From the IMG/VR virus record IMGVR_UViG_3300006802_000044, positions 1 through 35,858 of that record: a stretch of DNA of 35,858 nt, one strand, 5' to 3'. A program made the translations under genes and the position numbers. Shown here one piece after another: positions 1 through 35,858 of the stretch (its first letter is position 1; the number at the start of each line of letters is the position of its first letter). The notes beneath the pieces were generated by a model. The model worked only from the letters and a program-made list of their open reading frames with translations, made no database searches and had not been told where the DNA came from. The stretch comes from a virus.

Positions 1-123
1 AAAGCGGTGGAACGCGCTGGCCGCGGCTCGCAAACGTTTGGGCGCGAAGCTCGAGCGGCGGATCAGAAAGATCAATTCGATATGTTGCAGGCGGCGCAAT
101 CGGCCACTACAAACCCGGTTGGC
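1..123. repeat. Left copy of 123-bp terminal direct repeat
   Basis: Bases 1-123 are identical to 35736-35858 by direct reading. The repeat lies inside a single coding frame that continues correctly across the join. It is therefore best explained as the overlap of a closed or circularly permuted genome cut open at an arbitrary point, not a gene duplication. A physical short direct terminal repeat inside a gene is possible but less likely. Confidence 0.95.
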
Positions 124-333
124 GTACTTGGCATGGCACAGCAAAAAATTGCGGGTTACGGAATGCCCGAGGATCAGCGCAACCGCCTGGCGCGCCTCTT
201 GTTATTGCGTGGAGATGCGGCTCAAGCTGAATTGACGAACATGGAAGAATTCATGCGTCGGCGAGCAGCGGGGCAAGCATTGGGTCGCCAGGCTGCAGGG
301 CGTGTTGGGGCTTACGGCGCCGCTCAGGAATAA
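1..333 (+). CDS. 3' part of large ejection-type virion protein (continues from 34101)
   Basis: The frame is open from base 1 and stops with TAA at 331-333. It is the continuation of the gene starting at 34101: the shared 123 bases are read in the same frame in both places. Joined across the circle the protein is about 655 residues. This part is its C-terminal 110 residues, rich in Ala, Gln, Arg and Glu and predicted helical (MAQQKIAGYGMPEDQRNRLA region), with no recognised catalytic motif. The tail fibre gene follows after 12 bases. An ATG-like start inside this fragment is not needed. Confidence 0.85.
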   Translation, partial: KAVERAGRGSQTFGREARAADQKDQFDMLQAAQSATTNPVGVLGMAQQKIAGYGMPEDQRNRLARLLLLRGDAAQAELTNMEEFMRRRAAGQALGRQAAGRVGAYGAAQE

Positions 334-345
334 GAGGATCTCAGC

Positions 346-2235
346 ATGAGCTTTAATGGTAGCGGTACATTTGTCATCAACTCGGCTGGCCAGCCGGTTG
401 TAGCCAATACGATCATTTCGGCGACCGTGTTTAACGCGTTGACGGCGGACCTGGCAACAGGGCTTTCAACGTGTATTACGAAAGATGGCCAAACAACGCC
501 GACTGCCAATATCCCGATGGGCAACAACAAGCTCACGGGGCTTGCGGCTGGTACGTTGGCAACAGATGCCGCAAACCTCAGCCAGGTGCAATCCACCTCG
601 AGCAAGCTGATTTCGGTCAGCGGCGCTGACACGATTACGGGCACTTTGTCGCCTGTTTTGACGGCGTATGAAGCCGGGCAAATGTTTTATTGGGTGGCTG
701 CCGGCACAAATACCGGCGCGGTAACGCTCAACATCAATAGCCTGGGCGCCAAAGCGGTTGCTCGAGATGGCAGCACGGCGCTGATCGCGGGCGATATTCA
801 GTCTGGCGAAATCGTCATGGTGGTGTACGACGGTACGCGCTTCCAGATGATTAACGCGGCCAATTCTTTTGGTAACACCACGATTAACGGCACGTTAACG
901 GTTACCGGCAAGAGCAACTTGGCGGAAGTCTCAACGCCGAGCATTAACGCAACCGTTGCAGCGATTACTACGCTCACGGCAACTAGCGCATCGATCAGCT
1001 CGGCAAACGCAGATTACGCGCGCGTCACAAATTTACACGCAACGGGTGCCTCGGTTGCCTCAATCAATGCCGCGGTGGCGTTGCTTACGACGGCGACGGT
1101 TACTAGCCTCACGGCAACAGGCGCCTCGATTGCCTCAGCTAACATCGGCTCGCTTAACCTTACGGGCGTATCGGTAGCGTCGGCCAACTTTGGCGTAGCA
1201 AACGTCACCGATCTGCGAGCGGCAGGGGCTTCGGTTACCTCGGCCAACCTCGGCAATGCCGTCATCACAACCATGACCGCTACGGGCGCGTCGGTTGCCT
1301 CGGCAAACGTCGGCACAGCTGTTGTGACGGGCTTGACGGCCACAGGCGCATCGGTGGCATCGGCCAACATCGGCACCGCCCTGGTGACGCGTCTAGACGC
1401 CACAGGGGCATCGGTCGCCTCAATCAACGCGGCGGTGGCGTTGGTCACCACCGGCACGGTGACGAACCTCACCTCTACCAACGCCTCTATCGCCTCGGCC
1501 AACCTTGGCACGGCCAACATTACGGCGTTGACGCTGACGGGTGTATCGGTCGCCTCGGCTAATGTTGGGGTGGCGAACATCACAGACCTTCGCGCAGCCG
1601 GCGCATCGGTCACCTCGGCCAATGTCGGCACGGCGGTAGTCACTACGATGACCGTGACCGGGGCATCTATCGCCTCGGCCAACATGGGGCGGCTGGACGT
1701 TGCCAACGCCTCGGCGGCTTCTATCAACGGTGCGGTGGCGCTGTTTACGACCGGCACGGTGACCAATCTCACCAGTACGTCGGCCAGCATTGCCTCGGCA
1801 AATCTCGGCAACGCGCAGATCACCGGCGGCAGCATTGCCTCGGTGAACGCGGGTAATGCCGTTATCACAACGCTGACGGCTACTGGGGCGAGTGTTGCCT
1901 CGGCCAACATTGGCACAGCGGTCATCAGCACGATTGCCTCGGTGTCTATTGGCTCGGCCAATATCGGCACCGCTGTCATCTCTACGTTAACGGCGACGGG
2001 CGCATCAATCGCATCGGCAAATGCCGCAACCTTGCGGTTTGTCGGTGCGTCATCGGGATACGTTGGGTTTATCGCGCAAACATCGGCAGGATCGGCGACG
2101 TATACTTGGCCGAATGCGGACGGTGTTGCGGGATATGTTTTGAGGACAGACGGCGCAGGCAGTTTGTCATGGGTCGCCCAATCTGGCGGCGGCGGTGGCG
2201 GCGGCAGCAACGCCTTCGCATGGTTTATCTCTTGA
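346..2235 (+). CDS. Tail fibre with 20-residue repeats
   Basis: The protein has 629 residues, and the start has a GAGGA ribosome site 9 bases upstream. The N-terminal 200 residues look like a phage fibre base (MGNNKLTGLAAGTLATDAAN, a form frequent in fibres). Residues about 198-563 are a long array of Ala/Ser/Thr/Val-rich repeats of 20 residues (consensus ATGASVASANIGTAVVTTLT). The last 60 residues contain TYTWPNADG and GYVLRTDG, a common fibre end motif, then a run of seven glycines and a hydrophobic tip. It lies between the ejection-type gene and two more adhesin-like genes. It most likely forms a trimeric beta-structured receptor-binding fibre. No S74 chaperone domain is present here. Confidence 0.85.
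   Translation: MSFNGSGTFVINSAGQPVVANTIISATVFNALTADLATGLSTCITKDGQTTPTANIPMGNNKLTGLAAGTLATDAANLSQVQSTSSKLISVSGADTITGTLSPVLTAYEAGQMFYWVAAGTNTGAVTLNINSLGAKAVARDGSTALIAGDIQSGEIVMVVYDGTRFQMINAANSFGNTTINGTLTVTGKSNLAEVSTPSINATVAAITTLTATSASISSANADYARVTNLHATGASVASINAAVALLTTATVTSLTATGASIASANIGSLNLTGVSVASANFGVANVTDLRAAGASVTSANLGNAVITTMTATGASVASANVGTAVVTGLTATGASVASANIGTALVTRLDATGASVASINAAVALVTTGTVTNLTSTNASIASANLGTANITALTLTGVSVASANVGVANITDLRAAGASVTSANVGTAVVTTMTVTGASIASANMGRLDVANASAASINGAVALFTTGTVTNLTSTSASIASANLGNAQITGGSIASVNAGNAVITTLTATGASVASANIGTAVISTIASVSIGSANIGTAVISTLTATGASIASANAATLRFVGASSGYVGFIAQTSAGSATYTWPNADGVAGYVLRTDGAGSLSWVAQSGGGGGGGSNAFAWFIS
937..2036 (+). repeat. 60-bp coding repeat array inside the tail fibre
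   Basis: About 18 imperfect units, mostly 60 bp apart, encode 20-residue repeats around the core GASVASAN. Spacings read from the recurring Ala-Ser-Val/Ile core are mainly 60 bp, with pairs of 75 and 45 bp (25 and 15 residues) that keep the total in register. A higher-order block (SINAAVAL followed by TVTNLT) recurs near 1061, 1421 and 1721. Lengths change by 5 residues, as expected for a four-sided helix with 20 residues per turn. Confidence 0.9.
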
Positions 2236-2246
2236 GGTAAAGAAAC

Positions 2247-3122
2247 ATGGGCATCCTTGTACTTGACGCAACCACAAAATCCATCGTCGTCGCCATGTCC
2301 GGCGCGGCGGCGACTACCAACCCCGATTTTACGTCGGCCTACGGTGACGATACCGGGTCAGCGTTTACCGAGGGTGCCAACGATGGTGCGCTAAACGGCA
2401 CCTCGAGCGTCACCCTGGTCGCAGCTCCGGCCTCGAGCACCAGGCGTGTGGTGAAAAACATCACCATCGAGAACAAAGACACCGCCGCCGTCACGCTGAC
2501 GATTTCCTACAACAACAGCAGCACGCTCCGAACCATTGCCAAAGTCACGCTGGCGGTTGGTGACACTTGGACGACGGACGGCACGTTTGACACTTACGGT
2601 TCGCTCAAGCAGACGCTCGGCACGGTCAACCTTGCTTCTGGCGTGACCGGCACGCTACCTGTTGCGAATGGCGGCACAGGCGTTACGACCAGCACCGGCT
2701 CGGGCAGCGTGGTGCTGTCCACTAGCCCGTCGCTGACAACCCCTGTATTGGGTACGCCGACCTCGGGCAATTTGTCTAACTGCACCGCTGACGGCACCAA
2801 CAACGTCGGTTATCGCAACATCCCGCAATCGGGATCGGACAAAACAACCTCATACTCGCTTGCCACAACCGATGTCGGCAAGTTTGTCGGCGTCGGCACT
2901 AGCGGCAGCATTACCGTGCCAAACAGCACGTTTGCCGCAGGCGATGTAGTGTCCATCTTCAACAATACGTCGGGCAGCATCACGATGACGATGTCCATCA
3001 CGACGGCTTACATCGCTGGCACGAATACCGACAAAGATACCCTCACGCTAGCGACTCGCGGCGTGGCAACGATCCTATTTATCAGCGGCACGGTCTGCGT
3101 CGTTAGCGGCAACGTGAGTTAA
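2247..3122 (+). CDS. Tail fibre/adhesin-like protein
   Basis: The protein has 291 residues. The start has GAGG 10 bases upstream. The N-terminal 120 residues are a small Thr/Ser-rich beta domain (VVKNITIENKDTAAVTLTIS). Residues 130-180 carry GTLPVANGGTGVTT and a Pro/Thr/Ser linker, a signature of many phage tail fibres. The C-terminus (YSLATTDVGKFVGV onward, ending TILFISGTVCVVSGNV) looks like a compact beta domain. It is placed second of three consecutive adhesin-like genes, so it is probably part of the receptor-binding apparatus. Its exact role is not identifiable. Confidence 0.75.
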   Translation: MGILVLDATTKSIVVAMSGAAATTNPDFTSAYGDDTGSAFTEGANDGALNGTSSVTLVAAPASSTRRVVKNITIENKDTAAVTLTISYNNSSTLRTIAKVTLAVGDTWTTDGTFDTYGSLKQTLGTVNLASGVTGTLPVANGGTGVTTSTGSGSVVLSTSPSLTTPVLGTPTSGNLSNCTADGTNNVGYRNIPQSGSDKTTSYSLATTDVGKFVGVGTSGSITVPNSTFAAGDVVSIFNNTSGSITMTMSITTAYIAGTNTDKDTLTLATRGVATILFISGTVCVVSGNVS

Positions 3123-3125
3123 GCC

Positions 3126-4724
3126 ATGTCTGGCATATTTCATATGCTGTTGGGGCAAGTCGTAGGCGGCGGCAACTACACCATCATCGAGCAGTTCCTA
3201 GCCTCAGGAACGTGGACGGCTCCGACCGGCGTTACGTCCGTTGACTACCTTGTTGTTGCGGGTGGTGGTTCTGGCGGCAACTCTTCGGGCGGTGGCGGTG
3301 GTGCGGGAGGTTTCCGTACAGGCACCGCATTAAGCGTCACAGCCGGAACGGATTACACAATAACGGTTGGCGGCGGCGGCGCATCAGTAAACAGTCTAAT
3401 TAGCAACGGAAACAAAGGCAGCGATTCCGTATTTAGCACCATTACCAGCACGGGTGGCGGTTACGGATCGGGAAGCAGCGGGTCTCCCGGTGTTGCAGGT
3501 GGCCCCGGCGGTTCTGGCGGCGGTGGTTCTGGTTCACCGGGCGGGACGGGTGGCCCCGGTAATACGCCTTCCACAAGCCCCTCGCAGGGCAATAGTGGCG
3601 AAGTGGGCGACAACGGATGGGGCGGTGGCGGCGGTGGAGCAGGACAGGCTGGCGGCACTAGCGCACAAAGCAGCGGTGGAAATGGCACCGCATCAACGAT
3701 TAGCGGATCGTCTGTAACTTATGCGGGTGGCGGCGGCGGCAGAAATGTTGGCGCACCAGCCTCGCCGGGCGGGACAGGCGGTGGCGGTCAAGGCGCAGGA
3801 AATGCGCCAGTTAATGCGACTGATGGCACGGCTAACACAGGCGGTGGCGGCGGTGGAAGCCGATCAAGTGTTGCGTCGGGCGCAGGCGGCTCCGGCATTG
3901 TCATCCTTTCCTACGCTATGGCGTCCGGCACTCCGATCACCTTTAAGTCCACAGCAACGTGGACTGCACCGACTGGCGCAACGACGGTGGATTACCTTGT
4001 CGTAGCGGGTGGTGGTGGTGGTGGTTCTGTTATAGGCGGTGGCGGTGGAGCGGGCGGTTTCCGCACCGGCACGGCATTTAGTGTTACGGCAGGCACGGCT
4101 TACGTTGTAACGGTTGGCGGCGGCGGCACGGGCAGTTCAAACAACAGCAATGCAGGATCATCTGGTTCTAACTCTGTTTTTAGCACCATCACATCAGCCG
4201 GTGGTGGTGGTGGTGGAAGTAATAACAACGTCGCTGCCGGTGCTGGCGGCTCTGGCGGCGGCGCGGCAGGAACGGGAAGTTCTGGGGCATGGAATACCGG
4301 CGCAAATGGCAATACCCCGTCAACATCACCGTCGCAAGGCAACAAAGGCGGAGATACTGATACAACGTATCAAATCGCAGCCGGCGGTGGAGGCGGAGCA
4401 AGTGCTGCCGGTCAAAATGGGCCGAATGGTGCTGCAAGCGGTTCATCTGGAAATGGCGGCGCAGGCACGGCTTCAACGCTTTCTGGCAGCAGCGTCACAT
4501 ACGCTGGAGGCGGTGGCGGCGGCGGAAAAACTGCCGGCACAAATGCGCCAATTTCGGCTGGTAGTGGTGGGTCTGGCGGCGGTGGCGCAGGCGGTTCATC
4601 GGGCGCTGGAACTGCAGGAACCGCCAACACAGGCGGTGGTGGTGGCGGAGCAGGATATTCTGGAACGCCAAATACAACGGGCGGTACCGGCGGCTCCGGC
4701 ATTGTTATTTTGAAGGTGAACTGA
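3126..4724 (+). CDS. Duplicated glycine-rich adhesin-like protein
   Basis: The protein has 532 residues, with two long glycine-rich halves. Each begins with the same module (TWTAPTG..VDYLVVAGGG at about residues 29-47 and 279-297) and ends with GGSGIVIL (near 260 and 530). Long GGGG runs are spaced by short Ser/Thr/Asn stretches, compatible with a polyglycine-II sandwich as in the tip adhesins of some T-even-like phages (family knowledge). The internal tandem duplication is evident from the repeated start and end modules. It follows the 2247 gene after 3 bases and overlaps the next gene by ATGA-type coupling. It is probably a receptor-binding tip or fibre. Confidence 0.75.
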   Translation: MSGIFHMLLGQVVGGGNYTIIEQFLASGTWTAPTGVTSVDYLVVAGGGSGGNSSGGGGGAGGFRTGTALSVTAGTDYTITVGGGGASVNSLISNGNKGSDSVFSTITSTGGGYGSGSSGSPGVAGGPGGSGGGGSGSPGGTGGPGNTPSTSPSQGNSGEVGDNGWGGGGGGAGQAGGTSAQSSGGNGTASTISGSSVTYAGGGGGRNVGAPASPGGTGGGGQGAGNAPVNATDGTANTGGGGGGSRSSVASGAGGSGIVILSYAMASGTPITFKSTATWTAPTGATTVDYLVVAGGGGGGSVIGGGGGAGGFRTGTAFSVTAGTAYVVTVGGGGTGSSNNSNAGSSGSNSVFSTITSAGGGGGGSNNNVAAGAGGSGGGAAGTGSSGAWNTGANGNTPSTSPSQGNKGGDTDTTYQIAAGGGGGASAAGQNGPNGAASGSSGNGGAGTASTLSGSSVTYAGGGGGGGKTAGTNAPISAGSGGSGGGGAGGSSGAGTAGTANTGGGGGGAGYSGTPNTTGGTGGSGIVILKVN

Positions 4725-4996
4725 TGAGCGAACCGACTAACCCAAAGGCGTATCAACTGGTTGGCATCAACGTCGCCATGCACTTGCTGCGTCCGGGCGC
4801 AAAGTGGGAATACACGGGCGGTGTTGGGTTTACGCGGTGGGAAGACCCGCGCCCGAAGCCGAGCATTGACGAAGTGTTTGATGTGATCGAGAAGATTAAA
4901 GCGTTTGAAGAAAGCATCAACACCATTTATTTGCCCGAGCAAAAGGCTGAAATGGAAGCGCAACTGGCAAGCGTTGAACAGGCGATGAATTCGTGA
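4724..4996 (+). CDS. Small conserved tail-region protein
   Basis: The protein has 90 residues and starts in a TGATG overlap with the glycine-rich adhesin. The N-terminal half has an aromatic segment (LLRPGAKWEYTG, then GFTRWEDPRPKPS). The C-terminal half is a charged helix (IDEVFDVIEKIKAFEES, then EQKAEMEAQLASVEQAMNS) likely to be a coiled coil. It is not recognised with certainty; short proteins of this shape sit beside fibre genes and may be assembly or attachment factors. The next gene starts with GTG inside its stop codon. Confidence 0.7.
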   Translation: MSEPTNPKAYQLVGINVAMHLLRPGAKWEYTGGVGFTRWEDPRPKPSIDEVFDVIEKIKAFEESINTIYLPEQKAEMEAQLASVEQAMNS

Positions 4997-5595
4997 ACCT
5001 ACACGGCATATTCCCAACGCCCGTTGGCAAGTTCACACTTGGCCGTGATTTCACGACTGAGGAATCTGACTTTATTGCCGCGCAACCGACGCACAAGAAC
5101 ATGGGCAACACGACCAGCAACGACCGCTATGTGTTGCGTCACGACACGCTGGCAAACCTTTTGGCGTTTGCACAAACGTCGGTGGATGAGTACGTCAAAG
5201 CGGTGTATGCGCCCAAAGAAGCCGTGTCGCTCCGCATCACACAGTCGTGGCTGAATTACACCAAGCCGGGTGAGTTTCATCACAAACACGCGCACCCGAA
5301 TTCGTTTATTAGCGGCGTGCTGTATTTCAAAGCCGCACGCGAACGCGACAAGATTTACTTTTACCGCGACGGTTATCAGCAGATCAAACTGACCACGGAC
5401 AACTGGAACCTCTACAACAGCGAGTCGTGGTGGTTTGAGGCGGCAACCGGCGAGATGCTGTTGTTTCCGTCGAGCCTTACGCACATGGTGGAAACCGTGC
5501 AGGGCGATGAACGCATTAGTCTTTCGTTTAACACGTTTCCCGTAGGTTTGGCTGGCAGCGAAGAATCGCTGACCGCATTGCATTTGAGGGACTGA
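4993..5595 (+). CDS. 2OG-Fe(II) oxygenase-like protein
   Basis: The protein has 200 residues from a GTG start that overlaps the previous stop (GTGA). The motif HHKHAHPNSFISGVLYF (residues 96-112) followed by LLFPSSLTHMV (156-166) and GDERISLSFNTF (171-182) matches the putative 2-oxoglutarate/iron oxygenase family seen in many aquatic phages. Candidate iron ligands are in the His cluster 97-101 plus His164, with Arg174 for 2-oxoglutarate. The classical HxD form is not present; the first pair looks like HxH. The substrate is unknown. Its position between adhesin and lysis genes suggests hydroxylation of a virion or host surface component, which is inference only. Confidence 0.8.
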   Translation: MNLHGIFPTPVGKFTLGRDFTTEESDFIAAQPTHKNMGNTTSNDRYVLRHDTLANLLAFAQTSVDEYVKAVYAPKEAVSLRITQSWLNYTKPGEFHHKHAHPNSFISGVLYFKAARERDKIYFYRDGYQQIKLTTDNWNLYNSESWWFEAATGEMLLFPSSLTHMVETVQGDERISLSFNTFPVGLAGSEESLTALHLRD

Positions 5596-5596
5596 C

Positions 5597-5965
5597 ATGG
5601 CGCATTACGCAGAATTAGACAGCAACGGCGTGGTTCTTCGCGTCATCGTTGTCGCCAACAAAGACACCGCAGACGCGAATGGCGTGGAAAAGGAATCCAT
5701 CGGCAAGGCGTTCTGTGAACGTCTGTTCGGCGGAAACTGGGTGCAAACCAGTTATAACGGCAACATCCGTAAGCGGTATGCCGGGATCGGTTACACCTAC
5801 CGCGCAGACCTTGATGCGTTTGTCGCCCCGCAGCCGTATTCGTCGTGGACGTTGGACGCGAACGCCGATTGGCAGGCACCTGTCCCGATGCCGACCGACG
5901 GCAAAATGTATTCCTGGGACGAAGCTGCCCAGGCATGGGTTGAAGTCACGATGGGCGCAGCATGA
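5597..5965 (+). CDS. Conserved phage protein next to tail fibres
   Basis: The protein has 122 residues and starts two bases after the oxygenase stop. The opening MAHYAELDSNGVVLRVIVV, the central GGNWVQTSYNGNIRKRYAGIGYTY and the final WDEAAQAWVE form a pattern often seen in proteins encoded close to adhesins in cyanophages and other aquatic phages. Its function is unknown. Many aromatic residues and no membrane segment suggest a small soluble or virion-associated beta protein. It overlaps the next gene through ATGA. Confidence 0.75.
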   Translation: MAHYAELDSNGVVLRVIVVANKDTADANGVEKESIGKAFCERLFGGNWVQTSYNGNIRKRYAGIGYTYRADLDAFVAPQPYSSWTLDANADWQAPVPMPTDGKMYSWDEAAQAWVEVTMGAA

Positions 5966-6156
5966 CAACCGTGCAAGAGCTCGAGGTAACTGTTACCTCG
6001 CACATAGACGTTTGCGCGGTGCGCTACGAAGCCATTAACGCGCGGCTCAAACGTTTAGAGCGGATTTTAATTACCGGCGGCGGTACGGCCATTGTGTTGT
6101 TGCTGACGGCTCTAGCGGCCACCACCGTCATGCTGTTGGAAGCTCTACAGCGCTGA
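5962..6156 (+). CDS. Single-span membrane protein, lysis cassette
   Basis: The protein has 64 residues. The first 35 are a charged helix (AVRYEAINARLKRLERILI), followed by a hydrophobic span at about 38-58 (GGGTAIVLLLTALAATTVML). The start overlaps the previous stop (ATGA), and the end overlaps the 3-TM holin start (TGATG). Its position suggests an accessory holin, antiholin or spanin-like factor; no lipobox is present and no classical Rz/Rz1 pair was found. Confidence 0.65.
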   Translation: MTTVQELEVTVTSHIDVCAVRYEAINARLKRLERILITGGGTAIVLLLTALAATTVMLLEALQR

Positions 6157-6632
6157 TGCTGCCGATCATTCAAACGCTTTTGCAAAACGGCCTTGGCCTG
6201 GTGGCCAATGCTGTGATGGCAAAAGGCCAGGCGTTTGTTGAGGACAAACTTGGCGTCAAACTGGCGCCTAACATGAGCCCCGAGCAGATCGCTCAACTGA
6301 AAATAAAAGAGATGGAGCACGAGGAGGAGCTGCTGCGCCTGCGCCTCGAGGAAAACAAGCTCGATATTGAAACGATAAAAATTGATTCTGAGGCGGTAAC
6401 CGATCGCTGGAAGGCCGACATGGCCTCGGATTCTTGGTTATCGAAAAACATCCGGCCGATGACGCTTATTGCGATCCTGGCCGGCTATTTCGTGTTCGCG
6501 CTTATGTCAGCATTTGGCCTGGACGCCAATGTTAATTACGTCACGCTGCTCGGGCAGTGGGGGCAAATCGTCATGTTGGCGTACTTTGGCGGCCGCACCG
6601 TTGAGAAGGTCATGGAGATTAAAAACAAATGA
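6156..6632 (+). CDS. 3-TM holin (gene-transfer-agent holin type)
   Basis: The protein has 158 residues. It has an N-terminal amphipathic/hydrophobic segment (residues 1-24), a charged coiled-coil middle (48-90), then the signature SWLSKNIRPMTL leading to two membrane spans (about 102-121 and 127-146). This order fits the three-helix holin family first described in gene-transfer agents (PF11351). Holins permeabilise the inner membrane so that the endolysin reaches the cell wall. The gene is translationally coupled to the small membrane protein before it and to the peptidase after it (ATGA). Confidence 0.82.
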   Translation: MLPIIQTLLQNGLGLVANAVMAKGQAFVEDKLGVKLAPNMSPEQIAQLKIKEMEHEEELLRLRLEENKLDIETIKIDSEAVTDRWKADMASDSWLSKNIRPMTLIAILAGYFVFALMSAFGLDANVNYVTLLGQWGQIVMLAYFGGRTVEKVMEIKNK

Positions 6633-6994
6633 GCCTGGCAACCGAGCAGGCTGCATTCTTGCTGGATATGTGCAAATTGATCCAGAAAGCGACCGAAATG
6701 GGGTTTACGGTTACGGGCGGTGAGCTGTACCGCAGTGCCGAGCAACAACAGATTTACGTTAAAACCGGCCGCTCCAAGACAATGAACAGCCTGCATTTGT
6801 CGCGCCGGGCAGTAGATCTTAATTTCTTTCGCGACAACAAGCTGGTGTACGACAAAAACACCCTGGCGCCGATCGGTGCGTATTGGGAAAGCCTGCATCC
6901 GCTGAATTCCTGGGGCGGGAATGGATTAAAGCTGGTCGATACCCCGCATTTCTCGAGGGGTGACGGCCGAGCGGAGTGGCGCCGGGTAACTTGA
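6629..6994 (+). CDS. M15-type peptidase endolysin
   Basis: The protein has 121 residues, short for a lysin but a full length for a single M15 (VanY/L-Ala-D-Glu peptidase-like) domain. The expected zinc ligands are visible: His56 and Asp63 in SLHLSRRAVDL, and His107 in DTPHF. W95-GGNG lies between them. It would cleave peptide bonds in peptidoglycan crosslinks or stems. It has no signal peptide, so it depends on the holin just upstream, to which it is coupled by ATGA. It ends 6 bases before the convergent early operon. Confidence 0.87.
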   Translation: MSLATEQAAFLLDMCKLIQKATEMGFTVTGGELYRSAEQQQIYVKTGRSKTMNSLHLSRRAVDLNFFRDNKLVYDKNTLAPIGAYWESLHPLNSWGGNGLKLVDTPHFSRGDGRAEWRRVT

Positions 6995-7000
6995 TGCCGG

Positions 7001-7171
7001 TTATCGATTGAGCTCCTCGAGGAGCCGCTCCAGCCATTGCGCCTCGCGCATTAACCCGGCTCGCCGCATGCGGATCAGCACTACATCCGCCGAAAGATCT
7101 GTTTGCTGCCCATAAGCCCAGGGCGCGGCCTGCAGCTCACGCTCAAAAGCCTCATCGTCATCATCCGGCAT
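7001..7171 (-). CDS. Small acidic protein, last gene of early operon
   Basis: The protein has 56 residues. The chosen start is ATG at 7171 because it overlaps the stop of the previous small gene (TAATG); a longer TTG start at 7207 has no ribosome site. It begins MPDDDDEAFERELQ and is mostly helical (RMRRAGLMREAQWLERLLEELN). Function not recognised. It ends 6 bases from the convergent endolysin gene. Its last codons contain the 14-bp palindrome GCTCCTCGAGGAGC. Confidence 0.6.
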   Translation of the reverse strand: MPDDDDEAFERELQAAPWAYGQQTDLSADVVLIRMRRAGLMREAQWLERLLEELNR

Positions 7172-7290
7172 TACAGATAATCCAGGCCGTGACGCCGGCA
7201 GGCCCAATTGGGTGGCTCAGAAACGTACCGCCAATCATCATTACGCCGTTTTAATAACAACCATTCAATCATCAAAATCAACATGTTCAT
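7171..7290 (-). CDS. 39-residue small ORF
   Basis: It starts with ATG at 7290 inside the stop of the upstream gene (ATGA) and ends in TAATG with the next gene, so it fills exactly the gap between two genes. The protein begins with a hydrophobic stretch (MNMLILMIEWLLL) followed by a basic, aromatic tail (KRRNDDWRYVSEPPNWACRRHGL). It could be a tiny membrane-associated protein. The perfect coupling at both ends is the main evidence that it is translated. Confidence 0.55.
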   Translation of the reverse strand: MNMLILMIEWLLLKRRNDDWRYVSEPPNWACRRHGLDYL

Positions 7291-7838
7291 GGCATAGCCT
7301 CCACCGAGTAATTGTCAGAGGGAGATTCCCAACCCTGGGGCAATTCCTGGTCGATCCAACTTGGATCAGACCATAAAAGTTTGTTATTCGGGTAGGCAAT
7401 CCATGGCCCGCTATCCAGGGCGATAATGTGATGATCCTTGCTCTGGTTGCTGATCTCCGCCCAACCGCCATTGCACCAGGCAACGGTAAACAGGTAGACG
7501 CCTGGGCGTTTGATGCCGTCTCGGCCAACGGCCTGGACGCGGTGGTTACGCAAAAACTCTAATTCGGTAACCGTACAGTGGCGGCTAAAGGAATCCCACC
7601 AGCAGGCCAATTGTAAAGCCATTACAGGGCACGGTTTGGTTGCCAGGGCATGGATAGGGATACGCGCCCATTGCGCTCCCTGGGCCGTCATAAGCTGAAA
7701 CATGGGCACCCTGGCCGGTTCCGCTCTAAAAGCAAACACGGTGGCTTCCGTAAACTCACCGTGCCCGCGTTTCTGGTCGCATAGGAATTCATTGCGCACC
7801 AGGCAAGGGGTGTAAGGCGTGTTGACCAGGAACGTCAT
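7287..7838 (-). CDS. Conserved early protein, unknown function
   Basis: The protein has 183 residues, with ATGA overlaps on both sides. It is rich in Trp, Cys and aromatic residues (ALQLACWWDSFSRHC at about 75-90; VYLFTVAWCNGGWAEIS at about 121-137; the C-terminus has LLWSDPSWIDQELPQGWE). The mid-region LEFLRNHRVQAVGRDG could be a small helical element. No catalytic motif could be assigned. It lies downstream of the recombination genes, so it is expressed early. It could be a host-takeover or inhibitor protein. Confidence 0.65.
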   Translation of the reverse strand: MTFLVNTPYTPCLVRNEFLCDQKRGHGEFTEATVFAFRAEPARVPMFQLMTAQGAQWARIPIHALATKPCPVMALQLACWWDSFSRHCTVTELEFLRNHRVQAVGRDGIKRPGVYLFTVAWCNGGWAEISNQSKDHHIIALDSGPWIAYPNNKLLWSDPSWIDQELPQGWESPSDNYSVEAMP

Positions 7839-7954
7839 GGCAAATTGGCCTTGGCTTGCTCGAGCGCCTCGCTGGCGGCGCGCCAGGCATAAAGTGCCTG
7901 CCGGAACGCCTCCCGCAACGTCAGTTCAATCTCGGTCAGTTCCTCGATCGTCAT
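7835..7954 (-). CDS. 39-residue helical small ORF
   Basis: ATG at 7954 overlaps the YbcO-like stop (ATGA). Its TGA overlaps the start of the next gene (ATGA). The peptide MTIEELTEIELTLREAFRQA followed by LYAWRAASEALEQAKANLP is a single amphipathic acidic helix. The tight coupling at both ends, in an operon where nearly every junction is coupled, supports a real gene. Function unknown. Confidence 0.55.
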   Translation of the reverse strand: MTIEELTEIELTLREAFRQALYAWRAASEALEQAKANLP

Positions 7955-8235
7955 ATCAAGCCCTCTTGCTGCAGCTGCATAATCGTGCGCGCCATGCCCT
8001 CGAAATGCGCCAGGCGCAGTTCATCCCTGGTCATTTTGCTTTTATGGGTACGGCCGTCGATTTCGTCGTGACAAGCACTACAGGCCCAGGCGCCCAGAAG
8101 ATCCGGCGATTTTTGGCCCATGCCCGAAACGCCAATTAAGCGCAAATGCGCGAGCACGACCGTTTCGTTGTTGAAATTGCAGATGTGCGGCAAACGAACC
8201 AGGCAGCCGCGGCCTTTTGCAGCTTTACGGAGCAC
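7951..8235 (-). CDS. ybcO: YbcO-like (DUF1364) nuclease
   Basis: The protein has 94 residues, the size of E. coli YbcO (96). It shares RKAAKGRGCLVRLPHICN, VLAHLRLIGVSGMGQKSPDL and ACSACHDEIDGRTH. His30, the Cys52-x2-Cys55-His56 cluster and His64 are likely metal or catalytic ligands of an HNH-like fold. The start is a GTG at 8235, overlapping the previous gene by 11 bases. In lambdoid prophages this family sits in the ninB/rusA region and is thought to be a nuclease in recombination or Holliday junction processing. It fits the ERF/YqaJ/NinB genes upstream. Confidence 0.87.
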   Translation of the reverse strand: MLRKAAKGRGCLVRLPHICNFNNETVVLAHLRLIGVSGMGQKSPDLLGAWACSACHDEIDGRTHKSKMTRDELRLAHFEGMARTIMQLQQEGLI

Positions 8236-8521
8236 TGGCGATCCATACCGATGCCTGGCGGCCGGTCCGCGTTTTGCGGTTCATCGGCGCGCGCATGATT
8301 AACCCCAATTCCACCAACTCAACGCGCCGCGGTCGCTCGGTGCTCGGATTCATGTCTAGGGCAACCTGGATCTCATCATCGGTTGCGCCGTGTTTGCCTT
8401 GCGAAAAAACGTAAGCAAAAACCTTGTCACGCAATTTGGTCGCGGCAGGCTTTATCGTTACCGCGGCCTCGAGCGACGGCTCCGAGTGTTTTTGATACGG
8501 CGGGAATAACTCAAGATTCAT
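8225..8521 (-). CDS. Winged-helix DNA-binding protein
   Basis: The protein has 98 residues. Residues 30-80 read as a winged helix: a first helix LRDKVFAYVFSQ, then TDDEIQVALDMNPSTERPRRVELVELGLI (helix-turn-recognition helix), then a wing-like basic loop NRKTRTGRQASVWI. Such small proteins occur in the nin/ori region of lambdoid-like phages. It might regulate early genes or act as the DNA-binding half of a replication initiator; neither is shown. It is coupled by TAATG to NinB. Confidence 0.7.
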   Translation of the reverse strand: MNLELFPPYQKHSEPSLEAAVTIKPAATKLRDKVFAYVFSQGKHGATDDEIQVALDMNPSTERPRRVELVELGLIMRAPMNRKTRTGRQASVWIASAP

Positions 8522-8937
8522 TACGCATCCTCCCGGTAAATAGGCTCGGGCAATGGACCGATGCCTAGTTCAATACATTTGTTTTCGATGAAATATAGAA
8601 AATCGGTAAATTCGGCTCGGGTCAATTTGCTACTACGCCGCAGCGGTCGCATGCGCGGGCGGCCAAGCCCTGTTAAAGTTTCCCAGCCTCCCCATTCGCC
8701 GAGCATGTATTCGTGCAGATCCTGGCGGGTGTAACCGCCCAGGAGCTCACCACCGGCTTCCAGGATCATCGGATACACCACCCCATTCAGATAATTGTTT
8801 TGCGCATTCGAGCGCGGTTTACGCCAGGGCTCAAACGTAATTTGCCAGGGCATCTCGAGCGTGATTCCGCGCACCATTGTGTTAACGGCTTGCACGATTT
8901 GATCGCCCGAGGTGCCTTTAGGAAAAATGCGTTTCAT
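8521..8937 (-). CDS. ninB: NinB (Orf)-like recombination mediator
   Basis: The protein has 138 residues, close to lambda NinB (146). The ATG at 8937 is chosen because it forms a TGATG overlap with the upstream stop; the TTG one codon earlier would only add a residue. Family features: PWQITFEPWRKPRSNAQNNY (Arg-Ser..Gln-Asn core), GGYTRQDLHEYM, and the C-terminal SSKLTRAEFTDFLYFIEN with GIGPLPEP. NinB/Orf binds single-stranded DNA and helps load recombination proteins (family knowledge). Its partners here are the SSB-like, YqaJ and ERF proteins encoded just upstream. Confidence 0.87.
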   Translation of the reverse strand: MKRIFPKGTSGDQIVQAVNTMVRGITLEMPWQITFEPWRKPRSNAQNNYLNGVVYPMILEAGGELLGGYTRQDLHEYMLGEWGGWETLTGLGRPRMRPLRRSSKLTRAEFTDFLYFIENKCIELGIGPLPEPIYREDA

Positions 8938-9194
8938 CAAAAATCATCGTCGTTGAACGGATCTTCCGGCGGCCGCTGAGGTTGCGGTGCAGGGTTCCGA
9001 GGCGGGGCAATCGACAACGCCATATACGTTTTGCCCGATTTCTGCGCTTTTTTGATACGGCCAAAAACGCTCCACTCTTTGCCCTCGACGTTTAAATTGC
9101 CGAGGTAATCGGGCGATTCTTCCGAGCGCTTGTTGTTTGCTTTAAACAACGCGCCTTTGTTGGTTTTGTCGTAAGGGGTGTCGTACTGATTCAT
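8937..9194 (-). CDS. SSB-like small protein with acidic C-terminal tip
   Basis: The protein has 85 residues. The core GALFKANNKRSEESPDYLGN and VEGKEWSVFGRIKKAQKSGK resembles small beta-barrel phage proteins of the DUF736-like type. The last residues are a Pro-rich linker and an acidic tip ending in Phe (DPFNDDDF). Tips of this kind are used by SSB and T7 gp2.5 to recruit partner proteins. It is placed between YqaJ and NinB and coupled to both (ATGA, TGATG). A single-strand binding role is inferred, not proven. Confidence 0.65.
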   Translation of the reverse strand: MNQYDTPYDKTNKGALFKANNKRSEESPDYLGNLNVEGKEWSVFGRIKKAQKSGKTYMALSIAPPRNPAPQPQRPPEDPFNDDDF

Positions 9195-9799
9195 AGCGTC
9201 ATCTCCTGCAATTTGCTGATCTTTTCTTCCATTTCACTTAAAAATTTGCGGACCTCGGCCTCGATCTCCGCAATGTATTGGTCATCCCGCGGCACGCGCT
9301 TGATAAATAACCGCAAGTGCTCGGGCAGCCTGGGGTCGTAGCTGGCGAAATCGCAAAACGGCCTGCCGGTCACGCACATTTGCCACTGCATTTGCGCAAC
9401 GTATTTTGCCGGCGGTTTGCCCGCAAAAATGTATTCCAGGTGAGTGCTGGTATTAGGTGCCTTCAGTTCCACCAGGCCTTCACCCACAATCCCATCGGGC
9501 GAGGCTCCTGCGCCCTCGATCGTCGGGTGGCAGATAAACCCCACCTCCTCGACCAATTCGCCGGTGCGAGCGCTATACGCCGCTCGAGCCTCGGGCTCGG
9601 TTTGTGTGCCCCATTCCATGGCGGCGTTTGTAAAGCCTTCAGTTACTTTGCCCGTCAACCGCTCGCAGATCAGCTGCGCCATGTAGTTCTCGCGACTCGA
9701 GGAGTACCCGGTTTTGGTTTTTGCCATCAGATCGGCGATTCGCGAGGCGGTTACTTTTCCGAGCCTGGCCTCCCGCCATTCCTGTGATCCTTGTTGCAT
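9191..9799 (-). CDS. YqaJ-type viral recombinase/exonuclease
   Basis: The protein has 202 residues. All motifs of the lambda-exonuclease-like YqaJ family are visible: the opening GSQEWREARLGKVTASRIADL; Glu68 in MEWGTQTEPEARAAY; the PD-(D/E)xK centre with Asp102 (SPDGIV) and Glu111-Lys113 (VELKAP); and Gln136 in YVAQMQWQMCVTG. It should digest one strand of double-stranded ends to give 3' tails for the ERF annealing protein encoded immediately upstream. It is coupled to ERF by TAATG. Confidence 0.93.
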   Translation of the reverse strand: MQQGSQEWREARLGKVTASRIADLMAKTKTGYSSSRENYMAQLICERLTGKVTEGFTNAAMEWGTQTEPEARAAYSARTGELVEEVGFICHPTIEGAGASPDGIVGEGLVELKAPNTSTHLEYIFAGKPPAKYVAQMQWQMCVTGRPFCDFASYDPRLPEHLRLFIKRVPRDDQYIAEIEAEVRKFLSEMEEKISKLQEMTL

Positions 9800-10350
9800 T
9801 ATTTGGCTCCCAATTCTTTTTTGCGTGCGGTGAAATAATCGATATGCGCCATCCGCTGCTCAGTGCTCAAGCGCTTGTAAAGTTTGGTCAGTGCGTCGGG
9901 TGTTTCCGCGGCGTTTATTAAACCAATTACATCGTTGTCTAACTTGGGCCCCTCGGGCTTGCGACCTTGCGCCGCCTCAGCGTCATCGTCAGTTTGGTAG
10001 ATTCCGACCAGGGCCGCTAACGCGTACCGCCTGGCATACGTCAGCCCGCTGCCCTGGGCTTGGGGGCTGGCATCCTTTGCCAATACCGGCATATCGCCAG
10101 AAATCCACTCACCGCTCGAGTGCAGCAATGTGGTGCGGAGCATCAACCCTTGAGTTTGGTAAACCTCGGTTGTTTGCACCACCGACAAACCGTTGTCGGT
10201 TAACGGTTTGCGACACGCCTCCCACACGCTCTGAAGATCCGCATATTTGCTTTTAAAAAACGGATTGCTGGAATCTTTCACCGCACCGCTGATTTGCGCT
10301 TGCGCTTTGGATAACGCAGCTGCCAGGGCGCCAATTGTTTCTGATTTCAC
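9799..10350 (-). CDS. erf: ERF-family single-strand annealing protein
   Basis: The protein has 183 residues. The start is a GTG at 10350 that overlaps the upstream stop (GTGA) and follows GAGAGG by about 7 bases. ERF signatures: FFKSKYADLQSVWEACRKPL (31-50), NGLSVVQT, and GSGLTYARRYALAALVGIY followed by QTDDDAEAA (100-127). It anneals complementary single strands during phage recombination and genome circularisation or concatemer formation (family knowledge). It forms the annealase/exonuclease pair with YqaJ. Confidence 0.93.
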   Translation of the reverse strand: MKSETIGALAAALSKAQAQISGAVKDSSNPFFKSKYADLQSVWEACRKPLTDNGLSVVQTTEVYQTQGLMLRTTLLHSSGEWISGDMPVLAKDASPQAQGSGLTYARRYALAALVGIYQTDDDAEAAQGRKPEGPKLDNDVIGLINAAETPDALTKLYKRLSTEQRMAHIDYFTARKKELGAK

Positions 10351-10496
10351 GGATTTAACCTCTCTAGTTTTTCGATTTCGTGCTGGAGTTCTGCCAGCGT
10401 CATGTTTAATGCGGCCAGTTCCTTGAGCAGCTCCTCCTCACGGCGCTGCATTTCCAGATCTTGCTGCCACCACCAAAAATCATCATCGTCGGGCAT
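10347..10496 (-). CDS. 49-residue coiled-coil small protein
   Basis: ATG at 10496 lies inside the end of the upstream small gene, and TGA overlaps the ERF GTG (GTGA). The sequence starts MPDDDDFWWWQQDLEMQRR, then forms one long helix (EEELLKELAALNMTLAELQ, HEIEKLERLNP). The heptad leucines suggest a coiled coil. The 3' end carries AACCTCTCT, the start of the leader element found in front of four other early genes, here supplying the ERF ribosome site. Function unknown. Confidence 0.6.
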   Translation of the reverse strand: MPDDDDFWWWQQDLEMQRREEELLKELAALNMTLAELQHEIEKLERLNP

Positions 10497-10605
10497 GGGT
10501 CACCTCGGCATCACAGCCGTGCCCGTCGCAAGGCTCGATTACGCATGCGACCAGGTAAATTAAAATTAAGCCGATGATTTGCGGCCAATACGTTGCGCGC
10601 TTCAC
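10483..10605 (-). CDS. 40-residue single-span membrane protein
   Basis: GTG at 10605 overlaps the stop of the upstream gene (GTGA). The peptide has a basic N-terminus (VKRATYWPQ), a hydrophobic span (IIGLILIYLVACVI) and a Cys/His-rich tail (EPCDGHGCDAEVTH). Its 3' end overlaps the next small gene by 14 bases in another frame. Evidence for translation is the coupling and the clean membrane segment. The role is unknown; a small early inner-membrane protein is plausible. Confidence 0.5.
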   Translation of the reverse strand: MKRATYWPQIIGLILIYLVACVIEPCDGHGCDAEVTHARR

Positions 10606-10925
10606 AGCTGGTCCGCCTTCCAGTTTTCATACGCGCGATCGGCGGCGGAATCGTCATAACTGTTAGCGCGATCTTCGTTCGCTATGACTAACAACGATTC
10701 CAGTTCGTCTTTTTTTAATTCGCTAATGTTTAATTGAATGAAGTGCTTGGCAAGACGGTTGCCGCTGGCGTCGTAGTGATCTGTTAGGTAAGCCGATTCG
10801 ATTTCGGTATCGTCAAATAGTTCGTCAACGTACCAATAAATCGCAACGCTCCAAGTAACGCCCATGCAAGTAATCAAACCATCTGCCATGCCAGAAGTAA
10901 CAGGTTTGGATTTGCGAAACGACAT
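10602..10925 (-). CDS. Early protein, unknown function
   Basis: The protein has 107 residues. The ATG at 10925 is preferred over one at 10985 because it follows the ribosome leader AACCAAGAGAGAGGTT by 6 bases, and the longer form would run through the promoter and operator. The N-terminus is basic (MSFRKSKPVTSGMADGLITC); the middle is aromatic (WSVAIYWYVDELFDD); the C-terminus is an acidic helical stretch (ISELKKDELESLLVIANEDRA). No family recognised. It is the first gene after promoter P3. Confidence 0.7.
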   Translation of the reverse strand: MSFRKSKPVTSGMADGLITCMGVTWSVAIYWYVDELFDDTEIESAYLTDHYDASGNRLAKHFIQLNISELKKDELESLLVIANEDRANSYDDSAADRAYENWKADQL

Positions 10926-10931
10926 TTTTGT

Positions 10932-10947
10932 AACCTCTCTCTTGGTT
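10932..10947 (-). promoter_or_regulatory. Ribosome leader element, copy 1
   Basis: On the minus strand this reads AACCAAGAGAGAGGTT, identical to three other copies upstream of early genes. It contains the Shine-Dalgarno GAGAGG, and its ends AACC/GGTT can pair, leaving the purine stretch in an 8-base loop. The ATG follows after 6 bases. Confidence 0.8.
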
Positions 10948-10960
10948 ATTTGATGATGTA

Positions 10961-10989
10961 AATTTACCAGGGTAAACCAACCCAATCAA
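10961..10989 (-). promoter_or_regulatory. Early promoter P3 with overlapping palindromic operator O1
   Basis: On the minus strand a -35 TTGATT (10989-10984) and -10 TAAATT (10966-10961) are separated by 17 bases, with an extended-10 TG. The palindrome TTTACC-CT-GGTAAA (10963-10976) covers the -10 and the spacer. A protein bound there would block RNA polymerase. The arrangement is the same as at two further early promoters. Confidence 0.75.
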
Positions 10990-11570
10990 GCGTAATAGCT
11001 GAAATACCGGGGTTTAAACATTTGCTGACCGTTTACTTCCATCAGCGGTTGCTCGGGGTATGCCCACTCGCTGTTGGTAATTTTTACACTCGGGCTACCC
11101 GACGCCATGCTCACCTTTCGGTTAAACACTTTGCCAATAAAACTGTTTGGCACCGGGGTACATTCACCACTCATAAACCCGGTTTCTATCGTGTTCTGAG
11201 CCACTTCGCACAGCGCTACCGAATTACGGGTTACCCCAACCACCTGGTAATACTGCACGTTGGTTTGCTCCCAACCCCAGCTGCTCCGCAGGATCTCGCC
11301 AACCTTTAGCGTGTGCGGTGCATGCTGCTTGGCGCGGCGCTCGAGTTTTTTGGCTTCCCAGGCTTCGAGCCCGCTCACCGTTTCTTCGATCTTTTTCTGA
11401 ATTTCACCCTGGTTTCTAAACATGTGCCACCAGGTTGGTTTGCCAGCTTTTCCCTTAAATGCCATGGCGTGGAGTTTTCCGCCAAATTCTTTTTGGTACA
11501 CCAGGAGCTGCGTCCCTTCATGGATGTACACCAGGGAATAACCAGTGGGGATATGTCGTTCTGTTTTCAT
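10986..11570 (-). CDS. Conserved early protein (SWGWEQTNVQYYQVV family)
   Basis: The protein has 194 residues from ATG 11570, chosen because the leader AACCAAGAGAGAGGTT ends 3 bases upstream. The N-terminal half resembles a small domain with MAFKGKAGKPTWWHMFRNQG followed by a basic helix (EAWEAKKLERRAKQHA). The second half starts KVGEILRSSWGWEQTNVQYYQVVGVT, a motif seen in hypothetical proteins of many phages and plasmids, then beta-rich sequence to FKPRYFSYYA. Function unknown. The gene has its own promoter and operator (P2/O2). Confidence 0.75.
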   Translation of the reverse strand: MKTERHIPTGYSLVYIHEGTQLLVYQKEFGGKLHAMAFKGKAGKPTWWHMFRNQGEIQKKIEETVSGLEAWEAKKLERRAKQHAPHTLKVGEILRSSWGWEQTNVQYYQVVGVTRNSVALCEVAQNTIETGFMSGECTPVPNSFIGKVFNRKVSMASGSPSVKITNSEWAYPEQPLMEVNGQQMFKPRYFSYYA

Positions 11571-11573
11571 ACT

Positions 11574-11589
11574 AACCTCTCTCTTGGTT
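11574..11589 (-). promoter_or_regulatory. Ribosome leader element, copy 2
   Basis: Exact copy of AACCAAGAGAGAGGTT on the minus strand, 3 bases before the ATG at 11570. Provides GAGAGG. Confidence 0.8.
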
Positions 11590-11610
11590 GTGTGTTTTTT
11601 CAACACCTAT

Positions 11611-11638
11611 AGTTTACCAGGGTAAAGCAAGAAGTCAA
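11611..11638 (-). promoter_or_regulatory. Early promoter P2 with palindromic operator O2
   Basis: Minus-strand -35 TTGACT (11638-11633) and -10 TAAACT (11616-11611) with a 16-base spacer and extended-10 TG. The palindrome TTTACC-CT-GGTAAA (11613-11626) is identical to O1 and overlaps the -10 in the same way. The -35 lies in the last codons of the upstream 48-residue gene. Confidence 0.8.
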
Positions 11639-11781
11639 CTTGCTAACCGCTGAGTGCGGTACCCGGTGATACGGAACCAATTGCCCGTTTTCACGCATTC
11701 CACATCATAAGTGCCGCATGGATGAACCTTCATAATGCGGACCTTGCCAATCGACAACTCAATGATTTGACCAACTTTCAT
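11635..11781 (-). CDS. 48-residue small beta protein
   Basis: ATG at 11781 has the leader AACCAAGAGAGAGGTT ending 3 bases upstream. The peptide MKVGQIIELSIGKVRIMKVH followed by PCGTYDVECVKTGNWFRITGYR is a short beta-barrel-like sequence of the KOW/SH3 type, ending TQRLAS. There is no promoter of its own, so it is probably co-transcribed with the zinc-finger gene. Function unknown. Confidence 0.65.
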   Translation of the reverse strand: MKVGQIIELSIGKVRIMKVHPCGTYDVECVKTGNWFRITGYRTQRLAS

Positions 11782-11784
11782 AAA

Positions 11785-11800
11785 AACCTCTCTCTTGGTT
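11785..11800 (-). promoter_or_regulatory. Ribosome leader element, copy 3
   Basis: Exact copy of AACCAAGAGAGAGGTT on the minus strand, 3 bases before the ATG at 11781. This copy has no operator or promoter nearby, showing the leader is separable from the operator. Confidence 0.8.
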
Positions 11801-11982
11801 TACGGGTGGTAAGCGCCAGTGCCGCCACAACGATGACAAACATACGGCAAGCCACTTTCTTCCTCGATGCCGTGGTCGCCTTCGCCTTTGCAGCTAAGAC
11901 ATAGCCCTAACGACGCCAGGGCATCGTAATAAGCCTCCTCGGCTTTAATTTCCGCATATTCGAGCCATTCGTTAACAAACAT
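11800..11982 (-). CDS. Small DnaJ-type zinc-ribbon protein, first early gene
   Basis: The protein has 60 residues. An N-terminal helix (MFVNEWLEYAEIKAEEAYYD) is followed by two CxxCxGxG-like knuckles, CLSCKGEGDHG (28-38) and CHRCGGTGAY (49-58), the pattern of the DnaJ central zinc-finger repeat. It probably binds one zinc ion. Standalone versions are common in phages and may mediate protein-protein contact. The start follows leader copy 4. It is the first gene transcribed from P1. Confidence 0.75.
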   Translation of the reverse strand: MFVNEWLEYAEIKAEEAYYDALASLGLCLSCKGEGDHGIEEESGLPYVCHRCGGTGAYHP

Positions 11983-11985
11983 ACA

Positions 11986-12001
11986 AACCTCTCTCTTGGT
12001 T
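11986..12001 (-). promoter_or_regulatory. Ribosome leader element, copy 4
   Basis: Exact copy of AACCAAGAGAGAGGTT on the minus strand, 3 bases before the ATG at 11982. Confidence 0.8.
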
Positions 12002-12024
12002 TTGTTAGTTTTCTCGACACGGAT

Positions 12025-12052
12025 ATTTTACCAAAGTAAAGCAGGGATGCAA
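12025..12052 (-). promoter_or_regulatory. Early promoter P1 with operator O3
   Basis: Minus-strand -35 TTGCAT (12052-12047) and -10 TAAAAT (12030-12025), spacer 16 bases with extended-10 TG. The palindrome TTTAC-TTTG-GTAAA (12027-12040) overlaps the -10 and spacer as at P2 and P3. It drives the zinc-ribbon gene and probably the whole early operon. Confidence 0.8.
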
Positions 12053-12056
12053 CACC

Positions 12057-12086
12057 TTGCGCGCTTTTTTTTAACTACGGTAAAAT
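12057..12086 (+). promoter_or_regulatory. Promoter of the Cro-like gene with operator-like site O4
   Basis: Plus-strand -35 TTGCGC (12057-12062) and -10 TAAAAT (12081-12086), spacer 18. The 14 bases at 12071-12084 (TTAACTACGGTAAA) match 11 of 14 positions of O1 and O2. The -10 ends only 6 bases before the ATG at 12093, so the transcript would begin at or near the start codon (leaderless). The site would allow autoregulation. Confidence 0.65.
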
Positions 12087-12092
12087 GCCGGA

Positions 12093-12266
12093 ATGACACC
12101 TCAAGACCTACTCAAGCATTACGGCAGCCAGCGGGCGATCGCCAGGGCATTCGGGGTCACCGATGCCGCCGTGCTCAAATGGCTTAGGGCCGGCGTACTG
12201 CCACCCCTTAGGGCATACCAGGCCAGGGACCTCCTAGGGCGTCCAGGGCGTTCCAGGCGCGTTTAA
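12093..12266 (+). CDS. Cro-like helix-turn-helix regulator
   Basis: The protein has 57 residues. Residues 3-33 form a Cro/YdaS-type helix-turn-helix: DLLKHYGSQRAIARAFGVTD then AAVLKWLRAG, where helix 2 (QRAIARAFG) and recognition helix 3 (DAAVLKWLRAG) are clear. The tail is basic (RDLLGRPGRSRRV). It is divergent to the early operon with four palindromic sites nearby, the usual Cro position. No Shine-Dalgarno is present, agreeing with a leaderless start. It uses many AGG codons, unlike its neighbours. It probably represses the early promoters and itself. No opposing CI-type repressor was found. Confidence 0.82.
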   Translation: MTPQDLLKHYGSQRAIARAFGVTDAAVLKWLRAGVLPPLRAYQARDLLGRPGRSRRV

Positions 12267-12290
12267 TGACGGTTTATACGGCTTTAAACG

Positions 12291-12316
12291 AAAAACCCCC
12301 GAGGGGGGCTCGGGGG
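12291..12316 (-). terminator. Intrinsic terminator on the minus strand
   Basis: On the minus strand, CCCCCGAG pairs with CTCGGGGG (8 bp, loop of five C) and is followed directly by TTTTT and a T-rich stretch. On the plus strand the same hairpin has no U-run. It would stop minus-strand transcription arriving from the right, before it reaches the Cro-like gene and early promoters. Confidence 0.75.
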
Positions 12317-12318
12317 CT

Positions 12319-12565
12319 TGACGGAGCCGGGAGGAGGCTCTACCTTCGGGATGCTAGTCGAGGTGACGGGAAAATAGCTGCTCGGGAGGGTAGCTGTCAA
12401 ACACCCCCACCTCCCAGCTCGGGAATCCTGGTCGGGGCAACAACGCGCAGGAAACCTCAAACCCAAGCCGGGGCGGCCAGCCCTTGGGCGCGCAGCGTAG
12501 AGCGGAGAAGCGCGAATGGCACCGGGAAACCGGCAAAAGTAGACCGCAGCAGGGTGGCTCCGTCA
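12319..12565. ncRNA. Candidate structured RNA (strand unresolved)
   Basis: TGACGGAGCC (12319-12328) is perfectly complementary to GGCTCCGTCA (12556-12565), closing a domain of about 247 bases. Inside are a CC-TTCG-GG tetraloop (12343-12350), a bulged stem with GGGAGG/CCTCCC plus AGCT/AGCT (12376-12419), CCCAAG/CTTGGG with an inner GGC/GCC (12462-12488), GCGC/GCGC (12490-12513), and a CCGG-GAAA-CCGG tetraloop hairpin (12522-12533). Stable tetraloops favour plus-strand RNA, while the adjacent terminator favours minus-strand RNA. It lacks the signatures of RNase P, tmRNA or tRNA. Not matched to a known class. Confidence 0.45.
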
Positions 12566-12573
12566 GTCACAGA

Positions 12574-12618
12574 TCTGCACGATTTGATCTAGGCGTAATC
12601 CGCTTAAATCCGTGCAGA
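12574..12618. other. Long bulged hairpin upstream of the replication-like gene
   Basis: TCTGCACG (12574-12581) pairs with CGTGCAGA (12611-12618), then ATTT with AAAT, then AGGCG with CGCTT around a TAATC loop. That gives 17 pairs (one G-T) with one bulged C and a 5-base left bulge. There is no U-run on either side, so it is not a terminator. It may be an origin cruciform, a protein-binding site or an mRNA leader structure. Confidence 0.55.
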
Positions 12619-12654
12619 GTCCACCATCAGTCATCACCTCGGGAGAAACGTTAG

Positions 12655-13194
12655 ATGCTAGAAAACCTTGACCAGGATGCTTGGGAACGTTGGAAAGCGT
12701 ATCGACAAGCAATCCGCAAACCGATCAAACCCGCCTCCGAACAGGCCATGCAGCTGAAGCTGTCGAAGTTTGGTGCGGACCAGGCAGAGGTGGTTGATCA
12801 GTCCATTGCCAATCAGTGGCAGGGCTTATTCGAGCCGAAACGCGCAAAATTGCAGCCTGGCGAAAAGCCGAAAAAGTCCGCCGAGCAGATCCAGGCCGAT
12901 GACGCTGCGTTTACGGCCCAGAAAGAGCGCGCAGCCCGGCACTGGGATGAAATCAAAGACACGCCGTTTGGCCGGTTGAAACTCGCAGACGGGCTTTGGT
13001 CGCGATATACCATCGAGCGCGATCTCGATACCGATGACAAACTGGATTGGCTGAAAGGCGTTATCGCCAAGGAGCTGCGCCAAGTGGATGCCGCCCAGGT
13101 GCTTAACGATCCAAATTTAACAACCATGGTGATCTGTTTTTTTGGCCCTGGTGGCGTAAAACGATTGAAAGATCGAGCGGAGGCGAGCGCATGA
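12655..13194 (+). CDS. Candidate replication protein (DnaT/O C-terminal-like)
   Basis: The protein has 179 residues, with GGGAGA 8 bases before the ATG. Residues 1-62 (LDQDAWERWKAYRQAIRKPI, QAMQLKLSKFGADQAEV, VDQSIANQWQGLFEP) match the C-terminal helper-loading region found in many phage replication initiators and DnaT-like proteins: W..W..yR..i.kp, and the Si..qW.GLF motif. The usual N-terminal DNA-binding domain is missing. The rest is charged and helical (RHWDEIKDTPFGRLKLADGL). It is the best candidate for recruiting host helicase, and it lies next to the structured non-coding region. Function is inferred. Confidence 0.6.
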   Translation: MLENLDQDAWERWKAYRQAIRKPIKPASEQAMQLKLSKFGADQAEVVDQSIANQWQGLFEPKRAKLQPGEKPKKSAEQIQADDAAFTAQKERAARHWDEIKDTPFGRLKLADGLWSRYTIERDLDTDDKLDWLKGVIAKELRQVDAAQVLNDPNLTTMVICFFGPGGVKRLKDRAEASA

Positions 13195-13403
13195 AATACA
13201 ACACAAAATACGATCGAATCATCAACACAGTTTTAGCAATGGAATGCGTTTCCGAAACAAAAAAGCAATACACGTTGACCGACCATCATTTGCGGAATTT
13301 GTGCGAATTAGTCGCTCAAATGGAACGTAACATTTGTGCTGACATTGCCGATCAGCATTCTGCGCCGTTGGTCGCAGCAAAAATCCGCGCGGGAGGTGAT
13401 TAA
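13191..13403 (+). CDS. Small hypothetical protein
   Basis: The protein has 70 residues and starts in an ATGA overlap with the previous gene. It is mostly helical, with YDRIINTVLAMECVSETKKQ and LTDHHLRNLCELVAQMERNI. It is more A+T-rich than its neighbours. No family recognised. The next gene is coupled by TAATG. Confidence 0.65.
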   Translation: MKYNTKYDRIINTVLAMECVSETKKQYTLTDHHLRNLCELVAQMERNICADIADQHSAPLVAAKIRAGGD

Positions 13404-13633
13404 TGACCCGCAATGAAATGATTAAAGCCGCGCACGCAGCAGGCGCAGCATTAGAAAATTACGGCGGCGCCTGGCACGTTGAAATGGGCGAGGTTGCGTT
13501 AAAAAAATACACCGACATGATTATTGGCATTGAGCGCGAGGAGTGCGCTAAAGCATGCGAACGCTTCAAATTAGATATTGCTGCCGATGCCATTCGCAAA
13601 CGAGGCGAACCGCATGAGAGTTCCGCCACTTAA
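13403..13633 (+). CDS. Small hypothetical protein (AIRKRGE type)
   Basis: The protein has 76 residues. Helical; the C-terminus EREECAKACERFKLDIAADA followed by IRKRGE is a pattern seen at the end of many small phage proteins of unknown function. It is coupled to the previous gene by TAATG. The methyltransferase starts 21 bases later. Confidence 0.65.
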   Translation: MTRNEMIKAAHAAGAALENYGGAWHVEMGEVALKKYTDMIIGIEREECAKACERFKLDIAADAIRKRGEPHESSAT

Positions 13634-13654
13634 CTATTTCAAAGGCAATATAAT

Positions 13655-14374
13655 ATGGTGGAAAATATGGTTAATTCGCTGCATCAACGAGGCCCGGAAA
13701 GAGGCGGAATCCGACGATATCTCGATACCGTCACCCCAGCAGAATACGTCCCGCAAACGGGTGAGGTTGACCTTACGCAAGTCACGCTCCAGGGGCTTGC
13801 GGATCTCTACGGGTCAGACAAAGGCTCGATCAAACACCGCTACACGAAAATCTACGAAACGCTGTTGCCCGAAATCGGGGTAAAAGATCGGCTGACGCAC
13901 CCGCTGCGCTTGGCTGAAATCGGTGTCGCGTGTGGTGCCAGTTTGCGCATGTGGGGTAATTATTTACCCGCGGCCAAAATTGACGGATTTGATATTCAGC
14001 CCGAGTGCGCAACGCTATGCAGGGATATGCCGAACATCACGATCACGGTGAAAGATCCGCGCGAAATTGACTACGGCCCCGAGTTTGACCTGGTGATCGA
14101 TGACGGCAGCCATATTGCTGAAGATATCTTAGGCGTGTTCGCGCATTGCTGGCGGTGGGTTAAACCGGGCGGCATGTACGTCATCGAGGATATGGCCTGC
14201 ACCTACAACGACGCGTATCGCGATAAATTTAATAAACATTTTGGCAAATCGTTGATCAACGATCGCAAGATCATTCTGCAGATGTTTGATGCGTTGTCGC
14301 GGGAAATTGACGCGGGCGTGAGCGCATTTACGGAAATGCGGTATTACAAGCAAATGTGGATTTTTAAACGATGA
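13655..14374 (+). CDS. Class I SAM-dependent methyltransferase (MycE-like)
   Basis: The protein has 239 residues. An AAAGG ribosome site is 11 bases upstream. The stretch LADLYGSDKGSIKHRYTKIY (48-67), then LRLAEIGVACGASLRMWGNY (84-103, SAM-binding motif I), DGFDIQPE (motif II acid Asp113), and DLVIDDGSHIAEDI (145-158) match the methyltransferase type related to macrolide/sugar O-methyltransferases such as MycE. WVKPGGMYVIEDM follows. The likely target is a sugar or small molecule rather than DNA. It is coupled by ATGA to the VRR-NUC gene. Confidence 0.85.
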   Translation: MVENMVNSLHQRGPERGGIRRYLDTVTPAEYVPQTGEVDLTQVTLQGLADLYGSDKGSIKHRYTKIYETLLPEIGVKDRLTHPLRLAEIGVACGASLRMWGNYLPAAKIDGFDIQPECATLCRDMPNITITVKDPREIDYGPEFDLVIDDGSHIAEDILGVFAHCWRWVKPGGMYVIEDMACTYNDAYRDKFNKHFGKSLINDRKIILQMFDALSREIDAGVSAFTEMRYYKQMWIFKR

Positions 14375-14694
14375 GATGGGCGGCCAAGCGAGATGCCAAC
14401 GATGGCATCATCGGTGAGGCATTACGCGCCGCAGGCTTCACCGTGCACGATTTTGCTGCAGCGGGCGGTGGCATACCCGATCGCCTAGTAACTCGAGCAT
14501 TACCGGATAAAATGCCCTGGATCTGTTGGGTTGAAATCAAAACCGCCAAAGGCCGGCTGCGCCCAGGGCAACAAGAATTTCGCGCAGTATTTGAGCCGCG
14601 CGGCGAGTTTTACGTTGCTCGAGATCCCGAACAAACCGTGCGGGAGCTGATGGAACGTTACACCGCGGCGATTAGGCCCGAGCTTGCTCGCTGA
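14371..14694 (+). CDS. VRR-NUC domain nuclease
   Basis: The protein has 107 residues, a single PD-(D/E)xK domain. Glu16 in the first helix, Gly-Ile-Pro-Asp37 (AGGGIPDRLV), Glu55-Ile-Lys57 (WVEIKTAKG) and Gln67/Gln68 with Phe70 (LRPGQQEF) give the standard set for VRR-NUC proteins. Phage members cut branched or flap DNA, probably to clear junctions before packaging (family knowledge). The last 23 bases overlap the convergent glycosyltransferase gene. Confidence 0.88.
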   Translation: MRWAAKRDANDGIIGEALRAAGFTVHDFAAAGGGIPDRLVTRALPDKMPWICWVEIKTAKGRLRPGQQEFRAVFEPRGEFYVARDPEQTVRELMERYTAAIRPELAR

Positions 14695-15352
14695 ACATCA
14701 GCTCTTTGCGTTTGCCTTTGTAATGCACAATCACCGGATTCGTATGCGTATCCATGTGCTCGGGCAGGCAGGCGTACTGATGCTCGGGCAAGTGCGCCAC
14801 GTTACCAGGCCAAAGCTGGTTAACGTATTCACGCAGCACTTCCTGGTCGCCATACCAGGCTTTAAATTTGGGCTCGAGGCGGTCGTACATTTCCGCCAGG
14901 ATTTCCCAGGCACCCGCATCGGGCGTAATCGTGCAGCAACCAATGTACGGATAAGCCACGTCCAGGGATTTACCAGCGTGTTCCGAATAATCCTGGCCGC
15001 GTTGTTTGACGTTAAACGGCGCGTCTTTTTGGAACGATCGGCGCGTTACCGCGATGACCGCTTCGCCCAGGAGCAGCTCTGGGAACAGCGGACGCCGCAC
15101 GATCATGTCGGTATCCATGTACAGCGCGGGTTGCTCAAGCTGCAGCGCCGCAAACGCTTTTGTGCGCCACAGCATCAACAGCTGCGGGTCACCCGCGGTC
15201 GGGTGCGTCCAGGTTACCCCTGGCACGGTCGGCGTTTGATGGTCTGTGACCTGGATAATTTCGGCGCCAGGGTTATGTTTCCGAAGCGACGCCACCATGG
15301 CGGTTGGCATCGTCAAGTCGGGCCCAACGTGAAAGAAAACAAAGGTTGACAT
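14672..15352 (-). CDS. Glycosyltransferase (GT-A, GT8-like)
   Basis: The protein has 226 residues. It has an N-terminal beta strand MSTFVFFHVG, LLMLWRTKAFAALQL, the metal-binding DxD motif at 80-82 (LYMDTDMIV), WYGDQEVLREYV (167-178) and VIVHYKG (207-213, a C-terminal His ligand). This matches small retaining GT-A glycosyltransferases. It is the only minus-strand gene between 12093 and the right end, overlapping the VRR-NUC gene by 23 bases and divergent from the second methyltransferase with 14 bases between starts. No ribosome site is visible upstream of its ATG. It could modify a virion protein, DNA or host surface. Confidence 0.82.
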   Translation of the reverse strand: MSTFVFFHVGPDLTMPTAMVASLRKHNPGAEIIQVTDHQTPTVPGVTWTHPTAGDPQLLMLWRTKAFAALQLEQPALYMDTDMIVRRPLFPELLLGEAVIAVTRRSFQKDAPFNVKQRGQDYSEHAGKSLDVAYPYIGCCTITPDAGAWEILAEMYDRLEPKFKAWYGDQEVLREYVNQLWPGNVAHLPEHQYACLPEHMDTHTNPVIVHYKGKRKELMFSEQARA

Positions 15353-15366
15353 AAGGAGAATTTACC

Positions 15367-16002
15367 ATGGTTAATTTGAATCGCAAACGCATCAGCCGCA
15401 TTGTTTGGGAAACCATCCTAGAAAATACGGTAAGCCACCCGAAGATGCCCTGGGTCGAGCAGCTCAACATGCTCGAGGCGTTACGATCGACGGCGAAACA
15501 GCCAACCGGCAGCATTTCGGTGGCGTCATTTTGGTGTTTGTATTCGGTGGTGCAGCATTTCAAGCCAAAGCGCGTAGCTGAGGTGGGTACGTTTATTGGC
15601 AAATCGACGCTGGCCTTGGCATCAAGCGGTGCGGAAGTGCACACATGCGATTACAGCAACGATATCAAGCTGCCGTTTAAGGTGAATCAGTACCCCATGA
15701 CCTCGAGCACCGATATGTTTGAGAAACTGCAGCCGGCGATTGACCTGTTGTTTTTGGATGGGCGTTTGCAAAAAGACGATTTTCAGCACCTTGGAAGGTT
15801 GCTGCACAAAGATTCGATGGTGGTTTTGGATGATTTTGAGGGAATTGAGAAAGGCGTCGCCAACGCCATGAAATTTCAATACCAGGCCGCCATGTTGATT
15901 TACCCGGCTGAGCGGGAGCTTCTCGAGCGGCACGGGCTGCCGGATGAAAGCACGGTTGCGCTTATTTTGCCGCGGCATTTGGTATCATTGACGAACCAAT
16001 AA
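15367..16002 (+). CDS. Class I SAM methyltransferase (Methyltransf_24-like)
   Basis: The protein has 211 residues, with strong AAGGAG 8 bases before the ATG. Motif I is RVAEVGTFIGKSTLALA (69-85); motif II is VHTCDYSND; LLFLDGR and MVVLDDFEGIEKG follow, as in O-methyltransferases of the Methyltransf_24 type that act on small molecules or sugars. The C-terminus DESTVALILPRHLV is a typical last strand. It lies back to back with the glycosyltransferase, suggesting a linked modification. Confidence 0.82.
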   Translation: MVNLNRKRISRIVWETILENTVSHPKMPWVEQLNMLEALRSTAKQPTGSISVASFWCLYSVVQHFKPKRVAEVGTFIGKSTLALASSGAEVHTCDYSNDIKLPFKVNQYPMTSSTDMFEKLQPAIDLLFLDGRLQKDDFQHLGRLLHKDSMVVLDDFEGIEKGVANAMKFQYQAAMLIYPAERELLERHGLPDESTVALILPRHLVSLTNQ

Positions 16003-16044
16003 CGCAGCAGTAGGCTCGCAAAGAACCGCAAAAAGGGTGCTGAA

Positions 16045-16416
16045 ATGGCTAATCACAAAACCGCGGCTGAATTTGTCGGAGTGTTGCTGCACAGCAGTAC
16101 GGCAACCCACTTTTTGCATTTGCAGACGGCGAGCTACGCCGCCCACAAGGCGCTGGGTCATTATTACGAAAACATCATTGACCTGGCCGACAAATATGCA
16201 GAGGCATACCAGGGGCATTTCGGCATCATCCCGCTAAACGATTATCCAGACGGGTTTAAAGTCCAGGCGGACGCGGCGAAATACGCCAACAGCCTGCTGA
16301 CGTTTGTAAAAGGCATCCGCAAGGATTTGCCGCAAGAAACCGATTTGCAGAACATCATCGATGAAATCGTGGGCGAAATTAGCGCGTTAATCTACAAGCT
16401 GGAGCGGTTCAAATAA
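16045..16416 (+). CDS. DUF5856-like protein (ferritin-like fold)
   Basis: The protein has 123 residues; AAAGGG is present 7 bases upstream. It has the conserved core HSSTATHFLHLQTASYAAHK (16-35), ALGHYYENIIDLADKYAEAY and QGHFGIIPL. These fit DUF5856, frequent in aquatic phages. The spacing of His/Asp/Glu in the helices recalls Dps/ferritin-like four-helix proteins, but metal binding is not shown. It is coupled to the next gene (TAATG). Confidence 0.75.
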   Translation: MANHKTAAEFVGVLLHSSTATHFLHLQTASYAAHKALGHYYENIIDLADKYAEAYQGHFGIIPLNDYPDGFKVQADAAKYANSLLTFVKGIRKDLPQETDLQNIIDEIVGEISALIYKLERFK

Positions 16417-17459
16417 TGAGCCGACGCCAGGAAATGGTCGCTGCACTCCAGCGCATGACCAGCCTGGATCAGCCGCAGAATCAAACCGGCGCCGAGGTGG
16501 CGGCCGACATTGCCCTGGGATTCACGCCGCTTGCTGTGCCGCAAAGCGCTCGAGATTTCGAGCGGTCCAGGCGCCAGGGCGACAAGCTCGGCATGTTGCT
16601 GGCAGGCGTTGGCATGGTTCCAGTGGTTGGCGGCCTGGTGAAGGGCGGCAAAACGGCCATTAAAACCATCGACAAGGCGATAGAGGGCCGATATTTCGAC
16701 CGCCTAGCCAAGGACTACGAAGGGCTGAAAGCCGCTTACGCAGCCATACCGGAGACCAAGGGCGGCAAGGTGCTCAACACCGACACAGCCCGTGAGCTCT
16801 CGCCCGATTACCTGGCTGACCGCACCCGCTCTGCGGACGTACACGAACCTTCCAGCGCGTTCATTAAGCGCGTATTCGCAGAACGCATGGCGCAACCGAC
16901 GCCGCCAGGGAAAGAGCCCCTGGTGGTATTTACCGCAGGCGGTACGGGCGCCGGCAAAACCTCGGGCTTAAAGGGTTTGCGGGAAGCCGATCCCAGGATC
17001 GACCGTGCCGAGCTCGAGTACGACACCAACATGAACAAATTTAGTTCAGCCAAGGAAAAGGTTGATGAAGTGCTGAAGTCGGGCCGCCGCGCCCAGGTGT
17101 TTTTTACTTACCGCAACCCGGTGGAATCGCTGGACCAGGGCGCATTAACGCGCGCAATGGACCAAGAGGCGCAATTTGGCACAGGCCGTACTGTCCCCAT
17201 TACCGAGCATCTGAACACCCATATCGGCTCCAGGGACGTAATGGAAAAGCTGCAAAAGGAATACGGCGACAACCCCAATTTCCGCCTGGTGGTGATTGAT
17301 AACAGCCGCGGCAGAGGTAACGCCGTGGTTTCTTCACTGGATAAATTACCCAAATTAGACGAAAATAAGGTGCGAGATGAACTACACCAAGCCCTCGAAA
17401 AAGCCAGAGCCGAGAAAAGAATTTCTGAGAAAGTCTATCGAGGCTTTGCAACCTACTAA
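16416..17459 (+). CDS. Zeta-toxin-like P-loop protein with membrane-type N-terminus
   Basis: The protein has 347 residues. The first 90 contain a hydrophobic Gly-rich segment (KLGMLLAGVGMVPVVGGLV, 57-75) of the kind found at the start of phage-injected or secreted proteins. From 144 on it resembles zeta-toxin kinases: EPSSAFIKRVFAERM, VVFTAGGTGAGKTSGLKGL (Walker A 175-183), YDTNMNKF, VFFTYRNPVES, and a late FRLVVIDNSRG. Zeta toxins phosphorylate UDP-GlcNAc and block wall synthesis. No epsilon-like antitoxin is adjacent. An injected effector or a virion-associated kinase is possible. Confidence 0.68.
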   Translation: MSRRQEMVAALQRMTSLDQPQNQTGAEVAADIALGFTPLAVPQSARDFERSRRQGDKLGMLLAGVGMVPVVGGLVKGGKTAIKTIDKAIEGRYFDRLAKDYEGLKAAYAAIPETKGGKVLNTDTARELSPDYLADRTRSADVHEPSSAFIKRVFAERMAQPTPPGKEPLVVFTAGGTGAGKTSGLKGLREADPRIDRAELEYDTNMNKFSSAKEKVDEVLKSGRRAQVFFTYRNPVESLDQGALTRAMDQEAQFGTGRTVPITEHLNTHIGSRDVMEKLQKEYGDNPNFRLVVIDNSRGRGNAVVSSLDKLPKLDENKVRDELHQALEKARAEKRISEKVYRGFATY

Positions 17460-17550
17460 GCCGTCGCATTGGGAAGAAAGCGACAGCATGGGCCAGGCTT
17501 TAGCGGATGCGCTAAACCGGGCCGTGTTAGGCAATAAACCGACACGCTGA
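17377..17550 (+). CDS. 57-residue overlapping small ORF
   Basis: The ATG at 17377 has AAGG 7 bases upstream and begins 83 bases before the end of the zeta-like gene in a different frame. Peptide: basic N-terminus (MNYTKPSKKPEPRKEFLRKS) and a helical end (SMGQALADALNRAVLGN). It covers the otherwise empty interval up to 17550. Its position could suit an antidote to the zeta-like protein, but there is no resemblance to epsilon. The next gene starts 1 base after its stop. Confidence 0.55.
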   Translation: MNYTKPSKKPEPRKEFLRKSIEALQPTKPSHWEESDSMGQALADALNRAVLGNKPTR

Positions 17551-17551
17551 T

Positions 17552-17716
17552 ATGCCGAGCTCGAGCAACAAGCAACGCCGGTTCATGGCCGCTGCTGCGC
17601 ACGATCCCCAATTCGCTAAACGCGCCGGCATCCCCCAAAGCGTGGCTCAGGATTTCAATAAGGCCGACAAAGGCAAAAAGCTCGCCGAAGCCATGAAGCG
17701 CATGAAGCGTGATTAA
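17552..17716 (+). CDS. Small basic phage protein (DUF3008-like)
   Basis: The protein has 54 residues. MPSSSNKQRRFMAAAAHDPQ, FAKRAGIPQSVAQDF and NKADKGKKL are the pattern of a very common short phage protein (S.aQqrlM...a.gip..va.eF..ADkg). Its role is unknown. It starts one base after the previous stop and precedes the terminase genes. The basic composition suggests nucleic acid binding. Confidence 0.7.
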   Translation: MPSSSNKQRRFMAAAAHDPQFAKRAGIPQSVAQDFNKADKGKKLAEAMKRMKRD

Positions 17717-17754
17717 CTTTGGTATGTGGCGCAAAAGCAACTGAAATCAATTAC

Positions 17755-17994
17755 ATGGCTGCTCGCAAAATACATACGACCTTGCGCGATAACTGGCGGT
17801 TACGCATCAAGGCCTCGAGCTTGGTTAACCGGCTGCATGAGCATGCCCTGGGGGAGGCGGAAATGTCGCAAACCCAGATCAAAGCTGCCGAGATCTTGTT
17901 GCGCAAAGTGGCGCCCGATTTGGCTCGCCAAGAAGTCACCGGCCAGGACGGTGGCCCACAAGAGCTGGTGATTAAATGGCGCGAACCGAAATAG
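17755..17994 (+). CDS. Candidate small terminase subunit
   Basis: The protein has 79 residues. ATG 17755 is chosen rather than a TTG at 17719. Residues 5-52 (LRDNWRLRIKASSLVNRLHE; EAEMSQTQIKAAEILLRKV) have a helical, HTH-like layout, followed by APDLARQEVTGQDGG and a short beta tail. Proteins of this size and pattern directly precede TerL in related phages and probably recognise the packaging site. It overlaps TerL by 19 bases. It is short for a TerS (often 100-180), so confidence is moderate. Confidence 0.65.
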   Translation: MAARKIHTTLRDNWRLRIKASSLVNRLHEHALGEAEMSQTQIKAAEILLRKVAPDLARQEVTGQDGGPQELVIKWREPK

Positions 17995-19322
17995 AGCTCC
18001 CTTACGAGCCTCGGCGCGCGTTTCTAGCGTTTCACAATCGCACCCAACGTTGGGCCTGCCTGGTCGCTCATCGCCGCGCAGGCAAGACGGTAGCGGCCGT
18101 CAACGACATTATTCGAGCAGCGATCACGTACCAGGGCCCGTATGGGCTATTCGCCTACATCAGCCCATTCAGATCCCAGGCGAAGGGCATTGCCTGGCAA
18201 TACTTTAAGGATTTCGCTCGGCCGATCATCAAGGCAACGAACGAGCAGGAATTGACGATCACTCTGGTAAACGACGCGCAGATCCGGCTATACGGGGCTG
18301 ACAACGCCGATGCGATGAGAGGCTTGGGATTCAGCGGGGTATTCTGTGACGAATATTCTGACTTCAAGCCCAGCGTGTTCGGTAACGTGCTCCGACCGGC
18401 TTTGAGCGACAAGCAAGGTTGGTGCGTGTTTGCCTCGACGCCGAAGGGCCGCAACCAGTTTTACGACATTTACGACACCGCTCAGCGGCTGCCGCACGAA
18501 TGGTTCCTGCTGCGTTTGCCTGCCTCGACTAGCGGGCTACTCCCTAGCGGTGAACTAGCGGCCGCTAAAGCGCAATTGTCCGAGGACCAGTATCTGCAGG
18601 AATACGAGTGCTCGTTTGAGGCGAGCCTTGGCCTCGGAGCTTTTTACGGGCGAGAGATGCGGCTGGCAACCGAGCAGGGGCGCGTGGTCCAGGTCGATCA
18701 CGATCCCGATCTGCCGGTATACACCGCCTGGGACCTGGGTTACCGAGATGACACGGCGATCTGGTGGTATCAGCAACACCGCGGCGAGATCCGCGTCATC
18801 GATTTTTACGCTGTGTCGGGCGCCGACATTCACGAAATTGCCGAGTTTGTGACGAGCAAACCCTATCGATATGAGCGGCATTTCCTGCCGCACGATGCTC
18901 GAGCGAAATCGCTGCAAACGGGCAAATCGATCGTTGAACAGCTGGCGAGCTACCTTGATCTGCGCAAGCTCACGGTGGTGCCGGACATTGGTTTGCAATC
19001 GGGCATCCAGGCGGTGCGCATGATTTTGCCGCGCGTTTGGTTTGACGCTGAAAAGTGCCGCGAAGGCATCGAGGCGTTACGGCAGTACCAGCGCGAGTAC
19101 GACGAGGATAAAAAAGCGTATCGTCAAAGCCCGCGACATGATTGGACTAGCCACCCTGCAGACGCATTTCGTATGCTTGCGGTATCATGGCAAGAACATG
19201 GCGACAAGTCCCCGGCACCAGCGGAGCCTAAAGCTCTAATCGTCGGGCCCGAAAACAAAGTGACGTTAAACGATATGTGGCAAGTCCACGATCGATCGGT
19301 GACCAGGAGAGCCCGAATATGA
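17976..19322 (+). CDS. terL: Terminase large subunit
   Basis: The protein has 448 residues. The ATPase has Walker A in AHRRAGKTVA (31-40), Walker B VFCDE (122-126) and coupling motif FASTPKG (152-158). The nuclease domain has its first acidic residue in YTAWDLGYRDDTAIWW (about 249-264) and a late DWTSHPADAFRML with the last acid. It is the packaging motor and headful or site-specific cutter, docking on the portal encoded at 20072. ATG 17976 lies within the TerS candidate. The stop overlaps the next start (ATGA). Confidence 0.95.
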   Translation: MARTEIELPYEPRRAFLAFHNRTQRWACLVAHRRAGKTVAAVNDIIRAAITYQGPYGLFAYISPFRSQAKGIAWQYFKDFARPIIKATNEQELTITLVNDAQIRLYGADNADAMRGLGFSGVFCDEYSDFKPSVFGNVLRPALSDKQGWCVFASTPKGRNQFYDIYDTAQRLPHEWFLLRLPASTSGLLPSGELAAAKAQLSEDQYLQEYECSFEASLGLGAFYGREMRLATEQGRVVQVDHDPDLPVYTAWDLGYRDDTAIWWYQQHRGEIRVIDFYAVSGADIHEIAEFVTSKPYRYERHFLPHDARAKSLQTGKSIVEQLASYLDLRKLTVVPDIGLQSGIQAVRMILPRVWFDAEKCREGIEALRQYQREYDEDKKAYRQSPRHDWTSHPADAFRMLAVSWQEHGDKSPAPAEPKALIVGPENKVTLNDMWQVHDRSVTRRARI

Positions 19323-19621
19323 GCATTGTGAGCCCCAATCGGTATCCATACGAAACCGTTGCCGCATCGCAAACAGCCCAGGTGCTGGGTGGTACAGGCG
19401 CGGTGGGCGATTATCTGCACCGCATTGTGGTCACCGTGACCACGGCCGGCAGCTCCACCCTCACGTTGCTCGATGGCAGCACAACGGTGCTCACCATGGC
19501 AGCGAATACGCCGATCGGCGTGTACAGCCTCGAGATTAACGCGGCATCGGCAAGCGGTCCGTGGAAAATCACGACAGGTGCAGGCCTGGCGGTGCTGGCG
19601 GTTGGATTCTTTACCGCATGA
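19319..19621 (+). CDS. Small conserved structural-type protein
   Basis: The protein has 100 residues. ATG 19319 overlaps the TerL stop (ATGA) and has GGAGAG upstream. It has the opening SIVSPNRYPYETVAASQTAQ, then an all-beta sequence (LHRIVVTVTTAGSSTLTLLD; TPIGVYSLEINA; AVLAVGFFTA). This opening recurs in proteins of many uncultured phages near the packaging genes. It is likely a small virion beta-sandwich protein; the precise role is unknown. Confidence 0.7.
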   Translation: MSIVSPNRYPYETVAASQTAQVLGGTGAVGDYLHRIVVTVTTAGSSTLTLLDGSTTVLTMAANTPIGVYSLEINAASASGPWKITTGAGLAVLAVGFFTA

Positions 19622-19779
19622 GTAAGCCAGGGCTGTATGCCAACATTTTAGCCAAGCAGGAACGGCAGAAACGCCAACGAGCTGCTGGCGAAACGGTGGA
19701 GCGCACCCGAAAGCCTGGTGAAGCAGGCGCGCCGACCGCGGCGGCTTTCAAGCAATCGGCAAAAACGGCAAAGCAATGA
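19618..19779 (+). CDS. 53-residue basic protein
   Basis: It is coupled at both ends (ATGA). The pattern MSKPGLYANILAKQERQKRQ then RKPGEAGAPTAAAFKQSAKT is a common short protein encoded between TerL and portal in related phages. Highly basic and probably unstructured alone. Function unknown. Confidence 0.75.
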   Translation: MSKPGLYANILAKQERQKRQRAAGETVERTRKPGEAGAPTAAAFKQSAKTAKQ

Positions 19780-20066
19780 CGGCAGCCTGGACGCGAAGCG
19801 CAGGGAAAAACCCGAAAGGCGGATTAAACGCCAAGGGCCGCGCGTCTTATCACCGCGAAACGGGCGGTACGTTAAAGCCCCCGGTGAAAGCCGGCGATAA
19901 CCCGCGGCGCGCATCGTTTTTGGCGCGAATGGGCAACATGCCAGGACCGATGGCGAAAAACGGTAAGCCGACGAGGTTGGCATTGGCATTACGCGCATGG
20001 GGCGCCTCGAGCAAAGAGGACGCCAAAGCAAAGGCCCGCGCCATCAGCGCTCGAAACAAGGGATAA
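19776..20066 (+). CDS. Conserved basic protein (DUF6321-like)
   Basis: The protein has 96 residues. AWTRSAGKNPKGGLNAKGRA, SYHRETGGTLKPPVKAG and DNPRRASFLARMGNMPGPM form a well-recognised phage protein of unknown function. Rich in Gly, Lys and Arg. It lies between packaging and portal genes. It may be a DNA-binding or assembly accessory. Its end is 5 bases before the portal start. Confidence 0.8.
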   Translation: MTAAWTRSAGKNPKGGLNAKGRASYHRETGGTLKPPVKAGDNPRRASFLARMGNMPGPMAKNGKPTRLALALRAWGASSKEDAKAKARAISARNKG

Positions 20067-20071
20067 GCGTC

Positions 20072-22093
20072 ATGGAACAGCCGGCAAGCCCAGAAATCGA
20101 CAAGTATTTGCGCATCATTGGCGCTTACGACAGCGAATTTGCGAAATGGCAAGCGCGCACGAAGAAGATCATCAAGCGATATCGCGACGATAACCGCGGC
20201 CAGACCGGCAACGAAGCGGCCAAATTCAACATTTTGTGGAGCAACGTCCAAACGCTCAAGCCCGCGGTGTATGCCAAGCTGCCAAAGGCCGATATCTCGC
20301 GCCGGTTTGGCGACAATGACCAGGTTGGTCGGGTTGCCGCACAGATCCTCGAGCGCGCGATCGACTACGAGATCGAGCATTTCCCGACGTTTCGCAACAC
20401 GATGAGCTATTCGGTAGAGGATCGATTCCTCGGTGGCCGAGCAACATCGTGGGTGCGATACGAGCCGCACGTATCGGCGATCGGCGTCGAAGATGACGGC
20501 GTATCGGTGACGAGCGACATTGAGGCGGGCGAAGGCGCACCGCCGCAAATGGAACAGATCGAGTTTGAGCGCTCGCCTGAGGATTACGTGCATTGGCGCG
20601 ATTTCGGGCATTCGCAAGCCCGCACCTGGGAAGAAGTCACCCAGGTTTGGCGCTGGGTCTATATGACTCGAGAGGCGCTAATCGAGCGTTTTGGCGAGGA
20701 AGCGGCGCGCAAGATCCCGCTCGACCAAGGACCGGAACCGCTCAACGCGTACAACGAAAGCAAGCGAACGTATAACCGCGCGAAGATTTGCGAGCTTTGG
20801 GATAAAGAAACGCAAAAGGTTTATTGGTTTTGCAAAGGGCTGCCCGAGATCATCGACGTGCGGGACGATCCGTTGCAGCTCGAGGGCTTTTTCCCTTGCC
20901 CGCGGCCGCTGTATGCCACAACGACCAGCGATACCTTGGTGCCGGTGCCGGATTTCATCCTGTACCAGGATCAAGCCATGGAGCTCGATATTCTGTCGGA
21001 CCGGATCGATGGCCTGGTGAAAGCGTTGCGGGTGCGCGGCGTGTACGACGCCAGCCAGCCGACACTGCAGCGGTTGCTTACGGAAGGTGATAACAATGCA
21101 CTTATACCTGTTGATAAGTGGATGGCTTTCAGCGAGAAAGGCGGCCTTAAGGGCAGCATTGACCTCCTTCCGCTCGACACCCTCGCCAACGCCCTCATCC
21201 AGTGCTACCGCGCCCGAGAAGATATCAAGTCGCAAATCTACGAAATCACGGGAATCAGCGACATTATCCGCGGCGCAAGTTACGCCTCGGAAACGGCGAC
21301 GGCGCAACAAATCAAAGGGCAATACGCGGGGCTAAGGCTGCGCAGCATGCAGGAAGATGTTGCGCTATATGCCTCGGAGCTGATTCGCATTAAGGCGCAG
21401 ATCATGTGCCAGCACTATCAGCCCGAAACGCTGATGATGTACGCCGCGGTTGAGCAAATGACGCCGGCGGATCAGCAGCTGGTGCCGCAAGCGATTGAGC
21501 TCCTTCGCAATAAACCGCTGCGCAATTTCCGGGTAGACATTGCAGCCGACAGCCTGGTGCAGATCGACGAAAACCAGAACAAACAGGACCGCATGCAATT
21601 CTTGCAAGCGTTTGGTGGATTTTTGGCCCAGGCATTGCCGGTTGGCCAGGCATCGCCCGAAATGGTCCCGATGATGATGGAGCTGCTGCGATTTGGCATG
21701 CAGGCTTTCAAGGCCGCGCGCCCGATCGAGGGTCAGATCGATCAAACGCTGCAGCAGCTGGTGGCTGCCGCCCAGCAACGCGGTCCCGACAGCCAGCAGC
21801 AGGGCAAACAGGCCGAGCTCCAGGCGAAGGGCCAAATGGAAGCGTCCAAAATGCAAATGGAATCGGCGCTTACCCAGGCCAAAATGCAGCATGAAATGCA
21901 AATGGAGCAGCTGCGTAACCAGGCAAAGCTGGCGCTCGAGCAACAAAAGATGGATTTCGACGCGCGCCTCAAAGCCGCGGAGCTGCAAGCCAAGCAATCA
22001 GCCGATCGGTACAAGGCTGACCTGGATGCGCAAACCAAGCTCATCATCGCCCAAATGGGCAAAACCATGCCGACACCGCCATACGAGCAATGA
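20072..22093 (+). CDS. Portal protein, P22 type
   Basis: The protein has 673 residues. ATG 20072 is chosen; a longer frame from 19997 lies wholly in the upstream gene. The start KYLRIIGAYDSEFAKWQART, NRGQTGNEAAKFNILWSNVQ, TLKPAVYAKLPKADISRRF and MSYSVEDRFLGGRATSWVRY are typical of large portals of the P22-like group. The last 100 residues (about 570-673) are a Gln/Lys-rich coiled coil (EQLRNQAKLALEQQKMDFDA) that could form the long barrel reaching into the head, as in P22. The dodecamer is the DNA gate. Confidence 0.92.
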   Translation: MEQPASPEIDKYLRIIGAYDSEFAKWQARTKKIIKRYRDDNRGQTGNEAAKFNILWSNVQTLKPAVYAKLPKADISRRFGDNDQVGRVAAQILERAIDYEIEHFPTFRNTMSYSVEDRFLGGRATSWVRYEPHVSAIGVEDDGVSVTSDIEAGEGAPPQMEQIEFERSPEDYVHWRDFGHSQARTWEEVTQVWRWVYMTREALIERFGEEAARKIPLDQGPEPLNAYNESKRTYNRAKICELWDKETQKVYWFCKGLPEIIDVRDDPLQLEGFFPCPRPLYATTTSDTLVPVPDFILYQDQAMELDILSDRIDGLVKALRVRGVYDASQPTLQRLLTEGDNNALIPVDKWMAFSEKGGLKGSIDLLPLDTLANALIQCYRAREDIKSQIYEITGISDIIRGASYASETATAQQIKGQYAGLRLRSMQEDVALYASELIRIKAQIMCQHYQPETLMMYAAVEQMTPADQQLVPQAIELLRNKPLRNFRVDIAADSLVQIDENQNKQDRMQFLQAFGGFLAQALPVGQASPEMVPMMMELLRFGMQAFKAARPIEGQIDQTLQQLVAAAQQRGPDSQQQGKQAELQAKGQMEASKMQMESALTQAKMQHEMQMEQLRNQAKLALEQQKMDFDARLKAAELQAKQSADRYKADLDAQTKLIIAQMGKTMPTPPYEQ

Positions 22094-22437
22094 AACGCAC
22101 GTTTGTTTACATGGATGGCGAATTCGTGGAACGCAAGCGCGATTCCAAGGGCCGCTATCACTACGTCATGCCGGACATTCAGCCATACAAAAGTATGATT
22201 GATGGCCGCATGATTACCTCGAGATCCGAGCACCGCGCGCATTTGCGGGCGAATAACTGCATCGAGGTGGGTAACGAAGATCCGGCCAAGCATGTACGCC
22301 GCGAGCAGCCCAAAGACACGCGCCTCGAGCGTTTAAAGCATATTGTCAATTCCCGGCTGACCAATGACCAGGCCGACCGCTTGCTTCGTCAGCTGCGCCA
22401 GGACGCCAATTTCACCAATCCCCACAGGAGAGGGTAA
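22090..22437 (+). CDS. Conserved portal-scaffold interval protein
   Basis: The protein has 115 residues, coupled at both ends (ATGA and TAATG). The middle has YVMPDIQPYKSMIDGRMITS and RSEHRAHLRANNCIEVGNE, a pattern shared by short proteins between portal and scaffold in many phages; the C-terminus is a basic helix (RLTNDQADRLLRQLRQD). Function unknown. It ends with the leader CCCCACAGGAGAGGG, which resembles the one at 26623. Confidence 0.75.
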   Translation: MKRTFVYMDGEFVERKRDSKGRYHYVMPDIQPYKSMIDGRMITSRSEHRAHLRANNCIEVGNEDPAKHVRREQPKDTRLERLKHIVNSRLTNDQADRLLRQLRQDANFTNPHRRG

Positions 22438-23483
22438 TGACGGACGTTAACAACACGGTCGAGTCAACTTTGGAGCAGGACACCTCTGCGCCCGAGGTAA
22501 CCGATCGCAAAGCGTTGCTCGAGCAACAATTCGACGCAGCGGAAAAGGGCGAAGAAGCACCAGCACAGCGAGTGCGCGATGAATCCGGTCGGTTCCGATC
22601 GGCCAATCAAGCTTCGCAGCAAGAAGCTGCCCAGGAACCCGAGCAGACGGAGGAGCAAGAGCCTCCGGTCTGGAAACGTCCGCCCGCAAGCTGGAAAAAG
22701 TTTGCGCATGAGCATTGGGCGAAAGCCGATCCGCGGCTGCAGGAATACGTCTGGCAGCGCGAAGAACAGATGCGCGAGGGTGTTGAAAAGGTAATGAGCA
22801 AGGCGCAGTTCGCTGACGCCATGCAACAAGCGATTGAACCGTACATGCCGACAATCCAGGGCATGGGGTTAACGCCGGATAAGGCGGTGGCCGCGCTGAT
22901 GGAGGCAGATCACAAACTGCGCACCAGCGACCCGCAAACCCGTACCGCGCTTTTTTATCAGCTTGCGCAGTCCTATGGCATCAACCTGGGCGCAGTGCCG
23001 GCACAAGCCGCACAACCTGGGCAAATGCCGCAGCAGGCGACCGTCGATCCGCTGGTGTGGCAGCTCCAAAATGAGCTGAACAACGTCCGCGGCGAGGTAA
23101 TGGGCTGGAAACAACAGCAAGAGATGCAACAAAATCAGCAGCTCTTGTCAGAGATCAACCAATTTAGTTTGAAAGCAGAGCACTTTGAGGAAGTTCGACC
23201 GTCGATGATCCGACTCCTACAGAGCGGTGAAGCGGAAACGCTCGAAGAAGCATACGAAAAAGCGCTCTGGAGCAACCCGGATCTGCGTAAGCAGCTGATG
23301 GAAGCCCAACAGGCCGAAATCACCGGCAAGCAGGCCCGCGATGCAAATAAGGCCGCGAAAGCGGCAAGAGCAGCAGCAGTGAGTGTCAGAAGCGCCACAC
23401 CCGGCGTAAACACGGCTCCGAAAGCAGCAACCCGTCGCGCGATCTTGGAAGATGCGTTTGCAGAAACCGAGTCGCGTTTGTAA
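22437..23483 (+). CDS. Capsid scaffolding protein
   Basis: The protein has 348 residues, acidic and Gln-rich, with an N-terminal disordered acidic part (TVESTLEQDTSAPEVTDRKA), a conserved WKRPPASWKKFAHEHWAKAD block (about 80-99), a long helical middle, and a basic C-terminal tail (NKAAKAARAAAVSVRSATPG) suited to binding coat protein. It stands directly before the major capsid gene, where the scaffold belongs. No protease motif is seen, so the scaffold probably exits intact. Confidence 0.85.
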   Translation: MTDVNNTVESTLEQDTSAPEVTDRKALLEQQFDAAEKGEEAPAQRVRDESGRFRSANQASQQEAAQEPEQTEEQEPPVWKRPPASWKKFAHEHWAKADPRLQEYVWQREEQMREGVEKVMSKAQFADAMQQAIEPYMPTIQGMGLTPDKAVAALMEADHKLRTSDPQTRTALFYQLAQSYGINLGAVPAQAAQPGQMPQQATVDPLVWQLQNELNNVRGEVMGWKQQQEMQQNQQLLSEINQFSLKAEHFEEVRPSMIRLLQSGEAETLEEAYEKALWSNPDLRKQLMEAQQAEITGKQARDANKAAKAARAAAVSVRSATPGVNTAPKAATRRAILEDAFAETESRL

Positions 23484-23506
23484 CTAACTGATGAAGGAGT
23501 AAACAA

Positions 23507-24526
23507 ATGGCATTTGCCAACTCAAGCATCAGCGACATCATTGCTACGACGATCCAAAGCCGTAGTGGCGAGCTCGCTGACAACGTGACGAACAACAACG
23601 CGTTGCTTCGTCGCCTCAAGGACCGCGGGAACATTAAGACGTTCTCCGGCGGTAACGTGATTTTGCAAGAAATCATGTATAACGATCCGACAACGAACAA
23701 CACCAACAGCTACTCTGGCTATGAAGTGTTGAACGTGGGTCAGAACAGCCCGATTTCTTCGGCGCAGTTCTCGATCACCCAGTACGCTTCGGCTGTGACC
23801 ATCTCGGGCCTCGAGATGATTCAGAACAGCGGTAAGGAAGCGATCATTGATTTGCTCGACGGCCGCATGGAAGTGGCGGAAGCGCAGCTCGCCAACCGCA
23901 TCAGCGGTGACCTGTATGGCGATGGCACCGGCAACGCTGGCAAGAACCTCACGGGTCTTGCGGCTGCTGTGCCCGATGATCCGACCACCGGCACCTACGG
24001 CGGCATCAACCGCGCCGTTTGGTCATTCTGGCAGTCCAAAGTGTTCGACGCATCGGTGAGCGGTTCGGGCGTGGTTTCGTCCACGACCATCCAGGGCTAC
24101 ATGGACGCCCTGGCCGTGCAGCTGATCCGCGGCACCGACAAGCCGGATCTGATCGTTGCGGATAACAACTACTATCGCTATTACTTGCAGTCATTGCAGG
24201 CCATCCAGCGCATTACCGAGTCTGGCTCGGGCATGGCTGGCGCAGGCTTTGCTTCGCTCAAGTATTACGGCGCCGGCATGGCGTCCGATGTTGTGCTGGA
24301 CGGCGGTATCGGCTCGTCCACGTATAACTCGGGTAGCGGCAACGCAAATCACATGTGGTTCCTAAATACCAAGTACCTGATGTTCCGCCCCCACAAGGAT
24401 CGCAACTTTGTTCCGATCGGTGGCGAGCGCCAGGCCGTTAACCAAGATGCCATTGTGAAATTGATTGGCTGGGCGGGTAACTTGACCTGCTCGGGCAGCC
24501 AATTCCAAGGCGTGTTGATTGACTAA
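23507..24526 (+). CDS. Major capsid protein
   Basis: The protein has 339 residues, with strong AAGGAG 9 bases upstream. The N-terminus MAFANSSISDIIATTIQSRS is helical; ITQYASAVTISGLEMIQNSG looks like the E-loop/spine region, and a late FVPIGGERQAVNQDAIVKLI followed by GWAGNLTCSGSQFQGVLID looks like an HK97-fold A-domain end. Position after scaffold and length agree. Its codon use (GGC, AAC, CTC) is more biased than that of neighbouring genes, as expected for a highly expressed product. Confidence 0.92.
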   Translation: MAFANSSISDIIATTIQSRSGELADNVTNNNALLRRLKDRGNIKTFSGGNVILQEIMYNDPTTNNTNSYSGYEVLNVGQNSPISSAQFSITQYASAVTISGLEMIQNSGKEAIIDLLDGRMEVAEAQLANRISGDLYGDGTGNAGKNLTGLAAAVPDDPTTGTYGGINRAVWSFWQSKVFDASVSGSGVVSSTTIQGYMDALAVQLIRGTDKPDLIVADNNYYRYYLQSLQAIQRITESGSGMAGAGFASLKYYGAGMASDVVLDGGIGSSTYNSGSGNANHMWFLNTKYLMFRPHKDRNFVPIGGERQAVNQDAIVKLIGWAGNLTCSGSQFQGVLID

Positions 24527-24538
24527 AGGGGCGAAAAC

Positions 24539-25012
24539 ATGTCTATCTCAACCAGTGCATTGATCGGTGTTGCACTTGATTACACCGACACTTCGCCCTC
24601 GTTTGCCGTTGGTACGACCGTCAACCTCAGCGATGGCGGTCAAGCTGTGTATGTGCAAGCGAGTTCCGACTGTGCGACCTACTCGGCGGTTTCTGTCCGC
24701 GTAGATAACACCGTTGTTCCGCTGACCACCACCAACTCGGCCTCGAGCAAAGTCATCGGTTTTGCTCAAACGTCGATCGGCTCGGCTTATTACGGCTGGG
24801 TGCAGATCGGCGGTAAGCCGCGCGTGAAAGTGTTGGCGGCGTGTCAGCCCAATGTCCCGTTGTTCACCACGTCCACGGCCGGCTCGCTCGACGATGCCAC
24901 CGTCACGGCGGGGTTGATCGCGGGTCTTGTGGCGACAACTTCGGCAGCATCGGCCTCGGCTCCCACTTGCGTTGCGGGTTATCCGCACGTCTTTACGGGG
25001 TTGAACGCCTAA
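24539..25012 (+). CDS. Head decoration-type protein
   Basis: The protein has 157 residues; AGGGG lies 10 bases upstream. All-beta, Ser/Thr/Ala-rich sequence (FAVGTTVNLSDGGQAVYVQA; YYGWVQIGGKPRVKVLAACQ), following the capsid gene where decoration or head-stabilising proteins lie. Similar proteins occur in cyanophage and aquatic phage capsid clusters. No signature proves the role. It is coupled to the next gene by TAATG. Confidence 0.75.
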   Translation: MSISTSALIGVALDYTDTSPSFAVGTTVNLSDGGQAVYVQASSDCATYSAVSVRVDNTVVPLTTTNSASSKVIGFAQTSIGSAYYGWVQIGGKPRVKVLAACQPNVPLFTTSTAGSLDDATVTAGLIAGLVATTSAASASAPTCVAGYPHVFTGLNA

Positions 25013-25788
25013 TGCAACCTCTGGAGATTACGGTGCAGGCGGCTGGAACGTCGGAGGAGCTGTGCTCCAACATTCGTTCGGCGCTTGCCCGTAATCTTCC
25101 AGAATTGGCCCTCGCTCCCATCAAGCACGATGGAACCATGGTGCTGGTGGCGAGCGGGTGGTCAATGCCGGATTATTTGCAATCGATCCGAGCGCACCAG
25201 GCAATGGGGCGCCCAATCGTTGCTATAAAGGCCGCACACGATTTCCTGGTCGAAAACGGCATCGAGCCCGACCTTTGGGTTAACCTCGATCCGCGTGACC
25301 GCACAAGCGGCGTACAGCGTTTGAACGATCACACGGTTTACATGGCTGCCTCGAGGTGTCCGCCGCTCACGTTTGAGCATTTAAAGGGCAGGAAAATACT
25401 GTTGTGGCACTCCTGGGCGGAAGGGCCGGAAATGAAGGCGATTGGCCCAGGGAAATTAGCGATCGGTGGCGGCACAACCTCGGGGTTACGCGCCATTAAC
25501 ATCGGCTACATCATGGGCTACCGCAAGTTTGAGCTGTATGGATACGACAGCTGCAACGATGCAAACGGCCGCAAGCGCTTTACGGGCGACATGGCTGGCC
25601 AAACCATCGATATTTGGGTAGGCGGCCCAGATGGCAAAAAATTTAATTGCAACCTGGCAATGGCGCAGCAGGCCAATGAATTCCAAAAGGTTTACGAAGT
25701 CATGGCCGACGTGCACATTAACGCATACGGCCCTGGTCTGATCGCGGAGATCTTGCGCGTCAGACGCGAACGCAAAATGGCCGCGTAA
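25012..25788 (+). CDS. DUF115/MAF-like protein
   Basis: The protein has 258 residues. ATG 25012 overlaps the previous stop (TAATG); an in-frame ATG at 24841 lies inside the upstream gene. MVLVASGWSMPDYLQSIRAH, IVAIKAAHDFLVENGIEPDL, WVNLDPRDRTSG, ILLWHSW and LAIGGGTTSGLRAINIGYIM plus GYRKFELYGYDSC match the Rossmann-like DUF115 group, related to flagellin-sugar (MAF) and MptE proteins. It may bind or transfer a nucleotide-activated sugar. Finding it amid head genes is notable. Confidence 0.78.
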   Translation: MQPLEITVQAAGTSEELCSNIRSALARNLPELALAPIKHDGTMVLVASGWSMPDYLQSIRAHQAMGRPIVAIKAAHDFLVENGIEPDLWVNLDPRDRTSGVQRLNDHTVYMAASRCPPLTFEHLKGRKILLWHSWAEGPEMKAIGPGKLAIGGGTTSGLRAINIGYIMGYRKFELYGYDSCNDANGRKRFTGDMAGQTIDIWVGGPDGKKFNCNLAMAQQANEFQKVYEVMADVHINAYGPGLIAEILRVRRERKMAA

Positions 25789-26615
25789 TGGCCATTCCCT
25801 CGCGCGTCCTAGGCTCCGGCATCAGTCAACTTTCCACGGTTTCGATTTGTGGCGACGGTAATGCCTCTATAACGGCCGCAGGCACGTCTGCAGGCAATGC
25901 AACTGCCATCACCTACGTCTACAACAACATTTCGACTGTCGGCTCTGGCGCAGGCGTAAAGCTGCCACCGACTGAGATGGGCGAAACGATCTGGGTGACC
26001 AACTCGGGCGCCAATGCGCTGACGGTTTACCCTTACGAATCCACAACGCAGATCGATGGCGGTTCATCGGCTACGGTCAACATCGCTTGCTCGGCTGCAT
26101 TTTATGCAGTGAGCAACAGCCGCTGGGAAGGGCTGCAGGGGTTTAACTCTGCCGTGCCGATCCTGCATTACGGTGCGTTTAGCGATTTAACAATTCAGAC
26201 GGCGGCATCAATTAACACCGCCTACGCCATGACGTTCAACACCACAGATGCGTCAAACGGCGTAAATAGAGGCTCGCCCACGTCGCATTTGGTCGTAGAC
26301 GATCAAGGCGTGTACAACGTGCAATTTTCGGCTCAGCTTGATCAAACCTCGGGCGGCACGGCAAACGTTTACATTTGGCTGCGTAAAAACGGCACCAATG
26401 TAGCCAACACCGCGAGCACGGTTGCGTTGCAAGGCACCTCGGCGCGCACCGTTGCAGCTTGGAATTTTGTCATTGGTTTAGAGCCCAATGATTATGTGCA
26501 ACTGATGTGGGCGGCAGACTCAACTAACGTTAGAATCCTGGCAGCCAGCGCCACAAGCGTATGGCCCGCGATTCCGTCAGTGATTTGTACCGTCACCCAG
26601 GTCAACAATCTCTAG
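25788..26615 (+). CDS. Virion surface protein with C1q/TNF-like C-terminal domain
   Basis: The protein has 275 residues. The first 120 are a Ser/Ala/Thr-rich beta domain (VKLPPTEMGETIWVTNSGAN, ALTVYPYESTTQIDGG). The C-terminal 150 (HYGAFSDLTIQTAASINTAY, HLVVDDQGVYNVQFSAQLDQ, TANVYIWLRKNGTNVANT, then VIGLEPNDYVQLMWAADS) have the strand order of a jelly-roll C1q/TNF-like domain used in phage head fibres and receptor-binding tips. It is located in the head cluster, so a head fibre is the first guess. Coupled by TAATG. Confidence 0.72.
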   Translation: MAIPSRVLGSGISQLSTVSICGDGNASITAAGTSAGNATAITYVYNNISTVGSGAGVKLPPTEMGETIWVTNSGANALTVYPYESTTQIDGGSSATVNIACSAAFYAVSNSRWEGLQGFNSAVPILHYGAFSDLTIQTAASINTAYAMTFNTTDASNGVNRGSPTSHLVVDDQGVYNVQFSAQLDQTSGGTANVYIWLRKNGTNVANTASTVALQGTSARTVAAWNFVIGLEPNDYVQLMWAADSTNVRILAASATSVWPAIPSVICTVTQVNNL

Positions 26616-26641
26616 CCCCAATCCCCACAGGAGAAAGGACA

Positions 26642-27196
26642 ATGCCCCTCGATAGCGATATCAATAACGCCGACGCTCAGCTGCACGTTGAGTTTTTCGC
26701 GAAAGACACTGATCCCAACAAGGGCAAGGTGTATATCCGCATTCAGACGCCGGGTGACAAAACCAACATCATCGAACAGCCTGCCCGCGACCATCACCGC
26801 GAGCGGTTCCCGCGGCAATGGCTGTATTACCAAATGCAGCAAAACCAGGAAGCGGCGTCGGAGATCGGCACTCCGTTTGCGAGCTGGCTGCGTGATGCGC
26901 CCGAGGAAATTACGCGCGACCAGATCGCAGAGCTCTCAATCCTCAAGTTTATGACCGTTGAGCAGCTCGCTTTGGCTTCGGATTCGCAACTGCAGCGCGT
27001 GGGCATGGGCGGAACCGGGTTGCGTGAGCGCGCCCGCATGTATTTGCAGCGTAAAAACAAAGCAGAATCGAGCGCCGAGCTCGAGGATACCAAGAAACAA
27101 CTGGCCGCCCTGCAGGCGCAAATGGCGCAACTGATGGGTGCCGATGAACCGCGGCGTCGCGGGCGACCGCCGAAAGAAATCGCAACTGAGGGATAG
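26642..27196 (+). CDS. Conserved head-region protein with coiled coil
   Basis: The protein has 184 residues. ATG 26642 follows AGGAGAAAGG; the longer frame from 26561 lies in the previous gene. HVEFFAKDTDPNKGKVYIRI, DHHRERFPRQWLYYQMQ and ILKFMTVEQLALASDSQLQ are typical of a protein found between coat and neck genes in related phages. The C-terminus is a coiled coil (ELEDTKKQLAALQAQMAQLM) then an AT-hook-like tail (RRRGRPPKE). It may bind DNA or assist head completion. Confidence 0.75.
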   Translation: MPLDSDINNADAQLHVEFFAKDTDPNKGKVYIRIQTPGDKTNIIEQPARDHHRERFPRQWLYYQMQQNQEAASEIGTPFASWLRDAPEEITRDQIAELSILKFMTVEQLALASDSQLQRVGMGGTGLRERARMYLQRKNKAESSAELEDTKKQLAALQAQMAQLMGADEPRRRGRPPKEIATEG

Positions 27197-27198
27197 CC

Positions 27199-28107
27199 AT
27201 GGGCAGCACGATGATTCAGCTTATCCAGGAGTGCACCAACGAGCTGGGCATTCCGACGCCGGCTACCGTTGCGGGCAACCAGAGCCAGGAAACGGTGCAG
27301 CTGCTTGCACTGATGAATGCCTCGGGATACGAGCTGCTTCGTCGCGCTGAATGGCGGGAATTAACGCGTCAGCACACGTTTTATACCGAGGCCACGACGG
27401 CCACCGGATCTTGGGTCAACGGCGTTGCGGCGATTACTGGTTTGGCGTCAACCACCGGGCTGGACACGACTTACCAGGTACAGGGCGTCGGCATTCCCAA
27501 TGCGACCTACATTACGTCGGTTGGCCCAACCTCGGTTGCGCTGAATTATCAAACCACCGCAACGGTGGTAAATGGCCAGGTCATTTTCCAAAAAGTTAAA
27601 TACGACCTACCAACTGATTACTACAGCACGGTCAACCGCACCCATTGGGATAAATCAAAGCGCTGGGAAATGCTTGGCCCAGAGTCGCCGCAACAATGGG
27701 AATGGCTGCTGAGCGGTTACATTTCGACCGGCCCGCGTATTCGCTGGCGTTTGCTCGGCAAATACTTCCAGATCTGGCCAGGCATGAATGCAGGCGAGCT
27801 GCTGGGCTTTGAATACCGCAGCAAGGGCTGGGCATACAACGCCTCGGGCATCGTTCAAAACAGCTTTACGGCTGACGATGACACTTGCATTTATCCCGAC
27901 CGCGTTATGGTTTTAATGACCAAACTCAAGTATTTTGAGGCTAAGGGTTTTGATACGACAGCGCTGTATCGCGATTTCTTGATGGAGCTCGAGTCAGCGA
28001 TGGCGCAGGATCTGGCCGCGGCCAATCTGTCGTTTGCGCCGCGCCCTGGCACGGTGTTGATTGGTTACGACAACATCCCCGACAGTGGCTACGGTACGAG
28101 CACCTAA
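27199..28107 (+). CDS. Neck/adaptor protein, P22 gp4-like
   Basis: The protein has 302 residues. The N-terminal helical domain IQLIQECTNELGIPTPATVA, then LLALMNASGYELLRRAEWRE, is typical of head-completion adaptors; a beta insertion follows (VQGVGIPNATYITSVGPTSV), and YDLPTDYYSTVNRTHWDKSK is a marker of this family. It would sit under the portal ring and connect to the hub encoded next. Starts 2 bases after the previous stop. Confidence 0.8.
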   Translation: MGSTMIQLIQECTNELGIPTPATVAGNQSQETVQLLALMNASGYELLRRAEWRELTRQHTFYTEATTATGSWVNGVAAITGLASTTGLDTTYQVQGVGIPNATYITSVGPTSVALNYQTTATVVNGQVIFQKVKYDLPTDYYSTVNRTHWDKSKRWEMLGPESPQQWEWLLSGYISTGPRIRWRLLGKYFQIWPGMNAGELLGFEYRSKGWAYNASGIVQNSFTADDDTCIYPDRVMVLMTKLKYFEAKGFDTTALYRDFLMELESAMAQDLAAANLSFAPRPGTVLIGYDNIPDSGYGTST

Positions 28108-29682
28108 ATGGCTTCGCCTGTCCGCCGCCGGCTGATCCAGCGTACCCAGGCCAACGTCGCATCGTTGCCGGCGCCCGTTGGCGGCTGGAACGCTCGAGAC
28201 GCCCTGGCAAACATGGCGCCCACCGATGCCGTCACCCTGGACAATCTTTTTCCAGGCGTGAGCAGCGTCACATTGCGCGGTGGCTATACCAAACACGCCA
28301 CTGGCATGACCGGGCAAATCGAAACGCTGATGACATACAACGCGGGCGCTAGCAACAAGCTGTTTGCGATCGTCGGCGGCAACATTTATGACGTGACTAC
28401 CGCGGGTGCGGTTGGCGCTGCCAAGGTTACCGGCCTTTCCAACAGTCGCTGGGAATACGTCAACATTACGACCTCCGGCGGCAGTTATTTGTACGCCGCC
28501 AATGGCGCTGACAAACCCAGGCTATTTGACGGCACGACTTGGACGGCAATCGATGGCGCATCAACGCCAGCCATTACGGGCGTAACGACTACGACGCTAA
28601 CCGCGCCAACGTTGTTTAAAAACCGCATTTGGTTTATCCAAAAAGACACGCTGAAAGCTTGGTATTTGCCAACTGCATCGGTTGGCGGTGCAGCTGCAGT
28701 GCTGGATCTGTCATCGGTTGCCAATTTAGGCGGCAATTTAATTGCAATGGCGACCTGGACGATCGATGCGGGGTACGGCGTTGACGATAACCTGGTTTTT
28801 GTCACCGACCAGGGCGAAGTTATCGTTTACCGCGGCACCGATCCTTCAAGTGCATCGACCTGGGCGCTAATCGGCGTTTGGGTGGTTGGCGCACCGATAT
28901 CAAAGCGCTGTTTGCTTAAATACGGCGGCGATTTGCTGGTTTTGACGCTGGACGGGCTTATTCCGATGGCGTCCGCGCTGCAATCGTCGCGTTTAGATCC
29001 GAACGTCGCGCTCTCTGACAAAATCCAGGGCGCATTTGCCCAGGCAGCCAAAGCTTATAAAAGCAACTTTGGCTGGGGCATGTTGTATCACCCGCTAAAC
29101 AATGCGCTGATTGTCAACATTCCGGTTAGCACGGGCGGCCAGGTCCAGTTTGTGATGAACAACATCACCAAGGCTTGGTGTCGGTTTACCAACTGGTATG
29201 CCAACTGTTGGGCGTCGCTTAACGATAATCCGTATTTTGGCGGCGATGGTTATGTTGCTCGAGCTTGGACAACCGAAAGCAGTTCGCCGGGTTATTCCGA
29301 CAATGGCCAGGCCATCAACACTCGAGCATTACAAGCGTTTAATTATTTCGATACCCGAGGTGTCGTTAAGTATTTTACGCGCGGGCGCACTACAACCTAT
29401 TCCAATGGCCAACCGACGATTGGCGTTGGCATTGCGGTGGATTTTCAAACCGAAGATTTCCTCGGTGCATTGTCGTTCGTCCCGACCAATTACGGCATTT
29501 GGGACGTATCGAAATGGGACCAGGGTTATTGGGGTAGCAACCAAATCGCCAACAACAACGTGGTGGGGTTGTCGGGCATCGGTTATTGCGGCGGCATTAT
29601 TTTCAACTCCAGCAGCATTGGCGTGACGCTGGAATGGGCATCAACCGACGTGGTGTATCAACTCGGATGGGCTGGAATATAG
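28108..29682 (+). CDS. Tail hub protein, P22 gp10-like
   Basis: The protein has 524 residues, starting right after the adaptor stop. The start SLPAPVGGWNARDALANMAP, then VTLDNLFPGVSSVTLRGGYT, and repeated beta blades (LFAIVGGNIYDVTTAG; YLYAANGADKPRLFDGTTWT; DNLVFVTDQGEVIVYRGTDP) are usual in packaged-DNA-stabilising hub proteins of podoviruses. Later it carries WGMLYHPLNNALIVNIPVS. It would form the hexameric hub that closes the portal and carries fibres or ejection proteins. Confidence 0.85.
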   Translation: MASPVRRRLIQRTQANVASLPAPVGGWNARDALANMAPTDAVTLDNLFPGVSSVTLRGGYTKHATGMTGQIETLMTYNAGASNKLFAIVGGNIYDVTTAGAVGAAKVTGLSNSRWEYVNITTSGGSYLYAANGADKPRLFDGTTWTAIDGASTPAITGVTTTTLTAPTLFKNRIWFIQKDTLKAWYLPTASVGGAAAVLDLSSVANLGGNLIAMATWTIDAGYGVDDNLVFVTDQGEVIVYRGTDPSSASTWALIGVWVVGAPISKRCLLKYGGDLLVLTLDGLIPMASALQSSRLDPNVALSDKIQGAFAQAAKAYKSNFGWGMLYHPLNNALIVNIPVSTGGQVQFVMNNITKAWCRFTNWYANCWASLNDNPYFGGDGYVARAWTTESSSPGYSDNGQAINTRALQAFNYFDTRGVVKYFTRGRTTTYSNGQPTIGVGIAVDFQTEDFLGALSFVPTNYGIWDVSKWDQGYWGSNQIANNNVVGLSGIGYCGGIIFNSSSIGVTLEWASTDVVYQLGWAGI

Positions 29683-30107
29683 TCAACGGCCCGCAGGTGG
29701 GCCATTGGACAGCAGCGCAAACCGATGGCGCTTTTTGGCCAGATCGGTCCGTTGCAATTGGGCTCGAGCATGACGGGCGCCTGGTCGCCGGCACAATTTT
29801 TGAGATGTGGAACGGCCGATCGGTGGTTTGCCACATCGCCTGGCAAAAGGTAACGCCGACGTATGTGGCAGCCGTGTATGACTATGCCTACAACGTGGCA
29901 AATGTTGATAAGATAATTGGACCGATTTCGAGCAATCATACCCGAGCGCTCAATTTGGTCAGAAAGATGGGGTTTTCAGAGGAAGCGCGGATTAAAAACG
30001 CAGCTCCCGATGGAGACATTGTTTTTATGACGCAGACACCCGATCGGTGTCGTTTTATTGAGGCTCGGTATGGGCAAAAAATCACCGGCACCGCCGCCAG
30101 CGCCTGA
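29667..30107 (+). CDS. GNAT-like acetyltransferase fold protein
   Basis: The protein has 146 residues from ATG 29667, overlapping the hub gene by 16 bases. The layout AIGLEHDGRLVAGTIFEMWN, VCHIAWQKVTPTYVAAVYDY, IIGPISSNHTRALNLVRKMG, FSEEARIKNAAPDGDIVFM has the strand/helix order of GNAT domains, including the late N..AL...KMGF motif. Proteins of this kind are found in the tail/ejection cluster of many podoviruses; T7 gp13 occupies a similar place. Enzymatic activity is uncertain. Confidence 0.72.
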   Translation: MGWNIVNGPQVGHWTAAQTDGAFWPDRSVAIGLEHDGRLVAGTIFEMWNGRSVVCHIAWQKVTPTYVAAVYDYAYNVANVDKIIGPISSNHTRALNLVRKMGFSEEARIKNAAPDGDIVFMTQTPDRCRFIEARYGQKITGTAASA

Positions 30108-32391
30108 TTACGCAACCCTTGCGATCAAGCAGGGTGAGGCCAATTTGGCCGCCGCGAAACAATCGGCGTACATGTCCAACCCGAATATTTATTCGCCAAC
30201 CGGCTCGCAAACGGTTTCGTGGACCAAAACGCCAACTGTTGATACCGAGGCTTACAACAAGGCATTAGCCGATTGGCGCAACAACGCATACCAGAACGAG
30301 CAATACGGCGTCCCGCAACCGACGCAAGAGCAATATACGTCCTACATCGAGCAGCCGACCGTTACGCAAACGGTAAGTGCCGATGCGCAAGCGGCAATTC
30401 GAGCGCAAGAGCTTGCCGACAAATACATGTCGCAAGCCGCTGCCGGCGCTGCCCAAGGTCTTGGAAACCTCGGCATTGCATCAGCGTTTAGTCCAAGCAA
30501 CATTCCGGCGTTGCAGTACGGGCCAACGGTGCCTTTCGGCAACGTCATTTCGCCATACGACATTACGACACAAGGATCGGCGCAGGGCGTTAACGCCATC
30601 CAGGGTGCGGCAATCACGCCTTCCTCGCAGCTAGCTGCTCAGCAAGCCACGACGAACGTTACGCCGTATGCGGCTGCAATGGCGCCAGGCGCGCAATCAT
30701 TTGGGGTTGCTGGCGCAGGGCCCGCGGCGCAACAGCTGCAACAATTTCAATACGGTGGTCCAGGTGTTCAGCAGGGCCCGTCTGCCGGCATGTATGGGTT
30801 AGCCGGCGCTGGCCCGCAGGGTTTGAATTTGCAGGGCTTGGACCTGTCGGGAATCGGTGGGCCGAGCCAAGCATTGCAACAAGGCCAATTCGGCCAGGCC
30901 GCGCAGTACATTCCGCAAGAGGATCTGCAGCGGCAGATCGATGTGTCGGGGTTGCCGCAAGCGCCGACCAATGCCGGCATGACTGCTCAACAGGCAATTT
31001 TGTCGCGATTATCGCCGCAGCTGATGGGCGAACGTCAGCAGCTGCAAACACAACTTATTAACCAGGGTTTACGTCCTGGCGGCGAAGCGTACAACGCCGC
31101 GATGATGGGCCAGGCGCAAAAGGAAAACGATTTGATGCTGCAGGCGGCAGCGCAAGGCATCAGCATTGACCAAGCCGCGCGTCAGCAAGCATTTAACGAA
31201 CAGCAATCGCGCGCCATGTTTGCCAACCAGGCCGCATTGTCTGGCTTTGGCATGGGCATGGAGCAAGCTGGCTTGTACAACACCGGCCTGGGTCAAAACG
31301 TACAAAACGCATTGGCTGTCCAGGGCGCGCAAAACCAAGCGCAGCAACAGGCTTTCCAACAGCGGTTGCAAGCGGGTGAGTTTGGCCGAGAAGCACAGCT
31401 CGCATCGTTTGGCACTCAACAGCAAGCGCAACAGGCTCAAAACCAAGCGATTGGCCAAAACTTTGAGCAAGCCATTGCGGCAAATCAAGCTCAAAACGCT
31501 GCCCAAGCGCAGGCATATCAGCAAGCATTGGCAGGCCAAGGCTTTAACCGCGAAGCATTGCTTGCGCAATTTGGCATGGGCCAACAGGCGCAGCAACTTG
31601 CCAACCAGGCTATTGCGCAAAATTACGGGCAATCGTTGCAGCAAACCGAAGCGCAAAACGCAGCGTTGCAACAGCAATTTGCTCAGCAAATGGCGGCGCA
31701 AGAAGCGCGCAACCAGGCCGCGGCGCAAAATTACGCGCAACTGATGGGCGGCACGGCAGCCGAAAATGCGGCGCGTCAGCAGATCTTCGATCAAACGATG
31801 GCGCAACAGCAGCTGGCCAACCAAGCGGTTGCACAGCGTCAACAGGCGTTGATGGATTACTACGGCGCTCAAAATGCTGCGCAACAGCAGGCGTATCAAC
31901 AGGCGATGGCTCGAGCGCAGTTCCAAAACACGGCAGCGCAACAGGCACTGGCGCAACAAGCGGCTATTCGCTCGATTCCGGTCAACGAAATTAGCGCGCT
32001 GTTGTCGGGCGGCCAGGTCAACATCCCGCAATTCCAGGGTTACAGCGGCGTATCAGTCGCACCAGCTCCGATTTTCCAGGGAGGCCAAGCGCAAGATGCC
32101 TCGGCAATGCAGCGTTACGGTATTGCAGCCAACCAGGCGGCGAGCAACGCATCGGGTTTGTTTGGTTTGGCGGGTCAGATCGGCAGCGCGGCGATTTTGG
32201 CATCCGACCGCCGGTTGAAATCCAACATCGTGCGCATCGGCACTCACCCGCTCGGCATCGGCATTTACGAATACGACATATTCGGCCAACGTCAGCGCGG
32301 CGTAATGGCGCAAGAGGTTGAGCAAGTGTTGCCGGAGGCGGTGGTTGAACACCCGGCCGGCTTCAAGATGGTTAACTACGGCTTACTGTGA
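30070..32391 (+). CDS. Gln/Ala-rich virion protein with C-terminal S74 chaperone domain
   Basis: The protein has 773 residues. ATG 30070 is chosen with GAGG 8 bases upstream; a TTG 4 codons earlier is less likely. N-terminus MGKKSPAPPPAPDYATLAIK, then a long Gln/Ala-rich helical region (about 320-640) of imperfect repeats (AQNQAQQQAFQQ, FGREAQLASFG). The last 62 residues are a peptidase S74/intramolecular chaperone domain: SDRRLKSNI with Ser712 and Lys717 five apart, as in the known Ser-Lys dyad, and GVMAQEVEQVLPEAV near the end. Self-cleavage before Ser712 would release the tip. A needle, fibre or ejection protein is possible. Confidence 0.85.
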   Translation: MGKKSPAPPPAPDYATLAIKQGEANLAAAKQSAYMSNPNIYSPTGSQTVSWTKTPTVDTEAYNKALADWRNNAYQNEQYGVPQPTQEQYTSYIEQPTVTQTVSADAQAAIRAQELADKYMSQAAAGAAQGLGNLGIASAFSPSNIPALQYGPTVPFGNVISPYDITTQGSAQGVNAIQGAAITPSSQLAAQQATTNVTPYAAAMAPGAQSFGVAGAGPAAQQLQQFQYGGPGVQQGPSAGMYGLAGAGPQGLNLQGLDLSGIGGPSQALQQGQFGQAAQYIPQEDLQRQIDVSGLPQAPTNAGMTAQQAILSRLSPQLMGERQQLQTQLINQGLRPGGEAYNAAMMGQAQKENDLMLQAAAQGISIDQAARQQAFNEQQSRAMFANQAALSGFGMGMEQAGLYNTGLGQNVQNALAVQGAQNQAQQQAFQQRLQAGEFGREAQLASFGTQQQAQQAQNQAIGQNFEQAIAANQAQNAAQAQAYQQALAGQGFNREALLAQFGMGQQAQQLANQAIAQNYGQSLQQTEAQNAALQQQFAQQMAAQEARNQAAAQNYAQLMGGTAAENAARQQIFDQTMAQQQLANQAVAQRQQALMDYYGAQNAAQQQAYQQAMARAQFQNTAAQQALAQQAAIRSIPVNEISALLSGGQVNIPQFQGYSGVSVAPAPIFQGGQAQDASAMQRYGIAANQAASNASGLFGLAGQIGSAAILASDRRLKSNIVRIGTHPLGIGIYEYDIFGQRQRGVMAQEVEQVLPEAVVEHPAGFKMVNYGLL

Positions 32392-32402
32392 GGATTACCT
32401 AA

Positions 32403-32849
32403 ATGGATGGATTTACCCCCGATCGTAAGCCGCAACAAATGGCGCGCATGTTGGCGGCCCAAGAGCGCAATTTGTCGCTCAACAGCCCTGGCAACAACAT
32501 GCAAAACGTGCCGCAACCGAATTTGATGTATTCGGGCGCGACGCCAAACGTTAATCCTGGCATTCCGCCGCAGGCCATGAATTTCAATGGTCCGCCGCAA
32601 GCTCGCCAGGGCGGTATGCCAATGGGTTACGGTCCGCCGATCCGAGGCATGGGACAGCCGCAAATGGGGCCACCGCCGCAAGGCATGCCCCAGGGAATGC
32701 GTCCGCCGATGCCGCGCGGAGGAATGTCGCCGCAAATCGGCGGCATGATGCAACCTCGAGGCCCAGGCGCCCGCGGTTACCCGCCGAGCCCTGGGATGGT
32801 GACGCCGCAGGGCGGGGCTTACCGGGGAGATTTTGAGAATGCCAGTTAA
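32403..32849 (+). CDS. Pro/Gly/Met-rich low-complexity protein
   Basis: The protein has 148 residues, with AGGA 8 bases before the ATG. After MDGFTPDRKPQQMARMLAAQ the sequence becomes repetitive (GPPIRGMGQPQMGPPPQGMP and similar), probably disordered. Proteins like this occur in podovirus ejection clusters, where they may fill the head core or coat the ejected complex. It overlaps the next gene by 11 bases. Confidence 0.7.
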   Translation: MDGFTPDRKPQQMARMLAAQERNLSLNSPGNNMQNVPQPNLMYSGATPNVNPGIPPQAMNFNGPPQARQGGMPMGYGPPIRGMGQPQMGPPPQGMPQGMRPPMPRGGMSPQIGGMMQPRGPGARGYPPSPGMVTPQGGAYRGDFENAS

Positions 32850-34104
32850 AAAAACATTTACGACGCCATACGAGGACGAACGCGCAAAAGCGGAGCGTCA
32901 GCGTCGGCTTGCGGAAATGATGCAGCAGCAAGCGTTTGCGCCAGACGGTGAAACGCCGACGTACCAGGGATTTCGCGCGCAGCCATCGATCGCTAACGCA
33001 TTGTCGAAAGTGCTTGCCGCGTATACGTCCAAAAAGCTGGGCGAAAAAGCTGACGCCGCAGAGGCCGCAGCTCGCCAGGCAGATCTGCAGGCATTTCAGC
33101 AGCTGCGATCGGATCTCGGCCCGCAAACTCGCTCGATCACGGGCGAAGCGTTGCCCAGCCAGGACTTTGCCGGCATTGCCAGTGCGTATCAGCCAGACAT
33201 TTCGCAGCAGGCCCAGGTCGAAACTGTCATGCCGTCTGCGCAAGAGCGGTCAGAGCGGTTATTCCAGGCCGCGGTGTCGCCTGGATCGCCCACTGCAGCT
33301 CGATATGCGCAGCTGATGCTATCGCGCGAGCCCAATGTCAGCGTCGAAGCGCTGATGGAAGCGTCGCCCGAAAGCGCTGCCGAATTCAAACGCACGGGCG
33401 ATTACACGGTGCTGCGCAAACCGCCGGCAGAAACCAAATTGCCGACCAGCGCGCAAGAATTTCTCTTGGCATCGACTAACCCAGAATTTGGCAAATGGCT
33501 CATTACGCAAAAACGTGCGGGTGCGTCAAATGTGGATGTTCGGTATGGCGCGCCAGAAAAAGGCATTAACACAGCTGGCCAAGAAGTGTTTTTCCAACCT
33601 AATCCGAAAGGCGGCGCGCCGGTCATCATTCCTGGCGTTGCGCCGGTGCCGACAGCCACAACGGAAGGCCAGGCCAAAGAGCGCGGGTTTGCTGACCGTA
33701 TGGCGGAATCTTCGCCAGTGTTTGACACCATTGGTGCGCCATCGTTTGTTTCTCGGGGCAAGGCAGGGTTACCCGGCGGCGTTGGCAATCCGTTGTTAAC
33801 ACCCGAAAACCGGCAATTTTTGCAGGCCGAGCGCAATTTCATTAACGCAACGTTGCGCCGTGAGTCGGGTGCGACGATTCAACCGCATGAATTTGCGGAA
33901 GCGCGTCAACAGTACATTCCGCAGCCGGGCGACGATGAAAAAACGCTCGAAATGAAACGCAGAAACCGTGAGACAGTCGCTGCAAACGTGGCCGGTGGGG
34001 CAGGCAGGGGTTACAAATTGCCGCCGCTGAGGCCGCCAGAGGGCGTTTCGCCGATGGAATGGGCGGAAATGACCATTGAGGAGCGTCGGAGGTTTTCGCG
34101 ATGA
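32839..34104 (+). CDS. Ejection/internal virion protein candidate
   Basis: The protein has 421 residues. ATG 32839 has GGGGAG about 12 bases upstream. The N-terminus is a charged helix (PYEDERAKAERQRRLAEMMQ), then IANALSKVLAAYTSKKLGEK, AEAAARQADLQAFQQLRSDL. Middle blocks (SPGSPTAARYAQLMLSREPN; ASPESAAEFKRTGDYTVLRK) and a C-terminal ATLRRESGATIQPHEFAEAR, QQYIPQPGDDEKTLEMKRRN motif are typical of proteins encoded in the podovirus ejection module. The function is assigned by context. It overlaps the next gene (ATGA). Confidence 0.7.
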   Translation: MPVKKTFTTPYEDERAKAERQRRLAEMMQQQAFAPDGETPTYQGFRAQPSIANALSKVLAAYTSKKLGEKADAAEAAARQADLQAFQQLRSDLGPQTRSITGEALPSQDFAGIASAYQPDISQQAQVETVMPSAQERSERLFQAAVSPGSPTAARYAQLMLSREPNVSVEALMEASPESAAEFKRTGDYTVLRKPPAETKLPTSAQEFLLASTNPEFGKWLITQKRAGASNVDVRYGAPEKGINTAGQEVFFQPNPKGGAPVIIPGVAPVPTATTEGQAKERGFADRMAESSPVFDTIGAPSFVSRGKAGLPGGVGNPLLTPENRQFLQAERNFINATLRRESGATIQPHEFAEARQQYIPQPGDDEKTLEMKRRNRETVAANVAGGAGRGYKLPPLRPPEGVSPMEWAEMTIEERRRFSR

Positions 34105-35858
34105 TGACCGATGAGCAACGCCAAGCGTTGGAAGCGGCTCGAGCACGAATCGCCAATCGTCAAGGCGATACAGGCGCACAAAAATCGCGTGGCGATGTTC
34201 AGCGTCAACGTGTCAATCGTGATCTTGTATCCAACCAGGAATTGCTGACGGCCCAGGCCCGCTCAACCGATCCCGAAGCTTTTATGCAGGGCCGGCAAAT
34301 GTCGCCGTATGCCCAAGGCGCTTTAACGGCTGCCCAGGGCGCAACGTTTAATTTTGCCGATGAGCTGGCTGGGTTAGTAAATCCGCGGTATCGAGAAATG
34401 GTCCGCGGCGCGACGGGTCAATTTGGCGCAGATTATCCGATGGGCGCGCCTGCAACCGAATTTGCCGGCGGATTAGTCACGGCGCCGTTTACGGGCGCGT
34501 TATCGCTTGGTCGCGGCGCATCAACGATTGGCAACATTGCTCGTGCTGGCGTCGATTTTGCCGCCCAGGGCGCTTTAAGTGGCGCAGGCGCAGCAAAGGA
34601 AGGGGAAAGGGAACAAGGCGCGTATCAAGGCGGCATGACGGGCGCAATAATGGGCGGTATTGGCACGTTAGGGGCCGATATTTTCCGACGCACCATCGGC
34701 CAGCCCATTTTGTCGCGGTTGCCGCAGGGCGTATTGGGAATGCTTCCCGAAAGTGCCGGCGGCTACAATGTGCGCCCAGATTACGCCAGGGAACGGTTGG
34801 CGCAATTGCTCGAGCAAGACGCGCAAGCTCGGTTGGGAAGCGCTGCAACGCGAGGCCAGGGCGCCGATATTGCGGCGGCCAGGATTCGGAAAATTGGCGG
34901 TGAAGCGCCGATTGCCGCGTCGGGCGAAAACACGCTGGCAGAAATCGATGTGTTGTCGCAAATGCCAGGATCGGCGGCAAAACGGCTCAACATGCAGCGC
35001 CGCCGCATTGAATCGCAGCGCGGACCGGCAATCATTGGCGCAGCAGAAACCATTACCGGCGTTTCTAAATCTGCCGATGACGAATTGCTTGACCTGGCTA
35101 AGCTGCAAGCCGAAAACGCCGGACCGTTGTATCGAACCCTGCAAACGGTTCGATTCCCGGTTGATGCCGATCTGCAAAAGATTTTGGGCCGGGCAAAGCT
35201 TGACCTGGCTGGCGCACAGCGCAGCGCAACGCGGCGCGGCGAACAGGAAACGGCATTGCGCGACCTGGTAGAAGGCGACGAATTGCCGTTTGCCTCGGCC
35301 GATCAGCTAAAGCGCACGTTGTTCGATAAAGCGCGCGCGGCGCGTAAGGCAGGCAGAACAAACGAGGCAATTGATCTCGATGAATTGCGCATCGATTTGG
35401 TCAAAAAACTGGATTCGTTATCGCCCGATTACGCCAAAGCGCGCAGTACGTTTGCCGGATATGCCGAGCTGCAGGAAGCTGTGGAAAAGGGCCAGGGCGC
35501 GTTTTCCGAATCCGCCGAAGCGCTTGGCAAATTAACGCGTGACATGACGCAATCGGAGCTCGATGCGTTTCGGATCGGCGCCATTGATTCATTGCGCAGC
35601 ACAGCAAACACCCAAAGCGGGCAGACACGTTTGCTGAATATGTACAAAGAGCCAGAGCTGCAAGCCAAAATCCGCACAATTTTCGGCAACGATTTCCGCA
35701 AATTCCAAAGTGCAATTTTGGGCCAGGAACAGCTGAAAGCGGTGGAACGCGCTGGCCGCGGCTCGCAAACGTTTGGGCGCGAAGCTCGAGCGGCGGATCA
35801 GAAAGATCAATTCGATATGTTGCAGGCGGCGCAATCGGCCACTACAAACCCGGTTGGC
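34101..35858 (+). CDS. Large ejection-type virion protein, 5' part (ends at 333)
   Basis: The frame runs from ATG 34101 (ATGA overlap) to the window end without a stop: 586 codons, of which the last 41 repeat those at 1-123. With 1-333 it makes about 655 residues. After a charged start (DEQRQALEAARARIANRQGD), residues about 75-200 are rich in Gly/Ala with membrane-like stretches (EFAGGLVTAPFTGALSLGRG; GGMTGAIMGGIGTLGADIF), then a long charged helical region. This fits a podovirus protein injected into the envelope with the DNA. No lysozyme motif was seen. Confidence 0.85.
   Translation, partial: MMTDEQRQALEAARARIANRQGDTGAQKSRGDVQRQRVNRDLVSNQELLTAQARSTDPEAFMQGRQMSPYAQGALTAAQGATFNFADELAGLVNPRYREMVRGATGQFGADYPMGAPATEFAGGLVTAPFTGALSLGRGASTIGNIARAGVDFAAQGALSGAGAAKEGEREQGAYQGGMTGAIMGGIGTLGADIFRRTIGQPILSRLPQGVLGMLPESAGGYNVRPDYARERLAQLLEQDAQARLGSAATRGQGADIAAARIRKIGGEAPIAASGENTLAEIDVLSQMPGSAAKRLNMQRRRIESQRGPAIIGAAETITGVSKSADDELLDLAKLQAENAGPLYRTLQTVRFPVDADLQKILGRAKLDLAGAQRSATRRGEQETALRDLVEGDELPFASADQLKRTLFDKARAARKAGRTNEAIDLDELRIDLVKKLDSLSPDYAKARSTFAGYAELQEAVEKGQGAFSESAEALGKLTRDMTQSELDAFRIGAIDSLRSTANTQSGQTRLLNMYKEPELQAKIRTIFGNDFRKFQSAILGQEQLKAVERAGRGSQTFGREARAADQKDQFDMLQAAQSATTNPVG
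35736..35858. repeat. Right copy of 123-bp terminal direct repeat
   Basis: Identical to 1-123 and in the same reading frame of the ejection-type gene. It indicates that the two ends join. Confidence 0.95.

Follow-up and report, generated by a model that had tools for sequence, protein, structure and literature searches.

A conserved pseudoknotted RNA of uncultivated phages exchanges with an initiator-protein gene and may act in replication initiation

The window considered in this work is the whole of IMG/VR virus record IMGVR_UViG_3300006802_000044 (positions 1 to 35,858; 35,858 nt, i.e., 35.9 kb), and our subject is a gap of 388 bases within it, at 12267-12654, which has a P22-Cro-like gene on one side and a lambda-O-like gene on the other. 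The upstream neighbour, a repressor gene (12093-12266, + strand), lies outside the RNA described below and matches PF14549, P22_Cro, at 44.1 bits (cut-off 30.2), and the downstream one, referred to here as the O-like gene (12655-13194, + strand), has matches to lambda-O-like and primosomal proteins in their C-terminal half only. A first-pass annotation had described the 388 bases as non-coding, and the homologues bear this out: they have stops in all six frames, no conserved protein frame runs across the region, and the length differences of the core are frame-breaking, being non-multiples of 3 in 23 of 35 homologues. A protein-coding region is rejected on these grounds. The minus-strand terminator hairpin reported in that annotation is also present, at about 12291-12316, where CCCCCGAG, a loop and CTCGGGGG come with a T-run on the minus strand; as judged from the sequence and its relatives, it would stop leftward transcription, and it has the same place in all the loci inspected, whichever of the three modules introduced below they carry.

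Relatives of the region, called type A, came from a search of viral contigs with the O-like protein, which returned 23 loci, five of them with the same intergenic element, and from a two-part pattern derived from the element, which returned 112 stretches and, together with the others, 87 distinct sequences. The type A RNA is thus found on more than 110 uncultivated phage contigs. Upstream of it, on the + strand of the window, is a sigma70-type promoter, TTGACG-N17-TACCTT (12318-12346), with an expected transcription start at about 12353 and a dyad, GAGCC..GGCTC, in its spacer. The motif TTGACG-N17/18-TAnnnT precedes the element in 82 of the 87 distinct sequences, and the remaining five lack this upstream part or are not assessable for it. 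The spacer (12324-12340 in the window; type A loci L025-L135) nearly always holds a dyad whose letters vary by phage, as in GAGCC..GGCTC, GATCAC..GTGATC and GGCAA..TTGCC, which is as expected of operators from different immunity types.

The covariation check on homologues proposed in the first-pass annotation was run with an alignment of 36 type A homologues with less than 90% identity. A structure of 42 pairs, including a pseudoknot, is paired in 96.0% of the cells, and changes on both sides occur in 20 of the 42 pairs, in 178 cells. The covariation score is 0.330 as compared with 0.020-0.082 when the partners are slid, and none of 500 shuffles reaches 0.330. Regarding the window sequence taken singly, its folding energy is modest relative to shuffles, with z values of -1.9 for the 388 nt and -1.2 for a 247-nt domain proposed earlier. 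Such values, only 1-2 standard deviations below the shuffles, are what a fortuitous fold in a spacer, with its complementarity due to chance, would show; that explanation is refuted by the 178 compensatory cells, by the 500 shuffles and by the spread over more than 110 contigs, and has practically no chance of being right. The proof of an RNA structure comes from covariation in relatives, the single-sequence folding energy being unremarkable, and it is near certain that the region from about 12353 to 12640 folds as a conserved structured RNA.

This fold differs from the one first drawn, in which a perfect 10-bp long-range helix (12319-12328 with 12556-12565) closed a domain of 247 bases. The letters are present, but the pairing has no support among relatives: only four of 78 have it in perfect form, and 3.3% of shuffled sequences yield a comparable perfect 10-bp pair. 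Its left arm consists of the -35 box and spacer of the promoter, upstream of the expected transcript start, and covaries with its own dyad partner in the spacer, whereas the sequence of the right arm, GGCTCCGTCA, hardly changes. For these reasons we reject the helix, and the closed domain gives way to a compact RNA further downstream. Likewise, the UUCG hairpin described as part of the RNA falls outside it, as UUCG sits in the -10/start region.

All elements of the type A RNA are on the + strand, and its core extends from 12417 to 12571 (model R1, 160 bits). The P3 hairpin (12421-12457, pairing 12421-12430 with 12448-12457) has a variable middle and an invariant loop, with double changes in 5 of 12 pairs, and is followed by the P4 hairpin CCCAAG...CTTGGG (12462-12488), whose inner loop, CCGGGGCRGnCAGCC, is conserved, and which is 100% paired with double changes in five of the six outer pairs. 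The P5 stem CGCGC...GCGCG (12489-12514) is also 100% paired, with double changes in 2 of 5 pairs (13 sequences), and its loop contains the 5' strand of the pseudoknot P7 (12502-12506 with 12543-12547; span 12502-12547). P7 is paired in 98.9% of the cells and doubly changed in three of its five pairs, reading GCGG/CCGC in the window and GTCGG/CCGAC, GCGGG/CCCGC or GCGAG/CTCGC in relatives. The P6 hairpin, CCGG-GAAA-CCGG (12522-12533), is the GAAA-capped hairpin that had been noticed from the start; it is swapped whole in relatives and doubly changed in 4/4 pairs.

The 3' part of the RNA includes repeat R1, GCAGGGTGGCTCCGTCAGTCACA (12549-12571), able to form its own hairpin P8; the P9 hairpin, TCTGCACG...CGTGCAGA (12574-12618), which is the bulged 3' hairpin of the first-pass annotation; and repeat R2, GCAGAGTCCACCATCAGTCATC (12614-12635), a partial copy of repeat R1. 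The 5' arm of P9 is complementary to both repeats, and R1, this arm and R2 vary in concert in all 82 sequences parsed, so that two exclusive pairings are maintained. In L039 (362-653, - strand) and L048, the two repeats are both replaced in concert (GCGGGT..CCGAAAGGCTCA and GCGGGT..CCGAAGGCTCA). These alternative pairings resemble a switch or a co-transcriptional strand exchange, and any role for them would be speculative. The competition of R1 and R2 for one arm in 82/82 sequences, together with the end of the RNA near the O start in many loci, is what would be expected of a 5' leader that regulates the O-like gene, in which R1, the arm and R2 control translation or attenuation with no direct part in initiation. 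We find this very unlikely, because one or two unrelated genes stand between the RNA and O in several loci (clusters c11/c12), the same RNA occurs with O types of different N-termini, and the replacement by DUF1376 and iterons, described below, would be left unexplained.

The searches for known relatives agree with an undescribed phage RNA, as the first-pass annotation had proposed. Rfam 15 gave no match at the gathering threshold in the window, and none for relative L037; below threshold, the minus-strand terminator gives the best match in the window (E 0.078). Isolate phages and plasmids yielded no DNA match to type A or to the type B RNA discussed later, apart from four Vibrio phages matched over 51 bases at E=1, and none of 72,556 plasmid records, searched for a related plasmid origin RNA, showed any similarity. 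Twenty pattern matches in bacterial genomes were dismissed as chance, since they score at most 12.5 bits with the covariance model vs 160, and in 399 Variovorax-order genomes each model had a single weak match (22.5 and 21.4 bits), neither of them close to an O-like gene. All the relatives are metagenomic, and every type A phage found is uncultivated. No description of the RNA was found in the open literature, a coverage outside which most subscription journals fall. As far as these comparisons reach, both RNA families appear to be undescribed, and neither seems to resemble a described one. Structured RNAs are also known from phage or metagenome DNA in GOLLD, ROOL, OLE and HEARO, from which the present one differs in size and context and in having no Rfam match.

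To place this RNA in its operon, we need to consider the gene that follows it. The O-like protein matches positions 221-326 of 346 in phrog_678 (lambda-O-like) and positions 180-253 of 272 in phrog_6451 (primosomal), and no origin-binding domain was recognised in it. The "primosomal protein" phrog_6451 has a DUF1376 match at 1-144 and an O-like match at about 178-257, and its N-terminal half matches the DUF1376 protein that, in locus L008, stands in the place of the RNA; the protein replaced is therefore the N-terminal half of one known protein. The predicted model of the O-like protein is all-helical and locally confident (pLDDT 88.9), with no structural match in the PDB, and from homology, the PDB adding no support, we infer that the protein may bind DnaB. 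The type A RNA accompanies O types of differing N-termini. O-like proteins of about 107 aa (L079, L031, L111, L037), which keep the last conserved domain alone and lack the AWERWxAYRKAIRKPIK part, are found with the type A RNA and with DUF1376.

The occupants of the slot before the O-like gene were counted in a sample chosen by the O-like protein alone (the best 80 of 278 relatives, 78 new loci), to which the covariance models of families A and B (models R1 and R2) were applied; the protein query alignment included A and B loci, and both RNA models were built from the same phage group. Type A occupies the slot in 51 of the 78 loci, type B in 24, and both together in none. In L247 it holds a DUF1376 gene behind the same kind of leader, and the contigs of L236 and L251 stop a short way before O. 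Among these best 80 of 278, each of the 76 loci whose upstream sequence is long enough has exactly one module in the slot. Loci L278-L285, which came from a DUF1376 protein search and have DUF1376 and the O-like gene, are without A or B. Over whole records, DUF1376 is present in 5/5 DUF1376 records and in none of the 39 records of A/B loci. Moreover, Phage_rep_O is absent from 45 records, and a DnaB_C or DnaC/IstB-like protein from 22. In the window record, DUF1376 and Phage_rep_O are missing, as are DnaB-like and DnaC/IstB-like proteins, so it is without a recognised origin-binding initiator protein, as in an RNA-dependent (ColE1-like) origin.

The DNA elements of the slot follow the same division. 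Two to four copies of the iteron GCGAACGCA are present in 11 of 13 DUF1376 loci, vs 0-1 per A/B locus, and the 3' part of the DUF1376 gene has CCAATA-rich AT stretches and iterons in a lambda-type origin layout. The A/B loci lack this lambda-type arrangement of iterons and an AT-rich unwinding region, and the most AT-rich 30-mers near the window element lie upstream of it. The B loci L004, L010, L012 and L019 keep a single GCGAACGCA copy directly before O, apparently a scar of replacement. The cumulative GC skew of the window turns near 12.0-12.4 kb, which coincides with a change in gene orientation; its global minimum is elsewhere.

When the modules are placed on a tree built from 69 O-like proteins, about 23 changes are seen, with clustering no greater than for shuffled labels, and at least 13 of the type A changes are forced by well-supported branches. 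Three sets of identical O-like proteins have different modules. Near-isogenic swaps are found in the pairs L007/L014, L010/L008 and L004/L005, in which the breakpoints lie at the leader or promoter on one side and at the O start on the other. The type A locus L007 and the type B locus L014 share 96.6% identity over the 2.3 kb that precede the leader, and the likeness resumes 10 bases ahead of the O start; for the type B locus L010 and the DUF1376 locus L008, identity is 96% until shortly before the terminator and promoter, and it returns at the O start codon. The cassette is exchanged as a unit and, in the sample of the best 80 of 278 relatives, is always present and single. Nearly isogenic natural phages therefore differ by one cassette, which is either an initiator gene with iterons or a new RNA, before the same O-like gene. 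To our knowledge, no other system has a structured RNA and an origin-binding protein as interchangeable occupants of one slot.

Between the promoter and the core there is a leader domain (12360-12413, + strand in the window), with an outer stem P1 (12360-12365/12408-12413), an inner hairpin P2 (12374-12379/12392-12397) and an invariant GTCAA (12396-12400). It is common to type A, type B and DUF1376 loci (about 2485-2535 in L008 and about 3430-3480 in L284), and its presence with all three modules makes it part of the operon and not of the module. The put RNA of phage HK022 suppresses termination in cis via the zinc-binding domain of the RNA polymerase beta' subunit. It is about 70 nt long with two stem-loops, downstream of PL and PR (PMC9378689), and the type A RNA is likewise placed immediately behind an early promoter, in an early region of lambdoid type. 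On a rival reading, which we consider unlikely, the RNA would act in cis on transcription of the early operon, for instance as a put-like antiterminator that binds the RNA polymerase on its way out of the promoter. The type A RNA is pseudoknotted and about three times the length of put (about 220-280 nt, the core of about 155 nt being followed by a 3' domain), and its exchange with an initiator gene would be left unexplained by an antiterminator. The separate leader (P1, P2, GTCAA), which all the modules share, is the better candidate for a put-like, cis-acting transcription element.

The shared role of the slot is, by inference from these exchanges, replication initiation. The task known for the protein version, DUF1376 with iterons, is origin recognition and opening, and this is the basis for assigning such a role to the slot; the mutual exclusion could reflect instead the swapping of any early module. 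Among the candidates of the first-pass annotation, a new phage RNA, an RNA-primed origin and a packaging site, no support was found for packaging, and the replication-origin role is the best in view of the exchange with an origin-binding protein. Our preferred reading, which we regard as probable, is that the type A RNA would be a transcription-dependent module of replication initiation that replaces the iteron origin and its binding protein. The slot logic fits any origin element, and covariation cannot separate RNA from single-stranded DNA, so folding might be required in the latter form, as an initiation or primosome assembly site. This seems quite unlikely to us, since a promoter and transcript leader precede the element in all assessable sequences and the G-U wobble pairs are on the transcribed-sense strand, the + strand, which fits the + strand as the folding strand.

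If the type A RNA is such an initiation module, it would be transcribed in cis from the early promoter at 12318-12346 and would fold into hairpins and a pseudoknot, followed by a 3' element whose two pairings exclude each other. With DUF1376, iterons and an AT-rich stretch missing, the RNA and the O-like half-protein would have to indicate where replication starts and attract the host machinery. The nascent RNA might stay at its own DNA, through a persistent RNA-DNA hybrid or by anchoring at the transcription site, and, once retained, could open the duplex and/or supply the primer, after which the O-like protein would recruit host DnaB to the opened strand. The choice between an R-loop or primer and an RNA scaffold at the transcription site is speculative. 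The GC skew of the type A region is almost nil (mean 0.014) and AT-rich DNA is missing from it, so a ColE1-like hybrid is not obvious there, and type B is the better case.

Type B RNA occupies the slot in L004, L010, L012, L014 and others, with covariation of its own. In its members (L004, L014, L154, others; model R2), GGGGGTTAGGGGGGT sits in a covarying G-U-rich hairpin, with two subtypes; the GC skew is 0.088, with runs of 5-6 G. The relative L154 has only sub-threshold matches in Rfam, and part of one subtype resembles by eye the GCCGGTGCAATTCCGG stretch of the cobalamin riboswitch, for which Rfam gives no support. We take GGGGGTTAGGGGGGT to resemble G-tract R-loop elements such as the CSB II primer of the mitochondrial heavy-strand origin, a likeness limited to type B, since this G-tract is absent from type A. 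A further locus, L199, is the complete Manatee Spring podovirus genome MW202691, which has an O-like gene, lacks DUF1376 and carries a G-rich GGGGGTTAGGGGGGT element at 3640-3995. This element, which matches model R2 at 7.2 bits only and is recognised by neither RNA model, may be a remote member of type B or else represent a third type.

Replication initiation in cells and in most DNA phages depends on an origin-recognising protein. There are precedents for both parts of the proposed module: at ColE1, the origin is opened by a structured RNA that host RNA polymerase synthesises and that then serves as the primer, with no need for an initiator protein (PMC5043065), and the ori of lambda is located within O, with transcription from PR as its activator (PMC5043065). 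With ColE1 RNA II, the type A RNA would share a structured transcript from a fixed upstream promoter (the promoter and covariation are seen here, the transcript is predicted), the lack of an origin-binding initiator, and the expected completion of initiation by host machinery. It differs in having no sequence or Rfam relation to RNA II, in belonging to phages and not to a plasmid, in the O-like protein of helicase-recruiting type that type A phages keep, and in being without a strong G-rich tract. With lambda ori/O and the DUF1376 primosomal proteins (phrog_678, phrog_6451), the likeness lies in the operon position, a promoter and then ori or initiator, in the retained C-terminal initiator half, and in the predicted transcription through the region; unlike in lambda, the origin-binding half and the iterons are missing and replaced by RNA, and the origin would be outside the initiator gene. 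In its general form the proposal is that two unrelated RNA families, A and B, each replace the origin-binding initiator in dsDNA phages, a transcribed RNA (pseudoknotted) marking and opening the origin with a truncated helicase recruiter of lambda-O type and being freely swapped with protein by recombination; on the present sequence comparisons we would place this slightly above even. If confirmed, RNA and protein origin recognition would be evolutionarily interchangeable, two RNA families would be added, and the near-isogenic phages would already provide the material for comparing origin recognition by RNA with that by protein.

Two further observations concern the neighbouring genes. Some loci have additional frames between the RNA and O, namely an HNH endonuclease-like ORF in the type B locus L014 (2500-3000) and, in 19 loci (L019 at about 2100-2960, L029 and L042 among them), a 251-aa ORF with a small HTH-like ORF. 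In the window, an exact 16-bp repeat, AACCTCTCTCTTGGTT, occurs at 10932-10947, 11574-11589, 11785-11800 and 11986-12001, with 0 occurrences expected by chance; it adjoins the starts of minus-strand genes and is probably a shared ribosome-binding or regulatory site.

Follow-up and report, generated by a model that had tools for sequence, protein, structure and literature searches.

What a tailed phage does with a zeta-type kinase encoded directly in front of its terminase genes is the question raised by the DNA analysed here (the window), a stretch of 35,858 nucleotides comprising positions 1 to 35,858 of IMG/VR virus record IMGVR_UViG_3300006802_000044. The 123 bases at either end (1-123 and 35736-35858) are identical, indicating that this is a complete phage genome, circular or terminally redundant, with 35,735 unique bases; the IMG/VR record itself carries no completeness value. 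The genome has recognisable genes for terminase, portal, major head protein, a tail protein, holin and endolysin. Elsewhere in the genome, a tail-fibre-like protein (346-2235) consists of numerous short repeats of the ATGASVASANIGTA type, a glycine-rich protein (3126-4724) contains a duplicated TWTAPTG..VDYLVVAGGG unit, a large alanine/glycine-rich protein (34101-35858, continuing at 124-333) resembles phage ejection proteins (phrog_5880, function unknown), and a gene at 7287-7838, among other minus-strand genes, matches phrog_3704, which is annotated as ferredoxin.

The kinase gene (16416-17459) encodes 347 residues and, like each of its neighbours in the locus, is on the plus strand. To its left is a DUF5856 gene (16045-16416; PF19174, E 1.7e-23, and synteny), whose TAA stop overlaps the kinase ATG as TAATG, which argues that the two genes form a tight operon. 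To its right an ORF of 57 codons (17377-17550) lies in the +1 frame relative to the zeta gene and overlaps its 3' end by 83 nt (17377-17459), with a Shine-Dalgarno-like AAGG (17367-17370) situated within the zeta frame 6 nt 5' of the small-ORF ATG. It is followed by a 54-aa ORF (17552-17716) that occurs in zeta and non-zeta phages alike and is therefore not zeta-specific, by the presumed terminase small subunit (17719-17994, start uncertain), assigned from synteny and from its place ahead of the large subunit, and by the terminase large subunit TerL (17976-19322; phrog_2, E 1.9e-40). A common order in the relatives examined is VRR-NUC, DUF5856, zeta, small ORF and terminase. The initial annotation had reported the overlapping ORF with its own ribosome binding site and the lack of an adjacent epsilon gene, and both descriptions hold: the small ORF is conserved, and no epsilon-like gene was found beside zeta, the neighbours being DUF5856, the 57-aa ORF and the terminase genes. 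Further upstream, a glycosyltransferase-like ORF without a PHROG match (14672-15352) lies on the minus strand within a plus-strand block, flanked by Methyltransf_24-type genes (at 13655 and 15367); these three genes suggest a possible surface or glycan modification function, near the putative UDP-sugar kinase.

A zeta-like kinase had been proposed from the Walker A motif GGTGAGKT(S) (16938-16961, P-loop residues 175-183), and this assignment is strongly supported. The protein matches Pfam Zeta_toxin (PF06414) with 49.4 bits (E 5.1e-13), passing the curated cut-off of 22.3. The best PDB match in a single-sequence search is ng_zeta1 (E 2e-5), and when a 41-member profile was searched against the PDB, ng_zeta1 (6eph) was the only significant molecule, aligned in one colinear stretch with an E value of 1.1e-15. 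Comparison of a predicted structure with zeta and PezT had been suggested as a check on the assignment. The AlphaFold2 model, whose pLDDT exceeds 90 for most of residues 90-345 and which is not confident before about residue 85, superimposes on chain B of 6eph with a Z score of 27.1 and an rmsd of 2.2 Å over 247 residues; the next structural neighbours are AvrRxo1 (Z 11.9), 1gvn (Z 11.1), 2p5t (Z 10.2) and a bacterial polynucleotide kinase (Z 9.1). For the kinase domain, scans of IMG/VR recovered 185 and 287 relatives, those examined being mostly standalone proteins of about 270-370 aa. The close relatives are all metagenomic, many of them on fragmentary contigs; the sole confident relative among annotated phage records is in MW202577, and a plasmid search found none.

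Five candidate active-site residues, D123, K181, D203, R246 and R258, are invariant in all 41 sequences. D123 (16782-16784) belongs to the catalytic-Asp block NTDTARELSP..SADVHEPSS (16776-16868), located 5' of the P-loop, and aligns with the catalytic Asp56 of ng_zeta1, while K181 (16956-16958) aligns with its catalytic Lys115. D203 (in YDTNM), R246 and R258 (in GRTVP) are encoded within 17022-17189; R246 aligns with ng_zeta1 Arg175, and R258 falls within a few columns of Arg181, both of these ng_zeta1 arginines belonging to a positive patch. The fold together with the conserved catalytic residues suggests that the enzyme is very probably active. The order of the blocks is swapped as in the ng_zeta1 subclass, with D123 before K181, the arrangement described as 'shuffled' in ng_zeta1 (PMC5923241). 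It also accounts for a gap in the Pfam match, in which the P-loop maps to profile positions 11-39 and the following stretch to positions 100-178, since in the window kinase the P-loop comes after the catalytic-Asp block. Membership of the classical epsilon/zeta (PezAT) group was considered and rejected: the Streptococcal epsilon/zeta and PezAT systems have the zeta kinase fold (1gvn and 2p5t), but the catalytic-Asp block of the window kinase precedes the P-loop and no three-helix epsilon antitoxin is adjacent.

The kinase occupies a slot, bounded by DUF5856 on the left and terminase on the right, that is polymorphic. Among loci collected through their terminase, most phages with a TerL 75-80% identical to that of the window hold another protein there, and many of these replacements start with the same module of about 90 residues as the window protein. 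In a tree built from the terminases of 124 phages, zeta presence changes 15 times, 14 of these changes being forced by well-supported branches, and there are 23 changes among three slot states; the slot is thus polymorphic, and the module is a part common to its proteins. A second clade of phages, which has another terminase, likewise shows a polymorphic slot. From these comparisons the slot appears to be an interchangeable effector bay. Other variation is also seen in the region. Two small genes that lie 3' of TerL in the window (19603-20066) sit before the slot in several relatives (loci L010-L017), indicating that the slot region is rearranged besides being polymorphic, and in L319, L321, L352, L356, L360, L221, L222 and L226 the slot holds, instead of an effector, a protein of about 230-415 aa, read by eye as ParB-like plus DNA methylase.

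The shared module, about residues 1-89 of the kinase protein (16416-16682; alignment A6), is glycine-rich and contains a single hydrophobic stretch, KLGMLLAGVGMVPVVGGLV, at residues 57-75 (Kyte-Doolittle mean of 1.81). The initial annotation took it for a membrane-type N-terminus. The glycine-rich character and the hydrophobic stretch are indeed present, but the latter is only marginally transmembrane-like and the module is absent from most kinase relatives, which have other terminases and a short Q/P-rich N-terminus instead, so that 'shared module' is a better name than membrane anchor. Module-bearing proteins number 91 unique sequences with 21 C-terminal clusters; in the slot, the same N-terminal module precedes unrelated domains including ART-PolyVal, LPD23, GNAT and others, with ParB-like and RelA/SpoT-like domains read by eye only. 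Where a terminase is on the contig, most of these proteins end about 70-590 nt 5' of TerL. The module is also present within giant proteins of 1606 and 2408 aa, in the latter just before ART-PolyVal. Ten members searched against Pfam gave no match, DUF4112 at E 0.05 in two of the ten being the nearest, and a known Pfam pretoxin domain was accordingly rejected as its identity. The Q/P-rich N-terminus was likewise rejected as a shared module of the second clade, having no convincing non-zeta carriers among the loci compared. Separately, slot proteins of varying length in nine second-clade loci (L326, L333, L334, L342, L345, L347, L355, L359 and L375) share another N-terminus, MPTLADIYSAI.SAKRKGSDFVQNPGTSLQQM, which is possibly a second delivery module.

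A common N-terminal part joined to variable C-terminal domains is also the architecture of the MuF polymorphic toxins of temperate phages (Jamet et al. 2017, PMC5576092), which are likewise encoded in the packaging module and are followed by a small ORF taken as an immunity gene. However, the window gene lies before the terminase rather than after the portal, and its overlapping ORF belongs to one family conserved with the zeta domain only. The protein is not itself a MuF toxin, as no MuF domain appears among Pfam matches to E 1 and the N-terminal module matches no Pfam family.

The small ORF is conserved across about 80 other phages and is therefore not a chance reading frame. It follows nearly every standalone zeta gene as an ORF of 49-77 aa, always in the +1 frame, starting 64-124 nt before the zeta stop and carrying a conserved ending, '..A..aLN.av', 3' of that stop; an SD-like motif precedes 72 of the 83 distinct family members. 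To avoid a shadow of the zeta frame, a profile was built solely from the part past the zeta stop. It matches at 141 of 154 zeta loci and at none of 73 non-zeta loci, the latter figure meaning that there are no recognisable homologues, as the profile was trained on zeta-adjacent ORFs; non-zeta slot effectors also usually leave less room for an ORF, the median gap to TerL being 276 nt versus 353 nt. The non-overlapping part, compared over 405 pairs, has a pN/pS of 0.49 pooled and 0.35 as a median, whereas the other two frames give 0.97 and 1.36, indicating purifying selection. The relative sets were ranked by similarity and are thus redundant, which a tree-based test allows for: of the 124 phages in the tree, 77 have both zeta and the small ORF and 47 have neither, and all 14 phylogenetically independent contrasts show the small ORF tracking zeta (sign test, p 1.2e-4). 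In the set with the second terminase, both genes occur at 17 loci and neither at 27, and the small ORF stands alone on one contig (L311), which includes only 2.7 kb before TerL, such that a zeta gene would fall off its end. The small ORF is, on these comparative data, a real gene strictly paired with zeta.

Two trivial explanations of the pairing were rejected. A shadow of the zeta frame is inconsistent with the matches kept at standalone loci using only the part past the zeta stop, and a general pre-terminase gene is inconsistent with its lack of recognition at the 73 non-zeta loci and in the 47 tree phages without zeta. Weak whole-ORF matches at four large fused zeta loci were lost, or fell to E 8, beyond the zeta stop, and the large fused zeta proteins of L094, L103, L113 and L148 have no recognisable small ORF, suggesting either that an antidote is not always required or that it goes unrecognised there. 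Because the two genes overlap, their joint transfer as a cassette would be expected even without a functional link; the case for a functional bond is that the small ORF is retained under purifying selection beside zeta and is absent beside other effectors with the same module. We found no Pfam, PHROG, NCBIfam or PADLOC match for the 57-aa protein, and detected no similarity to the ng_epsilon1 chain or to any other PDB chain. Its structural model is of low to moderate confidence, the only better-predicted part being a C-terminal helix (residues 31-52), and a low-confidence model with one helix is what would be expected of a protein that folds upon its partner. A small partner protein is also present in the ng_epsilon1/ng_zeta1 system of Neisseria gonorrhoeae, where ng_epsilon1 is a non-globular extended chain wrapped round ng_zeta1 (PMC5923241).

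These comparative genomic data suggest that the 57-aa protein is probably the antidote to the kinase, and to that extent the earlier proposal of a toxin-antidote pair is well supported. An adaptor role is common among the small proteins that partner delivered effectors, and the 57-aa protein could instead be a stability partner, or an adaptor or chaperone through which the kinase is loaded into the particle, rather than an inhibitor. Strict pairing with zeta is compatible with either role, and the large fused zeta proteins that are missing the small ORF may need no adaptor. Nonetheless, the absence of a recognisable homologue beside other slot effectors with the same module argues that the small ORF goes with the zeta domain rather than with the N-terminal module, and we consider the adaptor role somewhat unlikely.

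Where and when the kinase acts is addressed by its associations. Iyer et al. (2017; PMC5512222) list a zeta-like kinase among the domains of polyvalent proteins, place the phage genes for such proteins near late genes, propose that the proteins are injected, and suggest that the kinase may weaken the wall and aid injection of phage DNA. The window locus has both the polyvalent domain repertoire, ART-PolyVal and LPD23 being among the slot alternatives, and the late-gene location. In L103 and L146 a sister zeta domain is fused to ddrB-ParB, and in L139 to InPase; ddrB-ParB and InPase are both polyvalent-protein domains. Those three proteins thus combine at least two effector domains in one polypeptide; the window protein, in contrast, has one effector domain, zeta with the N-terminal module only, and a dedicated small partner gene. 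In MW202577 the zeta domain forms the C-terminus of an 878-aa protein encoded in the structural-gene region; homology of its N-terminal part with the ejection-like protein at 34101 in the window was not supported.

Taken with the polyvalent domain list, the sister fusions argue for delivery of the window protein in the virion, and the earlier suggestion of an injected effector is favoured by them and by an N-terminal module that precedes about 20 unrelated C-terminal domains, polyvalent types included. It is also conceivable that the kinase is absent from the virion and works at a late stage inside the cell that makes it, where a halt in wall synthesis would aid the holin and endolysin and the 57-aa protein would delay action until lysis. 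The gene is in a late operon next to the terminase genes; the window also has genes for holin and endolysin, and zeta enzymes lyse cells on expression (PMC5923241). However, the slot and the module also carry ART, GNAT and other domains without a role in lysis, and related zeta domains are found inside large polyvalent-type proteins, and such a late intracellular role is in our view unlikely.

The most likely substrate of the enzyme is a UDP-sugar, given its likeness to ng_zeta1 (6EPG, 6EPH and 6EPI; PMC5923241) in fold, swapped blocks, catalytic Asp and P-loop Lys. The ng_zeta1 residue Lys59, which contacts UNAM, aligns with Arg126, and Asn75 is not kept, in a gapped region of the alignment, suggesting that the exact substrate may differ from that of ng_zeta1. 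Unlike ng_zeta1, the window kinase is also phage-encoded in a terminase-linked polymorphic slot, has no C-terminal OB-fold domain, and carries an N-terminal module that has no counterpart in the match. The zeta-like kinase AvrRxo1 phosphorylates NAD, a different substrate. The Xanthomonas AvrRxo1-ORF1/ORF2 system resembles the window pair in joining a zeta-like kinase to a small partner, and AvrRxo1 is delivered, but it is made by a bacterium and matches the window kinase far less closely in structure than ng_zeta1 does. The next structural neighbours include AvrRxo1 and the bacterial polynucleotide kinase, and these, with the Lys59 to Arg difference, would be compatible with phosphorylation of NAD, nucleic-acid ends or protein. 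Such a substrate is improbable, as ng_zeta1 is far closer in structure and is the sole significant match of the profile in the PDB.

A toxin-antitoxin module acting in superinfection exclusion or plasmid-like maintenance, in a carrier or lysogenic state, is very unlikely. The pairing of a zeta fold with a small ORF is the generally recognised hallmark of epsilon/zeta systems (PMC5923241), but the window genes examined include no recognised integrase or repressor, the locus stays fixed to the packaging operon, and unrelated enzymes replace the kinase in sister phages.

The explanation that we favour is a cassette of effector and antidote that occupies an interchangeable effector slot within the late operon of this complete tailed-phage genome. 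The kinase would be made late, together with the packaging genes, and the 57-aa protein would bind it and hold it inactive in the producing cell. Most likely, the N-terminal module would carry the kinase into the particle; on entry into the next cell the kinase would then slow wall synthesis or make that cell useless to rivals. There the block-swapped kinase would most likely phosphorylate UDP-activated sugars such as UDP-GlcNAc or UDP-MurNAc, draining precursors of the cell wall and LPS. As a whole, this reading of a late-made polyvalent-type effector, probably virion-delivered, that phosphorylates UDP-sugars and has a cognate small antidote stands, in our judgement, an even chance of being right.

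Each element has a precedent: the enzyme in ng_zeta1, phage zeta domains in polyvalent proteins, and variable C-termini with small immunity ORFs in MuF toxins. What appears to be new is the combination of a slot for single-domain effectors ahead of the terminase, an N-terminal module with no earlier description and a conserved partner gene overlapping that of the block-swapped zeta kinase, a combination not described in the limited library of literature searched; neither the slot nor the module is described in the sections of PMC5512222 consulted. Somewhat more tentatively, we propose that aquatic tailed phages have a swappable pre-terminase weapon slot, that the new module delivers any of about 20 effector domains into the host, and that zeta has its own overlapping antidote, representing an unreported antitoxin family for block-swapped zeta kinases. 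If true, this would turn the loose idea of zeta kinases that weaken the wall at the entry stage into a compact, testable system of a 347-aa kinase and a 57-aa partner, with natural replacements at the same locus in close relatives available for comparison. The small partner would be a candidate for a new antitoxin family of ng_zeta1-type kinases, and the N-terminal module would provide a handle for finding effector domains of unknown function in uncultivated phages.
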